Made by a program: the position numbers and the translations under genes. Shown piece after piece: positions 1-64,000 of a stretch of DNA of 64,000 nt; the first letter of the stretch is position 1, and each line of letters begins with the position of its first letter. Origin of the DNA: Microbacterium sp. H1-D42 (lineage in GTDB: Bacteria; Actinomycetota; Actinomycetes; Actinomycetales; Microbacteriaceae); contig NZ_CP093342.1 in NCBI RefSeq assembly GCF_022637555.1, forward strand, positions 806,001 to 870,000, given 5' to 3'. The notes under the pieces are model-generated. The model was not told where the DNA came from. It saw only the letters and a program-made list of their open reading frames with translations, and did no database searches.

Positions 1-2
1 CG

Positions 3-65
3 TTCCTCGGGCGTCCGTTCACGGTCGCCGCGTACCGCGACTGGATGGGTTCGCCGACCTCCTGA
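3..65 (+). CDS. C-terminal end of an unidentified gene (partial)
   Basis: An open frame enters from the left edge and stops at TGA 63-65, giving 20 residues with an LGRP motif followed by TVAAYRDW. An LGRP plus aromatic tail resembles the last residues of NmrA-like NAD(P)-binding reductases, but 20 residues cannot prove this. It faces the threonine aldolase gene across a short region holding a perfect palindrome. Confidence 0.35.
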   Translation, partial: FLGRPFTVAAYRDWMGSPTS

Positions 66-102
66 GCCCGGCCATCTGCGTCGCCGCCCCTGCTGAACGT
101 CC

Positions 103-138
103 TCGCCCCTGCTGAGTTGCGCAACTCAGCAGGGGCGA
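103..138. terminator. Perfect 36-bp palindrome between convergent genes
   Basis: Bases 103-120 and 121-138 are exact reverse complements (arm CGCCCCTGCTGAGTTGC plus a flanking T/A pair) with no unpaired centre. Partial copies of the CGCCCCTGCTGA arm lie just upstream (near 85-97) and GCAGGGGCG lies downstream (near 149-157). It sits between two convergent genes, so a bidirectional terminator is plausible. There is no T-run. It resembles the palindrome at 3508-3573. Confidence 0.55.
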
Positions 139-182
139 AGGCGACAGGCAGGGGCGAGGGCGAGCGGCCAGACGGGCGCGGG

Positions 183-1265
183 TCAGCGCGTCGTCAGGCG
201 GGAGAGCTCGGCGACGAAGGCGTCGACGTCCGACTCATGCGTGTCGAAGCTGCACATCCAGCGCACCTCGTTGCGCGACGCGTCCCAGTCGTAGAACCGG
301 AAGGACTCGCGCAGCTGGTCGGCGATGCCGTCCGGCAGCACGGCGAACACGCCGTTGGACTGGGTCGGCTGTGCGAACGAGACTCCGCGGATCGAGCCGT
401 CGGCAAGTCCCGCTTCGACCGAGGCGCGCAGCCGCGCGGCCATGGCATTGGAGTGCTGGGCGTTGCGCAGCCACAGGTCGCCCTCCAGCAGCGCGATCAG
501 CTGCGCCGACACGAAGCGCATCTTCGACGCCAGCTGCATGTTGAGCTTGCGACCGAAGAGCAGCCCGTCGGCAGCATCCGGATTCAGCACGACGACGGCT
601 TCGCCGAGCATCGCACCGTTCTTCGTGCCGCCGAAGCTCAGCACATCCACGCCGACGTCGCGCGTGAACGCGCGCAGCGGCAGGTCGAGCGCGGCGGCCG
701 CGTTCGAGATCCGCGCGCCGTCGAGGTGCAGCTTCATGCCGCGCTCGTGCGCATGGTCGGCGAGAGCGCGGATCTCGTCGGCCGTGTACAGCGTGCCGAG
801 TTCGGTCGACTGCGTGATCGAGACCACCAGCGGCTGCGCGCGGTGCTCATCGCCCCAGCCCCACGCCTCGCGGTCGACCAGCTCGGGGGTGAGCTTGCCG
901 TCGGCGGTGGGCACCGTCAGCAGCTTGATGCCGCCGACGCGCTCGGGGGCGCCGCCCTCGTCGACGTTGATGTGGGCGGTGGACGCTGAGATCACCGCGC
1001 CCCACCGGGGGAGCATCGACTGCAGGCCGACGACGTTCGCGCCGGTGCCGTTGAACACCGGGAACGCCGCGGCGCCCTCGCCGAAGTGCTGCTGGAAGAC
1101 CTCCTGCAGACGCTGCGTGTACTGGTCCTCGCCGTAGGCCACCTGGTGCCCGCCGTTCGCGGCGGCGATGGCCGCGAGCACCTCGGGGTGGATGCCGGAG
1201 TAGTTGTCGGATGCGAAGCCGCGCACGTTCGTGTCGTGCAGCGGGGCGTCATGCAGAATGCTCAC
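183..1265 (-). CDS. Low-specificity L-threonine aldolase family protein
   Basis: A PLP-dependent fold-type I enzyme of 360 aa, expected to cleave L-threonine or L-allo-threonine to glycine and acetaldehyde in the cytosol. Visible family features are the N-terminal FASDNYSG-x-HPEVL segment, HLDGAR near residues 180-185 (PLP-contacting Asp) and SFGGTKNG with the Schiff-base lysine at about residue 215. The length is normal. The GTG start at 1265 is chosen because TAGGCT ends 6 bases upstream on the same strand and there is no Shine-Dalgarno sequence, the leaderless pattern seen across this window. It is divergent from the MFS gene. Substrate preference cannot be read from sequence. Confidence 0.9.
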   Translation of the reverse strand: MSILHDAPLHDTNVRGFASDNYSGIHPEVLAAIAAANGGHQVAYGEDQYTQRLQEVFQQHFGEGAAAFPVFNGTGANVVGLQSMLPRWGAVISASTAHINVDEGGAPERVGGIKLLTVPTADGKLTPELVDREAWGWGDEHRAQPLVVSITQSTELGTLYTADEIRALADHAHERGMKLHLDGARISNAAAALDLPLRAFTRDVGVDVLSFGGTKNGAMLGEAVVVLNPDAADGLLFGRKLNMQLASKMRFVSAQLIALLEGDLWLRNAQHSNAMAARLRASVEAGLADGSIRGVSFAQPTQSNGVFAVLPDGIADQLRESFRFYDWDASRNEVRWMCSFDTHESDVDAFVAELSRLTTR

Positions 1266-1271
1266 TGCACC

Positions 1272-1277
1272 AGCCTA
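1272..1277 (-). promoter_or_regulatory. -10 box of a leaderless threonine aldolase transcript
   Basis: On the minus strand TAGGCT is followed by 6 bases and then the GTG start, so transcription would begin at or next to the start codon. No clear -35 was seen. Confidence 0.5.
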
Positions 1278-1325
1278 CGACCGGGCAGACGCGAACTCTC
1301 CCTATCCAATGTCGGATGCCCGAAC

Positions 1326-1331
1326 TACTCT
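1326..1331 (+). promoter_or_regulatory. -10 box of a leaderless MFS transcript
   Basis: TACTCT is followed by 6 bases and GTG at 1338. There is no ribosome binding site. It supports GTG 1338 as the start of the MFS gene. Confidence 0.5.
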
Positions 1332-1337
1332 CGTACC

Positions 1338-2783
1338 GTGATCGAGACCGCAGCGCGGCGGGCGTTCGCGAACGTCCTCATCAACACGCTCATCGCCAAT
1401 GTGACGACGAGCTTCTTGTGGTTCGCGCTGACGTTCTGGGTGTACATCGAGACGCAGTCGGTGTTGGCCACCGGCATCATCGGCGGCGCATACATGCTGT
1501 TCATCGCGTTCTTCTCGATGATCTTCGGCACGCTCGTCGACCGGCACCGCAAACAGTCCGTGATGCTGCTGTCGAGTGTGGTGTCGGCGGTCGCGTTCGC
1601 GGTCGCCGGGATGCTGTATCTGATGCATCCGGAATCCGAGCTGCTGAACCTCGGCGGCCCCTGGTTCTGGTTGTTCTCGGCGGTGATCCTGCTCGGCGGG
1701 GTGATCGAGCAGCTGCGCAACATCGCGCTGTCGACGACCGTGACCCTGCTGATCCCCGAGGAGCGCAGGGCGAACGCGAACGGCCTGGTGGGCACGGTGC
1801 AGGGCATCGCCTTCCTCATCACCAGCGTGTTCTCGGGCCTGTCGATCGGGTTCCTCGGGATGGGGTGGACGCTCATCATCGCGATCGCGGCGATGGGGCT
1901 GACCTTCGTGCACCTGCTGTTCGTGCGCATCCCGGAGAGCGAGCCGGAACGAGATCCGGATGCGCCGGGAGCCTTCGACTTCCGAGGCAGCGTCGCGGCG
2001 ATCCGCAGCGCGCCGGGACTGTTCGCGCTGATCGTGTTCTCGACGTTCAACAACCTCATCGGCGGCGTGTACCTGGCGCTGATGGACCCCTACGGGCTGA
2101 CGCTGTTCAACGCGCAGACCTGGGGGCTGGTGCTGGCGTTCGCCTCGACCGGGTTCCTGATCGGCGGCGCGCTGGTGGCGAAGTTCGGGCTCGGCAAGCG
2201 CCCGGTGCGCACTCTGCTGCTCGCCGTCATCGCGATGGGGGCGCTGGGCGCGGTGTTCATGCTGCGCGAGTGGTGGCCGCTGTACGTCATCGGGCTGTGG
2301 CTGTACATGATGCTGGTGCCACCGGCAGAGGCCGCTGAGCAGACGGTCATCCAGAAGGTCGTGCCCTTCACTCGTCAGGGTCGAGTGTTCGGCATGGCCG
2401 CGGCGATGGAGGCCGACGCAGCACCGGTCACCGCCTTCCTGATCGCGCCGCTGGCGGAGTTCCTGATCATCCCGTACATGCGCGAGCCAGCAGGGCAGCA
2501 GCAGTGGGGGTGGCTGCTCGGCGAAGGCGAGGCACGCGGCATCGCGCTGATCTGCCTGTTCGCCGGTGTGATCATCATGATCGTCGCGGTGCTGGCGTTC
2601 TTCACGCGCTCGTACCGCACGCTCAGCGCCTTGTATGAGCAGGCGCCGGAACAGGACATTCCGTCGCCGGGGCTGGGTATGGATCCGGTGGCCGCGCGCG
2701 GCGGGTTCGCCGATGCGGAGGTCGGCACGATCGAGCCGGAGCACGCGGGCGACGAGTCATCGAGACCGAGGACGACCGAGTAG
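1338..2783 (+). CDS. MFS transporter
   Basis: A 481-aa integral membrane protein with about 12 hydrophobic segments. The first begins near residue 14, and the inter-helix motif GTLVDRHRKQ marks the cytoplasmic loop 2-3 of the major facilitator superfamily. The C-terminal ~50 residues are acidic and hydrophilic. It resembles drug or macrolide exporters of the MFS_3/MFS_1 type, but the substrate is unknown. The frame is open further upstream, but the protein-like sequence starts at GTG 1338, directly behind a -10-like TACTCT and without a Shine-Dalgarno, so a leaderless mRNA is likely. It converges on the SDR gene with only 28 bases between the stops. Confidence 0.85.
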   Translation: MIETAARRAFANVLINTLIANVTTSFLWFALTFWVYIETQSVLATGIIGGAYMLFIAFFSMIFGTLVDRHRKQSVMLLSSVVSAVAFAVAGMLYLMHPESELLNLGGPWFWLFSAVILLGGVIEQLRNIALSTTVTLLIPEERRANANGLVGTVQGIAFLITSVFSGLSIGFLGMGWTLIIAIAAMGLTFVHLLFVRIPESEPERDPDAPGAFDFRGSVAAIRSAPGLFALIVFSTFNNLIGGVYLALMDPYGLTLFNAQTWGLVLAFASTGFLIGGALVAKFGLGKRPVRTLLLAVIAMGALGAVFMLREWWPLYVIGLWLYMMLVPPAEAAEQTVIQKVVPFTRQGRVFGMAAAMEADAAPVTAFLIAPLAEFLIIPYMREPAGQQQWGWLLGEGEARGIALICLFAGVIIMIVAVLAFFTRSYRTLSALYEQAPEQDIPSPGLGMDPVAARGGFADAEVGTIEPEHAGDESSRPRTTE

Positions 2784-2811
2784 TCGGCGTGAGCCTCGGC
2801 GCCCTACGCCA

Positions 2812-3453
2812 TCAGAGCGTGATCACCCGATCGTTGAGCTCAGTGGCATCCTGATCCCACAGCGCGACGACAGCGCGTGCGAGGGCGGCGGGATCGAGGG
2901 CGCCCTTGGCGCGGAAGACCGTGGATGCTGCGCGCAGCGGTTCTTCCGCGTCCCGCGCGCTCTTCGCGAAACCCTGCGCGACGGCGCGAGTCCACGCCTC
3001 GCATGCGGCCTTCATGGCCGCGTAGTTCGCGCCACCAGCGAGCGGACGCTCCACCGCCGTGGATGACACGACCGCGAAGCGGCCGGCATCCGACGCCCCC
3101 AACGCCGCATCGAAAGCACGGCTGCACTCGCGCACGGCCTGCAGCGCTGGCAGCAGAGCGGCGAAGTCCTCGTCGGTCTGACCGGCGAGCCCGCCGCCGC
3201 CGCGCCATCCGCCGACCAGCGAGATGACGCCGTCGACGTCGCCCAGCCGTGCGGCCAGCGCTGTCATGTCGGTCAGGTCAGTGGCATCCGACACCTCGAC
3301 CTGCGCGCCGGCTTCGGCCAGCGATGCGAGCCGCTCGGCCGACCTGCCGGTCGCGACCACGCGCGCACCGGCGGCGATCAATGCCTCGGCGACGGCGAGA
3401 CCAGCGGCGCTGGTCGCCCCCGCCAGCACGATCGTGCGTCCTTCGACGCTCAT
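2812..3453 (-). CDS. SDR-family NAD(P)-dependent oxidoreductase
   Basis: A 213-aa short-chain dehydrogenase/reductase. The Rossmann motif is a variant GATSAAG (residues 13-19), followed by a dinucleotide-specificity arginine in ATGRS. The catalytic YxxxK is present as NYAAMK, with an upstream serine in VVSSTAVE. It is shorter than the usual ~250 aa because the region after the active site is compact. ATG 3453 is chosen because GGGAGG lies 7 bases upstream; an upstream in-frame extension is not protein-like. It follows the DUF6421 gene on the same strand, separated by a stem-loop. Substrate unknown. Confidence 0.8.
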   Translation of the reverse strand: MSVEGRTIVLAGATSAAGLAVAEALIAAGARVVATGRSAERLASLAEAGAQVEVSDATDLTDMTALAARLGDVDGVISLVGGWRGGGGLAGQTDEDFAALLPALQAVRECSRAFDAALGASDAGRFAVVSSTAVERPLAGGANYAAMKAACEAWTRAVAQGFAKSARDAEEPLRAASTVFRAKGALDPAALARAVVALWDQDATELNDRVITL

Positions 3454-3501
3454 ATCGGCCTCCCGCCGCTCACGAACTCTGCTGTCGGTTAAAGAACACA
3501 G

Positions 3502-3579
3502 GACGTTTGCAACTCTGCAGGACATACGGCCTGATTTCATCCTGTGGGAGTGAAATCGTCCTGCAGAGTTGCACGCGTC
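3502..3579. terminator. Long stem-loop between DUF6421 and SDR genes
   Basis: Arms TGCAACTCTGCAGGAC (3508-3523) and its exact reverse complement (3558-3573) form a 16-bp stem. It extends outward by GACG/CGTC pairs after two weak positions, and an inner GATTTCA (3533-3539)/TGAAATC (3551-3557) stem adds length. It begins directly after the DUF6421 stop, so it probably ends that transcript. The arm CCTGCAGAGTTGC matches 12 of 13 bases of the palindrome at 103-138. Confidence 0.6.
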
Positions 3580-3580
3580 T

Positions 3581-5002
3581 TCAGTCGTCGGTGCCGCGGA
3601 TGCCGACCGTCGACTCGATCACAGGCGCCATCTTCTTCTGCAGCGCCTCGAAGAACATCGACAGCGGGAACTCGTCATCCAGCACCGCGTCGGTGTAGCC
3701 CTTCGGCGGCCCGGCGAGCACCTCGTCCGACAGTCCGCGCGCCCAGACCGAGGCCGGGTTCGGGGTCAGCGTGGAGCGCACCAGCTCGTACGCGGCCAGC
3801 CAGTGCGCGGTCTTCGGCCGGTCGATCGAGCGCCAGTACAGGTCGTCGATCGCATCTCCGAGGGCCACGACGGCATCTGGCACGCCTTCCCAGTCGAACG
3901 CGAGCTGCGTGTCGGTCCAGTGCAGCACGCCGTGCTGGTGCAGCCAGGCGAACAGCAGCTGCCCGCCAAGGCCGTCGTAGTTGCGCACCCTGGAGCCGGT
4001 GATCGCGAAGCGGAAGATCCGGTCGAAGATCACTGCGTACTGCACGAGGGCGGCGTGCTCGAGCGTCTCCTGTTCAGCATCCGAGAGCTCATCCGTGCGT
4101 GCCGAGAGCGCCTTCTCGATCTTGACCGACTCGCGGAACGCGGTCAGGTCGCAGCGCAGCTCTTCCAGCGAGTACAGGAAGAACGGCATGCGCTGCTTGA
4201 TCATGAACGGGTCGAACGGCAGGTCGCCGCGCATGTGCGTGCGGTCGTGGATGATGTCCCACATCACGAACGTCTTCTCGGTGAGTGCCTGGTCATCCAG
4301 CATCCGCGCTGCGGGCTCAGGCAGGTCGAGCTTGGTGATGTCGGATGCTGCGCGAACGACGCGCCGGTAGCGTGCGGCCTCCCGGTCCTGGAAGATCGCT
4401 CCCCAGGTGAAGGTGGGGATCTCGCGCATGGCGACGGTCTCGGGGAACAGCACGGCGGAGTTCGTGTCGTACCCGGGCGTGAAGTCGATCAGCCGCAGCG
4501 AGACGAACAGCTTGTTGCCGTAATCGCCCGCCTCGAGCTCGGCGATGAACTCCGGCCAGATGGCCTGCACGATCAGCGCCTCGACCAGGCGGTCGCTGGA
4601 GCCGTTCTGCGTGTACATCGGGAAGACCACCAGGTGTCGCAGACCGTCGACGCGATGCTGCTGAGGCTGGAACGCCACGAGCGAGTCGAGGAAGTCCGGG
4701 ACGCCGAACCCCTCGTCGGCCCAGCGGTGGAAGTCGACGACGAGCGCGTCGAGGTAGGCCGCGTCGTGGGGGAAGGCGGGGGAGAGGGCGCGGATGCCGG
4801 TGACGATGGCGTCCACGTGCTGCGCGGCGGCCTCGTGGTCATCGGATGCGGGGACGGAGCCGTCCTTGACCTGCAGCTCGCGCAGTGCGATCGCGGCGTC
4901 CTTCAACAGCTGCCAGGCGGCGCTGTGCTCAGCGGTGGCGGCATCCTCGACGACCTCGGGTTCTCCGATGATGGCCGATGTGTGCGGCGTGATGATGGAC
5001 AT
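3581..5002 (-). CDS. DUF6421 family protein
   Basis: A soluble 473-aa actinobacterial protein that I recognise as the DUF6421 family, whose biochemical role is not established. No signal peptide or membrane segment is visible. It carries an HDRTH (HxxxH) motif at residues 252-256 and further conserved-looking acidic and histidine residues (HRWADEGFG, HQHGVLHW), which would suit a metal site; this is inference. ATG 5002 follows GGAGG at 6 bases. It is divergent from an Lrp/AsnC regulator and followed by an SDR protein. The arrangement suggests an Lrp-controlled metabolic step involving an amino acid or its keto derivative. Confidence 0.75.
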   Translation of the reverse strand: MSIITPHTSAIIGEPEVVEDAATAEHSAAWQLLKDAAIALRELQVKDGSVPASDDHEAAAQHVDAIVTGIRALSPAFPHDAAYLDALVVDFHRWADEGFGVPDFLDSLVAFQPQQHRVDGLRHLVVFPMYTQNGSSDRLVEALIVQAIWPEFIAELEAGDYGNKLFVSLRLIDFTPGYDTNSAVLFPETVAMREIPTFTWGAIFQDREAARYRRVVRAASDITKLDLPEPAARMLDDQALTEKTFVMWDIIHDRTHMRGDLPFDPFMIKQRMPFFLYSLEELRCDLTAFRESVKIEKALSARTDELSDAEQETLEHAALVQYAVIFDRIFRFAITGSRVRNYDGLGGQLLFAWLHQHGVLHWTDTQLAFDWEGVPDAVVALGDAIDDLYWRSIDRPKTAHWLAAYELVRSTLTPNPASVWARGLSDEVLAGPPKGYTDAVLDDEFPLSMFFEALQKKMAPVIESTVGIRGTDD

Positions 5003-5028
5003 ATGAACCTCCGATCGCTGCTGCGCGT

Positions 5029-5051
5029 GGAAATTTTCCGGTGAGAACCGG
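5029..5051. promoter_or_regulatory. Probable Lrp/AsnC operator between divergent genes
   Basis: GGAAATTTTCC (5029-5039) is a palindrome with an AT-rich centre, immediately followed by CCGGT-GAGA-ACCGG (5038-5051), a second inverted repeat. Both lie between the DUF6421 start (5002) and the Lrp start (5075). An AT-rich palindrome upstream of a divergent Lrp-family gene is a typical autoregulatory site. Confidence 0.5.
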
Positions 5052-5061
5052 CTTCACCCAC

Positions 5062-5067
5062 TATTCT
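5062..5067 (+). promoter_or_regulatory. -10 box of the leaderless Lrp transcript
   Basis: TATTCT is followed by 7 bases and ATG 5075. No Shine-Dalgarno lies between them. Confidence 0.5.
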
Positions 5068-5074
5068 TCCACTT

Positions 5075-5524
5075 ATGGATGATGCTGTCGACCACGCCCT
5101 GCTCGCCGCGATCTCGCTCGACGGTCGCGCCACCCTTGCCCAGCTCTCACTGGACGTCGGGCTGTCGACCTCGGCTGTGCAGTCGCGGTTGAAGAGGCTC
5201 GAGGCGCGCGGTGTGATCACGGGCTATCAGGCCGTGCTCGACCCCGAACAGGTCGGGGCGCCGCTGTCGGCCTTCATCGAGATCACACCGCTTGATCCAG
5301 CGCAGCCGGACAATGCACCGGAGCTTCTCGAGCACCTCAGTCCCATCGAGGCGTGCCATTCGATCGCCGGGGATGCGGCGTACATGCTGTTCGTCCGCGT
5401 GGCCTCGCCGCGAGCGCTGGAGCAGCTGGTGCGTGACATCCGCCTGGCCGCGAACGTGGGCACCCGCACGACCGTCGTGCTGCAGACGTTCTACGAGCGG
5501 CGTCCGATCGTCGTCGCGGTGTAG
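5075..5524 (+). CDS. Lrp/AsnC family transcriptional regulator
   Basis: A 149-aa regulator with an N-terminal winged helix-turn-helix (residues ~4-60, ATLAQLSLDVGLSTSAVQSRLKRLEARGVITGY) and a C-terminal RAM/Lrp ligand-binding domain (residues ~68-145). Proteins of this family form octamers or dimers that sense amino acids. It is divergent from the DUF6421 gene, with a palindrome between them, so it probably controls DUF6421 and itself. The effector is unknown. Apparently leaderless (see 5062-5067). Confidence 0.9.
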   Translation: MDDAVDHALLAAISLDGRATLAQLSLDVGLSTSAVQSRLKRLEARGVITGYQAVLDPEQVGAPLSAFIEITPLDPAQPDNAPELLEHLSPIEACHSIAGDAAYMLFVRVASPRALEQLVRDIRLAANVGTRTTVVLQTFYERRPIVVAV

Positions 5525-5560
5525 CGCCGAAAACGGAACACCGTTAGGATTTCAGACAAA

Positions 5561-5586
5561 ACCCGAATGCGGTTGGGCTTTCGGGT
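5561..5586 (+). terminator. Short stem-loop after the Lrp gene
   Basis: ACCCGAA (5561-5567) pairs with TTCGGGT (5580-5586) across a 12-base loop. It lies between the Lrp stop and the phosphatase ribosome binding site, so it may end Lrp transcription or sit in the phosphatase leader. Confidence 0.35.
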
Positions 5587-5606
5587 CAGACATCGAAGGA
5601 GATGCC

Positions 5607-6392
5607 ATGCCCGAAATGACACGTCGCACCGCCCTGCTCTCGCTCGGGGCCACCGCGCTGACCGGCACGCTCGCCGTCGCGGCCGCGACGCCAGCGGCCG
5701 CTGCCGTGCCTGCGCACCGCAACCATGGAGGCAACCGCAAAGTGACCGTCTACCTCGTCCGCCACGGACAGACCTGGATGAACCTCGCTGGGCGCGTACA
5801 GGGGTGGGGAGACTCCCCGCTGACGCAGAAGGGCATCGACGTGGCCACCGCGGTCGGGCGCAACCTCGCCGCGGAGATCGGCGGCTTCGATGCGGCCTAC
5901 TCCGGTGACATGGTCCGCCACTTCCAGACCGCGACCGAGATGCTCGCGGGCGCGGGCTCACGTCTCAGCCCGACTCGCGTGCGGGGTCTTCGTGAGGTCG
6001 CCTACGGCGGCTGGGAGGGCGCATCGCAGCAGAAGGAGGGCGGCCCCCTCATGAAGTACCTCGCCGACAACGGCCTCGACTTCACGGTGCAGAACCTCAT
6101 CCAGGCATTCGGTGCGACCAATCCGATTCCGGAACTGCCCACTGAGACCTACGACCAGGTGGCGAAGCGCATGAAGGACGCGCTCACCGCCATGGCCACC
6201 GACCGCACGATGTCGATGAAGCACGGCGGCAACATCCTGGCCGTCTCCAGCGGCATGTCCAGCGTCGTGCTGCTCGAGTCGCTCGGTGTGGAGGGACTCG
6301 GCGAGCTGCACAACGGCGCCGTCAACAAGCTCGTCTACGCGAACGGCAAGTGGACCGTCGAATACGTCAATGAGGACAAGTACGCCCACTGA
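5607..6392 (+). CDS. Tat-exported histidine phosphatase family protein
   Basis: A 261-aa phosphoglycerate-mutase-like phosphatase. The N-terminus has a twin-arginine motif (TRRTALL, residues 5-11), a hydrophobic stretch and an Ala-rich cleavage region near residues 28-34, so folded export by Tat is likely. The catalytic signature LVRHGQT (residues 50-56) holds the phospho-accepting His53, and a second histidine occurs in KHGGNILAVSSG. The reaction is phosphomonoester hydrolysis with unknown substrate. ATG 5607 has AAGGAG upstream. Length is normal for the secreted forms. Confidence 0.88.
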   Translation: MPEMTRRTALLSLGATALTGTLAVAAATPAAAAVPAHRNHGGNRKVTVYLVRHGQTWMNLAGRVQGWGDSPLTQKGIDVATAVGRNLAAEIGGFDAAYSGDMVRHFQTATEMLAGAGSRLSPTRVRGLREVAYGGWEGASQQKEGGPLMKYLADNGLDFTVQNLIQAFGATNPIPELPTETYDQVAKRMKDALTAMATDRTMSMKHGGNILAVSSGMSSVVLLESLGVEGLGELHNGAVNKLVYANGKWTVEYVNEDKYAH

Positions 6393-6393
6393 C

Positions 6394-6423
6394 ACTGGGG
6401 CGACGTCAACTGGGGCGACGTCA
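6394..6423 (+). repeat. Tandem 15-bp duplication
   Basis: ACTGGGGCGACGTCA occurs twice head to tail with no mismatch (6394-6408 and 6409-6423), immediately after the phosphatase stop codon and before the menA promoter. Confidence 0.9.
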
Positions 6424-6447
6424 ACTGCTGCCACGCTCTGCGGCCAG

Positions 6448-6453
6448 TAGGAT
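6448..6453 (+). promoter_or_regulatory. -10 box of the leaderless menA transcript
   Basis: TAGGAT is followed by 7 bases and the GTG start of menA at 6461. Confidence 0.5.
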
Positions 6454-6460
6454 TCGGAGC

Positions 6461-7426
6461 GTGGCAGCATCCTCCAGCAAGCGCAAGAAGCACGTCCGGC
6501 ATCAGCGGCGCACCAGCGGCAACCCGGCCAAGCGCCCTGTGCTCGAGCTCGGCCCCGTGACCGCCAAGGACTGGATCGGGGCGGCCAGGCTGCGCACGCT
6601 TCCGCTCGCGGTCGCGCCCGTCGTCATCGGCACCGGCGCCGCGCAGACGGTCGACCGCAGCTTCCACTGGGTGATCGCGCTGTTCTGTCTCGCGGTCTCG
6701 GTGCTGCTGCAGATCGGCGTGAACTTCGCCAACGACTACAGCGACGGCATCCGCGGCACCGACGCCGACCGTGTCGGGCCCGCGCGCCTCACGGCCTCCG
6801 GCCGGGTGCCGGCAAGGCGGGTGCTCACCGTCGCCCTGGTCTTCTTCGCGCTCGCCGCGATCGCCGGGCTCGCGATCGTCATCCGCACGCAGCAGTGGTG
6901 GATGCTGGCTGTCGGCGTCGTGTGCATCATCGCCGCCTGGTTCTACACCGGCGGCAAGCGTCCGTACGGGTACAACGCCATGGGCGAGCTGTTCGTGTTC
7001 GTGTTCTTCGGCCTGGTGGCCACGCTCGGCACGACCTGGGTGCAAGCCTTCGCGCTGCCGTTGGAGGCCTGGTTCGGCGCGATCGGGGCAGGGCTCTTCG
7101 CCTGCGCCGTGCTGCTGGCCAACAACCTGCGCGACATCGATCAGGACCGCGCGGTCGGCAAGCGCACGCTCACTGTGCTGATCGGCCGTCGCGCCACGCA
7201 GGTGCTGTTCACTTTCTTCGTGCTGGTGCCTTTCGGTCTCGCCGCGATGATCGCGCTGGTGTACCCGATCGCCTGGCTCGCACTGCTCGCGCTGCTCGCC
7301 GGAGTCCCGGCGATCGTCATCGTGTGGTGGTACCGGCAGCCGCGTGAACTCGTCACCGCGCTCGCCCTCACCTCGCTCACCGCCCTCGCCTATGCCGGGA
7401 TGCTCTACTGGGCGTTCGTGGGCTGA
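6461..7426 (+). CDS. menA: 1,4-dihydroxy-2-naphthoate polyprenyltransferase MenA
   Basis: A 321-aa UbiA-superfamily membrane enzyme. It attaches the polyprenyl tail to 1,4-dihydroxy-2-naphthoate, giving demethylmenaquinone. The two Mg-diphosphate binding motifs are visible: NFANDYSDGIRGTDAD (about residues 88-103) and NNLRDIDQDRAVGKRTL. About eight to nine hydrophobic helices follow a basic N-terminus of ~25 residues. GTG 6461 is chosen from its position 7 bases after TAGGAT. The other genes of the pathway (menD, menG, menF and a polyprenyl synthase) lie within the next 12 kb. Confidence 0.93.
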   Translation: MAASSSKRKKHVRHQRRTSGNPAKRPVLELGPVTAKDWIGAARLRTLPLAVAPVVIGTGAAQTVDRSFHWVIALFCLAVSVLLQIGVNFANDYSDGIRGTDADRVGPARLTASGRVPARRVLTVALVFFALAAIAGLAIVIRTQQWWMLAVGVVCIIAAWFYTGGKRPYGYNAMGELFVFVFFGLVATLGTTWVQAFALPLEAWFGAIGAGLFACAVLLANNLRDIDQDRAVGKRTLTVLIGRRATQVLFTFFVLVPFGLAAMIALVYPIAWLALLALLAGVPAIVIVWWYRQPRELVTALALTSLTALAYAGMLYWAFVG

Positions 7427-7431
7427 GCGCC

Positions 7432-8229
7432 ATGGATCCGGTCGTCTTCGCACTGCCCGCAGGGTCGGGACTCGAGAGTGAGGACGCCTGCGCGCTCGGC
7501 GACGGCGTCGTGGTGGTGGTCGACGGGGCCGGGCTGCCGAAGGCGCTGCGGCGCGGCTGCGGGCACTCCGTCGCCTGGTACGCGCGGATGCTGGCAGGGG
7601 CGTTCCGCGTGCGCCTCGAGGAGCGCTCGACGAACATGCCGGATGCCCTCGGCGCTGCCATCGCCGAGGTGACCGCCGCCCACTCCGAGACCTGCGATCT
7701 GGGCCTCGGCTCGCCCAGCGCGACGGTCGCCGCGTGGCGCATCGACGGCGAACAGGTCGAGCACCTGGTGCTGTGCGACGCCTCGATCGTGCTCGTCCCC
7801 TCTGACGGAGCGCCGCTCGAGATCACCGACGACAGGATCGATGGGGCCGTGCAGCGGCGTGCCGGCGAGCTGGCGGCGGCCGCCGGGATCCTCGAGGCGC
7901 CGGCCGAGATGCGCTTCGCCGCGCTGGATCAGATGCGCAACGTCGACGGTGGGTTCTGGTGCGCGCACACGGATCCGGTGGCTGCGCAGCACGCACTCAC
8001 CGGCACGACGCCGATCGCAGACCTGACGGCGATCGTCGCAGTATCCGATGGCGGCACCAGGGGGTTCCAGTTCCTCGGGGCCCACTCGCTGGAGCAGTTC
8101 GCCGCGCTGGCCTCGAGCGGTCATCTCGCCGACATCGCCGCCGAGATCCGCGCCGCCGAGGATGCTATCGGTCCGCGGCCGCACACCAAGCCCCACGACG
8201 ACATCGCACTGGTCGCCGCGACGTTCTGA
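7432..8229 (+). CDS. PP2C-like protein phosphatase
   Basis: A 265-aa soluble protein with weak but ordered PP2C/SpoIIE features. It has VVVVVDGAG (first metal-binding Asp-Gly, residues ~26-34), AIVAVSDGG (late SDG motif) and KPHDDIALV near the C-terminus, equivalent to the final metal-binding Asp pair. These suit a Mg/Mn-dependent Ser/Thr phosphatase. It starts 5 bases after menA and is probably co-transcribed. No partner kinase is visible nearby, so the target is unknown and activity is not assured. Confidence 0.65.
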   Translation: MDPVVFALPAGSGLESEDACALGDGVVVVVDGAGLPKALRRGCGHSVAWYARMLAGAFRVRLEERSTNMPDALGAAIAEVTAAHSETCDLGLGSPSATVAAWRIDGEQVEHLVLCDASIVLVPSDGAPLEITDDRIDGAVQRRAGELAAAAGILEAPAEMRFAALDQMRNVDGGFWCAHTDPVAAQHALTGTTPIADLTAIVAVSDGGTRGFQFLGAHSLEQFAALASSGHLADIAAEIRAAEDAIGPRPHTKPHDDIALVAATF

Positions 8230-8240
8230 CGGTCGTCGCC

Positions 8241-8285
8241 CAGGTCACAGGATCGCGCAGGTCACAGGATCGCCCAGGTCACAGG
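8241..8285. repeat. 17-bp tandem repeat at a gene end
   Basis: CAGGTCACAGGATCGCG (8241-8257) is followed by CAGGTCACAGGATCGCC (8258-8274) and a truncated third copy, CAGGTCACAGG (8275-8285). The third copy supplies the stop codon of the minus-strand regulator gene (8279-8281). Confidence 0.9.
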
Positions 8286-9301
8286 GCAGCGCCGACGAGT
8301 GCCTCGCCGAGCGGGGTGCGCAGGTGCAGCATCCGTGCGCCGTCGCGGGTGCTGGTCACGAGGCCTGCCGTGCGCAGCACGGTGAGGTGGTGGGAAGCCG
8401 TTGAGGCGGCGATGCCGGCATCCGCCGCGATCTGCGATGTCGTGCGCGCGACGTGCGCGGTGAGCAGGATGTCGGCGCGCGCCGCACCCAGCAGCGCAGC
8501 AAGCGCCGCCGCCGTGTCGACCGTGCTTCGTGCCCACCCCGCCGTCACGCCCTGCGCCGGATAGAACAGGGTGGGCTGCGCCGGCGGTTCGGTCAGCACC
8601 ATGCATCCGACCGATCCCATGACAGACGGCACCAGCACGAGTCCGGAGCCACGGCAGTCGACGTCCTCGCTGTGGCGGCGCAGCGCGACGCGCACGGCGT
8701 CGTCGCGCCAGGTGACCGCGGAGTGGATGCCCGACGCCATCCGCCCGATGCCCTCGGTCGTGATGGTGCGCGAGCGGACGGCGATGTCGGCGCGCAGGAT
8801 GCGCTCCAGCTGTGGCCAGATCGGCGCGAGCGCTGCATCCCACACCCGCTCCCAGGCCTCGGCGATGAGATCGCGCGCCTGTTCAGGGCGCGCCTGCATC
8901 CGTCGCAGGGACGCCTGGCGCGCGCCGCTCGAGCGAAGCACCATCTTGCCGAAGTCGACCTTCATGCCGGCGAGTCCGGCCGTGCGCAGCGCGGTGATCT
9001 CGTCGGCTGGTGTCAGATCCCACCGCGGGGTCGCGGTGAGGAAGTCGGGCAGGTAGCCGTCGGCGCCGATGACGTCACCGAGCAGGCGGAACGCCTCGAC
9101 GGGGACGGCTTCTCGCGCCTGCCGCAGCCACCCCCACTGCAGTGGATGCTGGGACGGGCGCAGCATCACGCGCACCGCATGCACGAGCTCGTGGCCGGGG
9201 GAGATGCCGAAGCGCACGGCCTGGATGTCGCCGGGGCTGAGGCGGAACTCCACCCGGTGATCGGGATGCACCTGACCCTCGATCGGAATGTTTCGATCCA
9301 C
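8279..9301 (-). CDS. ArsR-type HTH regulator with DUF5937 domain
   Basis: A 340-aa regulator. The first ~250 residues match the DUF5937 type (FRLSPGDIQAVRFGISPGHELVHAVR near the start). The last ~70 residues are an ArsR/HTH_20 winged helix (TTSQIAADAGIAASTASHHLTVLRTAGLV) ending at the C-terminus. It probably represses the divergent cupin operon and itself. GTG 9301 opens the frame, but an inverted repeat that looks like its operator overlaps that codon. GTG 9271 is a reasonable alternative start and fits the usual family N-terminus. No cysteine metal site is evident in the HTH, so it is not an arsenic sensor of the classical kind. Confidence 0.78.
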   Translation of the reverse strand: MDRNIPIEGQVHPDHRVEFRLSPGDIQAVRFGISPGHELVHAVRVMLRPSQHPLQWGWLRQAREAVPVEAFRLLGDVIGADGYLPDFLTATPRWDLTPADEITALRTAGLAGMKVDFGKMVLRSSGARQASLRRMQARPEQARDLIAEAWERVWDAALAPIWPQLERILRADIAVRSRTITTEGIGRMASGIHSAVTWRDDAVRVALRRHSEDVDCRGSGLVLVPSVMGSVGCMVLTEPPAQPTLFYPAQGVTAGWARSTVDTAAALAALLGAARADILLTAHVARTTSQIAADAGIAASTASHHLTVLRTAGLVTSTRDGARMLHLRTPLGEALVGAAL

Positions 9302-9308
9302 ATCGAAA
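9282..9308. promoter_or_regulatory. Probable operator of the ArsR/DUF5937 regulator
   Basis: TTTCGAT (9291-9297) and ATCGAAA (9302-9308) are a perfect inverted repeat separated by 4 bases. A third half-site, ATCGGAA (9282-9288), forms a second dyad with TTTCGAT with one mismatch. The site lies between the regulator and the divergent cupin gene. Confidence 0.55.
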
Positions 9309-9376
9309 CTCTAGGGTCTGGCAGTCGTGCGGGGAAGAGTGAAGCACACGCGAAGCGCGAACGAAAGGAGCACATC

Positions 9377-9733
9377 ATGGTCAATTCACTCGCCGAGCCG
9401 ACGCTCGTCGCACCGGACGAGATCCTGCTCGGAAACGGTCGCAGCCGCCGATTCCAGGGCAGCGACCACGGAGCGGGCGTCTCGTACTTCTACGTCGACA
9501 ACCAGCCGGGGCAGGGGGCGCAGCTGCACTGGCATCCGTACCCCGAGACGTGGGTCGTGTTCGAAGGTGAGGTGACGTTCGTCGTCGGCGACGAGCAGAT
9601 CGTCGCGCACCCTGGCGACACGGTCACTGGCCCCGCCTTCGTCCCGCACAAGTTCACCAACACAGGCACGGGCACGATGCGTCTGATCGGCATCCACGCC
9701 TCGGCCGTCATCATCCAGACCGTCGTCGAATAG
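9377..9733 (+). CDS. Small cupin-domain protein
   Basis: A 118-aa single-domain cupin. The first cupin motif reads GAQLHWHPYPETWVVFEGE, with the metal-binding His-x-His and Glu. The second motif has PGDTVTGPAFVPHKFTN with its histidine. This is a small beta-barrel often binding a divalent metal; the reaction is not predictable. ATG 9377 follows AAAGGAG at 6 bases. It heads a three-gene unit with DUF4287 and RibD-like genes, opposite the ArsR/DUF5937 regulator. Confidence 0.85.
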   Translation: MVNSLAEPTLVAPDEILLGNGRSRRFQGSDHGAGVSYFYVDNQPGQGAQLHWHPYPETWVVFEGEVTFVVGDEQIVAHPGDTVTGPAFVPHKFTNTGTGTMRLIGIHASAVIIQTVVE

Positions 9734-9758
9734 ACCGATCGCACACAGAGAGAACCAG

Positions 9759-10061
9759 ATGTCCTTCCAGAGCTACCTCGACAACATCGAGACCAAGACC
9801 GGCCTCACCCCTCGGCAGTTCATCGAACAGGCGACAGAGCGGGGATTCGGCCCTGATACCAAGGCGACACCGATCCTGGAGTGGCTGAAGGCCGACTACG
9901 ATCTGTCGCGCGGATACGGCATGGCCCTCGTGCACGTGATCACCAAGGGCCCGCAGATCAGCGACAAGCACGTCGGCAAGGACGGACCTCACGGTGACGC
10001 GTCAGACACGCTGTGGCTCGACGGCAAGGCGACCAACCCCGGCGAAGGAGCGCGACGATGA
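9759..10061 (+). CDS. DUF4287 domain-containing protein
   Basis: A 100-aa soluble protein of the DUF4287 family, recognisable by TPRQFIEQATERGF, then ILEWLKADYDLSRGYGMALVHVI. The family is of unknown function and is often found beside small stress or antibiotic-related genes. Its stop overlaps the start of the next gene (ATGA at 10058-10061), showing translational coupling. Confidence 0.85.
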   Translation: MSFQSYLDNIETKTGLTPRQFIEQATERGFGPDTKATPILEWLKADYDLSRGYGMALVHVITKGPQISDKHVGKDGPHGDASDTLWLDGKATNPGEGARR

Positions 10062-10699
10062 CCGTGAAGGTCGACCTGAACGTCTCTCTCGACGGCTGCG
10101 CGACGACCACCGACCAGACGCCCGAGAACCCGTTCGGCGACGACTGGGGGCGACTCACCGCCGCCTACGTCGGCACGCGCACCATGCGTGAGCGGGTGCT
10201 CGGCGACACTTCCGGTGCCGGCACGACCGGGGTCGATGAGAAGTACGCGGCAGAGTACTTCGTGGGCACGGGGGCAGAGATCATGGGCGCCGGGATGTTC
10301 GGGCTGCACCTGCACGGCGACGACCAGGACTGGCGCGGTTGGTGGGGTGAGGACCCGCCGTTCCGCATTCCGGTCCTGGTGCTCACCCACTCGCCGCGGC
10401 CCTCGATCACCTTCGCCAACGGCACGGAGTTCCACTTCGTCGACGCGTCACCGAAGGACGCCCTGCAGAGGGCATCCGCCATCGCGGGAGATGCCGACGT
10501 GCGCATCGGCGGTGGCGTGGACGTCGTTCGTCAGTTCCTCGCAGCGGGACTCGTCGACAGGCTGCACCTCGCGGTGGCGCCGATCGTGCTCGGCAGCGGC
10601 GAGCGGATCTGGGACGGCCTGCGCGGGCTCGAGGTCGGGTACGACGTGAGCAGCGAGGTGGCCGAGAGCGGCGTGACGCACATCACGTTCCGGCGGTGA
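10058..10699 (+). CDS. Dihydrofolate reductase family protein (RibD C-terminal-like)
   Basis: A 213-aa protein of the DHFR/RibD-C fold. N-terminal VDLNVSLDGCATT, central TGAEIMGAGMFG, and the C-terminal cofactor segment ADVRIGGGVDVVRQFLAAGLVDRLHLAVAPIVLGSGERIWDGL are typical of this group of uncharacterised NAD(P)H-dependent reductases. It is not the folate-pathway folA enzyme. ATG 10058 overlaps the preceding stop. Substrate unknown. Confidence 0.87.
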   Translation: MTVKVDLNVSLDGCATTTDQTPENPFGDDWGRLTAAYVGTRTMRERVLGDTSGAGTTGVDEKYAAEYFVGTGAEIMGAGMFGLHLHGDDQDWRGWWGEDPPFRIPVLVLTHSPRPSITFANGTEFHFVDASPKDALQRASAIAGDADVRIGGGVDVVRQFLAAGLVDRLHLAVAPIVLGSGERIWDGLRGLEVGYDVSSEVAESGVTHITFRR

Positions 10700-10722
10700 C
10701 CCGGCTCCCACGGTGACCCGGC
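10694..10722. repeat. 12-bp direct repeat spanning a stop codon
   Basis: CGGTGACCCGGC occurs at 10694-10705 and 10711-10722 (period 17). The first copy contains the TGA stop of the RibD-like gene. Confidence 0.85.
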
Positions 10723-10727
10723 GCGAG

Positions 10728-10982
10728 TCACTCGGCGGCGGTGTCCTCGGCGGCCTCATCGGGGTTGGTGCGGTTGCGCTTCTCGTAGATTTCGCGCGAC
10801 GCGCTCGAAAGGGGAGCGCGCAGGAACAGCAGCGAGATGCTCATGCCGATCAGGGCTGCGAACAGGGCCGCCAGCCACCAGTACTCCTGGAAGATGGGGA
10901 AGAAGAACCACATGATCGCGAGCGGCACGACGAAGGCCAGCAGCCGCAGCACGGTGTAGACGAGGAGGGGTGGCAACTTCAC
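10728..10982 (-). CDS. DUF4229 small membrane protein
   Basis: An 84-aa protein with two hydrophobic helices (residues ~8-28 and ~35-55) and a charged C-terminal tail rich in Glu and Asp. It matches the actinobacterial DUF4229 type (YTVLRLLAFVVPLA, then REIYEKRNR). Function unknown. GTG 10982 lies 6 bases after TAGAAT on the same strand, so it is probably leaderless. Confidence 0.8.
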   Translation of the reverse strand: MKLPPLLVYTVLRLLAFVVPLAIMWFFFPIFQEYWWLAALFAALIGMSISLLFLRAPLSSASREIYEKRNRTNPDEAAEDTAAE

Positions 10983-10988
10983 CGCTTC

Positions 10989-10994
10989 ATTCTA
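10989..10994 (-). promoter_or_regulatory. -10 box of the leaderless DUF4229 transcript
   Basis: On the minus strand TAGAAT is followed by 6 bases and GTG 10982. Confidence 0.5.
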
Positions 10995-11058
10995 CGAGCG
11001 GGGCTTAGGTGGCGGCTGAGCGTCGGGGGCCGACCGTGCCGCTTGGGCGCGCGCGACC

Positions 11059-11064
11059 TACACT
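11059..11064 (+). promoter_or_regulatory. -10 box upstream of the PLDc_N gene
   Basis: TACACT is followed by GGAGGC and ATG 11071. The GGAGG is too close to the start to act as a normal Shine-Dalgarno, so a leaderless transcript is more likely. Confidence 0.45.
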
Positions 11065-11070
11065 GGAGGC

Positions 11071-11415
11071 ATGGCGCGTTTCCTGATCGTCGGCGGTTTC
11101 CTGGCTGTCATCTTCTGGGTGTTCAGCATCGTCGACGTGGCCGCGCAGCCCGCCGCTCGACACCGTGGAGTGTCCAAGGGCATCTGGGTGCTCATCGTCG
11201 TGCTGCTGCCGGTCGTCGGCGGCATCCTGTGGTTCGTGCTCGGCCGTCGCCGCGCAGGGGACGTCAGCGAGACCACCCGCCCACTCGGGCCCGATGACGA
11301 TGCCGAGGTGCTGCGTCGCATGAGCGACGCTGAGGCGGATGCCCGCATCCGCCGGCTGGAGGAGGAGCTTGCGCGGCTCGATGACGAGGCCGACGGCGCG
11401 GATCCGCGCTCGTGA
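11071..11415 (+). CDS. PLDc_N-domain small membrane protein
   Basis: A 114-aa protein with two transmembrane helices (residues ~3-20 and ~32-52) separated by a short loop, as in the phospholipase D nuclease N-terminal (PLDc_N) family, followed by a hydrophilic tail. The tail ends in a probable coiled coil (EADARIRRLEEELARLDDE). No catalytic HKD motif is present. Its stop overlaps the menD GTG start (GTGA 11412-11415), so menD is translationally coupled to it. Confidence 0.82.
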   Translation: MARFLIVGGFLAVIFWVFSIVDVAAQPAARHRGVSKGIWVLIVVLLPVVGGILWFVLGRRRAGDVSETTRPLGPDDDAEVLRRMSDAEADARIRRLEEELARLDDEADGADPRS

Positions 11416-13166
11416 CGTCCGCGCCCGCGAGCGACGCGGCCGCCGAGCTGCTGGCCGGCCTCATCGGCCACGGCGTGCGCGACCTGGTGCTCGCACCCGG
11501 TTCCCGCTCACAGGCCGTCGCCCTCGCCGCAGTTGGGCTCGCCCGCGCCGGCGCGCTGCGTGTGCACGTGCGCATCGACGAGCGCGTCGCCGGATTCACG
11601 GCTCTCGGCATCGCTCGTGAGACCAGGGTGCCGGTGGCTGTGCTGTGCACCTCGGGCACTGCGGCAGGCAACCTGCTCCCCGCCACCATGGAGGCCTTCC
11701 ACTCCGGCATCCCGCTGCTGCTTCTGACCGCTGACCGGCCACCAGAGCTGCGCGGCATCGGCGCGAATCAGGCGACCGTGCAGCCCGGCATCTTCGCGCC
11801 CTTCGTGCGGATGCAGGTCGATGCGCCGGTGCCGTCTGAGACGCACGTGTCGGAGACGCCAGATGATTCGGCTGCCAGCCGGCGCGCCGTTCCGGGACAC
11901 ACCGGCGCGGAATCAGACGATCTGAGATCTCCGACAGCCTGGACCGGCCTCGGCGCACGCGCCGTGCGCGCGGCGCTCGGACTGGAGGGCGAGGGGCTGC
12001 CTGGTGTTGCCGGCCCCGTGCACTTGAACCTGCCCACCCGCGAGCCGCTCTCAGCCGCGGGTGTCTCGTCGACGCCTGTCGCCGACGCGGTGCCGCCGCT
12101 CCCGGTCGCGGAGCCCACGCTGCTGCCCCACGGGCCGCGCACTGTCGTGATCGCGGGAGCGGATGCCGGGTCAGATGCTGAAGAGCTGTCCCATGTCGGA
12201 GGCTGGCCCCTGATCGCCGAGGTCGTCAGCGGCGCGCGCTTCGGCCGCCTTGTCGTGCACGGCTACCGCGAACTGCTGCGTGATGCGTCACTGGGCGGCC
12301 AGATCGAACGGGCCGTCGTGTTCGGGCATCCGACCCTCAGCCGTGAGGTCGCAGCCCTGCTCAGCCGCGCGGACGTCGATGTTCTCGCCGTCCGCGGCGG
12401 GGGAGAGGCACTCGACCTCAACGGACGCACCACGGCGGTGGATGCTGTCGCCGTCGCCGACGGCGCCGCGGACCGGCAGTGGCTGGGGGCGTGGATGACC
12501 GCGTCGCAGGCGTTGGCGATCGATCTCAGCGCCCCCGCTCCTGACCAGGACGGTCTGTACTCTTCGGACACGTCCGCCCGGCTCGGGGCAGTGCGCGCAG
12601 AGCTCGACGCGGTGCGCAAGCGCGTCGACCGCGAGATCCTGGTGGATGCCGTGTGGCGGGCCACCTGGCCGCACGACCGCCTGATGTTCGGCTCATCGCG
12701 TCTGGTGCGGGTGGCCGATCAGGTGCTCGGCGGCAAGAAGGTGCCTGTGCACGCCAGCCGAGGGCTCGCCGGGATCGACGGCACCATCGCGACCGGCATC
12801 GGGATCGCGCTCGCCAGCCAGGCAGAGGGATCGCCCGGCGTGACCAGGGTGCTGCTGGGAGACCTGGCCTTCCTGCACGATGTGGGAGCGCTGCTGCTGC
12901 CCGCCGACGAACCGGCGCCGCGGATCCAGGTGATCGTCGGCAACGACGGCGGGGGAACGATCTTCGACGGGCTCGAGGTCGCAGGCTCCGCCCCGACCGC
13001 AGACCTCGACCGCGCGTTCTACACGCCCCACACGGCGAAGCTGCGCGAGATCGCCGACGCCTACGGGTGGGAGTTCGCGCAGATCAGCACACGTTCGGCG
13101 CTGGATCAGGCACTGACCTCGCCGATCTCGGGCCCGCAGATCATCGAGGTGCCGCTGGACCGCTGA
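11412..13166 (+). CDS. menD: SEPHCHC synthase MenD (menaquinone biosynthesis)
   Basis: A 584-aa thiamine-diphosphate enzyme. It joins isochorismate and 2-oxoglutarate to make 2-succinyl-5-enolpyruvyl-6-hydroxy-3-cyclohexene-1-carboxylate. The N-terminal domain shows VLAPGSRS and the DERVAGFTALGIA segment whose glutamate activates ThDP. The C-terminal domain shows GDLAFLHDVG and NDGGGTIFDGLE for ThDP-Mg binding. Residues ~142-175 (between QVDAPVPS and TAWTGLGARA) look like an inserted hydrophilic segment, encoded by a palindromic stretch. The length is at the upper end for the family. The start overlaps the upstream stop. Confidence 0.93.
   Translation: MTSAPASDAAAELLAGLIGHGVRDLVLAPGSRSQAVALAAVGLARAGALRVHVRIDERVAGFTALGIARETRVPVAVLCTSGTAAGNLLPATMEAFHSGIPLLLLTADRPPELRGIGANQATVQPGIFAPFVRMQVDAPVPSETHVSETPDDSAASRRAVPGHTGAESDDLRSPTAWTGLGARAVRAALGLEGEGLPGVAGPVHLNLPTREPLSAAGVSSTPVADAVPPLPVAEPTLLPHGPRTVVIAGADAGSDAEELSHVGGWPLIAEVVSGARFGRLVVHGYRELLRDASLGGQIERAVVFGHPTLSREVAALLSRADVDVLAVRGGGEALDLNGRTTAVDAVAVADGAADRQWLGAWMTASQALAIDLSAPAPDQDGLYSSDTSARLGAVRAELDAVRKRVDREILVDAVWRATWPHDRLMFGSSRLVRVADQVLGGKKVPVHASRGLAGIDGTIATGIGIALASQAEGSPGVTRVLLGDLAFLHDVGALLLPADEPAPRIQVIVGNDGGGTIFDGLEVAGSAPTADLDRAFYTPHTAKLREIADAYGWEFAQISTRSALDQALTSPISGPQIIEVPLDR
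11848..11936 (+). repeat. Palindromic insert-like segment within menD
   Basis: TGTCGGAGA (11848-11856) pairs with TCTCCGACA (11928-11936). Inside that, CAGAT (11860-11864) pairs with ATCTG (11920-11924) and GATTC (11865-11869) with GAATC (11910-11914). A GC-rich core holds GGCGCGCC. The element shares ACGCCAGATG with the intergenic palindrome at 16515-16565. It encodes a Ser/Asp/Arg-rich stretch in frame. Confidence 0.5.
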
Positions 13167-13182
13167 GGTCTGCGCACACCGG

Positions 13183-14745
13183 CTACTCCAGGCGCTGCGT
13201 GATCTCGCCGATGTCAGCCGTGGCGTAGTGCGAGGCGGGCGGAGCCGCCGACTCGATCTCGTACAGGTCGGTCTTCTGCGGTGCGATCGCCAGTGCCTCG
13301 ACTGGCGCCGTGTCGGTGAGCACCTCGTCCAGTCCCTGCAGTGCGCTGAACCGGCGGGCCTGCGTGACGACATTGCGATCCAGTGACCCTGCGAAGCGGT
13401 TGTACGCGTCGACCGTGGAGTTCAGGCTCTTGCCGAGCTTGGCCAGGTGCTGCCCCAGTGTGCCGAGTCGCTTGTGCAGCTCCTTGCCGACAGTGAAGAT
13501 CTGCTGCGCCTCCTGCGCGAGCTGATCCTGCCGCCACGCATGCCCGACCGTGCGCAGCAGCGCGACGAGGGTCGAGGGCGTGGCGATAACGACATTGCGC
13601 TCGAAGGCGTACTCGTACAGCGTGGCATCCTGATCCAGCGCCGCGGCGAGGAACGGCTCGGCCGGCACGAACATGACCACGAACTCGGGGGAGCCGGCCA
13701 CGACGTCCCAGTACTCCTTGGCGCCGAGGTCATCGATGTGCTTCTTCAGATGCCGGGCGTGTGCCTGCAGGCGCTGCGCGCGCACCGTGTCGTCGGTGGC
13801 CTCCATGGCCTCGAGGTACCCGCTGAACGCCACCTTCGAGTCGACCACGACGCGCTTGTCGCCTGCCAGGTGCACGACCAGGTCGGGCCGCAGGGCACCG
13901 TCGTCGGTGTCATGGTGCAGCTGCTCGTCGAAGTCGACGTGGTTGACCATGCCGGACGCCTCGACTACACGCCGCAGCTGCAGCTCACCCCAGCGTCCGC
14001 GCACCTGCGGCGCGCGCAGCGCGTTGACCAGGTTGCGGGTCTCGGAGCCGAGGGTCTCGGACGTCTGCCGCATGAACTGCAGCTGCTCCGAGAGGGCGGC
14101 ATTCGCCTCGAGCCGCGACTTCTCGGCCGTGGTCATCTCGGTCTTGACCGTGTCGAGCGTCTTCTGGATCGGATCGATCAGCTGCTGCACGGCATCCTGA
14201 CGCTTCTGCAGCTCGGCGGCACCCTCGCTCTGACTGCGCTTGAGCCGCTCCTCCGCCTGCTGCAGGAACGCCTTCGTGTTGGCCTCGAGCGCCTTCCGGC
14301 TCAGCGCGTCGAACTCGTCGGCGAGCCGCTTCTGATCCGCCCGCAGCTCATCGAGGCGATCCGCTGCGCGTCGGCGCTCCATCGCGAGATCGGATTCGGC
14401 CTCGTCGCGCACCTCGGCCAGGCGACGCACGTGCTCGGCCCGCTCGTGCTCGAGCCTCGCCTGGGCTTCGGCCTTGGCATCTGACATCGCCTTCTCGCCC
14501 TGCTGGCGGGCCTCGACGATGCGGTGATCGCCCAGCGCGCGCTCTTCCTGCACCCGGGCGGCGGTCTCGGCGCGCAGCGCCACGGCATCCCGCTCCAGCG
14601 CCTCGATGCGCAGCTGCGCTGCGCCGACGGCGGCCTGCTGCGCAGCATCCGACGTACGGCCCCGGTGGACGCCGAGCAGGAACCCGAGTCCACCGGCCAG
14701 AGCCGCAGCCAGCAGGGCGACCACGATGACGAGAAGCGTGTCCAT
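13183..14745 (-). CDS. rmuC: DNA recombination protein RmuC
   Basis: A 520-aa protein with an N-terminal membrane anchor (residues ~4-25). A long coiled coil of ~170 residues rich in Arg, Glu and Ala follows, then the RmuC domain (GRWGELQLRRVVEASGMVNHVDFDEQ, VDSKVAFSGYLEA and FVPAEPFLAAAL). The domain has a restriction-endonuclease-like fold; in E. coli rmuC loss raises inversion at short inverted repeats. The start is ATG 14745, because the long upstream extension of the frame is antisense to PPK2. It is divergent from PPK2 and converges on menD with 16 bases between stops. Confidence 0.92.
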   Translation of the reverse strand: MDTLLVIVVALLAAALAGGLGFLLGVHRGRTSDAAQQAAVGAAQLRIEALERDAVALRAETAARVQEERALGDHRIVEARQQGEKAMSDAKAEAQARLEHERAEHVRRLAEVRDEAESDLAMERRRAADRLDELRADQKRLADEFDALSRKALEANTKAFLQQAEERLKRSQSEGAAELQKRQDAVQQLIDPIQKTLDTVKTEMTTAEKSRLEANAALSEQLQFMRQTSETLGSETRNLVNALRAPQVRGRWGELQLRRVVEASGMVNHVDFDEQLHHDTDDGALRPDLVVHLAGDKRVVVDSKVAFSGYLEAMEATDDTVRAQRLQAHARHLKKHIDDLGAKEYWDVVAGSPEFVVMFVPAEPFLAAALDQDATLYEYAFERNVVIATPSTLVALLRTVGHAWRQDQLAQEAQQIFTVGKELHKRLGTLGQHLAKLGKSLNSTVDAYNRFAGSLDRNVVTQARRFSALQGLDEVLTDTAPVEALAIAPQKTDLYEIESAAPPASHYATADIGEITQRLE

Positions 14746-14787
14746 GTCTTCGATTGTGTCGGAGGCCACCGACATCGGTCGATCCGG

Positions 14788-14793
14788 CATGAT
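14788..14793 (+). promoter_or_regulatory. Possible -10 box of a leaderless PPK2 transcript
   Basis: CATGAT is followed by 6 bases and ATG 14800. It deviates from the TANNNT consensus at position 1. Confidence 0.35.
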
Positions 14794-14799
14794 GTCACC

Positions 14800-15648
14800 A
14801 TGTCGAAGCACAGATGGAAGCACGAGCCGACCGAGATCCTGCTGGTGCGCGATGGCTTCGCGCTGGCCGGGGTCGATGCCGGTGGCACGCCCGGTTTCCA
14901 CGGCGATCAGGGCCACGGCGAGAAGGAGCTCGCTCGCCAGATGTCGCAGCTCGGCGACCTGCAGGAGCGGCTGTACGCCGGCCGCAATGAGCGCGGCGAC
15001 GCCGTGCTGCTGGTGCTGCAGGCCATGGACACCGCGGGCAAGGGCGGCGTCGTGCGCCACGTCGTCGGCGGCGTCGACCCGCAGGGCGTCGCACTGGCGG
15101 CGTTCAAGCAGCCGACCGCCGAAGAGCTCGAGCACGACTTCCTGTGGCGCGTCGAGAAGCGCCTGCCGGAGGCCGGCTTCATCGGCGTCTTCGACCGCTC
15201 GCACTATGAAGACGTGCTGATCGGCAAGATCCATGAGCTCGCCGACGAGGCCGAGATCGAGCGCCGCTACGAGGCGATCGTCGAGTTCGAGCGCCGCATC
15301 GCGGCATCCGGCACTCGAATCATCAAGGTGATGCTGCACATCTCGAAGGACGAGCAGAAGGCCCGGCTGACGGAGCGCCTCGACCGCGCGGACAAGCACT
15401 GGAAGTACAACCCGAGTGATGTCGACGAGCGGATGCGCTGGGACGAGTACATGGCCGCCTACCAGACGGTGTTCGAGCGCACCTCGACACCGGAGGCGCC
15501 GTGGTACGTCGTGCCCGCGAACCACAAGTGGTACGCGCGCCTGGCCGTGCAGAGGCTGCTGCTCGACGCGCTGAAGGAGATCGATCCGCAGTGGCCGGCC
15601 GCCGAGTTCGATGTCGACGTCGAGAAGAAGCGTCTCGCCGCGACCTGA
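14800..15648 (+). CDS. PPK2-family polyphosphate:nucleotide phosphotransferase
   Basis: A 282-aa cytosolic P-loop kinase. It moves phosphate between polyphosphate and nucleotides. The Walker A-like QAMDTAGKGGVVRHV and the Walker B/lid region FDRSHYEDVL are intact, as are the downstream HISKDEQKARLTERL and YNPSDVDERMRWDEYMAAY segments. Whether it prefers AMP, ADP or GDP cannot be decided here. ATG 14800 is chosen because similarity begins at KHRWKHEP; upstream sequence in frame is antisense rmuC. Confidence 0.9.
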   Translation: MSKHRWKHEPTEILLVRDGFALAGVDAGGTPGFHGDQGHGEKELARQMSQLGDLQERLYAGRNERGDAVLLVLQAMDTAGKGGVVRHVVGGVDPQGVALAAFKQPTAEELEHDFLWRVEKRLPEAGFIGVFDRSHYEDVLIGKIHELADEAEIERRYEAIVEFERRIAASGTRIIKVMLHISKDEQKARLTERLDRADKHWKYNPSDVDERMRWDEYMAAYQTVFERTSTPEAPWYVVPANHKWYARLAVQRLLLDALKEIDPQWPAAEFDVDVEKKRLAAT

Positions 15649-15671
15649 GCCGCGTGCGCGTCCGCACACTT

Positions 15672-15720
15672 TTCTCCGTTCTGCACATCAGATCCCCGGA
15701 TTCCTGTGCTGAACGGGGAA
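15672..15720. terminator. Stem-loop between convergent PPK2 and menG
   Basis: TTCTCCGTTCTGCACA (15672-15687) pairs with TGTGCTGAACGGGGAA (15705-15720): 14 of 16 pairs, plus one G-U. It lies between convergent stop codons, fitting a bidirectional terminator. Confidence 0.6.
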
Positions 15721-15758
15721 TTCTGTGCAACGCCGCACGGCCGAAGCCGGCGACGCAC

Positions 15759-16469
15759 TCAGCGGGGCTTGCGCGCCCGGTGCAGCGCCACCATGCCGAA
15801 CGACAGGTTGCGGTACTCGACCTGCGTCCAGCCCGCCTGGCGGATCCAGTTGGCGAGCGTGCGCTGATCGGGCCAGTCGCGGATCGACTCGTTCAGGTAG
15901 TCGTACGCGTCGCCGTTGGTGCCGGCCAGTCGCGCCACCCGAGGCAGCACCTGACCGTTGTAGAACGTGTAGAAACCGCGGAAGAACCTGTTCGGCGGCG
16001 TGGAGAACTCGTTGATCACCAGGCGCCCGCCCGGCTTGGTGACCCGGAACAGCTCGGCCAGCGCCTTCTTCGGCTGCTGCACGTTGCGCAGCCCGTACGA
16101 CATCGTCACGGCGTCGAACTCGTCGTCGCCGAAGGGCAGGTCAGTGGCATCCGCCTCGACGAAGCTGATGTTCGGCAGGTGACCGTGCCGGCGACGCCCT
16201 TCTGCCAGCATCCCCGGCGAGAAGTCGGCGGCGACGACCTGCGCGCCGCTCGCGGCGAGCGAGGCGGAGGAGGATGCCGTGCCGGCAGCCAGATCGAGGA
16301 TGCGCTCCCCGCGCTTCGGCGCCACCGCGCGGGTGGTCGCCGCGCGCCACAGCGCGTCGTTGCCCATCGTCATCACGGTGTTCGTGCGGTCGTAGCCCTT
16401 GGCGACCTGGTCGAACATGCCGCTGACGTGCGAGGGGTCTTTGCCGAGGTCGGCGCGGTTCGGCTCCAT
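15759..16469 (-). CDS. menG: Demethylmenaquinone methyltransferase MenG/UbiE
   Basis: A 236-aa SAM-dependent methyltransferase that performs the last step of menaquinone synthesis. The family motifs FDQVAKGYDRTNTVMTMG, LDLAAGTA (SAM loop), MSYGLRNV and the C-terminal FGMVALHRA are present. ATG 16469 lies 6 bases after TAGGAT on the same strand, with no Shine-Dalgarno. It is divergent from the DUF402 gene; the shared 148-base region holds a perfect 18-bp inverted repeat. Confidence 0.93.
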   Translation of the reverse strand: MEPNRADLGKDPSHVSGMFDQVAKGYDRTNTVMTMGNDALWRAATTRAVAPKRGERILDLAAGTASSSASLAASGAQVVAADFSPGMLAEGRRRHGHLPNISFVEADATDLPFGDDEFDAVTMSYGLRNVQQPKKALAELFRVTKPGGRLVINEFSTPPNRFFRGFYTFYNGQVLPRVARLAGTNGDAYDYLNESIRDWPDQRTLANWIRQAGWTQVEYRNLSFGMVALHRARKPR

Positions 16470-16475
16470 GCTTCG

Positions 16476-16481
16476 ATCCTA
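16476..16481 (-). promoter_or_regulatory. -10 box of the leaderless menG transcript
   Basis: On the minus strand TAGGAT is followed by 6 bases and ATG 16469. Confidence 0.5.
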
Positions 16482-16514
16482 CGGCGGCGGTGCCCGGTTG
16501 CGTTCTGCGGGCCG

Positions 16515-16565
16515 ACACGCCAGATGTCGGACTGGATACCCGGTTTCGTCCGACATCTGGCGTGT
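16515..16565. repeat. Perfect 18-bp inverted repeat between divergent promoters
   Basis: ACACGCCAGATGTCGGAC (16515-16532) and its exact reverse complement (16548-16565) flank a 15-base loop. Both neighbouring genes start away from it, so it is not placed as a terminator. It shares ACGCCAGATG with the palindromic part of menD and ACACGCCAGA with 52119-52128. Confidence 0.75.
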
Positions 16566-16605
16566 TGACCCCCGATGTGGACCGGGGAACCAGGGCATCG
16601 CGCCG

Positions 16606-16611
16606 TAGACT
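16606..16611 (+). promoter_or_regulatory. -10 box of the leaderless DUF402 transcript
   Basis: TAGACT is followed by 6 bases and GTG 16618. Confidence 0.5.
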
Positions 16612-16617
16612 CCCCGG

Positions 16618-17187
16618 GTGAATGAGCTGCGACCAGAGCCCGGAACCGTGATGACCATGCAATGGCGCAAGTGGGACGGCTCTGCGCACTGGCGCAGCGA
16701 CTGCGTGTACCTCGGCAGCGACCAGCGGGGCGACTGGCTCGGACAGCCTTCCGGCTGGACCAGCACCCGACCCGGATACGAGTTCGTCGCCGAGACCCCG
16801 AACGTCGCTCTGATCCCGAGCGGCCGCACCGACTACGCCCTCACCGTGCACGACGACCACCCTCGTGACCTGCGGATCTACATCGACCTCGCCTGGGACG
16901 TGCGGTGGGAGAGCGCAGAGCTCGTGACCGGCATCGACATGGACCTCGACGTGGTGCGGCGCGTCAACGACCAGGGCACCTACGTCGACGACCGTGACGA
17001 GTGGGCAGAGCACAGCGCGCGCTATGGCTATCCCGCCGACGTCATGACCCACCTCGAGGCGCTGACTCTCGAACTCGAGGGGCAGGTGCGCGCCCAGCAT
17101 CCGCCGTTCGACGACGCGACCGGCGACGCGTGGCTGGAACGCCTCGAGACGCTCGGGCTGAACGTCGGACCCCGGGCTGAACAGTAA
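16618..17187 (+). CDS. DUF402 domain-containing protein
   Basis: A 189-aa soluble protein of the DUF402 family (YIDLAWDVRWE, then DMDLDVVRRVNDQGTYVDDRDEWAEH). Members fold as a beta-barrel and some are nucleoside-phosphate hydrolases; activity here is not proven. The acidic cluster DMDLD / DDRDE would suit metal binding. GTG 16618 is set by the upstream TAGACT. Its TAA stop is part of the -10 hexamer of menF (TAAACT, 17185-17190). Confidence 0.83.
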   Translation: MNELRPEPGTVMTMQWRKWDGSAHWRSDCVYLGSDQRGDWLGQPSGWTSTRPGYEFVAETPNVALIPSGRTDYALTVHDDHPRDLRIYIDLAWDVRWESAELVTGIDMDLDVVRRVNDQGTYVDDRDEWAEHSARYGYPADVMTHLEALTLELEGQVRAQHPPFDDATGDAWLERLETLGLNVGPRAEQ

Positions 17188-17190
17188 ACT
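17185..17190 (+). promoter_or_regulatory. -10 box of the leaderless menF transcript
   Basis: TAAACT begins at the stop codon of the DUF402 gene and is followed by 6 bases and GTG 17197. Confidence 0.5.
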
Positions 17191-17196
17191 GAACGC

Positions 17197-18462
17197 GTGA
17201 GCAGCATCCGCCTGGTCGCGCAGACCCGCGAGATCCCACCCGTCGACGATCTGCTGGCGTACACCTCCGCCACCCGGCCCCTCGCGTGGCTGCGCCGCGG
17301 CGATGGGATCGTCGCCGCCGGCGACGGGCTGGCAGCAGCGATCCGCATCCCCGCCGGTCAGCAGCGCAAACGCAGCGACATCATCGCCGACATGTGGCGC
17401 GAGGTCGCAGCGGATGCTGAGATCGACGATCCGCTCGATCTTCCCGGCACCGGGCTGCTCGCGTTCGGCGCGCTCATCTTTGCTGAAGAGTCGCACGCTG
17501 ACAGCGTGCTCGCCGTACCGCAGACCATCGTCGGCCACCGTGAAGGGCGCAGCTGGATCACCCGCATCCGCACCGCAGATGCGGAGTTCGCGGCGATGCC
17601 GGAGAGCCTGTCGTACGGTCCGCACTGGGCGGGGAGAGTGGGGCCGGGCGCACAGACCCCGCAGGGCTACCAGGATGCCGTGCGCCTCGCCATCGACGAG
17701 ATCGCCGACGGGGACTATCGCAAGGTCGTACTGGCTCGCGACCTGACCGGGACCGTGCCAGGGGACGCCGACCTTCGCCGGCTCGTCCGCGCGCTGTCGA
17801 CCGGCTACCCCGACACCTGGACCTTCGCCGTCGACGGACTCATCGGGGCGAGTCCCGAGACCCTCGTGACGGCGCACGAGCGCACCGTCACCGCGCGAGT
17901 GCTCGCCGGAACCGCGGCACGCGGCGCGGACCCTGAGGAGGACGCCCTGGCATCTGCTGCCCTCGCGGCCAGCGCGAAGGACGTCGCAGAGCACGCGTTC
18001 GCGGTGCAGAGCGTGCTGGCATCGCTGCGCTCGCACACGCGCAGACTCACCGCCGACGAGCAGCCCTTCACCCTCGAGCTGCCGAACCTCTTCCACCTCG
18101 CCACTGATGTGGCCGGTGAGCTGAGTGACGGTGCGTCATCCCTGGATCTGGTCGGCGCGCTGCATCCGACCGCGGCCGTCGCCGGCACCCCGACCGAAGT
18201 CGCCGTCGCAGCCATCGCGCGCATCGAGCCGTTCGACCGCGGCCGCTACGCGGGCCCTGTCGGCTGGATCGACGCGTCCGGAGACGGCGAGTGGGCGATC
18301 GCGCTGCGCTGCGCGCAGTTTGCGGATGCCCCTGACGAGGCCTCCTCCGCACGCCGCGTCACGGCGTACGCCGGTGCGGGCATCGTCGCCGGCAGCGACC
18401 CCGAGTCGGAGCTGCTCGAGACCAGGGTGAAGTTCCGCCCGCTCGTCGATGCGCTCGCGTGA
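17197..18462 (+). CDS. menF: Isochorismate synthase
   Basis: A 421-aa chorismate-binding enzyme that converts chorismate to isochorismate, the entry step of the menaquinone route. The C-terminal half carries the family signature: DYRKVVLARDL with the catalytic-region lysine, IGASPETLV, ARVLAGTAARG, LHPTAAVAGTP and AYAGAGIVAGSDPESE. The N-terminal half is variable as usual. It could alternatively serve a siderophore, but menD, menG and menA nearby argue for menaquinone. GTG 17197 follows TAAACT at 6 bases. Confidence 0.88.
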   Translation: MSSIRLVAQTREIPPVDDLLAYTSATRPLAWLRRGDGIVAAGDGLAAAIRIPAGQQRKRSDIIADMWREVAADAEIDDPLDLPGTGLLAFGALIFAEESHADSVLAVPQTIVGHREGRSWITRIRTADAEFAAMPESLSYGPHWAGRVGPGAQTPQGYQDAVRLAIDEIADGDYRKVVLARDLTGTVPGDADLRRLVRALSTGYPDTWTFAVDGLIGASPETLVTAHERTVTARVLAGTAARGADPEEDALASAALAASAKDVAEHAFAVQSVLASLRSHTRRLTADEQPFTLELPNLFHLATDVAGELSDGASSLDLVGALHPTAAVAGTPTEVAVAAIARIEPFDRGRYAGPVGWIDASGDGEWAIALRCAQFADAPDEASSARRVTAYAGAGIVAGSDPESELLETRVKFRPLVDALA

Positions 18463-18474
18463 ACGCCCCGCAGG

Positions 18475-18480
18475 TAGGGT
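18475..18480 (+). promoter_or_regulatory. -10 box of the polyprenyl synthase gene
   Basis: TAGGGT is followed by 7 bases and GTG 18488. Confidence 0.45.
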
Positions 18481-18487
18481 TGAATAC

Positions 18488-19549
18488 GTGACTTCGAGCC
18501 CCGCCACCCCGGGCACGCGCCTGGCGAGCCGCCTCGGCTTCAGTGACCGCGTCTTCCTCGGTGCTGCAGGCCGCCGCGTCGCAGCGCGCATCGAAGAAGG
18601 ACTCGACCAGGTCGAGGCGAATATCGCCGACGAGGTCAAGGTGGCGGACCCCGTCGCCGACGCCGCGGCGCGCTACCTCTACGAGGCGGGCGGCAAGCGC
18701 ATCCGCCCCGTGCTCGCGCTGCTGACCGCACAGCTCGGTGACGGCAACATCCGCCCGGTGATCGACATCGCCACCGCGCTGGAGCTCACCCACCTCGGCT
18801 CGCTCTACCACGACGACGTGATGGACGGCGCAGACACCCGCCGCGGTGTGCCCGCCGCGCATGCGGTGTGGGGCAACAACGTCGCCATCCTCACCGGCGA
18901 CATCCTGTTCTCGCGGGCCAGCCAGATCATGTCGCGCTACGGCGATCGGGCCATGCGGCTGCAGGCCGACACCTTCGAGCGCCTGGTGATGGGCCAGATG
19001 CACGAGACCGTCGGCGCACAGCCGGACGACGATCCGATCGAGTTCTATCTGCAGGTGCTGGCCGACAAGACCGGCTCGCTGATCGCCGCCGCCACCGAGG
19101 GCGGCGTGATCTTCTCCAACGCCCCGACCGAGTTCGAGGCGCCGCTGCGGATGTACGGCGAGAAGATCGGCGTGGCGTTCCAGCTGCTCGACGACGTGAT
19201 CGATCTGTCCGCGGACGCGGCCGAGACCGGCAAGGTGCCTGGCACCGACCTGCGTGCCGGCGTGCCGACCATGCCGTCCCTGCTGCTGCAGACCAGCACG
19301 GCACCCACCGACGTCGACCTCGCCCGCCGTATCGACGAGGGGGTCGCCAGCATCGCCGACGGCGCTGACGCGGCGGTGCTGGACGGACCGCTCGCCGAGC
19401 TGCGCGACAACGATGCGACCGAGCGGACCATGGATCTCGCCCGCACCTGGACATCCGATGCGATCGTCGCACTGGCGCCGCTGCCCAAGGGCACCGTGCG
19501 CGAGGCGCTGACCCGCTTCGCGCAGACTCTTGCTGATCGCAGCAGCTGA
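18488..19549 (+). CDS. Polyprenyl diphosphate synthase
   Basis: A 353-aa trans-prenyltransferase. The first aspartate-rich motif is in YHDDVMDGADTRRG and the second in LLDDVIDLSAD; GGKRIRP binds isopentenyl diphosphate. It lengthens allylic diphosphates to the chain used for menaquinone, probably C40 or longer given the genomic context, although chain length cannot be read safely. GTG 18488 follows TAGGGT at 7 bases. The gene lies between menF and a ferredoxin reductase, all on the plus strand. Confidence 0.9.
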   Translation: MTSSPATPGTRLASRLGFSDRVFLGAAGRRVAARIEEGLDQVEANIADEVKVADPVADAAARYLYEAGGKRIRPVLALLTAQLGDGNIRPVIDIATALELTHLGSLYHDDVMDGADTRRGVPAAHAVWGNNVAILTGDILFSRASQIMSRYGDRAMRLQADTFERLVMGQMHETVGAQPDDDPIEFYLQVLADKTGSLIAAATEGGVIFSNAPTEFEAPLRMYGEKIGVAFQLLDDVIDLSADAAETGKVPGTDLRAGVPTMPSLLLQTSTAPTDVDLARRIDEGVASIADGADAAVLDGPLAELRDNDATERTMDLARTWTSDAIVALAPLPKGTVREALTRFAQTLADRSS

Positions 19550-19562
19550 CGGAAGGAACCCC

Positions 19563-20957
19563 ATGACGAAGCTCAAGCTGGCCATCGTCGGGGCAGGACC
19601 GGCGGGCATCTACGCCGCTGACATCCTGCTCAAGGCCGAGCGCAAGTTCGATGTCGCCATCGATCTGTTCGAGCAGCTGCCGGCGCCGTACGGCCTCGTC
19701 CGCTATGGCGTCGCCCCCGACCACCCACGCATCAAGGGCATCATCAACGCCCTGCGCGATGTGCTCGACCGCGGCGACATCCGCATCTTCGGCAATGTGC
19801 GCTTCGGTGAGGACATCACCATCGAGGACCTCAAGCGGCACTACAACGCGGTGATCTTCGCCACCGGCGCCGTGCGCGACTCCGGGCTCGACATCCCCGG
19901 CATCGACGCCAAGGGCTCGTACGGTGCTGCCGAGTACGTCAGCTGGTTCGACGGCCACCCGGACGTGCCGCGCGAGTGGCCCCTTGACGCCAGCTCCGTC
20001 GGCGTCATCGGCAACGGCAACGTCGCCCTCGACGTGGCGCGCATGCTCGCGAAGCACGCGGATGATCTGCTGGTCACCGAAGTGCCCGACAACGTCTATC
20101 AGGGCTTGAAGCAGAGCGCGATCACGGACGTGCACGTGTTCGGTCGCCGTGGCCCGGCCCAGGTGAAGTTCACCCCGCTCGAACTGCGCGAGCTCGGCGA
20201 GCTGCGCGACGTCGACATGGTCGTCTACGACGAGGACTTCGACTACGACGAGGCTTCGCAGCAGGCGGTCGCCAGCAACAAGCAGGTCATGGTCATGGAC
20301 CGCATCATGCAGTCGTGGCGCAAGCTGGACTCCACCAATGACGCCAGAGGCGATGAGAACAGCGCCGGAGGCACGGCATCGCGCCGCCTGCACATGCACT
20401 TCTGGGCGCGTCCCGTCGAGGTGAAGACCGATGCGGATGGTCGCGTGGCCGCGCTCGTCTACGAGCGCACGAAGTCCGACGGCGCCGGTGGTGCGGTCGG
20501 CACTGGCGAGCTGCGCGAGATCCCGATGCAGGCCCTGTACCGGGCCGTCGGCTACTTCGGCTCGCCGCTGCCAGGTGTGCCCTTCGACAAGAAGCACGGT
20601 GTGATCCCGAACCGCGAGGGTCAGGTGCTCGAGACGAAGTCGAACCAGCGTGTGCCAGGCATCTACACCACCGGCTGGATCAAGCGGGGGCCTGTGGGCC
20701 TCATCGGACACACGAAGTCGGATGCCATGGAGACCGTTCGGCATCTGATCAACGACCAGGGCTCGTGGTGGCAGCCGGAGGACACCTCGGATGAGGCGAT
20801 CCCCGCGCTGCTCGCCCAGCGCGGGGTCGCGTGGACCGATCTCGACGGCTGGCACCGACTGGATGCGCACGAGATCGAATCGGGAGCCGCGCAGGAGCGC
20901 GCCCGCGTGAAGCTCGTCCCGCGCGACGAGATGGTGCGCGTCTCCCGCGGAGAATAG
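19563..20957 (+). CDS. Ferredoxin/adrenodoxin-type NADP+ reductase (FprA-like)
   Basis: A 464-aa flavoprotein. FAD binds at IVGAGPAGIYAAD near the N-terminus and NADPH at IGNGNVALDVAR. The C-terminal GWIKRGPVGLIGHTKSDA segment is typical of mycobacterial FprA and adrenodoxin reductase. It passes electrons from NADPH to a ferredoxin in the cytosol. GPXGXXR-type recognition of NADP is seen in FGRRGPAQVKFT. ATG 19563 follows GGAAGGA. The gap of 13 bases to the polyprenyl synthase suggests co-transcription. Confidence 0.92.
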   Translation: MTKLKLAIVGAGPAGIYAADILLKAERKFDVAIDLFEQLPAPYGLVRYGVAPDHPRIKGIINALRDVLDRGDIRIFGNVRFGEDITIEDLKRHYNAVIFATGAVRDSGLDIPGIDAKGSYGAAEYVSWFDGHPDVPREWPLDASSVGVIGNGNVALDVARMLAKHADDLLVTEVPDNVYQGLKQSAITDVHVFGRRGPAQVKFTPLELRELGELRDVDMVVYDEDFDYDEASQQAVASNKQVMVMDRIMQSWRKLDSTNDARGDENSAGGTASRRLHMHFWARPVEVKTDADGRVAALVYERTKSDGAGGAVGTGELREIPMQALYRAVGYFGSPLPGVPFDKKHGVIPNREGQVLETKSNQRVPGIYTTGWIKRGPVGLIGHTKSDAMETVRHLINDQGSWWQPEDTSDEAIPALLAQRGVAWTDLDGWHRLDAHEIESGAAQERARVKLVPRDEMVRVSRGE

Positions 20958-20971
20958 CCCGCCGACCCCGC

Positions 20972-20977
20972 TAGGCT
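20972..20977 (+). promoter_or_regulatory. -10 box of the leaderless hydrolase transcript
   Basis: TAGGCT is followed by 6 bases and ATG 20984. Confidence 0.5.
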
Positions 20978-20983
20978 GACGCC

Positions 20984-22018
20984 ATGGGGGAGTGGCAAGC
21001 GGATATCCTCGGCGACGGCTTCGAGCAGCAGACCCTGCCGCTCGGAGAGGACAACGAGGGAGACATCGTCGCGACGGTCGTCCGCTCGCTTCCGGATGCC
21101 AGGCGCTGGTGGCATCCGGCGGATTGGGGCCGCGGCCGCGCGCCCCTCGCCGACGTCGATGTGCTGTACGTGCACGGCTGGTCGGACTACTTCTTCCAGA
21201 AACGGCTGGCACGGTTCTGGACCAGCCGCGGCGCCCGCTTCTACGCGCTCGATCTGCGCAAGTACGGACGCAGCCTCAGGCCGGGGCAGACCCCAGGGTT
21301 CATCACCGACCTGGCGGCGTACGACGCGGACATCGAGGCCGCGCTGGCCGCGCGAGGCGATACCGCCGGCCGGCGCCTGGTGCTGCTCGGGCATTCCACC
21401 GGCGGCTTGACCCTGAGTCTGTGGGCGTCGCGGCACCCCCGCCAGGTCGACGCGCTGATCCTCAACGCTCCGTGGCTGGAGTTCCAGCTCGGCGCCGCGC
21501 GCGCAGCGATCGCGCCGGTGGTCGAGCTGCAGGCGCGGCTGTGGCCGATGGACGCCGTGCCTCAGGTCGATCTCGGGTACTACACCCGCGCGCAGCGCGA
21601 GGTCGCCGACCCTGACGACCCCGTGGACGTCAATCTCCAGTGGCGGCCTGAGCAGACCATGACGGTGCACGCCGCGTGGCTGCGCGCCGTGCTGGCAGGG
21701 CACACCGCCGTCTCGCGAGGGCTGAAGATCACGGCGCCGGCGTGCGTGCTGCTGTCACAGCGCACGGTCGCCCCGACCAGATGGTCGCCTGAGCTCACCC
21801 GCGCCGACAGCGTGCTCGTGGTCGACGACATCGCGAAGGCGTCGCTCAAGCTGGGGCAGTCCGTGACGGTCGAGCGCATCGACGGCGCGCTGCACGACGT
21901 GTTCCTCTCGCAGAAGGCTGCCAGGGACGAGGCATACGCCCGTCTTGGCCGCTGGGTGACCGGCTGGAACGCGCAGAGCCGCCGTCGAGGCGCCGGTGAG
22001 GCTCAGTCCACGCCGTAG
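20984..22018 (+). CDS. Alpha/beta hydrolase (S33/monoacylglycerol-lipase-like)
   Basis: A 344-aa cytosolic alpha/beta hydrolase. The nucleophile elbow is GHSTGG, the oxyanion strand is YVHGWSDYF, and the catalytic histidine is probably in GALHDVFLS near the C-terminus. It resembles the Hydrolase_4 (lysophospholipase/monoglyceride lipase) group. No signal peptide. The last 16 bases overlap the 3' end of the convergent GntR gene. Substrate unknown. Confidence 0.87.
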   Translation: MGEWQADILGDGFEQQTLPLGEDNEGDIVATVVRSLPDARRWWHPADWGRGRAPLADVDVLYVHGWSDYFFQKRLARFWTSRGARFYALDLRKYGRSLRPGQTPGFITDLAAYDADIEAALAARGDTAGRRLVLLGHSTGGLTLSLWASRHPRQVDALILNAPWLEFQLGAARAAIAPVVELQARLWPMDAVPQVDLGYYTRAQREVADPDDPVDVNLQWRPEQTMTVHAAWLRAVLAGHTAVSRGLKITAPACVLLSQRTVAPTRWSPELTRADSVLVVDDIAKASLKLGQSVTVERIDGALHDVFLSQKAARDEAYARLGRWVTGWNAQSRRRGAGEAQSTP

Positions 22019-22647
22019 ATGACGCGGCACGCCTGCTCGGCGGCATCGGCATCGCCGCTGCGGAGCGCGGCCGTCAGGGCTGCGCAGCCTGTGATCACCC
22101 GCGGGCGGTGCTCAGGGGTGATCTCGAATGTGCGCAGAGCGCGAGCGAGGGCGAGGCTTGCCTCGTCGACGAGCGACTGCTGCAGGGGGTTGCCGGTGAG
22201 GGCTGCGAGGTAGCCGATGGCCCGGCCTCGCGCGCGTGAGCAGTCACCGGAGTCGTCGACGTTGACCGCGATCTCAGCGATCAGCTCAGTGGCGACCTGC
22301 AGCTCCTCCGCGTTCAACCGCGGGCATGCCAGCCTGACGATGATGCCGGCTTGCAGCCCGGCGAACGCATGCGCCACCTTGACCGAATCCGGCGTGGTGG
22401 CGGTGATCTCGGTGTACCGGCTCGGGTACATCGTGACCAGGCCGATGCGCTCGAGCCGCTGGAGTGCTTCTCGAACCGGCGTGCGTGACACGGCGAGCTC
22501 GGCAGCCAGCTCGCTGTCGCGGATGCGCATGCCAGGCGGCAGCTCGCCTTCCACGATCCGACCGCCGATCAGATGGAAGACTCCCTCTGCCAGCAGATGC
22601 TTGCGTGTCGTGATACTCGGTGCTTGCTGTGGCTCGACGTCAACCAT
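22003..22647 (-). CDS. GntR family (FadR-type) transcriptional regulator
   Basis: A 214-aa regulator with an N-terminal winged HTH (RIRDSELAAELAVSRTPVREALQRLERIGLV) and a C-terminal helical FCD-type effector domain. The FCD metal-binding histidines of classical members are not obvious. ATG 22647 has GGGAG upstream, and the in-frame extension before it is not protein-like. It precedes no gene on its strand except the converging hydrolase; the sulfatase gene upstream on the same strand is a possible target. Confidence 0.88.
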   Translation of the reverse strand: MVDVEPQQAPSITTRKHLLAEGVFHLIGGRIVEGELPPGMRIRDSELAAELAVSRTPVREALQRLERIGLVTMYPSRYTEITATTPDSVKVAHAFAGLQAGIIVRLACPRLNAEELQVATELIAEIAVNVDDSGDCSRARGRAIGYLAALTGNPLQQSLVDEASLALARALRTFEITPEHRPRVITGCAALTAALRSGDADAAEQACRVIYGVD

Positions 22648-22737
22648 GATCTCACTCCCCGAATGTACGCCTCGCGGCGTCGACGGGCTTCCCCAGAAAC
22701 CCATTCAGCCCAGCAGTCTACCCACGTCACCACCAAC

Positions 22738-22779
22738 TGGATCAAGCCCCGCGCCCGGAAGGGCACGGGGCTTGATCCA
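22738..22779 (-). terminator. Strong hairpin after the sulfatase gene
   Basis: TGGATCAAGCCCCG (22738-22751) and its exact complement (22766-22779) form a 14-bp stem with a 14-base GC-rich loop, 12 bases past the sulfatase stop codon. It separates the sulfatase from GntR. Confidence 0.75.
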
Positions 22780-22790
22780 GATCTCGGCGG

Positions 22791-25145
22791 CTACTGCCGG
22801 GTCATGGCGATCGTCATGAGATGGGCAGGATCGGCGTGGTGGGAGTGGTCGTCGTCGCCAGCATCCAGCCGAACCCAGTCGATCGTGCCGGTGAACCGAT
22901 TGTCATGTGGGCCGTAGTCGGGAGAGACGGGAGAGGCGACATCCTCGCCGATATCGACAGTCTCATCCATCGAGTACATGAACGGCAGGGTGCGCTCGAT
23001 CTGTCCCTCAGCGACCAGAATGTCTCCGTCGTATAGCGAGACTGTACCGCCCTTGCCCACGCCGCCACCCGCGTAGGCGAAGTGCGCGCGGACCTCGTGC
23101 TTCCCGGCATCGAGCTTCGCCTCGCCTGAGACGATGTCCGTCTTGACGCCGAGGATGTTGTAGGCGAAGCGCAGCCCACCGTCGTGCGCGTAGAAGCTCC
23201 AGCCGCCGTATGAGCCGCCCTGGGCGATCAAGACGCCTCCGGCGCCGTCCTCCGGAACAGTGACCGAAGCCGTCACCGTGAACGACTTGTTCTTGAGGTT
23301 GATGACCGAGTTCTCGCTCAGGCGCTTCATCCCCGTGTACAGCGTCTGCGAGGTGCCCGTGACGAGCTCCGGCCGCCCGGCGATCTCGGAGTTGAAGCGC
23401 TCCGCCGAGCGGATGTCGATCGGCAGCACGCTGAAGCGCGCGGCCTGGATGAGGAACAGCCGCTGCAGATCGGCGAGCTTCTCGGGGTTCGAGGCAGCCA
23501 GGTCGTTCGACTGTGTCCAGTCCTCTTCGACGTTGTAAAGCTCCCACACGTCGTCGTCGAGTCCGTGTGAGGAGGCCAGCCAGGGATCCTTGTGCTTCGC
23601 GCAGGCCACCCATCCCTTGTGGAAGATGGCCCGGTTGCCCAGCATCTCGAAGTACTGTGTGGTGTGCTGCTCTGCGGCTGTGCCGTCGTCGAACGAGTAG
23701 TTCATGGCGGTGCCCTCGTAGGGGCGCTGCGTCACGCCGTTCACCGAGGTCGGCTCCGGGATGCCGGCGGCCGCGAGCACGGTCGGTGCGACGTCGATGA
23801 CGTGCGCGAACTGGTTGCGGATCTCGCCGCGTGCGGCGATCCCGTTCGGCCATGACACGATCGTGCCGTTGCGCGTGCCACCCCAATGGCTGGCGACCTG
23901 CTTGGTCCACTGGTAGGGGGTGTCCATCGCGTGCGCCCAGCCGATCGCGTAATGGTTGTAGGACGTGGGTGTGCCCAGGTCGTCCTTATGCGCGATCAAG
24001 TACTCGTCATCTTCGATGGCTTCCATGTGATTGATGACGAAGCCCTCGTTCGTGGTGCCTCGCATCGTGCCCTCGGCCGAAGCGCCGTTGTCGCCGATGA
24101 TGACGTAGATGAGCGTGTTGTCGAGCTCGCCGAGATCATCGAGCGCGTCGATCAGGCGCCCGACGTGATGATCCGCGTACTCGAGGAACCCCGCATAGAC
24201 TTCCATCTCGCGCGCAAGCACGGGGCGCAGCTCCGGATTCATGTCATCCCAGGCGGGAATGCCGGGACTGCGCTCGGTGAGCACCGATTCCGCCCCGACC
24301 ACGCCGAGTGCCTTCTGGCGGGCGAACGTCTCTTCGCGCACCGCATCCCAGCCCTGATCGAACTTTCCCTTGTACTTGTCTGCCCACTCCTGCGGGACGT
24401 GGTGCGGGGCATGCGTCGCACCTGGGGCGAAGTACGTGAAGAACGGCTTGTCCGGCGTCAGCGCCTTGCGCTGCTTCATCCACCCGATCGCCTTGTCGGT
24501 CATGTCGCCCATGAAGTGATAACCCTCTTCGGGGGTGCCCCACGGCTCGACGGGAGTCGTGTTCTCGTAGACGGCGGGGTACCACTGGTTGGTCTCGCCG
24601 CCGATGAAGCCGTAGAAATACTCGAAGCCGTTGCCTGGGCTGGGCCAGTGGTCGAACGGACCCATCGGGCTCGACTCCCACACCGGCACCTCGTGGCACT
24701 TGCCGAACTGAGAGGTGCTGTAGCCGTTGAGCTTGAGCGTCTCGGCGAGCGGTGCGCAGTTGTTGGGGCGCAGTGAGCTGTAGCCGGGAGCGGAGGTGGC
24801 GATCTCGGTGATACCGCCCATGCCGACCGTGTGGTGATTGCGGCCGCTCAGCAGCGCAGCGCGGGTCGGCGAACACAGAGCGGTGGTGTGGAAGCGGGTG
24901 TACTTGAGACCCCGCGCGGCGATGCGCTCAAATGTCGGTGTCTGCACAGGACCGCCGAAAGTGCTGGATGCCCCGAAGCCGGTGTCATCGATCAGCACGA
25001 CCAGAACGTTGGGGGCGCCCGCGGGCGGGCTGATGGGCGAGATGGGCGGATAGTGTGTGTCTGGGTCGGTCGCATCGTACGTCACGGTGCCTGTGTAGGC
25101 GAGATCCGGTACGGGTAGCGTCGAACGCTGGACATTGTCAGACAT
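22791..25145 (-). CDS. Arylsulfatase (type I, formylglycine-dependent)
   Basis: A 784-aa sulfatase that hydrolyses sulfate esters. The metal-binding pair LIDDTGFG (Asp53, Asp54) and the active-site CSPTRAALLSGR (Cys91, to be converted to formylglycine) are intact, with later IGDNGASAEG and HVIDVAPT motifs. Residues ~600-784 form an additional beta-rich C-terminal domain. No signal peptide is seen, so the enzyme appears cytosolic, unlike many secreted sulfatases. ATG 25145 follows GAGGAG. No formylglycine-generating enzyme or sulfate transporter is in the window; a GntR regulator lies just downstream on the same strand. Confidence 0.92.
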   Translation of the reverse strand: MSDNVQRSTLPVPDLAYTGTVTYDATDPDTHYPPISPISPPAGAPNVLVVLIDDTGFGASSTFGGPVQTPTFERIAARGLKYTRFHTTALCSPTRAALLSGRNHHTVGMGGITEIATSAPGYSSLRPNNCAPLAETLKLNGYSTSQFGKCHEVPVWESSPMGPFDHWPSPGNGFEYFYGFIGGETNQWYPAVYENTTPVEPWGTPEEGYHFMGDMTDKAIGWMKQRKALTPDKPFFTYFAPGATHAPHHVPQEWADKYKGKFDQGWDAVREETFARQKALGVVGAESVLTERSPGIPAWDDMNPELRPVLAREMEVYAGFLEYADHHVGRLIDALDDLGELDNTLIYVIIGDNGASAEGTMRGTTNEGFVINHMEAIEDDEYLIAHKDDLGTPTSYNHYAIGWAHAMDTPYQWTKQVASHWGGTRNGTIVSWPNGIAARGEIRNQFAHVIDVAPTVLAAAGIPEPTSVNGVTQRPYEGTAMNYSFDDGTAAEQHTTQYFEMLGNRAIFHKGWVACAKHKDPWLASSHGLDDDVWELYNVEEDWTQSNDLAASNPEKLADLQRLFLIQAARFSVLPIDIRSAERFNSEIAGRPELVTGTSQTLYTGMKRLSENSVINLKNKSFTVTASVTVPEDGAGGVLIAQGGSYGGWSFYAHDGGLRFAYNILGVKTDIVSGEAKLDAGKHEVRAHFAYAGGGVGKGGTVSLYDGDILVAEGQIERTLPFMYSMDETVDIGEDVASPVSPDYGPHDNRFTGTIDWVRLDAGDDDHSHHADPAHLMTIAMTRQ

Positions 25146-25258
25146 GGCACTCCTCTGTCGTCGCAGGCGACCTCCGGGCAACCTGTGGCGCCAGCCTAGG
25201 AGTCCGTCGGGGAGTGTCAAGTCCCGACACCGCGTCGGTCATCCGACGCGGGTGAGGG

Positions 25259-25747
25259 TCACCGGTAGTTGACGAATTGCAGGTCGATGTCGAGGTCGCT
25301 GCCCTTGAGCAGTGCGATGACCGTCTGCAGGTCGTCGCGGCTCTTGGACTGCACGCGCAGCTCGTCGCCCTGGATCTGGCTCTTCACGCCCTTGGGGCCC
25401 TCATCGCGGATGATCTTGCCGATCTTCTTCGCGTTCTCGCTGGAGATGCCGTCCTTGAGCGTCGAGACGATGCGGTACTCCTTGCCGCTGGCGAACGGGT
25501 CGCCCGTCTCGAGGCTCTTCAGTGAGATGCCGCGCTTGATGAGCTTGGTCTGGAAGACATCGAGCACCGCCTTGGCGCGCTCCTCGGAGTTCGCCTTGAT
25601 GAGCACCTGCTCACCGCTCCAGGCGATGGACGCATCGGTGCCCTTGAAGTCATAGCGCTGCTCGACCTCCTTGCGGGCCTGGTTCAGGGCATTCTCGGCC
25701 TCCTGGTGGTCGACCTTGGAGACGATGTCGAAAGAGCTGTCAGCCAT
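25259..25747 (-). CDS. YajQ family nucleotide-binding protein
   Basis: A 162-aa UPF0234/YajQ protein. The typical start [25 protein letters not shown] and the end [16 protein letters not shown] are both intact, so the gene is complete. Some members bind cyclic di-GMP; others bind nucleic acids. ATG 25747 lies 6 bases after TACACT on the same strand. It is divergent from the maltodextrin operon, whose first operator lies just outside this promoter. Confidence 0.95.
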
Positions 25748-25753
25748 ACAGGC

Positions 25754-25759
25754 AGTGTA
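25754..25759 (-). promoter_or_regulatory. -10 box of the leaderless yajQ-family transcript
   Basis: On the minus strand TACACT is followed by 6 bases and ATG 25747. Confidence 0.5.
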
Positions 25760-25775
25760 GCGAGATCACGCAATG

Positions 25776-25789
25776 TGAAAGCGTTTTCA
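25776..25789. promoter_or_regulatory. LacI/CcpA-type operator 1 of the maltodextrin operon
   Basis: TGAAAGCGTTTTCA is a near-perfect dyad around CG and fits the cre-type consensus TGNAANCGNTTNCA used by LacI-family repressors. It lies 55 bases upstream of the -35 of the binding-protein gene and close behind the divergent yajQ promoter. Confidence 0.7.
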
Positions 25790-25843
25790 TGCCTGTGCGC
25801 CCGGAATAGGTCGGTCACGGCTTGATATCAGTGCATCTCAGCG

Positions 25844-25873
25844 TTGCACATCACCGTGATGGCATTGCATACT
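25844..25873 (+). promoter_or_regulatory. Promoter of the maltodextrin operon
   Basis: TTGCAC (25844-25849) and CATACT (25868-25873) are separated by 18 bases. The second operator starts at the last base of the -10, so a bound repressor would block initiation. Confidence 0.6.
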
Positions 25874-25886
25874 GTAAGCGCTTGCA
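25873..25886. promoter_or_regulatory. LacI-type operator 2, overlapping the transcription start
   Basis: TGTAAGCGCTTGCA is a dyad with one mismatch around a central CG, the same class as operator 1, with 97 bases between the operators' first bases. Placement at the start point is typical for direct repression. The LacI-family regulator gene is not in the window. Confidence 0.7.
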
Positions 25887-25924
25887 GTTCTGCAGGCCAC
25901 CCGCACTGAGAGAGGCACACACCA

Positions 25925-27136
25925 ATGAAGGTGAACAAGAGGGGCGCAGCCGTCGCAGGCCTGATCGCCATGGTTTCCACGCTGGCATTGGCCGGCTGCT
26001 CGTCCGCCGCCGGCGGAGAGGACAAGCCGACCAAGGACGAGGGCAGCGGCTCGCTGACGGTCTGGGTGGACGCGGAGCGTGTCGATGCGCTGAAGGGCGC
26101 GGCCGGCGCGTACCAGGACAAGACAGGCGTCAAGGTCGAGCTCGTCGGCAAGTCCGTCGACGACATGAAGGACGACTTCATCCAGCAGGTTCCGACCGGC
26201 AAGGGGCCGGACATCGTGATGGGTGCCCACGACTGGCTGGGCGAGCTGTCGACGAACGGCGTCGTCGCTCCCCTCGAACTCGGCGACTCGGCCGAGGACT
26301 ACCTTCCGGTCGCGCTCCAGGCCGCGACCTATGACGGCACCGTCTACATGCTCCCGTACGCCGTCGAGAACATCGCCGTGCTGCGCAACGCCGATCTGGT
26401 CCCCGCAGCCGCGACCAGCTGGGACGACATGATCTCGAAGGGCGCCTTCGTCGTCGAACAGGGCGCCGAGGGCAACCCGTACCACCTGTACCCGTTCCAG
26501 ACCGCGTTCGGCGCCCCGGTGTTCGGCACTGACGCGTCTGGCAGCTACGACCCCACCGACCTGCAGCTGGGCAGCGAGGGCGGCTTCGCCTTCGCCGACT
26601 GGCTGAGCGCACAGGGCAGGGCCGGCACGCTGAACACCGACATCGACGGTGAGATCGCCAAGCAGCAGTTCCTCGACGGCACCGCAGCCTTCTGGCTGAC
26701 CGGCCCGTGGAATGTGTCGGCGGCGACCGAAGCAGGCATCAACGTGGCCATCGACCCGATCCCGAGCCCGACCGATCAGGTCGCCTCGCCGTTCGCCGGT
26801 GTGAAGGGCTTCTTCGTGTCCGCCGAGTCGAAGAACAAGGTCGCGGCGAACGACTTCCTCGTCAACTACATTGGCACCGAGGACGTGCAGCTCGACCTGT
26901 TCAAGGCCGGCAACATCCTGCCCGCGCTCACCGCAGCGGCCGACACGGCAGCATCCGACCCGATCATCGCGGGCTTCCAGGCCGTCGGAGCCGACGCCGT
27001 TCCGATGCCGGCCATCCCGGCGATGGGCTCGGTCTGGGAGTTCTGGGGTGTGGCTGAGGCCGCCATCATCAACGGCGCCGACCCGACCGCGACGTGGCAG
27101 AAGCTCGTCGACGACGTCTCCGCGGCGATCAAGTAA
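25925..27136 (+). CDS. malE: Maltose/maltodextrin ABC transporter substrate-binding lipoprotein
   Basis: A 403-aa extracytoplasmic solute receptor. The signal peptide ends in the lipobox LAGC (lipid-modified Cys25), followed by a Ser/Gly linker and a family-1 solute-binding fold (SLTVWVDAERVDALK, later DGTVYMLPYAVENIAVLRN and AAFWLTGPWNVS). It delivers the sugar to the two downstream permeases. The cluster with a GH13 enzyme points to maltodextrins. No malK-type ATPase is in the cluster; actinobacteria often use a shared one (MsiK) encoded elsewhere. A strong hairpin follows the stop. Confidence 0.92.
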   Translation: MKVNKRGAAVAGLIAMVSTLALAGCSSAAGGEDKPTKDEGSGSLTVWVDAERVDALKGAAGAYQDKTGVKVELVGKSVDDMKDDFIQQVPTGKGPDIVMGAHDWLGELSTNGVVAPLELGDSAEDYLPVALQAATYDGTVYMLPYAVENIAVLRNADLVPAAATSWDDMISKGAFVVEQGAEGNPYHLYPFQTAFGAPVFGTDASGSYDPTDLQLGSEGGFAFADWLSAQGRAGTLNTDIDGEIAKQQFLDGTAAFWLTGPWNVSAATEAGINVAIDPIPSPTDQVASPFAGVKGFFVSAESKNKVAANDFLVNYIGTEDVQLDLFKAGNILPALTAAADTAASDPIIAGFQAVGADAVPMPAIPAMGSVWEFWGVAEAAIINGADPTATWQKLVDDVSAAIK

Positions 27137-27146
27137 CCCACCGACG

Positions 27147-27179
27147 CTGCCGGGGCGGACGACTCGTCCGCCCCGGCAG
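27147..27179 (+). terminator. GC-rich hairpin between malE and malF
   Basis: CTGCCGGGGCGGAC (27147-27160) pairs exactly with 27166-27179 around a 5-base loop, starting 11 bases after the malE stop. No T-run follows. It could protect or partly terminate the malE message and so give more binding protein than permease. Confidence 0.7.
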
Positions 27180-27190
27180 TCTCACGACGC

Positions 27191-27222
27191 GGTGCGATGA
27201 CAGATGACGGTGCGATGACAGA
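27191..27222. repeat. 14-bp direct repeat before malF
   Basis: GGTGCGATGACAGA occurs at 27191-27204 and 27209-27222 (period 18). Each copy contains an in-frame ATG, creating two additional upstream start candidates for malF. Confidence 0.85.
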
Positions 27223-27238
27223 CAGCGAAGGGGCCCTG

Positions 27239-28843
27239 ATGACCCAGACGGAAGAGCCGACGGCTCCCCTCACGAAACGACAGCGCCAGGCGGCGAAGAT
27301 CGCCGAGGCGGCCTCCGGCAGCATCGGGTGGATGCTGCTGAAGATCGTCCTGCTGGCGATCGTCGACGCGGTGGCGCTGTATGCGGCGTTCGTGCTGTTC
27401 ACCCACCGGGAATGGCTGGTGCTCGGCATCGTCGTCGCGGTGACCGTGATCGTCAATTACATCTACTTCTCGCGCAAGCGCATCCCGGCCAAGTACCTCA
27501 CGCCGGGGATCATCTTCCTCATCGTCTTCCAGGTGTTCACGCTGCTGTACACCGGTTACATCGGCTTCACCAACTACGGCACGGGGCACAACGGCACCAA
27601 GGACCAGGCGATCTCGTCGCTGCTCGCCTCCGCGCAGGAGCGCGTCGAGGACTCGCCGACGTTCCCTGTGACCGTGGTCGAGCAGTTCGGCACGCTCGGC
27701 CTTCTCGTTACCGACCCCGACACCGGTGACGCCTCCGTCGGCACGAACGAGCAGCCGCTCGCCGACGTCGACGCGACGATGGACAACGGCAAGGCCGTCG
27801 CCGCCGACGGCTGGACGACGCTGACCTTCGCCCAGGTGCTCGCTCAGTCCGAGCAGGTCGAGAAGCTGTCCGTGCCGTTCAGCGATGACCCCAATGACGG
27901 CAGCATCCGCACGCCCGACGGGCAGAGCGGCTACCTCTACGTCTCGACCCTCGCCTTCGACGAGTCCGCAGACACCATCACCGACACCCGCACCGGCACG
28001 GTCTACTCGGACGTCGGCACCGGCGCCTTCACCGCCGAGGACGGCACAGAGCTCATGCCGGGCTGGCGGATCACGGTCGGGTTCGACAACTTCGTCCGCG
28101 CCGTCACGGATGCCTCCATCCGCGGCCCGCTCATCTCGGTGACGATCTGGACCTTCGCTTTCGCTCTCATCTCGGTTGCGTCGACGTTCTTCCTCGGCCT
28201 GCTGCTCGCACTCGTGTTCAACAACACCAAGATGCGCTTCCGCAACGGCTACCGCATCATCATGATCCTGCCCTACGCGTTCCCGGCGTTCCTGTCGGCA
28301 CTGGTCTGGGCCGGCATGATGAACGAGAGCTTCGGCTTCATCAACCAGGTGATCTTCGGCGGCGCCGAGATCCCCTGGCTGACCGATCCGACCCTCGCCA
28401 AGGTCTCGATCCTGATCGTGAACCTCTGGCTCGGCTTCCCCTACATGTTCCTGGTCTGCATGGGGGCGCTGCAGGGCATCCCGGAAGACGTCAACGAGGC
28501 CGCCGTGATGGACGGCGCCAACGCCTGGCAGATCTTCCGACGCATCAAGCTGCCGCTGCTGCTGGTGACCGTCGCGCCGCTGCTGATCTCGTCGTTCGCG
28601 TTCAACTTCAACAACTTCAACCTCATCTACATGCTCACCGGCGGCGGTCCTCGCTTCAGTGACGTGTCGATCCCCGTCGGCCACACCGACATCTTGATCT
28701 CGATGGTCTACAAGGTGGCCTTCACCGGTCAGAACCGCGACTACGGCCTGGCGTCCGCGTTCACGATCCTGATCTTCCTGGTGGTCGCAACGATCTCGAT
28801 CGTCAGCTTCCGCAAGACCAAGGCACTCGAGGAGCTGAACTGA
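27239..28843 (+). CDS. malF: Maltodextrin ABC transporter permease MalF-like
   Basis: A 534-aa inner-membrane permease. Early helices lie at residues ~20-65 and ~75-100. A long extracytoplasmic domain (residues ~105-290) corresponds to the MalF P2 loop. The last ~240 residues hold the transport helices and the ATPase-contacting EAA loop (EDVNEAAVMDGANAWQIFRRIKLPLL). ATG 27239 is preferred because AAGGGG lies 6 bases upstream. ATG 27197 and 27215, in frame and within a direct repeat, are alternatives adding 14 or 8 residues. Confidence 0.9.
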   Translation: MTQTEEPTAPLTKRQRQAAKIAEAASGSIGWMLLKIVLLAIVDAVALYAAFVLFTHREWLVLGIVVAVTVIVNYIYFSRKRIPAKYLTPGIIFLIVFQVFTLLYTGYIGFTNYGTGHNGTKDQAISSLLASAQERVEDSPTFPVTVVEQFGTLGLLVTDPDTGDASVGTNEQPLADVDATMDNGKAVAADGWTTLTFAQVLAQSEQVEKLSVPFSDDPNDGSIRTPDGQSGYLYVSTLAFDESADTITDTRTGTVYSDVGTGAFTAEDGTELMPGWRITVGFDNFVRAVTDASIRGPLISVTIWTFAFALISVASTFFLGLLLALVFNNTKMRFRNGYRIIMILPYAFPAFLSALVWAGMMNESFGFINQVIFGGAEIPWLTDPTLAKVSILIVNLWLGFPYMFLVCMGALQGIPEDVNEAAVMDGANAWQIFRRIKLPLLLVTVAPLLISSFAFNFNNFNLIYMLTGGGPRFSDVSIPVGHTDILISMVYKVAFTGQNRDYGLASAFTILIFLVVATISIVSFRKTKALEELN

Positions 28844-28844
28844 C

Positions 28845-29768
28845 ATGAGCACCGAAACTGCTGCCACCACCGCATCCGCCGTCGCCGAGGTGCACCGCCC
28901 GCGAAACTCCAAGCGCTCCGTCGGGGCCTGGTTCGCCGACACCGGATGGCGTCACGTCGTCGCGATCGTCGTCAGCGCCTTCGCGCTCTTCCCGCTGCTG
29001 TACGTGCTCTCGGCATCGCTGAACCCGCACGGCACCCTGACCGGCTCGAACAAGCTGTTCTCGGCGATCGGCATCGACAGCTACGTGCGCATCCTCACCG
29101 ATCCGCAGAACCCCTACCCGAAGTGGTTCCTGAACACGCTGATCATCGCGACGGTCACCGGTCTCGTGACCGTGTTCATCGGGGCGTGCGCGGCATATGC
29201 CTTCTCGCGCATGCGCTTCGCCGGACGGCGGGTGGGCCTGGTCACGATCGTCGTGGTGCAGATGTTCCCGCAGCTGCTCGCCGTGGTGGCGATCTTCCTG
29301 CTGATGTCGACCCTCGGCGACTGGTTCCCCGCGATCGGGCTGAACACGCATACGGGGCTGATCCTCGTCTACCTCGGCGGCGCGCTCGGGGTGAACACGT
29401 ACCTGATGTACGGCTTCTTCAACACGATCCCGAAGGAGCTTGACGAGGCGGCGCGCATCGACGGCGCCGGCCACGCGCGCATCTTCTTCACGATCATCCT
29501 TCGTCTGGTCGCCCCGATCCTGGCGGTCGTCGGACTGCTCTCGTTCATCGGCACGGTCAACGAGTACGTGATCGCCAGCGTCATCCTCATCGATCCGGAG
29601 CAGCAGACGCTCGTCGTCGGCCTAACCAAGCTCGTCGCCAACCCTCGCTACGCGGACTGGTCGGCGTTCTCGGCAGGCGCCGTGATGGCGGCGATCCCGG
29701 TGATGATCCTGTTCCTGTTCCTGCAGAAGTACATCGTCGGCGGGCTCACCGCCGGCAGTGTGAAGTAA
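28845..29768 (+). CDS. malG: Maltodextrin ABC transporter permease MalG-like
   Basis: A 307-aa permease with six hydrophobic segments. The EAA loop KELDEAARIDGAGHARIFFTIILRLVAP would contact the ATPase. The C-terminus ends in YIVGGLTAGSVK, the usual MalG ending. It pairs with MalF, starting one base after the malF stop, which implies coupled translation. Confidence 0.93.
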   Translation: MSTETAATTASAVAEVHRPRNSKRSVGAWFADTGWRHVVAIVVSAFALFPLLYVLSASLNPHGTLTGSNKLFSAIGIDSYVRILTDPQNPYPKWFLNTLIIATVTGLVTVFIGACAAYAFSRMRFAGRRVGLVTIVVVQMFPQLLAVVAIFLLMSTLGDWFPAIGLNTHTGLILVYLGGALGVNTYLMYGFFNTIPKELDEAARIDGAGHARIFFTIILRLVAPILAVVGLLSFIGTVNEYVIASVILIDPEQQTLVVGLTKLVANPRYADWSAFSAGAVMAAIPVMILFLFLQKYIVGGLTAGSVK

Positions 29769-29795
29769 CGAGCGAAGCAGTGAAAGGCTCCTGAC

Positions 29796-31685
29796 ATGAG
29801 CGTTGCCCTCCCGCACCACGACGGCTCCTCGCTGCACGTGTCGAACGATGCCCCGCAGCTCGGCGAAGTCGTCAGCGTTCGCCTGCGGGTGCCGGTGGGC
29901 TACGGCCCGCTGCGCGCGGTGCGCACGCGTTGCAACCCCGACCACGAGCCGGAGTGGACAGATGCCGAGCGCGTCGGCACGGTCGACGGATGGGACTGGT
30001 GGCAGGCGCCCATCATCGTGCGCAACCCGCGGCACGGCTACCGGTTCGTGCTGATCCACGCTGACGGAGCAGTGGAGTGGCTGAATCAGAGCGGACTGCA
30101 CCGGGGCGAGACCCTCGACTCAGAGGACTTCGCGCTCGTCGCGAACCCGGCTCCTCCGACCTGGCTGCACGAAGCGGTGATGTACCAGGTGTTCCCAGAC
30201 CGCTTCGCCCGGTCAGCCGCCGCCGACCAGCATCCGACGCCCGACTGGGCCATCCCCGCGCAGTGGGACGACGCCGTCGATCCGGTGAACCCCGCCCGTT
30301 CGCAGCAGTTCTACGGCGGTGACATCCCCGGCATCATCGAACGACTCGATCACCTGGTCTCCCTCGGCGTGAACCTGCTGTACCTGACGCCGGTGTTCCC
30401 AGCTGCGTCCAACCACCGCTACGACGCGTCGAGTTTCGACGCGGTTGATCCGCTGCTCGGAGGCGATGACGCGTACATACGTCTGATAGCCGAGGCGCAC
30501 GTACGCGGCATCCGCGTCATAGGTGACCTCACCAGCAACCACTCCGGCGACAGCCACGAATGGTTCCAGGCCGCCCTCGGCAATCCAGGCGCCGAGACCT
30601 CGGGTTTCTACTACTTCACCGACGACGGCAACACGACCTATGAGTCGTGGCTCGGCGTCCCCACGCTGCCGAAGTTCGACTGGGCATCAGCCGAGCTGCG
30701 CGAGCGGTTCGTCTCGGGCGAGGACTCGATCGTCGCGAAGTGGCTGAAGCCGCCGTACGGCATCGACGGGTGGCGCATCGATGTGGCGAACATGACCGGG
30801 CGCCTAGGGTCGATCGATCTGAACGCCGAGGTGCGCGGGCTGTTCCGCGAGACCATGCTGCGCATCAATCCCGATGCGATCCTGCTCGGAGAGTCGACCA
30901 ATGACGCGGCGACCGATCTGCAGGGCGACGGCTGGCACGGAGCGATGACGTACCCGTCGTTCACGAGGCCGGTCTGGGGATGGCTGAGCGAGCCGACCGG
31001 TGCGCCGTATCTGACGGCGGAGGGGGAGGAGCGCACCGAGCCGTGGTTCTTCACGCAGCCGATCGGCGGGATCCCGCGGTACACGGCTCGGGACTTCGCC
31101 GACGCCGTGGTGCGCTTCACCGCCGGCATCCCCTGGCGCGTGCGCCTGGCCAACATGCAGCCGCTCGACACTCACGACACCGCGCGCTTCGCGACGAACG
31201 CGGCGGAGGGCGCGGTGCCCGTCGCGGTCGGACTGTCCGTGACGCTCCCTGGCCTTCCGGTGGTCTTCGCCGGCGACGAGTTCGGTCTGCATGGGGTGGA
31301 TGGCGAGAGCAGCCGCACGCCGATCCCGTGGGGGTCTGAGTCGGATGTCGGGATCGCCGAGCGCCTGGAGCTGTATCGCGACCTGGTGGGGCTGCGCCGC
31401 GCGCACCCCGTGCTCGGCACCGGCGGGATGCGCTGGCTGCACGTCGACGACGAGACCGTTGCGTTCGTGCGCGAGAGCGCCGAGGAGAGCGTGCTGGTGC
31501 TCGCGACCCGCGGGGGAGCGGATGCCGAGCTGCCGCCTGGCACCCTGCCCGGAGCCGCTGCCGCCGTGCCGCTGTTCGGCGATGCGACGCTCGCCGTGGC
31601 ATCCGACGGCGCCGTCGCGCTCGCCGCCGACGGTCCCGCATTCGCGGCATGGATGCTGCCAGGAGTGACCGCTCCCGCGCTCTGA
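29796..31685 (+). CDS. GH13 alpha-glucan hydrolase (neopullulanase/cyclomaltodextrinase-like)
   Basis: A 629-aa glycoside hydrolase family 13 enzyme. Residues 1-~115 form a beta-sandwich domain as in neopullulanase-type enzymes. The (beta/alpha)8 domain follows (MYQVFPDRFAR, GDLTSNHSGD). The nucleophile Asp is in DGWRIDVAN, the acid/base Glu in ILLGEST and the third Asp in LDTHDTAR. There is no signal peptide, so it acts on imported maltodextrins. It is the last gene of the operon, 27 bases after malG, with GAAAGG as ribosome binding site. Confidence 0.92.
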   Translation: MSVALPHHDGSSLHVSNDAPQLGEVVSVRLRVPVGYGPLRAVRTRCNPDHEPEWTDAERVGTVDGWDWWQAPIIVRNPRHGYRFVLIHADGAVEWLNQSGLHRGETLDSEDFALVANPAPPTWLHEAVMYQVFPDRFARSAAADQHPTPDWAIPAQWDDAVDPVNPARSQQFYGGDIPGIIERLDHLVSLGVNLLYLTPVFPAASNHRYDASSFDAVDPLLGGDDAYIRLIAEAHVRGIRVIGDLTSNHSGDSHEWFQAALGNPGAETSGFYYFTDDGNTTYESWLGVPTLPKFDWASAELRERFVSGEDSIVAKWLKPPYGIDGWRIDVANMTGRLGSIDLNAEVRGLFRETMLRINPDAILLGESTNDAATDLQGDGWHGAMTYPSFTRPVWGWLSEPTGAPYLTAEGEERTEPWFFTQPIGGIPRYTARDFADAVVRFTAGIPWRVRLANMQPLDTHDTARFATNAAEGAVPVAVGLSVTLPGLPVVFAGDEFGLHGVDGESSRTPIPWGSESDVGIAERLELYRDLVGLRRAHPVLGTGGMRWLHVDDETVAFVRESAEESVLVLATRGGADAELPPGTLPGAAAAVPLFGDATLAVASDGAVALAADGPAFAAWMLPGVTAPAL

Positions 31686-31741
31686 CCGGACGCGTCCTGC
31701 GACACGTCATCGTGATGCAGCACTCGAGGCGGCACCGGGCG

Positions 31742-31747
31742 TACGGT
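31742..31747 (+). promoter_or_regulatory. -10 box of a small leaderless gene
   Basis: TACGGT is followed by 6 bases and ATG 31754. Confidence 0.4.
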
Positions 31748-31753
31748 GTGGGC

Positions 31754-31912
31754 ATGTCGACTCGCGTGGGAGGGCGCAATCTGGCGATCAGCTGGATCGT
31801 CGGACTCGTGTGCGCAGGCATCGTCGGTGCGCTGCTGTGGCTCTCCCTTCCCGCCGGGCCCGGTCTGCTGGTGGTCGTCGGCCACGTGCTGGACGGCACA
31901 GTACCGGGGTGA
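31754..31912 (+). CDS. Small single-span membrane protein
   Basis: A 52-aa protein with a short basic N-terminus (STRVGGRN) and a hydrophobic stretch covering residues ~10-45. Coding is supported by a -10-like TACGGT 6 bases before ATG and by a hairpin shortly after the stop. I do not recognise a family. Confidence 0.55.
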   Translation: MSTRVGGRNLAISWIVGLVCAGIVGALLWLSLPAGPGLLVVVGHVLDGTVPG

Positions 31913-31920
31913 ACGGCCAT

Positions 31921-31952
31921 CGAGCGATGGGCCTCCGCCGGGTCATCGCTCG
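31921..31952 (+). terminator. Hairpin after the small membrane protein gene
   Basis: CGAGCGATG (31921-31929) pairs exactly with CATCGCTCG (31944-31952) around a 14-base loop, 8 bases past the stop. Confidence 0.55.
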
Positions 31953-32074
31953 GCGCTGTTGCCCTGTCCAGGACCGGAATTCGCACGGGCCGGACGACAC
32001 GTCGGCACGCCTGCCGCACCGGGGTTCCCGCGAGCGTTACCCTCGCACTGGACCTATCCATGAGAGGCGGCACC

Positions 32075-33076
32075 ATGAGCGACCCCGAGGTTCCCCAGAA
32101 TAAGCAGTCCGACCCCGTCGATGACGTCGTCGACAGCGCCAACGAGGGACTTGACGCTGCCGCTGCGGCCCGCGCTGAGACGCCGGGCCCCGACAGTGCG
32201 GCTGATGCCGCTGATGCCGACATGGAGGCGTTCGCCGCCGCCGAGCGCGATCACCCCGGCACCTTCGAGACACCTGGCCTCGCCGAGTCGGCCGAGGCGG
32301 AATCAGACGCCGAACCCGTCGCCGCAGCCACCGCCGTCGGTCCGGCAGACGAGTTCGTCACCTCCACCGGCCCTGTGACCGTCGACAGCGCGGACACGCA
32401 CGTCGACGCCACGCCCACCGTCGCCGACACGGCGTACGCCGCCGGCGCAGCATCCTTCGCCGAGACGCAGATCATGCCCGCCGAGCCGGTGGCACCGCCG
32501 CCCGCCTCGCCGCAGCCGATCTTCGTGCAGGCGCCGGAGCCTCCTCGTGAACTCGGCAACCGCGCCACGGCCGGTGCGATCGGTCTTCTCGCGACGCTGT
32601 CCTTCGCCATCCTCTACCTCGGCGCGATCCTCGGTTTCGGCGCGCTGCAGGGAACGGTCACCGACGAGAACGTCGGCGCCGCAGCCCTCGCCCCGCTCTC
32701 GATGTGGTCCTACTGGGTGCCGGTGGCGGTGTTCTTCATCGCGTTCTGGCTGCTCGGCGCGATCATCAACCGCGGTCGCTGGGGCCACTGGGTCATCTGG
32801 GGCATCTTCGTCGCCGCTGCGACCTACGGCGGCCACATCCTCGGACAGCTGTTCCAGGCGCCGTTCTGGCGCATCACTGCCAGCGAGGCTGTCGACCTCG
32901 TCGACGCGCAGCTGCTCGCGCCGCTCGCCATCGCCGCCTTCGTCTTCGCCCGCGAGCTGACCATCTGGTTCGGTGCATGGGCGGCACGCGCCGGCGCACG
33001 CAAGAAGGTGCTGAACGCCGAGGCGCAGGCCGAGTACGAGCGCACGCTCGAGGCAGGCCCCGGCCCGCTGCGCTGA
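32075..33076 (+). CDS. Membrane protein with long acidic N-terminal region
   Basis: A 333-aa protein. Residues 1-~150 are low-complexity, rich in Ala, Asp, Glu, Pro and Thr, and probably disordered. Four hydrophobic helices follow (about residues 165-190, 210-230, 238-258 and 280-300), then a basic tail. ATG 32075 is preferred over ATG 32060, five codons upstream, because GAGAGGCGG lies just before it. I do not recognise a named function. The next gene, also a four-helix membrane protein, starts 19 bases later and may be co-transcribed. Confidence 0.75.
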   Translation: MSDPEVPQNKQSDPVDDVVDSANEGLDAAAAARAETPGPDSAADAADADMEAFAAAERDHPGTFETPGLAESAEAESDAEPVAAATAVGPADEFVTSTGPVTVDSADTHVDATPTVADTAYAAGAASFAETQIMPAEPVAPPPASPQPIFVQAPEPPRELGNRATAGAIGLLATLSFAILYLGAILGFGALQGTVTDENVGAAALAPLSMWSYWVPVAVFFIAFWLLGAIINRGRWGHWVIWGIFVAAATYGGHILGQLFQAPFWRITASEAVDLVDAQLLAPLAIAAFVFARELTIWFGAWAARAGARKKVLNAEAQAEYERTLEAGPGPLR

Positions 33077-33083
33077 CATCGGA

Positions 33084-33089
33084 TACGGT
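33084..33089 (+). promoter_or_regulatory. -10 box of a leaderless membrane-protein gene
   Basis: TACGGT is followed by 6 bases and ATG 33096. Confidence 0.4.
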
Positions 33090-33095
33090 GACAGC

Positions 33096-33587
33096 ATGAG
33101 CACCGGAGACCCCCACGGCCCAGCTGCCGAGGGGGTCTCTGTCGCTCTCGCCGCGGTCGTCGGCACGGTCTGCTTCGGCGCCCTCGCCATCCTCGGCCTG
33201 GGAATGCTCTCGTACTTCACCGACACCGACATCATCTCCGTCGAGGGGCTCCAGCTGTGGCCGGGAGTGATCGGCATGGTCGCGGCGATCGCCGCCTACG
33301 CGGCACTGCTCACGTCCCTGCTCCGCCGCCGGCGCCCGGCCTTCGGCTCGGTGCTGCTCATCGCGGTCGTGACCGTCATCGCGCATCTCGTGGCCGTCTG
33401 GATCAGCGCGCTGCTCGGCGGCGCCGGCTTCGCCCATGCCACGGCCGCGATCTCGCAGCTGGTGCTGCACGGCTCGAGTCTGGTGGTGCTGGCTGCGGGC
33501 CTGATCGCGGGGTGGATCGCCGTTGCACTGCGCCGAGCACGCAGCGGAGTGCCGAAGTGGCCGTGGGAACGCGGCGAGGACGTCTGA
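33096..33587 (+). CDS. Four-helix integral membrane protein, unknown function
   Basis: A 163-aa protein with four predicted transmembrane helices (about residues 15-38, 52-76, 84-106 and 118-145). Arg-rich cytoplasmic loops (LLRRRRPA, LRRARSG) place the C-terminus inside. A short tail ends in PKWPWERGEDV. No family signature was recognised. Confidence 0.75.
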   Translation: MSTGDPHGPAAEGVSVALAAVVGTVCFGALAILGLGMLSYFTDTDIISVEGLQLWPGVIGMVAAIAAYAALLTSLLRRRRPAFGSVLLIAVVTVIAHLVAVWISALLGGAGFAHATAAISQLVLHGSSLVVLAAGLIAGWIAVALRRARSGVPKWPWERGEDV

Positions 33588-33652
33588 GTGCGGGATCGGA
33601 TGCCGAAGGCCGGCCTTCGGCCCTGACAGCGCCCACTTTCCAGCGGTCACCG

Positions 33653-33658
33653 TACTCT
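33653..33658 (+). promoter_or_regulatory. -10 box of a leaderless gene
   Basis: TACTCT is followed by 7 bases and GTG 33666. Confidence 0.5.
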
Positions 33659-33665
33659 GGTACTC

Positions 33666-34313
33666 GTGGAGCGATCACTGGAAGCCCAGGTGAGCCAGGC
33701 CGTGGAGGCCTGGCTGCGCTGGGTGCCGCGATGGGCACCGGCCACGCACCGAGGGCGGGTGGCCCCGTGTCGCCGCTGCCTCGGCTCGCCGATCCTGTCA
33801 GCAGCAGGAATCGGGGCGAACGTTCCACACGGCGTGCAGCACGGCCTGTCCACGCGCATCAAGGTGATCATCGATCAGTCAGTCGCGGAGTACACGGCGC
33901 GCAACCTGCCGATGCTCCAGGCCGAGCTCGACCAGCAGGCCGACCGCAACCGGTCGCGTGGCTATCGCCCCGCTGAGGGTCTCGAGCCCGAGTACGAGGG
34001 GATGCCGCTGGACCCGGAACCAGTGCCAGGGGCGCCATTCCTGTTCACGGTCGCCGGAATGGCCGACCAGGCGGCGGCCGAGCTGCCGCCGCTGCCACCG
34101 CTGAGCGAAGACGCGAAAGCGGCGCTGCGCCAAGAGGTCGCACTGGCAGATGAGTATGCGAACATGGTCGGTCGAGAGATCTGCGGGCTGCTGCTTCGTC
34201 ATCGGCTCGAGGTGCAGTCGGCCATCTCGCAGCACGTCGAACCGCAGATCGAGGCGATGCTGGCAGAGCTCAGCGAAGCGCTGGACTCGCCGTTCGATCC
34301 AGACACGCCGTAG
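33666..34313 (+). CDS. Conserved-looking hypothetical protein upstream of rpsL
   Basis: A 215-aa soluble protein without signal peptide. It has an early CRRC pair in a basic context (RGRVAPCRRCLGSP, about residues 29-42), then a predicted helical region (VIIDQSVAEYTARNLPMLQAELDQQ), and a Pro-rich segment (ELPPLPPL) before C-terminal helices. The cysteine pair could bind zinc in a dimer, but no second pair is seen. No named domain was recognised. GTG 33666 is set by TACTCT 7 bases upstream. It is not clearly part of the str operon, which has its own promoter. Confidence 0.7.
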   Translation: MERSLEAQVSQAVEAWLRWVPRWAPATHRGRVAPCRRCLGSPILSAAGIGANVPHGVQHGLSTRIKVIIDQSVAEYTARNLPMLQAELDQQADRNRSRGYRPAEGLEPEYEGMPLDPEPVPGAPFLFTVAGMADQAAAELPPLPPLSEDAKAALRQEVALADEYANMVGREICGLLLRHRLEVQSAISQHVEPQIEAMLAELSEALDSPFDPDTP

Positions 34314-34331
34314 CACAGCATCCGAACTCAT

Positions 34332-34361
34332 TTGACCATGACGCGGGTGACCGATTACACT
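34332..34361 (+). promoter_or_regulatory. Promoter of the str operon (rpsL-rpsG-fusA)
   Basis: TTGACC (34332-34337), an 18-base spacer, and TACACT (34356-34361). This leaves a leader of about 155 bases before rpsL. Confidence 0.7.
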
Positions 34362-34525
34362 TGATCGGGTGTGCGCATGATCGTGCGTGCACGCTGGGCG
34401 CCGACACCGTCGGTTCGCCTCCACGGCATACCCACCACACCAAAGGCACGGCGGTTCCGCTGCGCCGGTGGGTCATGATGTGAAACCCATCACGCTGTCA
34501 CCGTGCAGCACTATGAGGAGAGAAC

Positions 34526-34894
34526 GTGCCAACTATTCAGCAGTTGGTTCGCAAGGGACGTTCGCCGAAGGTCACCAAGACCAAGGCGCCCGCTCTGAAG
34601 TCGAACCCGCAGCAGGCCGGCGTGTGCACCCGCGTGTACACCACCACCCCGAAGAAGCCGAACTCGGCGATGCGCAAGGTCGCCCGCGTGAAGCTGCGCA
34701 ACGGCACCGAGGTCACCGCCTACATCCCCGGTGAGGGACACAACCTGCAGGAGCACTCGCTGGTGCTCGTGCGCGGCGGTCGTGTCAAGGACCTTCCCGG
34801 TGTCCGTTACAAGATCGTCCGTGGTGCACTCGACACCCAGGCTGTCAAGAACCGTAAGCAGGGTCGCTCCCGCTACGGCGCGAAGAAGGGTTGA
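34526..34894 (+). CDS. rpsL: 30S ribosomal protein S12
   Basis: A 122-aa decoding-centre protein. [17 protein letters not shown] and [14 protein letters not shown] are intact, and the lysines whose mutation gives streptomycin resistance (in PKKPNS and RVKDLPG) are wild type. GTG 34526 follows GAGGAG. First gene of the str operon; rpsG follows after 5 bases. Confidence 0.98.
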
Positions 34895-34899
34895 GTTAG

Positions 34900-35370
34900 A
34901 TGCCTCGTAAGGGTCCCGCCCCCAAGCGCCCAGTCGTCAACGACCCCGTATACGGCGCGCCGATCGTCACCTCGCTGGTGAACAAGATCCTCGTCGACGG
35001 CAAGAAGTCGCTGGCCGAGTCGATCGTCTACGGCGCCCTCCGCGGTGTCGAGGCGAAGAACGGTCAGGATGCCGTCGCCACGCTCAAGAAGGCGCTCGAC
35101 AACGTGCGCCCCACCCTCGAGGTCCGCAGCCGCCGCGTCGGTGGCTCGACCTACCAGGTTCCGGTCGAGGTCAAGCCTCACCGCGCGAACACGCTCGCGC
35201 TGCGCTGGCTCGTCAGCTACGCGAAGGGCCGTCGTGAGAAGACGATGACCGAGCGTCTGCAGAACGAGATCCTCGACGCGTCGAACGGCCTTGGTGCCGC
35301 GGTCAAGCGCCGCGAGGACACCCACAAGATGGCCGAGTCGAACCGCGCGTTCGCTCACTACCGCTGGTAA
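34900..35370 (+). CDS. rpsG: 30S ribosomal protein S7
   Basis: A 156-aa primary 16S rRNA-binding protein of the small-subunit head. It has the normal family length, with typical start [18 protein letters not shown] and the end RAFAHYRW. Between rpsL and fusA in the conserved str order; an 87-base gap precedes fusA. Confidence 0.98.
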
Positions 35371-35457
35371 ACAGCTTCGCCCGCCCCTTGACCACCAGTC
35401 AGGGGCGGGCACCCCATTCTTCGCAGTACGACTGCGCGAACAGATAAGGACACTCCT

Positions 35458-37572
35458 GTGGCACAAGACGTGCTCACCGACCTGAGCAAGGTCCGCAATA
35501 TCGGCATCATGGCGCACATCGATGCCGGCAAGACGACGACGACCGAGCGCATCCTGTTCTACACGGGCGTCAACCACAAGCTCGGCGAGACGCACGATGG
35601 CGCCTCGACCACCGACTGGATGGAGCAGGAGAAGGAGCGCGGCATCACGATCACGTCTGCCGCCGTGACCTGCTTCTGGAACAAGAACCAGATCAACATC
35701 ATCGACACGCCCGGTCACGTGGACTTCACCGTCGAGGTGGAGCGCTCGCTTCGCGTCCTCGATGGCGCTGTCGCCGTGTTCGACGGCAAGGAGGGCGTCG
35801 AGCCCCAGTCCGAGACCGTCTGGCGCCAGGCCGACAAGTACAACGTCCCCCGCATCTGCTTCGTCAACAAGATGGACAAGCTCGGCGCGGACTTCTACTT
35901 CACGGTCGACACGATCATCAACCGCCTTGGTGCGAAGCCCCTCGTGCTCCAGCTCCCGATCGGTGCTGAGAGCGACTTCATCGGCGTCGTCGACCTGGTC
36001 GAGATGCGTGCGCTGGTCTGGGCCGGTGACTCCAAGGGTGACGTCACGATGGGTGCCTCGTACGAGGTGCAGGAGATCCCCGCTGACCTTCAGGAGAAGG
36101 CTGCCGAGTACCGCCAGCTGCTGCTGGAGACGGTCGCCGAGACCGACGACGCGCTGCTCGAGAAGTTCTTCGGTGGCGAGGAGCTCACGCTCGCCGAGAT
36201 CAAGGGCGCGATCCGCAAGCTGACGGTCGCCTCCGAGGTCTACCCGGTGCTGTGCGGCTCTGCGTTCAAGAACCGTGGCGTCCAGCCGATGCTCGACGCG
36301 GTCGTCGACTACCTCCCGAACCCGCTCGACGTGGGTTCGATCGAGGCGCACGACCCGAAGGACTACGACACGATCATCGAGCGTCACCCCGACGCCAACG
36401 ACCCGTTCGCGGCACTCGCGTTCAAGGTTGCAGTGCACCCGTTCTTCGGTCGCCTCACCTACGTGCGCGTCTACTCGGGCCACCTCGACTCCGGCTCTGC
36501 GGTCATCAACTCGACCAAGGGCAAGAAGGAGCGCATCGGGAAGATCTTCCAGATGCACGCCAACAAGGAGATCCCGGTTCCCTCGGTCACCGCAGGCAAC
36601 ATCTACGCGGTCATCGGCCTGAAGGACACCACCACGGGTGACACCCTCACCGACCCGGCGGCGCCTGTCGTCCTCGAGTCGATGACGTTCCCCGAGCCCG
36701 TCATCGAGGTCGCCATCGAGCCGAAGACCAAGGCCGACCAGGAGAAGCTGGGTGTCGCCATCCAGAAGCTCGCTGAAGAGGACCCGACCTTCCGCACCGA
36801 GCTCAACCCCGAGACCGGTCAGACGACCATCAAGGGCATGGGCGAGCTGCACCTCGACATCCTCGTGGACCGCATGAAGCGCGAGTTCAACGTCGAGGCG
36901 AACGTCGGCAAGCCGCAGGTGGCGTACCGCGAGACGATCAAGAAGCTCGTCGAGAAGCACGACTACACGCACAAGAAGCAGACCGGTGGTTCGGGTCAGT
37001 TCGCGAAGATCCAGTTCAACATCGAGCCCCTTGAGCTCGATGGGGACAAGACCTACGAGTTCGTGAACGCCGTCACCGGTGGTCGCATTCCGCGCGAGTA
37101 CATCGGCTCGATCGACGCTGGTTTCCAGGACGCGATGAATGTCGGTGTCCTGGCCGGCTACCCGATGGTGGGCGTCAAGGCCACCATCGTCGATGGTGCT
37201 GCTCACGACGTCGACTCCTCGGAGATGGCGTTCAAGATCGCGGGCTCGATGGGCTTCAAGGAGGCCGCACGTCGTGCGAACCCCGTGCTGCTCGAGCCGC
37301 TGATGGCCGTCGAGGTCCGTACTCCTGAGGAGTACATGGGCGACGTCATCGGTGACCTGAACTCGCGTCGCGGTCAGATCCAGTCGATGGAGGACGCCGC
37401 AGGCGTCAAGGTCGTCCGCGCTCAGGTGCCGCTGTCCGAGATGTTCGGCTACATCGGCGACCTGCGCTCGAAGACCTCGGGTCGCGCCGTCTACTCGATG
37501 GAGTTCCACAGCTACGCTGAGGTTCCCCGCGCTGTGGCTGACGAGATCATCCAGAAGACCAAGGGCGAGTAA
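35458..37572 (+). CDS. fusA: Elongation factor G
   Basis: A 704-aa translocation GTPase. Domain I has [13 protein letters not shown] (P-loop), ERGITITSA (switch I), DTPGHVDF and NKMDK. Domains II-V follow with the MGELHLDI and [14 protein letters not shown] segments. GTG 35458 is the start that gives the family N-terminus [22 protein letters not shown] hairpin downstream separates it from tuf. Confidence 0.98.
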
Positions 37573-37582
37573 GCCCTTCGTT

Positions 37583-37629
37583 CGGATGCTGGGGGCTGAG
37601 CCCTCCAGGGGAGCAGCTTCCAGCATCCG
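37583..37629 (+). terminator. Hairpin between fusA and tuf
   Basis: CGGATGCTGG (37583-37592) pairs exactly with CCAGCATCCG (37620-37629) around a 27-base GC-rich loop. A -10-like TAAACT (37661-37666) follows, so tuf probably also has its own promoter. Confidence 0.6.
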
Positions 37630-37745
37630 GATACACCACAACTTCACATTCACTCTCTACTAAACTGAGAAACCGAAATCCGTAGGGAGCCGGTCACAAT
37701 CCAGTGATCCGGTTTTCTCTACACGAACGTCCTGAGGAGGACCCA

Positions 37746-38939
<1,194 letters not shown>

Positions 38940-38953
38940 GCATCTGCTTTCTG

Positions 38954-38987
38954 AAGAGGGGTCGGACCTGTTGGTCCGGCCCCTCTT
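38954..38987 (+). terminator. Intrinsic terminator of tuf
   Basis: AAGAGGGGTCGGACC pairs with GGTCCGGCCCCTCTT (one G-U) around a 4-base loop, ending in a short T-run. It starts 14 bases after the tuf stop. Confidence 0.85.
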
Positions 38988-39046
38988 TCGTGTAGAAAAG
39001 GGATGGGGCGGACCAGCCGCCCCATCTACCCAGGGGGAGGATCCTG

Positions 39047-39259
39047 ATGGGCATCGACGACATGGTCAACAAGGGCAAGGATCTCTACGAAGAGAACAAG
39101 GACAAGATCTCCGAGGCGCTGGGGAGCGAGCAGGCCGAGGGGATCAGCGACAAGATCCTCGACGGCGTCTCCGACTTCGCGAAGAAGGTGGCCCCGGGCG
39201 CTGCCGACAAGATCGACGAGGTCCGGGACAACGTGGACAATTCCATCGGTCACGAGTAG
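39047..39259 (+). CDS. Rv0909-family antitoxin-like small protein
   Basis: A 70-aa acidic and lysine-rich helical protein ([39 protein letters not shown]). It resembles the Rv0909 family, which was proposed as antitoxin of a mycobacterial toxin-antitoxin pair. No toxin partner is adjacent: tuf lies upstream and the S10 operon leader downstream. The annotation as antitoxin is therefore weak and a stress or structural role is possible. ATG follows GGGGGAGG; a strong hairpin follows the stop. Confidence 0.75.
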
Positions 39260-39274
39260 TCCTCGACGTCTTCT

Positions 39275-39307
39275 GAAGGCGGTGCGCCCCTCGGGCGCGC
39301 CGCCTTC
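39275..39307 (+). terminator. Terminator after the Rv0909-like gene
   Basis: GAAGGCGGTGCGCCC (39275-39289) pairs with GGGCGCGCCGCCTTC (39293-39307), with one G-U and a 3-base loop. Confidence 0.8.
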
Positions 39308-39351
39308 TGCATGCCCCGAGCGCCAGTTCTCGACGCGCGACACGCCCGGGT

Positions 39352-39381
39352 TTGCAGTTCGGGAATCCGGCATGGCAGAAT
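39352..39381 (+). promoter_or_regulatory. Promoter of the S10 operon
   Basis: TTGCAG (39352-39357), an 18-base spacer, and CAGAAT (39376-39381). Confidence 0.6.
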
Positions 39382-39387
39382 AGTGAG

Positions 39388-39691
39388 GTTCCACATTTCT
39401 GCGCGCTTCGTGATGCGCGGAATCACTGTCATGGCAGTGCATAGACGGCGAGCCCCTCGGGGCGTGCGCAGGGTTCTAGGCCGCGGGCAGCAGAACAGAC
39501 AATCCGACACTTCCTCATAGAGGCTCATCGTGCGTGCGCGGTGGGGTCGGGATGACAGCAGAACAGTGGTGCAGCAGATCGGTTCGCGAGGATCGTTCGA
39601 GTGCCGAGGCGCGAACAGCGCCATCGTGCGTCCAATGCCCCAGGATCACCCGGTCCCGGTCGGTACGACGCCTATAGAGAGAGAGCAGACA
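39388..39691 (+). promoter_or_regulatory. Long untranslated leader of the S10 operon
   Basis: About 300 bases between the predicted start point and rpsJ contain no convincing gene, only a frame continuous with rpsJ that lacks protein-like sequence. Several short inverted repeats are present, such as GCCCCTCGGGGC near 39452-39463. Long S10 leaders in other bacteria mediate L4 feedback; that is a possibility here, not shown. Confidence 0.45.
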
Positions 39692-40000
39692 ATGGCGGGA
39701 CAGAAGATCCGCATTCGCCTGAAGTCGTATGACCACGAGGTCATCGACACGTCGGCACGTAAGATCGTCGACACCGTGACCCGCGCGGGCGCGACCGTCG
39801 TCGGCCCCGTGCCGCTTCCGACCGAGAAGAACGTCGTGTGCGTCATCCGGTCGCCCCACAAGTACAAGGACAGCCGCGAGCACTTCGAGATGCGCACCCA
39901 CAAGCGTCTGATCGACATCGTCGACCCGACGCCCAAGGCTGTCGACTCGCTGATGCGTCTCGACCTGCCCGCCGATGTCAACATCGAGATCAAGCTCTGA
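39692..40000 (+). CDS. rpsJ: 30S ribosomal protein S10
   Basis: 102 aa, the normal length, beginning [18 protein letters not shown] and ending [11 protein letters not shown]. It is a small-subunit head protein and also part of NusA/NusB antitermination. ATG 39692 follows GAGAGAGAG; the upstream open extension is leader sequence. First gene of the S10 operon. Confidence 0.98.
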
Positions 40001-40008
40001 GGTCCGCC

Positions 40009-40668
40009 ATGGTTGACATCAACTCCAAGATTTCCAAGGGCATGCTCGGCACCAAGCTCGGCATGACCCAGGTCTGGGATGAGAACGGCAAGTTCATTCC
40101 CGTCACCGTCATCGAGCTCGCCTCGAACGTGGTCACGCAGGTCCGCACCCCCGAGAAGGACGGCTACAACGCCGTGCAGATCGCGTACGGCCAGATCGAC
40201 CCCCGCAAGGTGAACAAGCCCCTGACCGCGCACTTCGAGGCTGCCGGCGTCACGCCGCGTCGCCACGTCACCGAGATCCGCACCGCGGATGCCGCTGACT
40301 ACGCGCTGGGCCAGGAGCTCACCGCAGACGGCGTGTTCGAGTCGGGCCAGCTGGTCGACGTCGTCGGCACCAGCAAGGGCAAGGGCACCGCCGGTGTCAT
40401 GAAGCGCCACAACTTCAAGGGTGTGTCGGCTTCGCACGGTTCGCACCGCAACCACCGCAAGCCCGGCTCGATCGGCGCTTCGTCGACCCCGAGCCGTGTC
40501 TTCAAGGGCATGCGCATGGCCGGCCGTATGGGTGGCGAGCGCGTGACCGTCCTCAACCTCACGGTGCACGCCATCGACGTCGAGAAGGGACTCATGCTCG
40601 TCAAGGGCGCTGTCCCCGGCGCGCGTGGTCGTATCGTGTACGTCCGCAACGCAGTGAAGGGTGCCTGA
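40009..40668 (+). CDS. rplC: 50S ribosomal protein L3
   Basis: 219 aa. Signature [27 protein letters not shown] at the N-terminus and [25 protein letters not shown] in the extended loop that reaches the peptidyl-transferase centre. Binds 23S rRNA early in assembly. Two bases separate it from rplD. Confidence 0.98.
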
Positions 40669-40670
40669 GC

Positions 40671-41333
40671 ATGGCTGACTCGACTCTCGCACTCGACGTC
40701 CTCACGGTCGCTGGCAAGAAGGCAGGCTCCATCGAGCTTCCCGCCGCGATCTTCGACGTCGAGACCAACGTCCCGCTGATCCATCAGGTCGTCGTCGCGC
40801 AGCTCGCTGCCGCACGTCAGGGCACTCACTCGACCAAGCGTCGTGGTGAGGTCTCCGGTGCCGGCCGCAAGCCCTTCAAGCAGAAGGGCACGGGTAACGC
40901 CCGTCAGGGCTCGATCCGTGCACCGCACATGACCGGTGGTGGCATCGTCCACGGCCCGAAGCCGCGCGACTACTCGCAGCGCACTCCCAAGAAGATGATC
41001 GCCGCCGCCCTGCTGGGTGCGCTGAGCGACCGCTTCCGCGGCGAGCGTCTGCACGCAGTCGAGGCCTTCGTCGCCGACAGCGCCCCTTCGACCAAGGCTG
41101 CCGCTGGCTTCATCGCCGCGGTTGCTCCGTCGAAGAACGTGCTGGTCGTCATCGAGCGCGATGACGAGCTGACCGTGAAGAGCGTCCGCAACCTCGCGAA
41201 CGTGCACGTCCTCAGCTTCGACCAGCTGAACGCCTACGACGTCATCGTCTCTGACGACATCGTCTTCACCAAGGCCGCGCTCGAAGGCTTCATCGCCTCG
41301 AAGACCGGCGCAACCGCGGAGGTCTCGGCATGA
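40671..41333 (+). CDS. rplD: 50S ribosomal protein L4
   Basis: 220 aa. The exit-tunnel loop [48 protein letters not shown] is typical. L4 lines the exit tunnel and in some bacteria represses its own operon through the leader. Overlaps rplW by four bases (ATGA). Confidence 0.98.
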
Positions 41334-41650
41334 GCGAGCAGAACCCCCTCGCAACGGCCCTGAACAAGGACCCGCGCGACATCATCCTGGGACCGGTCGT
41401 CTCTGAGAAGAGCTACGGCCTGATCGATGAGGGTAAGTACACCTTCCTCGTCGACCCGCGCGCTTCGAAGACCGAGATCAAGCTCGCCATCGAGAAGATC
41501 TTCGGTGTCAAGGTGGCTTCGGTCAACACGATCAACCGCGTCGGCAAGGCCCGCCGCACCCGCTTCGGCACCGGTAAGCGCAAGGACACCAAGCGCGCCA
41601 TCGTCTCGCTGAAGTCGGGTTCCATCGACATCTTCACGGCAGTCGGCTGA
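41330..41650 (+). CDS. rplW: 50S ribosomal protein L23
   Basis: 106 aa. [40 protein letters not shown] identifies it. It sits at the tunnel exit and docks trigger factor and SRP. ATG overlaps the rplD stop, so the two are translationally coupled. Confidence 0.98.
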
Positions 41651-41669
41651 CCGGGGGATAAGGACAAAC

Positions 41670-42509
41670 ATGGCTATTCGCAAGTACAAGCCCACGACCC
41701 CGGGTCGCCGCGGCTCGTCGGTGGCAGACTTCGCCGAGATCACTCGATCGACGCCGGAGAAGTCGCTGCTGCGTCCGCTCTCGAAGACCGGTGGTCGCAA
41801 CAACCAGGGCCGCATCACCACCCGCCACATCGGCGGTGGGCACAAGCGCCAGTACCGCGTCATCGACTTCCGTCGCAATGACAAGGACGGCATCAACGCC
41901 AAGGTCGCTCACATCGAGTACGACCCCAACCGCACCGCGCGCATCGCGCTGCTGCACTACTTCGACGGCGAGAAGCGCTACATCATCGCGCCGAACAAGC
42001 TGAAGCAGGGCGACGTCGTCGAGTCTGGTGCATCGGCTGACATCAAGCCGGGCAACAACCTGCCGCTGAAGAACATCCCCACCGGAACGGTGATCCACGC
42101 GATCGAGCTCCGTCCCGGTGGCGGTGCGAAGATGGCCCGTTCGGCCGGCGCTTCGGTGCGCCTGGTCGCGAAGGACGGTCCCTACGCTCAGCTGCGTCTG
42201 CCCTCGGGCGAGATCCGCAACGTGGATGCCCGCTGCCGCGCCACCATCGGCGAGGTCGGCAACGCCGAGCAGTCGAACATCAACTGGGGCAAGGCCGGCC
42301 GCAATCGCTGGAAGGGCATCCGCCCGACCGTGCGTGGTGTCGCCATGAACCCGGTCGACCACCCTCACGGTGGTGGAGAGGGCAAGACGTCCGGTGGACG
42401 TCACCCCGTGTCCCCGTGGGGCCAGGCTGAGGGTCGTACCCGTCACGCCAACAAGGAAAGTGACAAGTACATCGTCCGCCGCCGTAACGCCGGCAAGAAG
42501 CGCAAGTAG
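41670..42509 (+). CDS. rplB: 50S ribosomal protein L2
   Basis: 279 aa. Contains [17 protein letters not shown], the MARSAG loop and [17 protein letters not shown] with the conserved histidine near the peptidyl-transferase centre. Shine-Dalgarno GGGGGATAAGG precedes ATG. Confidence 0.98.
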
Positions 42510-42521
42510 GAGTAGAGGAAG

Positions 42522-42803
42522 ATGCCACGCAGTCTTAAGAAGGGCCCCTTCGTCGACGAGCACCTGCTTCGCAAGGTGGTCGGTCAGAACGAAGCCGGTT
42601 CCAAGAACGTCATCAAGACCTGGTCACGCCGATCGATGATCATCCCGGCCATGCTGGGTCACACCATCGCCGTGCACGACGGTCGCAAGCACATCCCCGT
42701 GTTCGTGACCGAGACCATGGTCGGCCACAAGCTGGGCGAATTCGCGCCCACCCGCACCTTCCGCGGCCACGAGAAGGACGACAAGAAGGGCCGTCGCCGC
42801 TGA
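42522..42803 (+). CDS. rpsS: 30S ribosomal protein S19
   Basis: 93 aa, the normal size. [18 protein letters not shown] and [40 protein letters not shown] are typical. Head protein bound to S13. Follows rplB by 12 bases. Confidence 0.98.
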
Positions 42804-42828
42804 CGCGGGGACGATAAGGAGGAGAGAA

Positions 42829-43230
42829 ATGGTGGAGTCCATCGCACGCGTGCGACACATCCGCGTGACCCCTCAGAAGGCTCGTCGCGTCGTCGCGCTC
42901 ATCAAGGGCAAGCAGGCGCAGGAAGCACTGGCCATTCTGAAGTTCGCACCCCAGGGTGCCAGCGAGCCGATCTACAAGCTCGTGCACGCTGCCATCGCCA
43001 ACGCATCGGTCAAGGCCGATCGCGACGGCGAGTTCCTGGACGAGCAGGACCTGTACGTGAAGAACGCGTACGTCGACGAGGGCACGACGCTCAAGCGTTT
43101 CCAGCCCCGCGCTCAGGGTCGTGCATTCCAGATCAAGAAGCGCACGAGCCACATCACGGTCGTGCTGGCCACCCCGGAGGTCGCTGACGCGCCCGCCGAG
43201 TCGGCCACGACGAAGAAGGCGAGCAAGTAA
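42829..43230 (+). CDS. rplV: 50S ribosomal protein L22
   Basis: 133 aa. [24 protein letters not shown] at the start; the beta-hairpin loop that lines the exit tunnel follows. A ~15-residue Ala/Lys-rich C-terminal tail ([15 protein letters not shown]) extends beyond the core. Its stop shares one base with the rpsC start (TAATG). Confidence 0.97.
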
Positions 43231-43988
43231 TGGGACAGAAGGTAAACCCGTACGGCTTCCGCCTCGGCATCACCACGGACCACGTGTCGCGCTGGTTCTC
43301 GGACTCGACGAAGCCGGGCCAGCGTTACGCCGACTACGTCGCCGAGGACATCAAGATCCGTAACCTGCTGCAGAAGCAGCTCGACCGCGCCGGTGTCTCG
43401 AACATCGAGATCGAGCGCACCCGCGACCGTGTGCGTGTGGACATCCACACCGCACGTCCTGGCATCGTCATCGGCCGCCGCGGCGCCGAGGCCGAGCGCA
43501 TCCGCGGCGACCTCGAGAAGCTCACCGGCAAGCAGATCCAGCTGAACATCCTCGAGGTCAAGAACCCCGAGGCTGACGCTCAGCTCGTCGCGCAGGGCAT
43601 CGCCGAGCAGCTCTCTGCTCGTGTGGCGTTCCGTCGCGCGATGCGCAAGGGCCTGCAGGGCGCTCAGCGCTCGTCGACGGTCAAGGGCATCCGCATCCAG
43701 GTCTCCGGCCGCCTCGGCGGCGCGGAGATGAGCCGCTCGGAGTTCTACCGCGAGGGTCGTGTGCCGCTGCACACGCTTCGCGCGAACATCGACTACGGCT
43801 TCTACGAGGCGAAGACCACGTTCGGCCGCATCGGCGTGAAGGTCTGGATCTACAAGGGCGACCTGACCGCCAAGGAGCTCGCTCGCGAGCAGGCCAACGC
43901 ACCCAAGGCTCGTCGTGACGACCGTGGTGGCGACCGCCGCCGTGCCCCGCGCAACGAGGCACCTGTTGCAGAAGGAGCGTCCGCATAA
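43230..43988 (+). CDS. rpsC: 30S ribosomal protein S3
   Basis: 252 aa with an N-terminal KH domain ([39 protein letters not shown]). The C-terminal domain has [29 protein letters not shown] basic, Arg/Asp-rich tail of ~35 residues ([17 protein letters not shown]) is longer than in E. coli. Starts and ends by one-base overlaps with its neighbours. Confidence 0.98.
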
Positions 43989-44407
43989 TGCTCATCCCGC
44001 GCAAGGTCAAGTTCCGCAAGCAGCACCACCCGAAGCGTTCGGGTCATGCCACCGGCGGCACGAAGGTCTCCTTCGGTGAGTTCGGCATCCAGGCACTGAC
44101 CCCCGCTTATGTGACCAACCGTCAGATCGAGTCCGCTCGTATCGCGATGACCCGTCACATCAAGCGTGGTGGAAAGGTGTGGATCAACATCTACCCCGAC
44201 CGTCCGCTCACGAAGAAGCCTGCTGAGACCCGCATGGGTTCCGGTAAGGGTTCGCCCGAGTGGTGGGTCGCCAACGTCAAGCCGGGCCGTGTCCTCTTCG
44301 AGGTCGCGGGCGTGAACGAGGAGCTCGCACGCGAGGCCCTCACCCGGGCCATTCACAAGCTGCCGCTCAAGGCACGCATCATCAAGCGCGAGGAGGGCGA
44401 CGCGTAA
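43988..44407 (+). CDS. rplP: 50S ribosomal protein L16
   Basis: 139 aa, standard length. [23 protein letters not shown] and [32 protein letters not shown] are diagnostic. Binds near the A-site tRNA elbow. TAATG overlaps on both sides. Confidence 0.98.
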
Positions 44408-44724
44408 TGGCGATCGGCACCAAGGAGCTCGCACCTGCCGAGCTCGACACGTTCGAAGACCAGCGCCTCGTCGAGGAGCTGCGTAAGGCCAAGGAGGAGC
44501 TGTTCAACCTCCGTTTCCAGTCGGCCACCGGCCAGCTGGAGAGCCACGGCCGCATCCGCGCTGTCAAGCGCGACATCGCGCGCCTCTACACCGTTATCCG
44601 TGAGCGTGAGCTGGGCATCCGTGCGACGCCCGCTCCGGTCGAGGCTCCGGTGAAGAAGGCGTCCAAGGCGAAGGCGAAGAAGGAAGCTACGGCTGACGAC
44701 GCGCCCAAGGAGGAGGCCGAGTAA
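44407..44724 (+). CDS. rpmC: 50S ribosomal protein L29 with C-terminal extension
   Basis: 105 aa. The L29 core ([56 protein letters not shown]) is helical as usual. It is followed by ~30 extra residues rich in Ala, Lys and Glu, making it much longer than the ~65 aa of E. coli. Such extensions recur in this operon. ATG 44407 overlaps the rplP stop. Confidence 0.96.
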
Positions 44725-45038
44725 TGGCTGAGAAGAAGGCAGCAGAGGCCGTCGCGCACGCTGAGCACGACGTCCGCGACGTCGACGCCCGCGGCTACCG
44801 CAAGTCCCGCCGCGGATACGTCGTCAGCGACAAGATGGACAAGACCATCGTCGTCGAGGTCGAAGACCGCGTGAAGCACCCGCTGTACGGCAAGGTCATC
44901 CGCCGTACCTCGAAGGTCAAGGCTCACGACGAGAACAACTCCGCCGGCATCGGCGACCTGGTCCTCATCAACGAGACCCGGCCGCTGAGCGCCACCAAGC
45001 GCTGGCGTCTGGTTGAGATTCTGGAGAAGGCCAAGTGA
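44724..45038 (+). CDS. rpsQ: 30S ribosomal protein S17 with N-terminal extension
   Basis: 104 aa. A ~25-residue Ala/Glu/Asp-rich extension precedes the S17 OB-fold core ([43 protein letters not shown]). Binds 16S rRNA early. Overlaps rplN by four bases (GTGA). Confidence 0.96.
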
Positions 45039-45403
45039 TTCAGCAGGAGTCCCGCCTCAAGGTCGCCGACAACACCGGCGCGAAGGAGCTGCTCACGATC
45101 CGTGTTCTCGGTGGTTCGCGCCGCCGTTACGCCGGTCTGGGCGACACCATCGTCGCGACCGTCAAGGACGCGATCCCGGGCGGCAACGTCAAGAAGGGCG
45201 ATGTGGTCAAGGCCGTCATCGTCCGCACCAAGAAGTCCACGCGCCGTCCCGACGGCTCGTACATCAAGTTCGACGAGAACGCCGCCGTCATCCTGAAGAA
45301 CGACGGGGAGCCCCGCGGCACCCGTATCTTCGGACCGGTCGGTCGCGAGCTTCGTGACAAGAAGTTCATGAAGATCGTCTCGCTGGCCCCGGAGGTCATT
45401 TGA
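45035..45403 (+). CDS. rplN: 50S ribosomal protein L14
   Basis: 122 aa, normal length, beginning [20 protein letters not shown] and ending [16 protein letters not shown]. Interface protein and docking site of RsfS. GTG 45035 overlaps the rpsQ stop. Confidence 0.98.
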
Positions 45404-45405
45404 TC

Positions 45406-45765
45406 ATGGCGAACATCAAGAAGGGTGACCTCGTCGAGGTCATCACCGGCCGCAAGCAGGACAAGGGCGGCGACCGCGGGAAGCAGGGCAAGGTCCTCGA
45501 GGTCCTCGTCGAGCAGAACCGCGTCGTCGTGGAGGGCGTGAACTACGTCACCCGCCACACCCGTGTGGGCCAGACGCAGCGCGGCACCAAGACCGGTGGC
45601 ATCGAGACCGTCGAGGCCCCGATCCACATTTCCAACGTCGCCGTCGTCGACCCCTCGACCAAGAAGCCGACCCGCGTCGGCCACCGGGTCGAGGAGCAGG
45701 TCAAGGACGGCGTGAAGCGCACGGTCCGCGTGCGTTACGCGAAGCAGTCAGGTAAGGACCTCTGA
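45406..45765 (+). CDS. rplX: 50S ribosomal protein L24
   Basis: 119 aa with a KOW motif near the N-terminus ([30 protein letters not shown]). Assembly initiator for 23S rRNA. ATG 45406 follows GGAGG, which lies inside the end of rplN; a TTG two codons earlier is less likely. Confidence 0.97.
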
Positions 45766-46355
45766 TGAGCGACACCACTGCCGCGGAGTCTGGCAAGATC
45801 CAGCCCCGCCTGAAGCAGAAGTACAACACCGAGATCAAGAAGGCTCTGCAGGAGCAGTTCGGCTACGCCAACGTCATGCAGATCCCCGGTCTGGTCAAGG
45901 TCGTCGTGAACACCGGTGTCGGCGAGGCAGCTCGCGACAGCAAGGTGATCGATGGCGCCGTCGACGACCTCACCAAGATCACTGGCCAGAAGCCGATCGT
46001 CACGAAGGCACGCAAGTCCATCGCGCAGTTCAAGCTGCGTGAGGGCCAGGCCATCGGCGCGCACGTCACCCTCCGTGGTGACCGCGCGTGGGAGTTCGTG
46101 GATCGTCTCGTCAACCTGGCACTGCCCCGCATCCGCGACTTCCGCGGCCTGTCGGGCGACCAGTTCGACGGAAACGGCAACTACACCTTCGGTCTCCAGG
46201 AGCAGAGCGTGTTCCACGAGATCGATCAGGACAAGATCGACCGCGTCCGCGGCTTCGACATCACCGTGGTGACCACGGCCAAGACGGACGACGAGGGTCG
46301 CGCACTTCTGCGCGCGCTCGGCTTCCCGTTCAAGGCTGCTGACGCCGCAGCGTGA
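45765..46355 (+). CDS. rplE: 50S ribosomal protein L5
   Basis: 196 aa. 5S rRNA-binding protein identified by [25 protein letters not shown] and [34 protein letters not shown]. The usual next gene, rpsN, is absent; a terminator-like hairpin follows instead. Confidence 0.98.
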
Positions 46356-46362
46356 GCCGGCG

Positions 46363-46400
46363 GTGTGGGGAGGGAAGCTGAACAGCATCCCTCCCCACAC
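46363..46400 (+). terminator. Hairpin splitting the S10 and spc transcripts
   Basis: GTGTGGGGAGGGA (46363-46375) pairs exactly with 46388-46400 around a 12-base loop, 7 bases after the rplE stop. No T-run, but the next promoter element follows at once. Confidence 0.75.
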
Positions 46401-46404
46401 CCCG

Positions 46405-46410
46405 TACAAT
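46405..46410 (+). promoter_or_regulatory. -10 element upstream of rpsH
   Basis: TACAAT lies 5 bases after the hairpin. No convincing -35 is visible. It leaves a leader of about 85 bases before rpsH, containing the inverted pair GCCGTCTG / GTAACGGC region near 46449-46470. Confidence 0.5.
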
Positions 46411-46500
46411 TGAAGATTGTGTGCCCAGCAGGGCAACTCTCATAGAAGGCCGTCTGTCGTGTAACGGCAGCCGGAACCTCATGAACGAAGGAAAATCATT

Positions 46501-46899
46501 ATGACGATGACAGACCCGGTCGCAGATATGCTGACCCGTCTGCGCAACGCGAACTCGGCGCATCACGATTCCGTGACCATGCCGTCGAGCAAGCTCAAGA
46601 CGAACATCGCACAGATCCTCCAGCAGGAGGGCTACATCGCCGGCTTCGAGGTCGCAGACGCTCGCGTCGGCAGCAACCTCACCCTGTCGCTCAAGTACGG
46701 TCCCAACCGTGAGCGCTCCATCGCTGGCATCAAGCGCGTGTCGAAGCCCGGTCTCCGCGTCTACGCGAAGTCGACCGAGCTGCCCAAGGTCCTCGGTGGC
46801 CTCGGCGTTGCCATCCTGTCCACCTCCTCCGGTCTCCTCACCGACCGCCAGGCTGAGAAGAAGGGCGTGGGCGGGGAAGTCATCGCCTACGTGTGGTGA
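46501..46899 (+). CDS. rpsH: 30S ribosomal protein S8
   Basis: 132 aa. Starts [22 protein letters not shown] and ends [26 protein letters not shown], both diagnostic. Binds helix 21 of 16S rRNA and in E. coli represses the spc operon. ATG 46501 or the second ATG at 46507 could initiate. Confidence 0.98.
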
Positions 46900-46905
46900 T
46901 CTGAC

Positions 46906-47442
46906 ATGTCGCGTATTGGACGTCTTCCCATTGACATCCCCGCGGGCGTGACCGTTTCGGTCGACGGTCGTGAGGTCGCGGTCAAGGGCCCCAAGGGTGA
47001 GCTCACCCTGTCCCTGGCCAACCCCATCGAGGTTTCGGTCGAGGAGAACCAGATTCTGGTCACCCGCCCGAACGACGAGCGTGAGTCGCGGTCGCTTCAC
47101 GGCCTGACCCGCACGCTCATCAACAACAACATCATCGGCGTCACCCAGGGTTACACCAAGGGCCTCGAGGTCGTCGGCACCGGTTACCGCGTGCAGCAGA
47201 AGGGCAGCTCGATCGAGTTCGCCCTCGGCTTCTCGCACCCCGTGCTGATCGACCCGCCGGCAGGGATCACCCTGACCGTCGAGGGCACCAACAAGGTGAC
47301 CGTCAGTGGCATCGACAAGCAGGCTGTCGGCGAGGCAGCTGCGAACATCCGCAAGATCCGCAAGCCCGAGCCGTACAAGGGCAAGGGTGTGCGCTACGCC
47401 GGCGAAATCGTGCGTCGCAAGGCCGGAAAGGCTGGTAAGTAA
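46906..47442 (+). CDS. rplF: 50S ribosomal protein L6
   Basis: 178 aa. [32 protein letters not shown] at the start and [27 protein letters not shown] at the end. Two duplicated alpha/beta domains near the sarcin-ricin loop. Two bases precede rplR. Confidence 0.98.
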
Positions 47443-47444
47443 CC

Positions 47445-47804
47445 ATGGCTGTGAAGTCAAAGTCCGCCGCCCGCGCACGTCGCCACGCACGTCTTCGCAA
47501 GAAGATCGTCGGCACCGACCTGCGTCCGCGTCTCGTCGTCAACCGCTCCGCGCGCCACGTGTTCGTGCAGCTGGTGGATGACGCCAAGGGCCACACTGTG
47601 GCATCCGCTTCCACGCTCGAGACCGACCTGCGCTCGTTCGACGGTGACAAGACCGCCAAGGCCCGCAAGGTCGGCGAGCTCGTCGCCGAGCGCGCGAAGG
47701 CCGCCGGCGTTTCCGAGGCAGTGTTCGACCGCGGCGGCAACCGCTACGCCGGTCGTGTCGCAGCCATCGCCGATGGCGCCCGTGAAGGGGGGCTGGCACT
47801 GTGA
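47445..47804 (+). CDS. rplR: 50S ribosomal protein L18
   Basis: 119 aa 5S rRNA-binding protein: [35 protein letters not shown] and [26 protein letters not shown]. Overlaps the rpsE start by four bases. Confidence 0.98.
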
Positions 47805-48484
47805 GTGACAACAAGGAGAACGAAGTGACCGAAACCGCTCCTGCCGAGGCTCAGGCCGAGCCGCAGCGCGAGCAGCGTGACGGCCGCCGTGGTGGCCGCG
47901 ACCGCGGCCAGAGCCGCGACCGCAACTCGCGCGACCGTGGCGACAACCAGTTCCTGGAGCGCGTTGTCACCATCAACCGCGTCTCGAAGGTCGTGAAGGG
48001 TGGACGTCGCTTCAGCTTCACCGCTCTCGTGGTCGTCGGTGACGGCAACGGTCTGGTCGGCGTCGGCTACGGCAAGGCCCGCGAGGTGCCCCTGGCGATC
48101 TCGAAGGGTGTCGAAGAGGCCAAGCGGAACTTCTTCCGCGTGCCCCGCGTCGGCTCGACGATCCCGCACCCCGTGCAGGGTGAGGCCGCTGCCGGTGTGG
48201 TGCTGCTGCGTCCGGCTGCTGCCGGTACCGGTGTCATCGCCGGTGGTCCCGTCCGCGCCGTGCTCGAGTGCGCAGGCATCCACGATGTCCTGTCGAAGTC
48301 GCTCGGCTCGTCGAACACGATCAACATCGTGCACGCCACGGTCGAGGCTCTCCAGAGCCTCGAGGAGCCGCGCGCCGTCGCCGCTCGTCGTGGCCTCGAG
48401 TACGACGCCGTCGTGCCCGAGATCATCATCCGCAACGAGGCGAAGGCCGCTGCCGCCGCCGCTGCGCAGAAGGTAGGTGCCTGA
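47801..48484 (+). CDS. rpsE: 30S ribosomal protein S5 with long N-terminal extension
   Basis: 227 aa. The S5 core begins at [23 protein letters not shown] and includes [22 protein letters not shown]. About 50 residues rich in Glu, Arg, Asp and Gly precede it. GTG 47801 overlaps the rplR stop. A second GTG at 47825 has a strong AAGGAG 6 bases upstream and would give 219 aa; sequence alone does not decide between them. Confidence 0.96.
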
Positions 48485-48669
48485 TGGCTGCGCGCCTCAA
48501 GGTCACGCAGGTGAAGTCCAAGGTGAGTGAGAAGCAGAACCAGCGCGACACGCTGCGTTCGCTCGGCCTCAAGCGGATCGGCGACTCGGTCGTCCGTCCC
48601 GATGACGCCCAGACGCGCGGCTACGTCCGCACCGTCGCTCACCTCGTCAAGGTTGAGGAGATCGACTAA
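48484..48669 (+). CDS. rpmD: 50S ribosomal protein L30
   Basis: 61 aa, normal length. [32 protein letters not shown] is diagnostic. Shares one base with both neighbours (TGATG and TAATG). Confidence 0.97.
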
Positions 48670-49223
48670 TGGCTGAGAAGAACGAAGCAGTCGAGGAGAA
48701 GGCCCCCAAGAAGGCCGCTCCCAAGACGGCAGCAAAGAAGGCTCCGGCGAAGAAGGCAGAGACGAAGGATGCTCCTGCATCGCGTCCCGCCGTCCTGAAG
48801 GTGCACCACCTGCGTCCGGTCCCCGGATCCAACACCGCGAAGACCCGTGTCGGTCGCGGTGAGGGCTCCAAGGGCAAGACCGCCGGTCGCGGCACCAAGG
48901 GCACCAAGGCCCGCAACACCGTCCGGGTCGGCTTCGAGGGTGGGCAGATGCCGCTGCACATGCGCACCCCGAAGCTGCGCGGGTTCAAGAACCCGTTCCG
49001 CGTCGAGTACCAGGTCGTGAACCTGGCCAAGCTCGCCGAGCTCTACCCCAAGGGTGGCGACGTCACCGTCAGCGACCTCGTCGCCAAGGGCGCCGTGCGC
49101 AAGAACGAGAAGGTCAAGGTCCTCGGCGAGGGCGACATCTCGGTCAAGCTCACCGTGTCGGTCGACAAGGTCTCGGGCAGCGCTGAGCAGAAGATCGTCG
49201 CCGCCGGCGGTTCGATCAACTGA
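48669..49223 (+). CDS. rplO: 50S ribosomal protein L15 with N-terminal extension
   Basis: 184 aa. About 40 residues of Lys/Ala/Glu repeats ([18 protein letters not shown]) precede the L15 core ([36 protein letters not shown]). The core itself is complete. Last gene before a terminator and secY. Confidence 0.97.
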
Positions 49224-49238
49224 GTATTCCCGTGTGAA

Positions 49239-49279
49239 CGCAAGGAGGGGTCGGAGATTATCCGGTCCCTCCTTTGCGT
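49239..49279 (+). terminator. Terminator-like hairpin between rplO and secY
   Basis: CGCAAGGAGGG near 49239-49249 pairs with CCCTCCTTTGCG near 49267-49278 with one bulged base. A -10-like TACTCT (49280-49285) follows directly and could start a separate secY transcript. Confidence 0.6.
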
Positions 49280-49336
49280 TACTCTGGACATTCGGCCGTC
49301 CTTCGACGTTCGGCAATCCCTTCAGGAGGAACGCCC

Positions 49337-50659
49337 TTGTTTAGCGCCATCGCGCGAATCTTCCGTACGCCTGACCTGCGGCGGAAGATCCTATTCACCA
49401 TCGGCATCATCGCTCTGTACCGTCTCGGTTCGAACGTGCCGGCCCCATTCGTGAACTTCCCGAATGTCGAGCAGTGCCTCGCGGCCAACGCGGGCACCGA
49501 TGGCCTGCTCGGTCTCGTGAACCTGTTCTCCGGCGGTGCACTGCTGCAGCTGTCGATCTTCGCCCTCGGCGTGATGCCCTACATCACCGCGACGATCATC
49601 ACGCAGCTGCTGCGCGTCGTCATCCCGCACTTCGAGACTCTCCACAAGGAGGGCCAGGCGGGCCAGGCCACGCTCACGCAGTACACCCGCTACCTGACAA
49701 TCGCGCTCGCGCTGCTGCAGTCCAGCACGCTGGTCACGGTCGCCCGCAGCGGTCAGCTGTTCGGCAACACCGAGATCGCGGCCTGCCAGAACCTGCTGAC
49801 CAATGACGTGTGGTGGGCGCAGCTACTCATCATCATGGCGATGACCGCCGGCACTGGTCTGATCATGTGGATGGCCGAGCTCGTCACCGAGCGCGGCATC
49901 GGCAACGGCATGTCGCTCCTGATCTTCACGTCGATCGCCGCGACCTTCCCGGCCGCCATGTGGGGCATCTGGGAGGCCAAGGGCTTCGAGGTCTTCCTGC
50001 TGGTGATGGCAGTCGGTCTGGTCGTCATGTCGGCGATCGTCTACGTCGAGCAGTCGCAGCGACGGGTGCCGGTGCAGTACGCCAAGCGCATGGTCGGCCG
50101 TCGTACGTACGGCGGTACGAACACCTACATCCCGATCAAGGTGAACATGGCCGGTGTGATCCCGATCATCTTCGCCTCGTCGCTGCTGTACGTGCCGATG
50201 CTGATCGCGCAGTTCAACACCCCCACCGACGGCAGCGAGCCGGCGGCCTGGGTCACGTGGATCCTGACGAACCTCGCATCCGGCGACCAGCCGCTCTACA
50301 TGCTGGTCTACTTCCTGCTGATCATCGGCTTCACCTACTTCTACGTGGCGATCACCTTCAACCCGGTCGAGGTCGCCGACAACATGAAGAAGTACGGCGG
50401 ATTCATCCCCGGCATCCGTGCCGGCCGTCCCACGGCGGAGTACCTCGACTACGTGATCACCCGCATCACATTCCCCGGCGCTCTCTACCTCGGCATCGTC
50501 GCGCTGATCCCGCTGATCGCACTGGCCACCGTGCAGGCGAACCAGAACTTCCCGTTCGGCGGCGCCTCGATCCTGATCATCGTCGGTGTCGGACTCGAGA
50601 CCGTCAAGCAGATCGATGCACAGCTGCAGCAGCGTCACTACGAAGGGCTCCTCCGATGA
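49337..50659 (+). CDS. secY: Preprotein translocase subunit SecY
   Basis: A 440-aa channel subunit of the Sec translocon with ten transmembrane helices. Typical segments are FSAIARIFRTPDLRRKILFTIGIIALYRLGS, GVMPYITATIITQLL and ITRITFPGALYLGIVALIPL. The start is the rare TTG at 49337, chosen because AGGAGG lies 7 bases upstream and the sequence before it is not protein-like. The stop overlaps adk by four bases (ATGA), coupling the two. Confidence 0.96.
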   Translation: MFSAIARIFRTPDLRRKILFTIGIIALYRLGSNVPAPFVNFPNVEQCLAANAGTDGLLGLVNLFSGGALLQLSIFALGVMPYITATIITQLLRVVIPHFETLHKEGQAGQATLTQYTRYLTIALALLQSSTLVTVARSGQLFGNTEIAACQNLLTNDVWWAQLLIIMAMTAGTGLIMWMAELVTERGIGNGMSLLIFTSIAATFPAAMWGIWEAKGFEVFLLVMAVGLVVMSAIVYVEQSQRRVPVQYAKRMVGRRTYGGTNTYIPIKVNMAGVIPIIFASSLLYVPMLIAQFNTPTDGSEPAAWVTWILTNLASGDQPLYMLVYFLLIIGFTYFYVAITFNPVEVADNMKKYGGFIPGIRAGRPTAEYLDYVITRITFPGALYLGIVALIPLIALATVQANQNFPFGGASILIIVGVGLETVKQIDAQLQQRHYEGLLR

Positions 50660-51252
50660 CCGCACCCGCACGTCTGCTCATCGTCGGCCCGCAGGGCTCG
50701 GGCAAGGGAACCCAGGGTGTGCGCATCGCCGAGGCGCTGCAGATCCCCGTGGTCTCCACCGGTGACATCTTCCGCGCCAACATCAAGGCGGGCACCGAGC
50801 TCGGTCAGAAGGTCACCGCGATCCTCGACGCCGGCGACCTGGTGCCCGACGAGCTGACCAGCGAGATCGTGCGCGACCGTCTGTCGCAGGACGACGCCGC
50901 GAACGGCTTCCTGCTCGACGGCTACCCGCGTAACACCGTGCAGGTCGCGCACCTCGACGAGTTCCTCGCCGAGAGCGGCTCATCGCTGGATGCCGTCGTC
51001 CTGCTCGACGTGCCCCGCGAGGAGAGCATCGCCCGCCTCAGCCTGCGTGCTGTGGAGCAGGGCCGCTCGGATGACACCGATGAGGCCATCGCGCACCGTC
51101 TGTCGATCTACGAGCACGAGACCGCGCCGATCATCTCGGTGTACGCCGAGCGCGGGATCGTCGATCGGATCGACGGGGTGGGCTCGCTCGACGAGATCAC
51201 CGCACGCATCTCGGATGCGCTTGCCGCGCGCGGCATCGCGCAGCTGGTCTGA
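50656..51252 (+). CDS. adk: Adenylate kinase
   Basis: A 198-aa nucleotide kinase that interconverts ATP plus AMP and two ADP. P-loop GPQGSGKGTQ (residues 11-20), AMP-binding STGDIFRANI, and DGYPRNTVQ with the usual phenylalanine of DGFPR replaced by tyrosine. The lid is the short type without zinc cysteines, which explains the smaller size. Confidence 0.96.
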   Translation: MTAPARLLIVGPQGSGKGTQGVRIAEALQIPVVSTGDIFRANIKAGTELGQKVTAILDAGDLVPDELTSEIVRDRLSQDDAANGFLLDGYPRNTVQVAHLDEFLAESGSSLDAVVLLDVPREESIARLSLRAVEQGRSDDTDEAIAHRLSIYEHETAPIISVYAERGIVDRIDGVGSLDEITARISDALAARGIAQLV

Positions 51253-51261
51253 CCCGCACTC

Positions 51262-52110
51262 ATGTTCCGCAAGTCGATCTACAAGAGTCCGGCGCAGCTG
51301 CGCTCGATGATCGAACCCGGTCTCATCACGGCCGCAGCGCTTGACGCGCTGCGGCCGATGGTGCGTGTCGGGGTGAGCACGGCGGAGTTGGATGCCAAGG
51401 CGCAGAGCGTCATCGTCGGCCGCGGTGCGGAGTCGAACTTCCAGCTCGTCCGCGGCTACCGGCACACCACCTGCATCTCGGTGAACGAGCAGGTCGTGCA
51501 CGGCATCCCCGGTGCGCTCATCCTGCAGCCGGGCGACATCGTCTCGGTCGACTGCGGCGCGCAGTACCAGGGCTGGAACGGCGACAGCGCCGTCACCTTC
51601 GTGGTGCCGGACGATTCCCGCCCCGAGCTCGTCGCGCAGCGTCAGGAGCTCTCCCGCGTCACAGAGGGCTCGATGTGGGCCGGCATCGCCGCCATGGCAT
51701 CCGCCACCCACATCGGCGAGATCGGCGCGGCCATTCAGGCCTACATCGAAGCGCAGGGGACCTCGACCGTATCGGGCCAGCCCTATGGCATCCTGCGCGA
51801 GTACGTCGGGCACGGCATCGGGCGCAAGATGCACGAGGCGCCGAGCGTCTTCAACTACCGCACACCGGATGCCGGCGCCGAGATCCGCCCCGGCCTGGCG
51901 CTCGCGATCGAGCCGATGGTCACCGCCGGTGGTGAGGCGACGTTCGTCGAGGACGATGACTGGACCGTGTCGACGGTGGACGGATCAGACGGCTCGCACT
52001 GGGAGCACAGCGTCGCACGGCATGAGAACGGCATCTGGGTGCTCACCGCGCCCGATGGGGGAGCCGCAGGGCTCGCGCCGTTCGGTGTGACCCCGACGCC
52101 CATCGTCTGA
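51262..52110 (+). CDS. map: Methionine aminopeptidase type I
   Basis: A 282-aa dimetal peptidase that removes the initiator methionine. All five metal ligands are present: Asp97 and Asp108 (SVDCGAQYQGWNGDSA), His184 (GHGIGRKMHE), Glu217 (AIEPM) and Glu248 (HWEHSVA). It lacks an N-terminal SH3-binding or zinc-finger extension. It follows adk by 9 bases in the conserved secY-adk-map order. Confidence 0.97.
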   Translation: MFRKSIYKSPAQLRSMIEPGLITAAALDALRPMVRVGVSTAELDAKAQSVIVGRGAESNFQLVRGYRHTTCISVNEQVVHGIPGALILQPGDIVSVDCGAQYQGWNGDSAVTFVVPDDSRPELVAQRQELSRVTEGSMWAGIAAMASATHIGEIGAAIQAYIEAQGTSTVSGQPYGILREYVGHGIGRKMHEAPSVFNYRTPDAGAEIRPGLALAIEPMVTAGGEATFVEDDDWTVSTVDGSDGSHWEHSVARHENGIWVLTAPDGGAAGLAPFGVTPTPIV

Positions 52111-52118
52111 GGGCGCTC

Positions 52119-52145
52119 ACACGCCAGACATAGCCACGTCTGGGC
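52119..52145. repeat. Small inverted repeat after map
   Basis: CCAGAC (52124-52129) pairs with GTCTGG (52138-52143). The left side, ACACGCCAGA (52119-52128), matches the arm of the 16515-16565 palindrome over 10 bases. Confidence 0.45.
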
Positions 52146-52206
52146 AGAATTATCCTTGAGGCAACAGGACTCGCCCCGTGGCGAGCCGTACACAGATCGG
52201 AAAGCT

Positions 52207-52875
52207 ATGGCTGCTGCACAGGGCAAGACCAATTGGTTCGCCATCGGAATCTCGGCCGCCGTCGTCGTGGTGCTCGTCGCACTCGGTGGCGTCGTGCTGT
52301 GGATGAACAACCAGGCCAACGACCCGGGCGCCGCGCCCACAGGCAGTGAGATCTTCAACGCAGAGACCGGCGCCATCTCGTTCGGTGATGGTGAAGACAC
52401 CGTGTCGGTGTTCCTCGACTTCCAGTGCCCTGCCTGCAAGAGCTTCGAAGAGCAGATGGGTCCCGCGCTGGAGCAGGCCGCAGAGGCCGGCAAGATCACG
52501 CTCGAATACCACCCGATCGCGATCCTCGATCGCTACTCGCAAGGCACCGAGTACTCCTCCCGCTCCGCGGGCGCGGCCATCTGCGTCGCGGAGAACAACC
52601 CTGACCTGTATCTCGACTATGCGAAGACGCTGTTCGCCAATCAGCCGGCCGAGAACACCTCGGGCCTGCCCACCGAGCAGCTGGCGCAGTTCGCAACGCA
52701 GGTCGGCGCCGACGACTCGGTCGCGTGCATCACCGACGAGACCTACCGCAAGTACGGTGCGGCGCAGGCGAAGGCCCACGAGATCGGCGGCACGCCGACG
52801 GTCGATGTCAATGGCGAGCGCCTCAATCTGCAGGATCAAGCCGATATGCAGAAGCTCACGAAGCTGCTCGGCTGA
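52207..52875 (+). CDS. Membrane-anchored DsbA-like thioredoxin-fold protein
   Basis: A 222-aa protein with an uncleaved-looking signal anchor (residues ~11-32). An extracytoplasmic thioredoxin_4 domain follows. The active site is CPAC (Cys74-Cys77, in FLDFQCPACKSF); the cis-proline loop is GGTPTVDVNG. A second cysteine pair (ICVAEN and SVACITDE) matches actinobacterial DsbA-like proteins. It probably oxidises or isomerises exported proteins. It is placed between map and infA, whose promoter follows its stop. ATG 52207 gives the shortest basic N-terminus before the anchor. Confidence 0.88.
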   Translation: MAAAQGKTNWFAIGISAAVVVVLVALGGVVLWMNNQANDPGAAPTGSEIFNAETGAISFGDGEDTVSVFLDFQCPACKSFEEQMGPALEQAAEAGKITLEYHPIAILDRYSQGTEYSSRSAGAAICVAENNPDLYLDYAKTLFANQPAENTSGLPTEQLAQFATQVGADDSVACITDETYRKYGAAQAKAHEIGGTPTVDVNGERLNLQDQADMQKLTKLLG

Positions 52876-52894
52876 CCCAAGCCGGCGGCTGCAT

Positions 52895-52923
52895 TTGCCG
52901 CATGCGGACCGAAGGTATATCAT
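52895..52923 (+). promoter_or_regulatory. Promoter of the infA/alpha operon
   Basis: TTGCCG (52895-52900), a 17-base spacer, and TATCAT (52918-52923), about 108 bases before infA. Confidence 0.65.
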
Positions 52924-53030
52924 AGATCTTTGGTGCCTTGTGCCTAGTTCTGGCGTGTCCAGATGGGCAGTACCGAAATCATCACCCACCCACCGCAGAT
53001 CGACCGATCTGCAGAAGCGTCAGCGAGGCT

Positions 53031-53252
53031 ATGGCTAAGAAAGACGGTGTCATCGAGATCGAGGGCGTGATCTCCGAGGCTCTTCCCAACGCGATGTTCC
53101 GCGTTGAACTGAGCAACGGACACAAGGTCCTGGCAACGATCTCAGGCAAGATGCGGCAGAACTACATCCGCATCATTCCCGAGGACCGCGTGGTCGTGGA
53201 GCTCTCTCCATACGACCTCACGCGCGGCCGGATCGTCTACCGCTACCGCTGA
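53031..53252 (+). CDS. infA: Translation initiation factor IF-1
   Basis: 73 aa, the exact usual size: [72 protein letters not shown] is an S1/OB-fold protein that occupies the A site during initiation. ATG 53031 follows AGCGAGG. First gene of the alpha operon transcript. Confidence 0.98.
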
Positions 53253-53317
53253 TCGGTCGAGAAGTAACACCTCAGGCATTCACGCCTGCTCGGTGAAGAC
53301 AGCGAATAGGAAACATC

Positions 53318-53434
53318 ATGAAGGTCAAGCCCAGCGTCAAGCCCATGTGCGACCACTGCCGCGTAATCCGTCGTCACGGACGCGTCATGGTCATCTGCAA
53401 GTCGAACCCGCGTCACAAGCAGCGCCAGGGCTGA
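53318..53434 (+). CDS. rpmJ: 50S ribosomal protein L36 (zinc-binding type)
   Basis: 38 aa starting [19 protein letters not shown]. The zinc ligands Cys11, Cys14, Cys27 and His33 are all present, so it is the C+ form. ATG 53318 is preceded by AATAGGAA. It lies in the conserved place between infA and rpsM. Confidence 0.97.
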
Positions 53435-53568
53435 GTCGGGACCACCCACTCACAACTCAATATCGAAAACAGGCAGCATCGGAACCCGCGTGAGCGGGGG
53501 ACACCTCGGGGCGGAGGCCCGGGACCGGATGCTGCTCCACACCTCCACAACACTCCAGGAGAAACCGC

Positions 53569-53943
53569 ATGGCACGTCTTGCCGGCGTTGACATCCCGCG
53601 CGATAAGCGCGTGGTGATCGCCCTCACGTACATCTACGGCATCGGCCGCACCCGCTCCGTCGAGATCCTCAAGGCGACCGAGATCGACGAGTCGATCCGC
53701 GTCAAGGACCTCAGCGACGAGCAGCTCATCGCACTGCGCGACCACATCGAAGGCACCTACAAGGTGGAGGGTGACCTTCGCCGTGAGGTCGCCGCCGACA
53801 TCCGCCGCAAGGTCGAGATCGGCTCCTACGAGGGCATCCGCCACCGTCGTGGCCTTCCTGTCCGCGGTCAGCGCACCAAGACCAACGCCCGCACCCGCAA
53901 GGGCCCGAAGCGCACCGTCGCCGGCAAGAAGAAGGCCCGCTAA
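53569..53943 (+). CDS. rpsM: 30S ribosomal protein S13
   Basis: 124 aa with the normal termini: [29 protein letters not shown] at the start and the basic tail [31 protein letters not shown]. Head protein contacting the P-site tRNA and bridging to L5. GGAGAAACC precedes ATG. Confidence 0.98.
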
Positions 53944-53973
53944 GCAGCGGCCAGGGAATAGGAGAACACTTTC

Positions 53974-54372
53974 ATGGCTGCACCTAAGGCCGCCGCGCGC
54001 AAGCCGCGCCGCAAGGAAAAGAAGAACATCGCGCTGGGCCAGGCCCACATCAAGTCGACGTTCAACAACACCATCGTCTCGATCACCGACCCGTCCGGCG
54101 CTGTCATCAGCTGGGCATCGTCCGGTGGCGTGGGCTTCAAGGGCTCGCGCAAGTCGACGCCGTACGCCGCAGGCATGGCAGCGGAGTCCGCTGCCCGCCA
54201 GGCTGCTGAGCACGGCGTCAAGAAGGTCGACGTCTTCGTCAAGGGCCCGGGTTCGGGTCGCGAGACCGCGATCCGCTCGCTGCAGGCCGCCGGCCTCGAG
54301 GTCGGCTCGATCTCGGACGTGACGCCGCAGGCCCACAACGGCTGCCGTCCGCCGAAGCGCCGCCGCGTCTGA
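53974..54372 (+). CDS. rpsK: 30S ribosomal protein S11
   Basis: 132 aa. [43 protein letters not shown] and the C-terminal [17 protein letters not shown] are diagnostic. Platform protein near the mRNA exit. A hairpin follows before rpoA; rpsD is not in this operon here. Confidence 0.98.
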
Positions 54373-54381
54373 TCTCGCGTG

Positions 54382-54416
54382 AGGATGCCGCTCATCCACT
54401 GGAGGAGCGGCATCCT
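54382..54416 (+). terminator. Hairpin between rpsK and rpoA
   Basis: AGGATGCCGCTC (54382-54393) pairs exactly with GAGCGGCATCCT (54405-54416) around an 11-base loop, 9 bases past the rpsK stop. It may attenuate or process the transcript before rpoA. Confidence 0.65.
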
Positions 54417-54492
54417 TGCCCTCAGGTTTCCAAAACTCAAGACCTCACCCACACATGTCATATAGCGGGCATGTGATCGAAAGGAACACATA

Positions 54493-55482
54493 GTGCTCAT
54501 TGCACAGCGTCCCACTCTTACCGAGGAAAAGATCGCCGAGAACCGCAGCCGGTTCATCATCGAGCCGCTCGAGCCCGGTTTCGGCTACACGATCGGCAAC
54601 GCGCTGCGTCGCAGCCTGCTCTCGTCGATCCCTGGCGCCTCGGTCACCACCATTCGCATCGACGGCGTGCTGCACGAGTTCAGCACGATCCCCGGTGTGA
54701 AGGAGGACGTCACCGAGATCATCCTCAACATCAAGCAGCTGGTTGTCTCCAGCGAGCGCGACGAGCCCATCACCGCGTACCTGCGCAAGACGGGCGCCGG
54801 CGAGGTCACTGCAGCCGACATCTCCGCTCCGGCGGGTGTCGAGGTGCACAACCCCGAGCTGGTCATCGCGACGCTCAACGACACCGCGCGCTTCGAGCTC
54901 GAGCTCACCATCGAGCGTGGCCGTGGCTACGTGTCGGCTTCGCAGAACCGCAACGAGTACGCAGAGGCCGGCCAGATTCCGGTCGACTCGATCTACTCGC
55001 CGGTGCTCAAGGTCAGCTACCGCGTCGACGCCACCCGCGCCGGCGAGCGCACTGACTTCGACAAGCTCGTCCTTGACGTCGAGACGAAGTCGGCGATCAG
55101 CCCGCGCGACGCCGTCGCCTCGGCAGCCAAGACCCTCACCGAGCTGTTCGGCCTCGCCCGCGAGCTGAACGTCGAGGCCGAGGGCATCGAGATCGGCCCC
55201 GCGCCGGTCGAGGCTGTGCTCTCCAGCGAGCTCTCCATGCCGATCGAGGACCTCGATCTGTCGGTGCGCTCGTACAACTGCCTCAAGCGTGAGGGCATCA
55301 ACACCGTCTCGGAGCTGGTGGCCCTTTCCGAGACGCAGCTGATGAACATCCGCAATTTCGGACAGAAGTCGGTCGACGAGGTGCGCGACAAGCTCGTCTC
55401 GCTCGGTCTGTCGCTGAAGGATTCGGTGCCCGGTTTCGACGGCGCCCACTTCTACAGCGCAGGCGAAGACGAGTCCTTCTGA
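54493..55482 (+). CDS. rpoA: DNA-directed RNA polymerase alpha subunit
   Basis: 329 aa. The N-terminal dimerisation domain includes [32 protein letters not shown]. The flexible linker leads to a C-terminal domain with [44 protein letters not shown], which contacts UP elements and activators. GTG 54493 follows AAAGGAA. Confidence 0.98.
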
Positions 55483-55517
55483 TACCCGACCTCTTTCCGA
55501 CCAGGAGATAGACGAAT

Positions 55518-56189
55518 ATGCCTAAGCCCACCAAGGGTCCCCGCCTCGGAGGCGGCCCCGCACACGAGCGCCTGCTTCTCGCGAACCTCGCAGCTGCGCT
55601 CTTCACCAACAAGTCGATCAAGACGACCGAGACCAAGGCGAAGCGCCTGCGTCCGCTTGCCGAGCGCCTGATCACGCTCGGCAAGCGCGGCGACCTGCAC
55701 GCGCGTCGTCGTGCGCTCACCGTGCTGCGCTCGAACAAGGACGCCCTGCACGTCCTGTTCAACGAGATCGCACCGCTGGTCGCCGAGCGTGAGGGTGGCT
55801 ACACCCGCATCACGAAGGTCGGCAACCGCAAGGGCGACAACGCGCCCATGGCCGTGATCGAGCTCGTTCTCGAGCCCGTCACGCCGAAGAAGAAGAAGGC
55901 CGCTCCGAAGGCTGAGAAGGCTGCCGCTCCGAAGGCCAAGAAGGCCGAAGAGGCTCCCGCCGAGGAGACCGCTGCCCCGGCAGCGCTCGTCGACGGTGGC
56001 TTCGGTGATGACTCGGCTGCTCCTCTCGAGGACGGCTCGGCGCCCGAGGGCTTCGACATCAAGGGCAACAAGGACTCGATGAAGTTCCACCGTCCCGATG
56101 GCCAGTGGTACGACGCGACCGTCGCAGAGGTGTGGTTCCGCACCGCTGAGGCCGCTGAGGCTGCAGGCTTCGTCGAGGCCGGCAAGTAA
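55518..56189 (+). CDS. rplQ: 50S ribosomal protein L17 with extra C-terminal domain
   Basis: 223 aa, about twice the E. coli length. Residues 1-~121 are the L17 core ([50 protein letters not shown]). Residues ~122-178 form an Ala/Lys/Glu/Pro linker. Residues ~179-221 ([21 protein letters not shown], then [18 protein letters not shown]) form a compact motif like the small 'sunset'-type domain of some actinobacterial surface and phage proteins. This extra piece is likely surface-exposed on the ribosome; its role is unknown. Confidence 0.95.
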
Positions 56190-56204
56190 GCCACCGCGTA
56201 CTGA

Positions 56205-56243
56205 AGAGCCCGCCGCTCCCTTTCGGGGCGGCGGGCTTTTTCG
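56205..56243. terminator. Intrinsic terminator of the alpha operon
   Basis: AGCCCGCCGC (56207-56216) pairs with GCGGCGGGCT (56228-56237), with further CCC/GGG pairs inside, and is followed by TTTTT on the plus strand. It lies between convergent genes and may also serve the ligase gene on the minus strand. Confidence 0.92.
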
Positions 56244-56262
56244 TGCCCTCGCGGCTCGGCCG

Positions 56263-57837
56263 TTACAAGGCAGCCCGCAGATCCTTGCGCAGGATCTTGC
56301 CGGAGCTCGACTTGGGCACCACGTCGATGAACTCCACCAGGCGCACCTTCTCGTGCGGTGCGACCCGTGCCGTGACGAAGTCCATCACGTCCTGCTCAGA
56401 GAGCTCCGCACCCTGCTGGCGGACGACGTACGCCTTGGGCACCTCCTGGCCGTCCTCGTCGTTCACGCCGATCACGGCCGCGTCGGCGATGCCGGGGTGC
56501 TCCAGCAGCAGAGCCTCCAGCACGGCGGGCGCCACCTGATAGCCCTTGTACTTGATCAGCTCCTTGAGCCGGTCGACGATCCGGTAGATGCCGTCAGCGG
56601 TGACGGTCGCGATGTCTCCGGTGCGCAGCCAGCCATCAGCATCCAACATCTCCGCCGTGGCCTCGGGTCGGCCGAGGTAGCCGGTCATGATCTGCGGTCC
56701 GCGCACCCACAGCTCGCCGGGCTCGCTCGCGCCTTCGGCCGGGACGTCGACGTCGTGGCCGGTCTCGGGGTCGACGATGCGCGCCTCGGTGTTCGGCACC
56801 AGCGGCCCGATCGAGGACTTGTCGATGTCGGTGCGTCCGGCCGGGATGATGTTCACGGCCGGGCTGGTCTCGGTCATGCCGTAGCCCTGCACCACCTCGA
56901 CGTGCAGTCGATGCTCGACCGCGGTGGCGAGTGCGCCGTCGAGCGGTGCCGCACCCGAGAAGATGACCTTCACCGCAGACAGGTCGTACTGGTCGACGAT
57001 CGGGTGCTTGGCGAGGGCCACTGCGATCGGAGGGGCGACGAACACCCAGGTCGTGCGGTGCTCCTGGATGATCCGCAGGAACTCCAGCAGGTCGAACTTG
57101 GGCATTGTCACCAGGCCCGCCCGCCTGCGCATGGCGAAGTTCAGCAGCACGGTCATGCCGTAGATGTGGAAGAACGGCAGGACGGCCAGGATGCGGTCGT
57201 CCGAGTCGATGGTGGTCATCGGGATCACCTGGGCGACGTTGGCGACCAGGTTGCGGTGCGTGAGCATCACGCCCTTCGGACGCCCGGTGGTGCCGGAGGA
57301 GTAGGGGAGCACGGCGAGGTGCGTCGCCGGGTCGAAGTTGACGTCGGGGGCGGGATGCCCCTCACCGAGCAGTTCGCGCAGGTTCGGGTGCCCTTCGGCG
57401 CCGTCGAGCACGATCAGATGGTCATCGGCGATGCCGCGCTTCGCAGCGGCGGCCTTCGCGCCTGGCAGCAGCGGAGAGACCGTGATGAGCCACTCCGCGT
57501 CGGCATCCTCGAGCTGGTTCGCGATCTCGTCGGGGGTGTAAAGCGAGTTGATGGTGGTCGCGGTCGCTCCGGCGCGGAGGATGCCGTGGAACACGGTCGC
57601 GAAAGCGGGCACGTTCGGGCACAGGACGCCGACGCGGTCGCCGACCCCGATGCCGCGTGCGGCCAGTGCACCGGCGAACAGGTTGATCTGTCCCACCAGC
57701 TGACGGTACGTGGTCTCGGCGCCCGACGTGCCGTCGATGATCGCGATGCGATCGAGATCGGTCTCATCGAGTCCGCCGAAGAGGTACTCGTAGATCGAGA
57801 CGTCAGGGATCTCGACATCGGGAAGGGTGCTGCGCAT
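56263..57837 (-). CDS. Acyl-CoA synthetase (4-coumarate-CoA ligase-like)
   Basis: A 524-aa ANL-superfamily adenylating enzyme. ATP/AMP motifs are YSSGTTGRPKGVMLTH, VQGYGMTETSP, GWLRTGDIATVTADG and the C-terminal lysine motif SSGKILRKDL, all intact. It activates a carboxylic acid to acyl-AMP and then the CoA thioester. The overall pattern resembles plant-type 4CL or fatty-acyl ligases, not MenE, so I do not assign it to menaquinone synthesis. ATG 57837 follows AAGGAG. Substrate unknown. Confidence 0.88.
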   Translation of the reverse strand: MRSTLPDVEIPDVSIYEYLFGGLDETDLDRIAIIDGTSGAETTYRQLVGQINLFAGALAARGIGVGDRVGVLCPNVPAFATVFHGILRAGATATTINSLYTPDEIANQLEDADAEWLITVSPLLPGAKAAAAKRGIADDHLIVLDGAEGHPNLRELLGEGHPAPDVNFDPATHLAVLPYSSGTTGRPKGVMLTHRNLVANVAQVIPMTTIDSDDRILAVLPFFHIYGMTVLLNFAMRRRAGLVTMPKFDLLEFLRIIQEHRTTWVFVAPPIAVALAKHPIVDQYDLSAVKVIFSGAAPLDGALATAVEHRLHVEVVQGYGMTETSPAVNIIPAGRTDIDKSSIGPLVPNTEARIVDPETGHDVDVPAEGASEPGELWVRGPQIMTGYLGRPEATAEMLDADGWLRTGDIATVTADGIYRIVDRLKELIKYKGYQVAPAVLEALLLEHPGIADAAVIGVNDEDGQEVPKAYVVRQQGAELSEQDVMDFVTARVAPHEKVRLVEFIDVVPKSSSGKILRKDLRAAL

Positions 57838-57911
57838 GGTGATCTCCTTCGATCGTGCGTCCTAGCGGGTTGGAAGTCAGTTTCGCATACCGTGCGACGC
57901 AATCCCACGGA

Positions 57912-59171
57912 TCAGATCTCGCTGCCGACCGGATCATTCAGCCGGTAGCGGCTGCCTGGGCGCCCCTTCGTGGCGTAGTCCAGGGTGCGGATCGCGCGTC
58001 CGGTGCTGGCCAGGTACTCCAGGTAGCGCCTCGCGCTCACCCGTGAGATAGACAGTGAGTCGCCGATCTCCGTCGCCGAGGCATCGGGCTGCTCGCCCAG
58101 CGCCTCGACCACGCGCTCGAGGGTCTCAGCGCTCAGACCCTTGGGGATGCCATCGCGCTGGCGGAACGCGATGATCGCATCCGCCGCCTCCACCCGGCGC
58201 ACGACGTCGTGCAGCTCGGTGTGATCGCGCAGCAGCAGAGTCGCAGCTCCCACGGTGGTGCGCACCGTGCTTCGGGCGACCACGACCCGGCTGCCGAGGA
58301 TCAGCGGCCGCCCGGCGTCCTCGCCCTCCTGCAGCGCCTGGTAGACATCCGGCGGCAGTACATCGATCGCCGCAGCCCCGGTGAGCTCTCCGGCAGCCGT
58401 CTGCAGGAACCGCGCGGCGGCATCATTGGCCAGCGTGATGATGCCGCGCTCATCCACCGTGATGACGCCCTCGCTGAGGCCGTGCAGCGTGGTCTGCTGG
58501 TTCTGCACTAGCGCGGTGATCTGATGCGGCTCCAGTCGGTGGATGCGTCGCCGGATCACCGAGGTCACCCAGGCCGCGCCGAGCACACCCAGCAGCACGG
58601 CTGCGACCATGGTCGCGATCAGCCAGGCGAGGTTCGTCAGGAACTCGTCGTTCAGGTTCTGTTCGAGGATTCCGACCGACACCGTGCCGATGACTTCGCC
58701 GTCGTCACCGAAGATCGGCACCTTCACCCGCCACGACGGCCCGAGCGTGCCGGTCTGGGTGCCGGTGTAGATCTTGCCCGAGAGTGGGATCGATGCGTCG
58801 GTCGAGACGGGATGCCCGATGCGGTCGACGTTGGGGTGGGAGTATCGGATGCCATCGGCATTTGCCACCACGACGTAGGCGAGGTCCGACGAGGTGCGGA
58901 TGACCTCGGCGACGGGCTGGATCGCGGCCGAGGGGTCGGCGTCGTCGAAGGCGTCGAGCACTGTGGGCAGCTGTGAGAACGACAGCGCGACCGCCATCAT
59001 GCGCTCCTGATACGCCTCACGCAGCGCGCGCTCCTGGAAGGCGCCGGCGGCGATGCCGGCGGCCAGCGTCACCAGGCACACGATCAGGGCCTGCAGCAGG
59101 ATCAGCTGCACCCGCAGCGACATGCTGCCGTCCTGCGTCTTCAGCGACGCGCGCTTCGTCTTCGAGGCCAC
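57912..59171 (-). CDS. Membrane sensor-PAS-HTH fusion (CitA-like sensor joined to a CitB-like DNA-binding domain)
   Basis: A 419-aa protein with unusual architecture. Residues ~21-44 and ~181-206 are membrane helices. Residues ~45-178 form a CitA/DcuS-like extracytoplasmic sensor (AYVVVANADGIRYSHPNVDRIGHPV, GTVSVGILE). Residues ~225-318 are PAS (TTLHGLSEGVITVDERGIITLANDAA, LLLRDHTEL). Where a kinase would continue into its H-box, the chain passes at ~325-340 directly into the C-terminal part of CitB/DcuR regulators (GIPKGLSAETLERVVEAL, ISRVSARRYLEYLASTGRA, GRPGSRYRL). No phospho-acceptor histidine, ATPase or receiver is present. It is divergent from tctCBA. GTG 59171 is used; ATG 59123 is an alternative. 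Confidence 0.85.
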   Translation of the reverse strand: MASKTKRASLKTQDGSMSLRVQLILLQALIVCLVTLAAGIAAGAFQERALREAYQERMMAVALSFSQLPTVLDAFDDADPSAAIQPVAEVIRTSSDLAYVVVANADGIRYSHPNVDRIGHPVSTDASIPLSGKIYTGTQTGTLGPSWRVKVPIFGDDGEVIGTVSVGILEQNLNDEFLTNLAWLIATMVAAVLLGVLGAAWVTSVIRRRIHRLEPHQITALVQNQQTTLHGLSEGVITVDERGIITLANDAAARFLQTAAGELTGAAAIDVLPPDVYQALQEGEDAGRPLILGSRVVVARSTVRTTVGAATLLLRDHTELHDVVRRVEAADAIIAFRQRDGIPKGLSAETLERVVEALGEQPDASATEIGDSLSISRVSARRYLEYLASTGRAIRTLDYATKGRPGSRYRLNDPVGSEI

Positions 59172-59226
59172 TCATCCATTGTCCCCGCGTGCGAGGGAGT
59201 CGGCCACCGCTCTGCAGGGGCATCCG

Positions 59227-59262
59227 CGACCAATACTTTCGTAACGTCGACCAATGATTTCG
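59227..59262. promoter_or_regulatory. 15-bp direct repeat in the tctC/regulator intergenic region
   Basis: CGACCAATACTTTCG (59227-59241) and CGACCAATGATTTCG (59248-59262) match at 13 of 15 positions. The period of 21 bases is two helical turns. A tandem site of this geometry suits a dimeric HTH regulator, and the divergent sensor-HTH protein is the natural candidate. Confidence 0.6.
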
Positions 59263-59330
59263 GAAGCAGAGGTCACCTCCCCGCGGTGCATACGGTTGCC
59301 AGCATCCCGACAGCGCTCAAGGAGGAGCAC

Positions 59331-60350
59331 ATGAACAAGACACGCACAGCACTCGTCGCCATCGCCGCCATCGCGGCCCTGGCGCTCACCGGCTGCTCGG
59401 CCCAGGGCGGCGGCACGGGCGACAAGCCCGCCGAAGGGGGCGATGCGAAGACGAGCTTCTCGGACGTCTCGATCATCGTCCCCGCAGACCCCGGCGGCGG
59501 CTGGGACCAGACCGGTCGCGCCATCTCGAAGGTGATCACCGACGAGGGCATCGTCGGCACCGCCGCAGTCACCAACGTCGGCGGAGCCGGCGGCACGATC
59601 GGGCTCGCCCAGCTGGCGAACGTCAAGGACCCTGCCACGCTGATGGTCAACGGGCTGGTCATGGTCGGCGCGATCGAGACCAACGGCTCGCAGGTGCGCC
59701 TGGAGGACACGACGCCGATCGCCCGCCTCACCGACGAGGCACTGGTTGTCGTCGTTCCCGCCGACTCGAAGTACAAGACTCTTGAAGACCTCGTCGAGGA
59801 CATCGTCGACAAGGGACAGGCGATCACCGTCACCGGAGGCTCGGCGGGCGGCGCTGACCACATCCTCGCGGGGCTCATGCTCGAGGCAGCCGGCCTCGAC
59901 GCCACCGAGATCCCCGCGAAGCTGAACTACACGCCCAACGCCGGAGGCGGCGAGGCCGTGTCGCTGATCATCGGCAACAAGGTCGCCGCCGGCATCTCGG
60001 GTGTCGCCGAGTTCCAGCAGCACATCGAGAAGGGCACCATGCGCGCGCTCGCCGTCTCGGGCGCCGAGCCGGTCGCCCAGCTGCCGGACGTGCCCACGAT
60101 CACCGATGCCGGCTACGACGTCGTGCTCACCAACTGGCGCGGAGTGATCGCCCCCGGTGGGATCTCCGACGCCGAGCGGGCCGAGCTGGAGCGCATCGTC
60201 ACCGAGATGCACGACACCGGCGCCTGGACGACCGAGCTCGAGACGAAGGGGTGGGCGGATGCCTTCCTGGTCGGCGACGACCTGGACGCCTTCGTCGAGG
60301 AGAGCATCACGGATGTCACCGGCACGCTGAAGAACATCGGACTGATCTGA
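59331..60350 (+). CDS. tctC: Tripartite tricarboxylate transporter substrate-binding lipoprotein TctC
   Basis: A 339-aa binding protein. The lipobox LTGC gives Cys22 for lipidation. The Bug/TctC fold shows VSIIVPADPGGGWDQTGRAI, NVGGAGGTIGLAQLAN and TGGSAGGADHILAG. It captures a carboxylate such as citrate or a related acid outside the cell for TctAB. ATG 59331 follows GGAGGAG. First gene of tctCBA; a -10-like TACGGT (59291-59296) without a good -35 suggests activator dependence. Confidence 0.93.
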   Translation: MNKTRTALVAIAAIAALALTGCSAQGGGTGDKPAEGGDAKTSFSDVSIIVPADPGGGWDQTGRAISKVITDEGIVGTAAVTNVGGAGGTIGLAQLANVKDPATLMVNGLVMVGAIETNGSQVRLEDTTPIARLTDEALVVVVPADSKYKTLEDLVEDIVDKGQAITVTGGSAGGADHILAGLMLEAAGLDATEIPAKLNYTPNAGGGEAVSLIIGNKVAAGISGVAEFQQHIEKGTMRALAVSGAEPVAQLPDVPTITDAGYDVVLTNWRGVIAPGGISDAERAELERIVTEMHDTGAWTTELETKGWADAFLVGDDLDAFVEESITDVTGTLKNIGLI

Positions 60351-60351
60351 C

Positions 60352-60897
60352 ATGACCGCCCCGCTCACCGGGGCGAACGGGCGGGCCGAGAGCACTCGGC
60401 CCGCCCCACGGGTTCCCATCGGAGAACTCGTCTTCGCCCTGTTCATGCTCGCCCTCGGCGTCTTCGCCGTGATCGGCGTCTTCAGCATCCACGTTCCGGT
60501 CGGCGTCCAGGTCGGCCCGCGGGTCTTCCCGATCTTCGTCGCCGTGGTGCTGCTCGGCTCGGCCGTCGCCGTGCTCATCGGCCTCTTCCACGGAGAGCGC
60601 GCTGAGGTCGAAGATGGGGAGGACATCGATCCGAACGCCACGACCGACTGGCTGACCCTCGCCAAGATCGTCGGTGCCCTGGTGGCACACCTGCTGCTGA
60701 TCGACGTGATCGGCTGGGCGCCGGCAGCCGCACTGCTGTTCGGCGTCGTCGCCTGGGCGCTCGGTGCGAAACGCTGGTGGCTCGGGTTCGTGATCGGACT
60801 CGTCGTCGGACTGATCGTGCAGATCGTCTTCGGCGAGCTGCTGTCGCTGTCGCTGCCGCTCGGCCCCGCGCTCGGCTGGTTGGGAGGGATCCTCTGA
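60352..60897 (+). CDS. tctB: Tripartite tricarboxylate transporter small membrane subunit TctB
   Basis: A 181-aa protein with four hydrophobic segments (about residues 22-45, 55-77, 100-122 and 126-170 as a split pair) and an acidic loop [15 protein letters not shown]. Starts one base after the tctC stop and overlaps the tctA start (TGATG), so the three subunits are translationally coupled. Confidence 0.9.
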
Positions 60898-62444
60898 TGG
60901 ATGCCTGGACTCTGCTCATGGAGGGCTTCGCGACCGCACTGCAGCCGCAGTACCTCGTCTTCGCCTTCATCGGCGTGCTGATCGGCACCGCCGTCGGCGT
61001 GCTGCCTGGCATCGGCCCCGCGATGACCGTCGCACTGCTGCTGCCGCTGACCTACACGCTCGACCCCACCGCGGCGCTGATCACCTTCGCCGGCATCTAC
61101 TACGGCGGCATGTACGGCGGCTCGACCACCAGCATCCTGCTGAACACGCCAGGTGAGTCCGCCTCGATCGTCACCGCCATCGAAGGCAACAAGATGGCGA
61201 AGATGGGGCGAGGTGCCACAGCTCTCGCCACCGCCGCCATCGGCTCGTTCGTCGCCGGCACGATCGCCACGGTCGGACTCACCCTGCTCGCCCCCGTGCT
61301 CGCGTCGTTCGCCGTGGGCCTTGGTCCCGCCGACTACTTCGCGCTGATCATGATCGCCTTCATCACCGTCGGCGCATTGATCGGCAGCTCGGTCTCGCGA
61401 GGAATGCTCTCGCTGGGCGTCGGGCTGTTCCTCGGCCTGGTCGGAACCGACGTGCTCTCGGGGCAGCAGCGCTACACCATGGGTGTGCTCGCGCTCTCGG
61501 ACGGCGTGGACATCGTGCTGGTCGCGGTCGGGCTGTTCGCGGTGGGGGAGTCGCTGTACATCGCCTCGCGCCTGCGGCACGGATCCGTCGACGTCATCCC
61601 CGTCACGGGCGGGTGGCACAGCTGGATGACCAGGCAGGACTGGCGGCGCTCCTGGAAGCCATGGCTGCGCGGCACGGCGATCGGCTTCCCGATCGGCACG
61701 ATCCCCGCCGGCGGTGCTGACGTCGCGACGTTCCTGTCCTATGCGACCGAGCGCAAGCTCTCCAAGCACAAGGACGAGTTCGGCCGAGGGGCGATCGAGG
61801 GCGTGGCCGGCCCGGAATCGGCGAACAACGCGGCGGCGGCGGGCGTCCTTGTACCCCTGCTGACTCTCGGGCTGCCGACCACGGCGACGGCGGCGATCAT
61901 CCTGGTCGCCTTCCAGGCGTACGGTCTGCAGCCGGGACCGCTGCTGTTCGAGACGCAGCCGGCGCTGGTGTGGGCACTGGTGGCCAGCCTGTACCTGGGC
62001 AACGTGATCCTGATCATCCTGAACCTGCCGCTGGTGGGCATGTGGGTGAAGCTGCTGCAGATCCCGCGCCCCTACCTCTACGCGGGCATCCTGCTGTTCG
62101 CGGCGTTCGGGGCGTACGCGCTGAACTTCGCCGTCATCGACATCCTGATGCTGGTGATCATCGGCGTGCTCGGCTACTTCATGCGCCGGTACGGGTATCC
62201 GGTCGCGCCGCTGGTGGTCGGCATGATCCTCGGCCCGATGGGCGAGGAGTTCCTGCGCAAGGCGCTGCAGCTCAGCCAGGGCGACCTGTCGACGCTCGTC
62301 ATGCAGCCGTTCGCCGCCTCGGCGTACGGCGTGCTCGCACTGCTCGTCGTCGGCGGGCTGTGGCTGCGCCGGCGCCAGCAGCGCTACGAGCAGCACCTCA
62401 CCGAGACGATCGCCCTGCCGATCAAGTCGGACCAGGAGGTCTGA
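60897..62444 (+). CDS. tctA: Tripartite tricarboxylate transporter large membrane subunit TctA
   Basis: A 515-aa integral membrane carrier with about 11-12 helices. The family signature [24 protein letters not shown] is followed by [22 protein letters not shown]. The internal counterpart [20 protein letters not shown] and [27 protein letters not shown] segment ([11 protein letters not shown]) is also visible. Driven by ion gradients rather than ATP. ATG 60897 follows GGGAGG. A weak hairpin (62446-62474) follows. Confidence 0.94.
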
Positions 62445-62445
62445 G

Positions 62446-62474
62446 CGCGGCAGCGCCTGCGAGCGGTTGCCGCG
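62446..62474 (+). terminator. Weak hairpin after tctA
   Basis: CGCGGCA (62446-62452) pairs with TGCCGCG (62468-62474) across a 15-base loop, two bases after the tctA stop. Confidence 0.4.
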
Positions 62475-62480
62475 TCAAGC

Positions 62481-62552
62481 GCGCGAGGCTCCCGGCGATA
62501 GTCTGATCTGTGTGAGTACAGAGGATCAGGCCATCACCCGGGAGCCTCGCGC
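62481..62552. repeat. 15-bp inverted repeat straddling the TauE start
   Basis: GCGCGAGGCTCCCGG (62481-62495) and its exact reverse complement (62538-62552) flank 42 bases that contain the -10 hexamer and the GTG start codon. The right arm lies inside the coding sequence. Confidence 0.8.
62499..62504 (+). promoter_or_regulatory. -10 box of the leaderless TauE transcript
   Basis: TAGTCT is followed by 7 bases and GTG 62512. Confidence 0.5.
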
Positions 62553-63309
62553 ATACTTCACGTTCATCTTCATCGGGCTGTCGGCCGGCCTCCTGTCCGG
62601 CCTGTTCGGCGTCGGCGGCGGCACCGTCATCGTGCCGCTGCTCGTGCTGATGCTGCACTACAACCAGCGGCTCAGCGCCGGCACCTCGCTCGCCGCCATC
62701 GTGCCGACGGCGAGCGTCGGCGTCATCTCGTACGCGCTGGCGGATGCGGTCGCCTGGATCCCCGCGCTGATCCTCGCCGCCGGGGCTGTCGTGGGCGCGC
62801 AGATCGGCACGCGGCTGCTGCCGAAGGTCTCGCAGACGGCGCTGCGCTGGGGTTTCGTGGCCTTTCTGGTTGTGGTCATCGTCAGTCTGTTCGTCGTGAT
62901 TCCATCGCGTGATGCGGAGCTGATCCTCGGCTGGGGCAACGGCATCGGTCTTGCCGCGGTCGGCCTGGTCACCGGCGTCATCGCCGGGCTCATCGGCGTC
63001 GGCGGTGGTGTCGTCGTCGTGCCAGTGCTGATGCTGGTGTTCGGCACCAGCGACCTCGTCGCCAAGGGCACCTCGCTGCTGATGATGATCCCGACCGCGG
63101 TGTCCGGCACCATCGGCAACCTGCGCAACCGCAACGTCGATCTTCGCGCGGCGGCATTCATCGGCCTGTCGGCCTGCACGACCACCGCGCTGGGCGCGTG
63201 GCTGGCCACGCTGGTCGATCCGCCGCTGGGCAACATGCTCTTCGCCGGCTACCTCGTCTTCATCGCGGTGCAGATGGCTGTCAAGGCGATCCGCGGACGC
63301 AGGCGCTGA
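62512..63309 (+). CDS. TauE/SafE family anion exporter
   Basis: A 265-aa membrane protein with about eight helices. The duplicated family motif appears as GLLSGLFGVGGGTVIVPLLVL and again as GVIAGLIGVGGGVVVVPVLML. Such proteins export sulfite, sulfoacetate or similar anions; the substrate here is not known. GTG 62512 is set by TAGTCT 7 bases upstream and by the start of the hydrophobic core; no Shine-Dalgarno is seen. Confidence 0.9.
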   Translation: MSTEDQAITREPRAYFTFIFIGLSAGLLSGLFGVGGGTVIVPLLVLMLHYNQRLSAGTSLAAIVPTASVGVISYALADAVAWIPALILAAGAVVGAQIGTRLLPKVSQTALRWGFVAFLVVVIVSLFVVIPSRDAELILGWGNGIGLAAVGLVTGVIAGLIGVGGGVVVVPVLMLVFGTSDLVAKGTSLLMMIPTAVSGTIGNLRNRNVDLRAAAFIGLSACTTTALGAWLATLVDPPLGNMLFAGYLVFIAVQMAVKAIRGRRR

Positions 63310-63381
63310 CCAGCATCCGACGCCGACCGCGCACGCGGATACGCACGGCCTGCGTCGAACGCCCCGATCAGCGCTGCTGGG

Positions 63382-63387
63382 TAGAAT
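63382..63387 (+). promoter_or_regulatory. -10 box of the leaderless hadA-like transcript
   Basis: TAGAAT is followed by 6 bases and GTG 63394. Confidence 0.6.
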
Positions 63388-63393
63388 CGACGG

Positions 63394-63849
63394 GTGCCCG
63401 TGAACAGCGAACTGGTCGGACGCGAATTCGCGCCGACAGCCCCCTACCTCGTCGGACGCGAGAAGGTGCGCGAGTTCTCGCGCGCGGTCTTCGCCGACGC
63501 TCCCCAGCACACTGACGTCGAGGCGGCCCGCGCAGCGGGGTACGCCGACGTCGTGGCGCCGCCGACCTTCGCGATGGTCGTGCAGGACCTCACACTCCAG
63601 CAGCTGCTGTCGGAGCCCGACTCGGGAATCGTGCTGGCGCGCACCATCCACGCCGAGCAGAAGTTCCGGTACTCGCGGCCGATCGTCGCCGGTGATGAGC
63701 TCACCGCACAGCTGGCGGTCACGGGCATCCGCACCCTCGGCGGCAACGCGATGATCACGAGCGACGCGACCATCACGGATGCATCAGGTGACCACGTCGT
63801 GACCGCGACCAGCGTGCTGCTGGTCGGTTCTGAAGAAGGGGCGCAGTGA
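63394..63849 (+). CDS. HadA-like MaoC dehydratase subunit
   Basis: A 151-aa hotdog-fold protein of the FAS1_DH / HadA type (ELVGREFAPTAPYLVGREKVREFSRAVF, DVVAPPTFAMVV, EQKFRYSRPIVAGDEL). In mycobacteria HadA is the structural partner of the catalytic HadB in a 3-hydroxyacyl-ACP dehydratase of fatty-acid or mycolate elongation. Its stop overlaps the next, HadB-like gene (TGATG). GTG 63394 lies 6 bases after TAGAAT; GTG 63400 is a close alternative. Confidence 0.9.
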   Translation: MPVNSELVGREFAPTAPYLVGREKVREFSRAVFADAPQHTDVEAARAAGYADVVAPPTFAMVVQDLTLQQLLSEPDSGIVLARTIHAEQKFRYSRPIVAGDELTAQLAVTGIRTLGGNAMITSDATITDASGDHVVTATSVLLVGSEEGAQ

Positions 63850-64000
63850 TGGCCGAGTTCACCGTCGGCGACATCCTCGCCGAGCGCACCGTGCACCTGA
63901 CCCGCGATTCGCTGGTGCGCTACGCCGGGGCATCCGGCGACTTCAACCCGATCCACTACCGCGACGACGTCGCCGCCTCCGTCGGCCTGCCCGGCGTGCT
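63849..64000 (+). CDS. HadB-like MaoC dehydratase (cut by window end)
   Basis: The first 50 residues of a MaoC-like hydratase/dehydratase. YAGASGDFNPIHY carries the catalytic Asp and His of the family (D-x4-H), so this is the catalytic partner of the HadA-like subunit directly upstream. The start ATG 63849 overlaps the previous stop. The rest lies outside the window. Confidence 0.9.
   Translation, partial: MAEFTVGDILAERTVHLTRDSLVRYAGASGDFNPIHYRDDVAASVGLPGV

Follow-up and report, generated by a model that had tools for sequence, protein, structure and literature searches.

A Microbacterium gene beside tctCBA with the apparent origin of a CitA-type kinase fused to a CitB-type regulator, predicted to encode a membrane-bound one-component transcription factor

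The window analyzed here is a stretch of 64,000 nucleotides of the Microbacterium sp. H1-D42 genome (contig NZ_CP093342.1, positions 806,001 to 870,000 of the forward strand), in which the genes tctC, tctB and tctA lie divergent from a single regulator gene that joins the sensor part of a CitA/DcuS-type kinase to the DNA-binding part of a CitB/DpiA-type regulator. In window coordinates, the features of this locus are as follows.

57912..59171, reverse strand: fused one-component regulator gene, 419 aa, GTG start (open reading frame list, Pfam/NCBIfam, genus matches)
57942..58145, reverse strand: CitB/DpiA-type DNA-binding HTH, residues 343-410 (NCBIfam DcuR, conserved core)
58179..58190, reverse strand: crossover, about residues 328-331, with kinase-derived RDHTELHDVVRRV before it and regulator-derived DAIIAFRQR-IPKGLSAETL after it (junction alignments)
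58275..58493, reverse strand: PAS domain, cytoplasmic, residues 227-299 (Pfam E 7.9e-9; PDB CitA/DcuS PAS chains)
58644..59033, reverse strand: sCache_3_2 sensor (CitA/DcuS-type), extracytoplasmic, residues 47-176 (Pfam E 8.6e-30)
59229..59244, forward strand: upstream operator-like site ACCAATACTTTCGTAA, an exact match of ACCAATNNTTNCNNAA
59250..59265, forward strand: downstream operator-like site ACCAATGATTTCGGAA, 21 bp from the upstream site
59291..59296, forward strand: candidate -10 box TACGGT of the tctC promoter (pattern match), starting 39 bp after the CAAT of the downstream site
59331..60350, forward strand: tctC, solute-binding protein (Pfam TctC), probably starting at the ATG at 59331, which is preceded by AAGGAGGAG
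60352..60897, forward strand: tctB (Pfam TctB E 3.4e-19)
60897..62444, forward strand: tctA (Pfam TctA E 1.8e-152 on the frame from 60846; start chosen by reading)

The regulator gene is one unbroken frame of 419 residues with no internal stop, starting either at GTG (59169-59171) or at the codon of M17 (59121-59123), a residue that is invariant in all 35 aligned homologues. Pfam and hydropathy give the order helix-sensor-helix-PAS-HTH, with two membrane segments (about residues 15-47 and 176-207) flanking the Cache domain, and a PDB search returned the sensor domains of CitA and DcuS as well as the cytoplasmic PAS domains of both. The NCBIfam DcuS/MalK kinase model matches only residues 17-328 and the DcuR model only residues 337-412 (E 3.3e-10, far under the cut-off set for the full protein). 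Pfam HTH_64 (DpiA-like) scores 24.3 bits at residues 366-408, below its cut-off of 27 bits, as it also does in two true regulators of relatives (23.1 and 18 bits). HisKA, SPOB_a, HATPase and receiver families are absent from the 13 Pfam families listed at E<=1, a threshold at which the HMMER filters discard most matches above 0.1; with the same library, SPOB_a and HATPase_c were detected in three of three kinases and Response_reg in two of two regulators of two-component relatives. An earlier note, made from the bare sequence, had read the same layout of two helices, CitA/DcuS-like sensor, PAS domain and CitB/DcuR HTH, on which Pfam, NCBIfam and hydropathy now agree, and had claimed that the H-box, ATPase and receiver are missing, none of which Pfam or NCBIfam finds here. 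The hidden kinase or receiver for which it proposed a domain search is rejected, as neither program gives either one.

The protein thus divides between known classes. It has the sCache_3_2 domain between two helices and the PAS domain of a CitA/DcuS kinase, without SPOB_a or HATPase_c, and the DpiA-like HTH of a CitB/DcuR/DpiA regulator, without a receiver bearing a phosphoacceptor Asp. By sequence it has what defines a membrane-bound one-component regulator: a sensor and a DNA-binding output in one polypeptide, membrane segments, and no phosphotransfer domains. Databases name proteins of this family either "PAS domain-containing protein" or "two-component system CitB family sensor kinase", and the latter name is misleading.

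Apart from the fused gene, searches of the 3.66 Mb genome of H1-D42, which is 99.99% complete, detected no CitA-type kinase or CitB-type regulator. The fused protein itself gives one match. A CitA-type kinase probe matches the fused sensor half, and its seven other matches cover probe residues 322-552 only; a CitB-type regulator probe matches the fused HTH best, and its 22 other matches begin in the receiver, 21 of them ending by probe residue 148 and one, which reaches residue 196, being a receiver with a GerE (LuxR-type) domain. A leftover two-component partner is rejected because, elsewhere in the genome, both probes match partial regions.

The comparison of loci drew on three fetched sets: full-length fused loci other than that of H1-D42 (20 of 22), kinase or broken loci of the genus (20), and kinase loci from other genera of the family (20 of 26). 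A CitA-type kinase and a CitB-type regulator lie next to tctCBA in other species and genera of the family, as the earlier note had expected of ancestral pairs. In 38 intact two-component loci, the kinase has 517-569 residues (counted from residue 16) and the CitB-type regulator is encoded in the same direction; frames taken from the first start overlap by exactly 4 bases in 21 of the 38 and by more in 16, and are separated by a 126-base gap in L100. The tctCBA genes are divergent in 34 of these loci, run in the same direction in L046, and are not nearby in L044, L112 and L114. Kinase halves of relatives have up to 62% identity to residues 16-333 of the fused protein, and regulator HTHs up to 66% identity to its HTH half. 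One locus of the genus (L049/L133, genome G118) has a kinase broken into at least two frames beside regulator and tctCBA frames that look whole.

The fused gene is divergent from tctCBA in each of the 20 fused loci that were fetched, and none of those stretches holds a second match to the fused HTH. A TauE/SafE permease gene follows tctA (62467-63309) and is present in all 20, and was not seen in 39 fetched two-component loci (the contig of L100 ends just past tctA, and three have no tct genes). On its other side, the H1-D42 locus adjoins a ribosomal block ending in rplQ (55518-57837); rplQ occurs in the fetched stretch of 17 of the 20 fused loci, and therefore the chromosomal site looks stable.

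Alignment of the three kinds of protein locates the junction. Kinases read RDHTELHxxxRxxDGAQS-LTxGLRAQAHEFAN in this region, regulators xIDALMxxxxxxLPKGLSAETL, and fused proteins RDHTELHDVVRRVEAADAIIAFRQRxGLPKGLSAETL. At residue 329, all 18 near kinases have Gly and 20 of the 21 fused proteins have Ala; at residue 331, 16 of the 18 kinases have Gln, but all 21 fused proteins have Asp, corresponding to the Asp of the regulators; therefore, the crossover is placed at about residues 328-331, inside the interval of 325-340 named in the earlier note. Calculated by hand from protein lengths, the fusion would have removed about 200-250 residues of the kinase and 130-140 residues of the regulator, or about 1.0-1.2 kb. 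Twelve positions that are invariant and specific to fused proteins fall within residues 322-336, and 11 more are found at 60, 103, 185, 220, 224, 228, 289, 291, 341, 353 and 410. The HTH core SRVSxRRYLE, taken as the recognition helix, is identical in all 21 fused proteins and all 18 regulators. This pattern suggests that the signal helix was remodelled and that the DNA-reading surface was left unchanged. An unbroken heptad across the junction has no special support, the window of residues 316-340 ranking 83 of 350.

Three trees, all drawn with midpoint roots, compare the fused loci with their two-component relatives. The sensor-half tree has 59 rows, comprising 21 fused proteins (H1-D42 included) and 38 kinases, L049 and L050 having been dropped as broken; the fused proteins form a clade (100/99) that joins the kinases of L098 and L099 (100/97) within a 39-row group of the fused loci and 18 two-component loci (100/100). 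In the HTH tree, which has only 90 columns and several long branches, the fused clade (99/99) and the same 39-row group (100/97) recur, the regulator nearest to the fused HTHs being left unresolved; an AU test of the fused HTHs with those of L098 and L099 as one clade gave p 0.209. The TctCBA tree, built by a quick method that gives a single support value, has 56 rows; in it, the fused rows and the same 39 rows each have a support of 99. The closest relatives are L098 and L099 by the sensor half, and by TctCBA the Microbacterium loci L031-L037 are nearer (87, not starred). Since the sensor half, the HTH half and the operon all point to one kind of locus, one fusion explains the sample. Thus the origin that the earlier note had proposed, an internal deletion joining a kinase gene to a regulator gene, gains both existing loci of the parental type and three trees that group the fused clade with them. 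By these alignments and trees, the fusion origin, like the anatomy of the fused protein, is well supported. It is highly improbable that the one-gene form is ancestral and the pairs derived from it, or that the halves come from unrelated systems. Such readings can draw on the midpoint roots, because of which the trees by themselves give no direction, and on the HTH tree, which does not settle the nearest regulator; against them, the fused loci fall with the same 18 two-component loci, and not with the remaining ones, whether judged by either half or by tctCBA, and full-length fused copies were found in one genus, whereas kinase pairs were found in many.

The distribution of the fused form was surveyed at several depths. 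Among 149 Microbacterium genomes, the same fusion is present at full length in 23, H1-D42 included, and one further genome (G042) has a broken copy. Six of the 23 matches contain one TGA, which is most likely the natural stop, because the five of them fetched at length are open to residue 413-415. Searches of 398 genomes of the family (E<=1e-60) and 396 genomes of the phylum (E<=1e-30), each scoring at most four candidates per genome, gave full-length matches in H1-D42 and G076, of the same genus, and in H1-D42 only, respectively. A scan of a collection with one genome per species (84,980 in all), which requires one of two peptide patterns taken from the fused family and so would miss distant forms, returned 33 loci, of which 30 hold the fused gene at full length, two (L098 and L099) hold kinases, and that of Microbacterium sp. 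69-10 is broken. The records of the 30 are all named Microbacterium except Actinomycetales bacterium SN12, and no stop falls within any match save one at the very end of L158. The junction helix is present in all 30, as RVEAADAIIAF or RVDAADAIIAF in 28 and RVETADAIIAF in two. Fused (24 genomes, broken copy included) and kinase-type (19) loci never occur in the same genome among the 149, which gives p 0.028 with kinship ignored; with only the seven near kinase loci, and kinship again ignored, p is 0.28.

In eight of eight pairs of fused genes, whole-gene dN/dS is 0.067-0.121 and does not exceed 0.175 in any domain, and residues 310-345 are the most conserved stretch, with a mean pairwise identity of 0.94 compared to 0.79 overall; sensor, PAS domain, junction and HTH are all under purifying selection. 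The chance that the gene is an assembly error or a decaying pseudogene is next to nil: the broken copy of Microbacterium sp. 69-10 (L050, also L166) shows that such decay can be found, but the same junction in many independent genomes refutes both readings, and the low dN/dS and the open frame of H1-D42 speak against them as well. For the same reason, the loss of about 1 kb in assembly, which the earlier note had raised against its own claim, fails as an explanation, since the layout recurs in many independent assemblies. In that broken copy, which is in G042, the fused gene falls into two frames, neither tctC nor tctB was found, and tctA is shortened, while the ribosomal, TauE and mao-type neighbors are in place.

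Regulated proteolysis, an established route for membrane-bound regulators, would permit the same fusion protein to be cut on signal by a protease that releases PAS-HTH from the membrane to act as a soluble factor. This is unlikely, given that sensor, PAS domain, junction and HTH are all conserved by selection and that the gene adjoins its likely target, an arrangement that would suit a tethered factor. A regulator that acts while in the membrane is the preferred reading, and the DNA between the two divergent genes offers it candidate sites. The 3.66 Mb genome contains two exact matches of ACCAATNNTTNCNNAA, both between the regulator gene and tctC, and none of the reversed control. By a looser pattern, both sites are found 20 or 21 bp apart in 29 of the 30 full-length fused loci of the species scan and in 20 of the 21 fused loci of the trees (a set that overlaps the 30), counts that describe rather than test, because these same sequences are where the motif was first noticed by eye, with the patterns fitted later, so that the counting was not blind. 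By pattern, L070 and L151 lack the second site. Related sites also stand ahead of tctC in the nearest two-component loci. All seven of the near two-component loci L031-L037 have CAATAGTT or CAATACTT and a half-site, TTAGTT or TTACTT, that lies 21-22 bp on by pattern start and 19-20 bp on in register. Of 11 near two-component loci from other genera, eight have one site and two have two; L098, one of the two nearest kinases, has none by pattern, though CCAATAGTTACGTA is visible there, and none was found by pattern in two sets of more distant two-component loci (0 of 12 and 0 of 7).

A TANNNT box was found in seven of the 20 fused loci with both sites, at 39 bp from the CAAT in all seven, and none was found in the other 13; the candidate -10 box of tctC is weak because it occurs at that place in only 7 of 20. 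L031 and L032 have a box at the same spacing if a two-base offset of the half-site is allowed. The HTH might instead mainly repress, or activate constitutively, its action being lifted or merely tuned by citrate, a decidedly unlikely reading that fits sites lying upstream of the regulator's own gene as well, weakly defined tctC promoter elements, and a sequence that does not tell activation from repression. It fits less well with the downstream site standing 39 bp before the -10 box in every fused locus that has the box, a spacing that suits an activator, and with the activation of tctCBA by CitAB in Corynebacterium glutamicum, described in excerpts of a review (PMC3353115).

The ligand of the regulator can be guessed from the Cache domain. 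Residues R109, H112, R148 and K150 align with R66, H69, R107 and K109 of Klebsiella CitA (chain 2v9a) and are kept in all 59 aligned rows, kinases included. According to the same excerpts (PMC3353115), exchanging these four CitA residues for alanine weakened citrate binding, with Kd values 38- to more than 300-fold higher, and T58, S101, L102 and S124 are also listed as touching citrate; of the latter, L102 and S124 are kept in the fused protein (L143, S165), S101 is replaced with Thr (142) and T58 with Val (101). K150 aligns with Phe in DcuS and with Lys in CitA. Citrate is the first guess as the ligand, and related acids are possible.

Very probably, the fused gene encodes a membrane-bound one-component transcription factor that originated by a deletion of about 1 kb joining a citA-type kinase gene to the adjoining citB-type gene and that activates tctCBA in response to citrate without phosphotransfer. 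The deletion would have removed the H-box helix domain, the ATPase and the receiver, and the missing domains suggest that signalling proceeds without phosphorylation. The functional steps are modelled on C. glutamicum CitAB and the DcuS/CitA family: citrate or a close tricarboxylate would bind the extracytoplasmic Cache domain; the signal would be relayed by the second membrane helix to the PAS domain; the arrangement of paired HTH domains would be altered by the remodelled helix of about residues 316-337; and these domains would bind the two direct repeats that lie in tandem ahead of the tctC promoter, turning on tctCBA. In the parents, phosphorylation of the receiver would control the HTH; in the fused protein, the sensor module would provide the pairing. 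The sequence shows the domain content, the single fused clade of the three trees, the crossover, the kept ligand residues and HTH core, and the tandem sites unique to the genome; we infer the identity of the ligand, dimerization, binding of the HTH to the tandem sites, direct activation, and action while in the membrane. It is also likely that a working two-component system here collapsed naturally into a membrane one-component activator free of phosphorylation, through a single deletion that spared the sensor, the operon and the operator, the linker helix being remodelled and then frozen and close relatives of the two-component parents surviving in sister lineages.

Hybrid two-component systems place kinase and regulator in one polypeptide and retain both the kinase and the receiver. 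They share with the fused protein a sensor and an HTH in one chain, but the fused protein has no kinase or receiver by Pfam. The best NCBIfam models for its halves are those of the enterobacterial DcuS-DcuR and DpiB-DpiA systems, which have the same order of Cache, helix and PAS, whereas an H-box domain, an ATPase and a receiver were not found in the fused protein. In C. glutamicum, according to excerpts of a 2012 review (PMC3353115), citrate-induced expression of tctCBA depends on CitAB and CitB binds that promoter; CitA-CitB, which controls citH and tctCBA, has in common with the fused regulator a CitA-type sensor, a CitB-type DNA-binding domain and tctCBA as target, but consists of two proteins with phosphotransfer rather than one without kinase or receiver. 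According to that review, the exact CitB binding motif had yet to be identified in 2012; a tandem CCAAT site is the proposal made here.

The earlier note had also called the protein ToxR/CadC-like, which fits its logic only, because the topology is the reverse of that of ToxR. According to excerpts of PMC5936718, ToxR and CadC are likewise single membrane proteins that carry an extracytoplasmic sensor and a DNA-binding domain but lack a phosphoacceptor domain; their order, however, is N-terminal HTH, one helix and C-terminal sensor. The fused protein lacks the N-terminal winged HTH, single helix and C-terminal sensor of that family, and instead has its sensor loop between two helices, followed by a PAS domain and, at the C terminus, an HTH from a different family. 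Membrane one-component regulators are a known kind, from whose ToxR/CadC members the Cache-PAS-HTH order differs. The same excerpts describe one-component systems as evolutionarily older than two-component systems (PMC5936718); the unusual feature of this locus is that the change probably ran from two components to one while the operon and the operator were retained. A described fusion of this kind was not found in titles and beginnings of abstracts among the literature matches listed, from a collection that covers a minority of subscription papers.

Within one bacterial family, the two forms can be compared with the same sensor, the same operon and related DNA sites, with and without a phosphate relay. 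This makes testable what the relay contributes (gain, speed, reset) and how a PAS domain that once steered a kinase can steer a DNA-binding domain instead. The locus also supplies a candidate DNA site for CitB-type regulators, and the fused regulator could serve as a template for simple citrate biosensors.

Several other proteins were considered as second fusions. They include short CitA-like frames from elsewhere in the genus: L127-L131 are rejected, as each of the five runs into kinase sequence at its end and is accompanied in its stretch by a receiver-type regulator frame, and L126 is rejected, as it has the SPOB_a H-box domain and its frame stops before the ATPase. Six matches listed in the phylum search align past query residue 365; the five inspected are four kinases and one SpoIIE protein, and the sixth, outside those five, is a 943-aa frame of G784. 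With a G869 probe, no other long protein with a CitB-type HTH was found among 384 candidates, and an L105 probe of 457 candidates gave eight matches, all of fused length with Cache and PAS domains, both searches relying on shared 5-letter words. In the best 120 of the 648 nearest proteins, named records are Microbacterium except P0087 (Streptomyces sp. AC495_CC817), a fused-type protein of 406 aa; its record is probably misnamed, because its 73% identity to the H1-D42 protein falls within the range of Microbacterium copies. P0123 (422 aa, on a contig of 3,787 bases) is of the fused type and gives the best HTH match to a true regulator, 63% to L105; its junction, RVEAADAILAFRLR, differs slightly, and it is perhaps an early branch. 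Another output on the same Cache-PAS sensor module is seen in the same class, at positions 800-3481 of L175, where the module is joined to GAF, SpoIIE phosphatase and ATPase domains in a protein of 893 aa.
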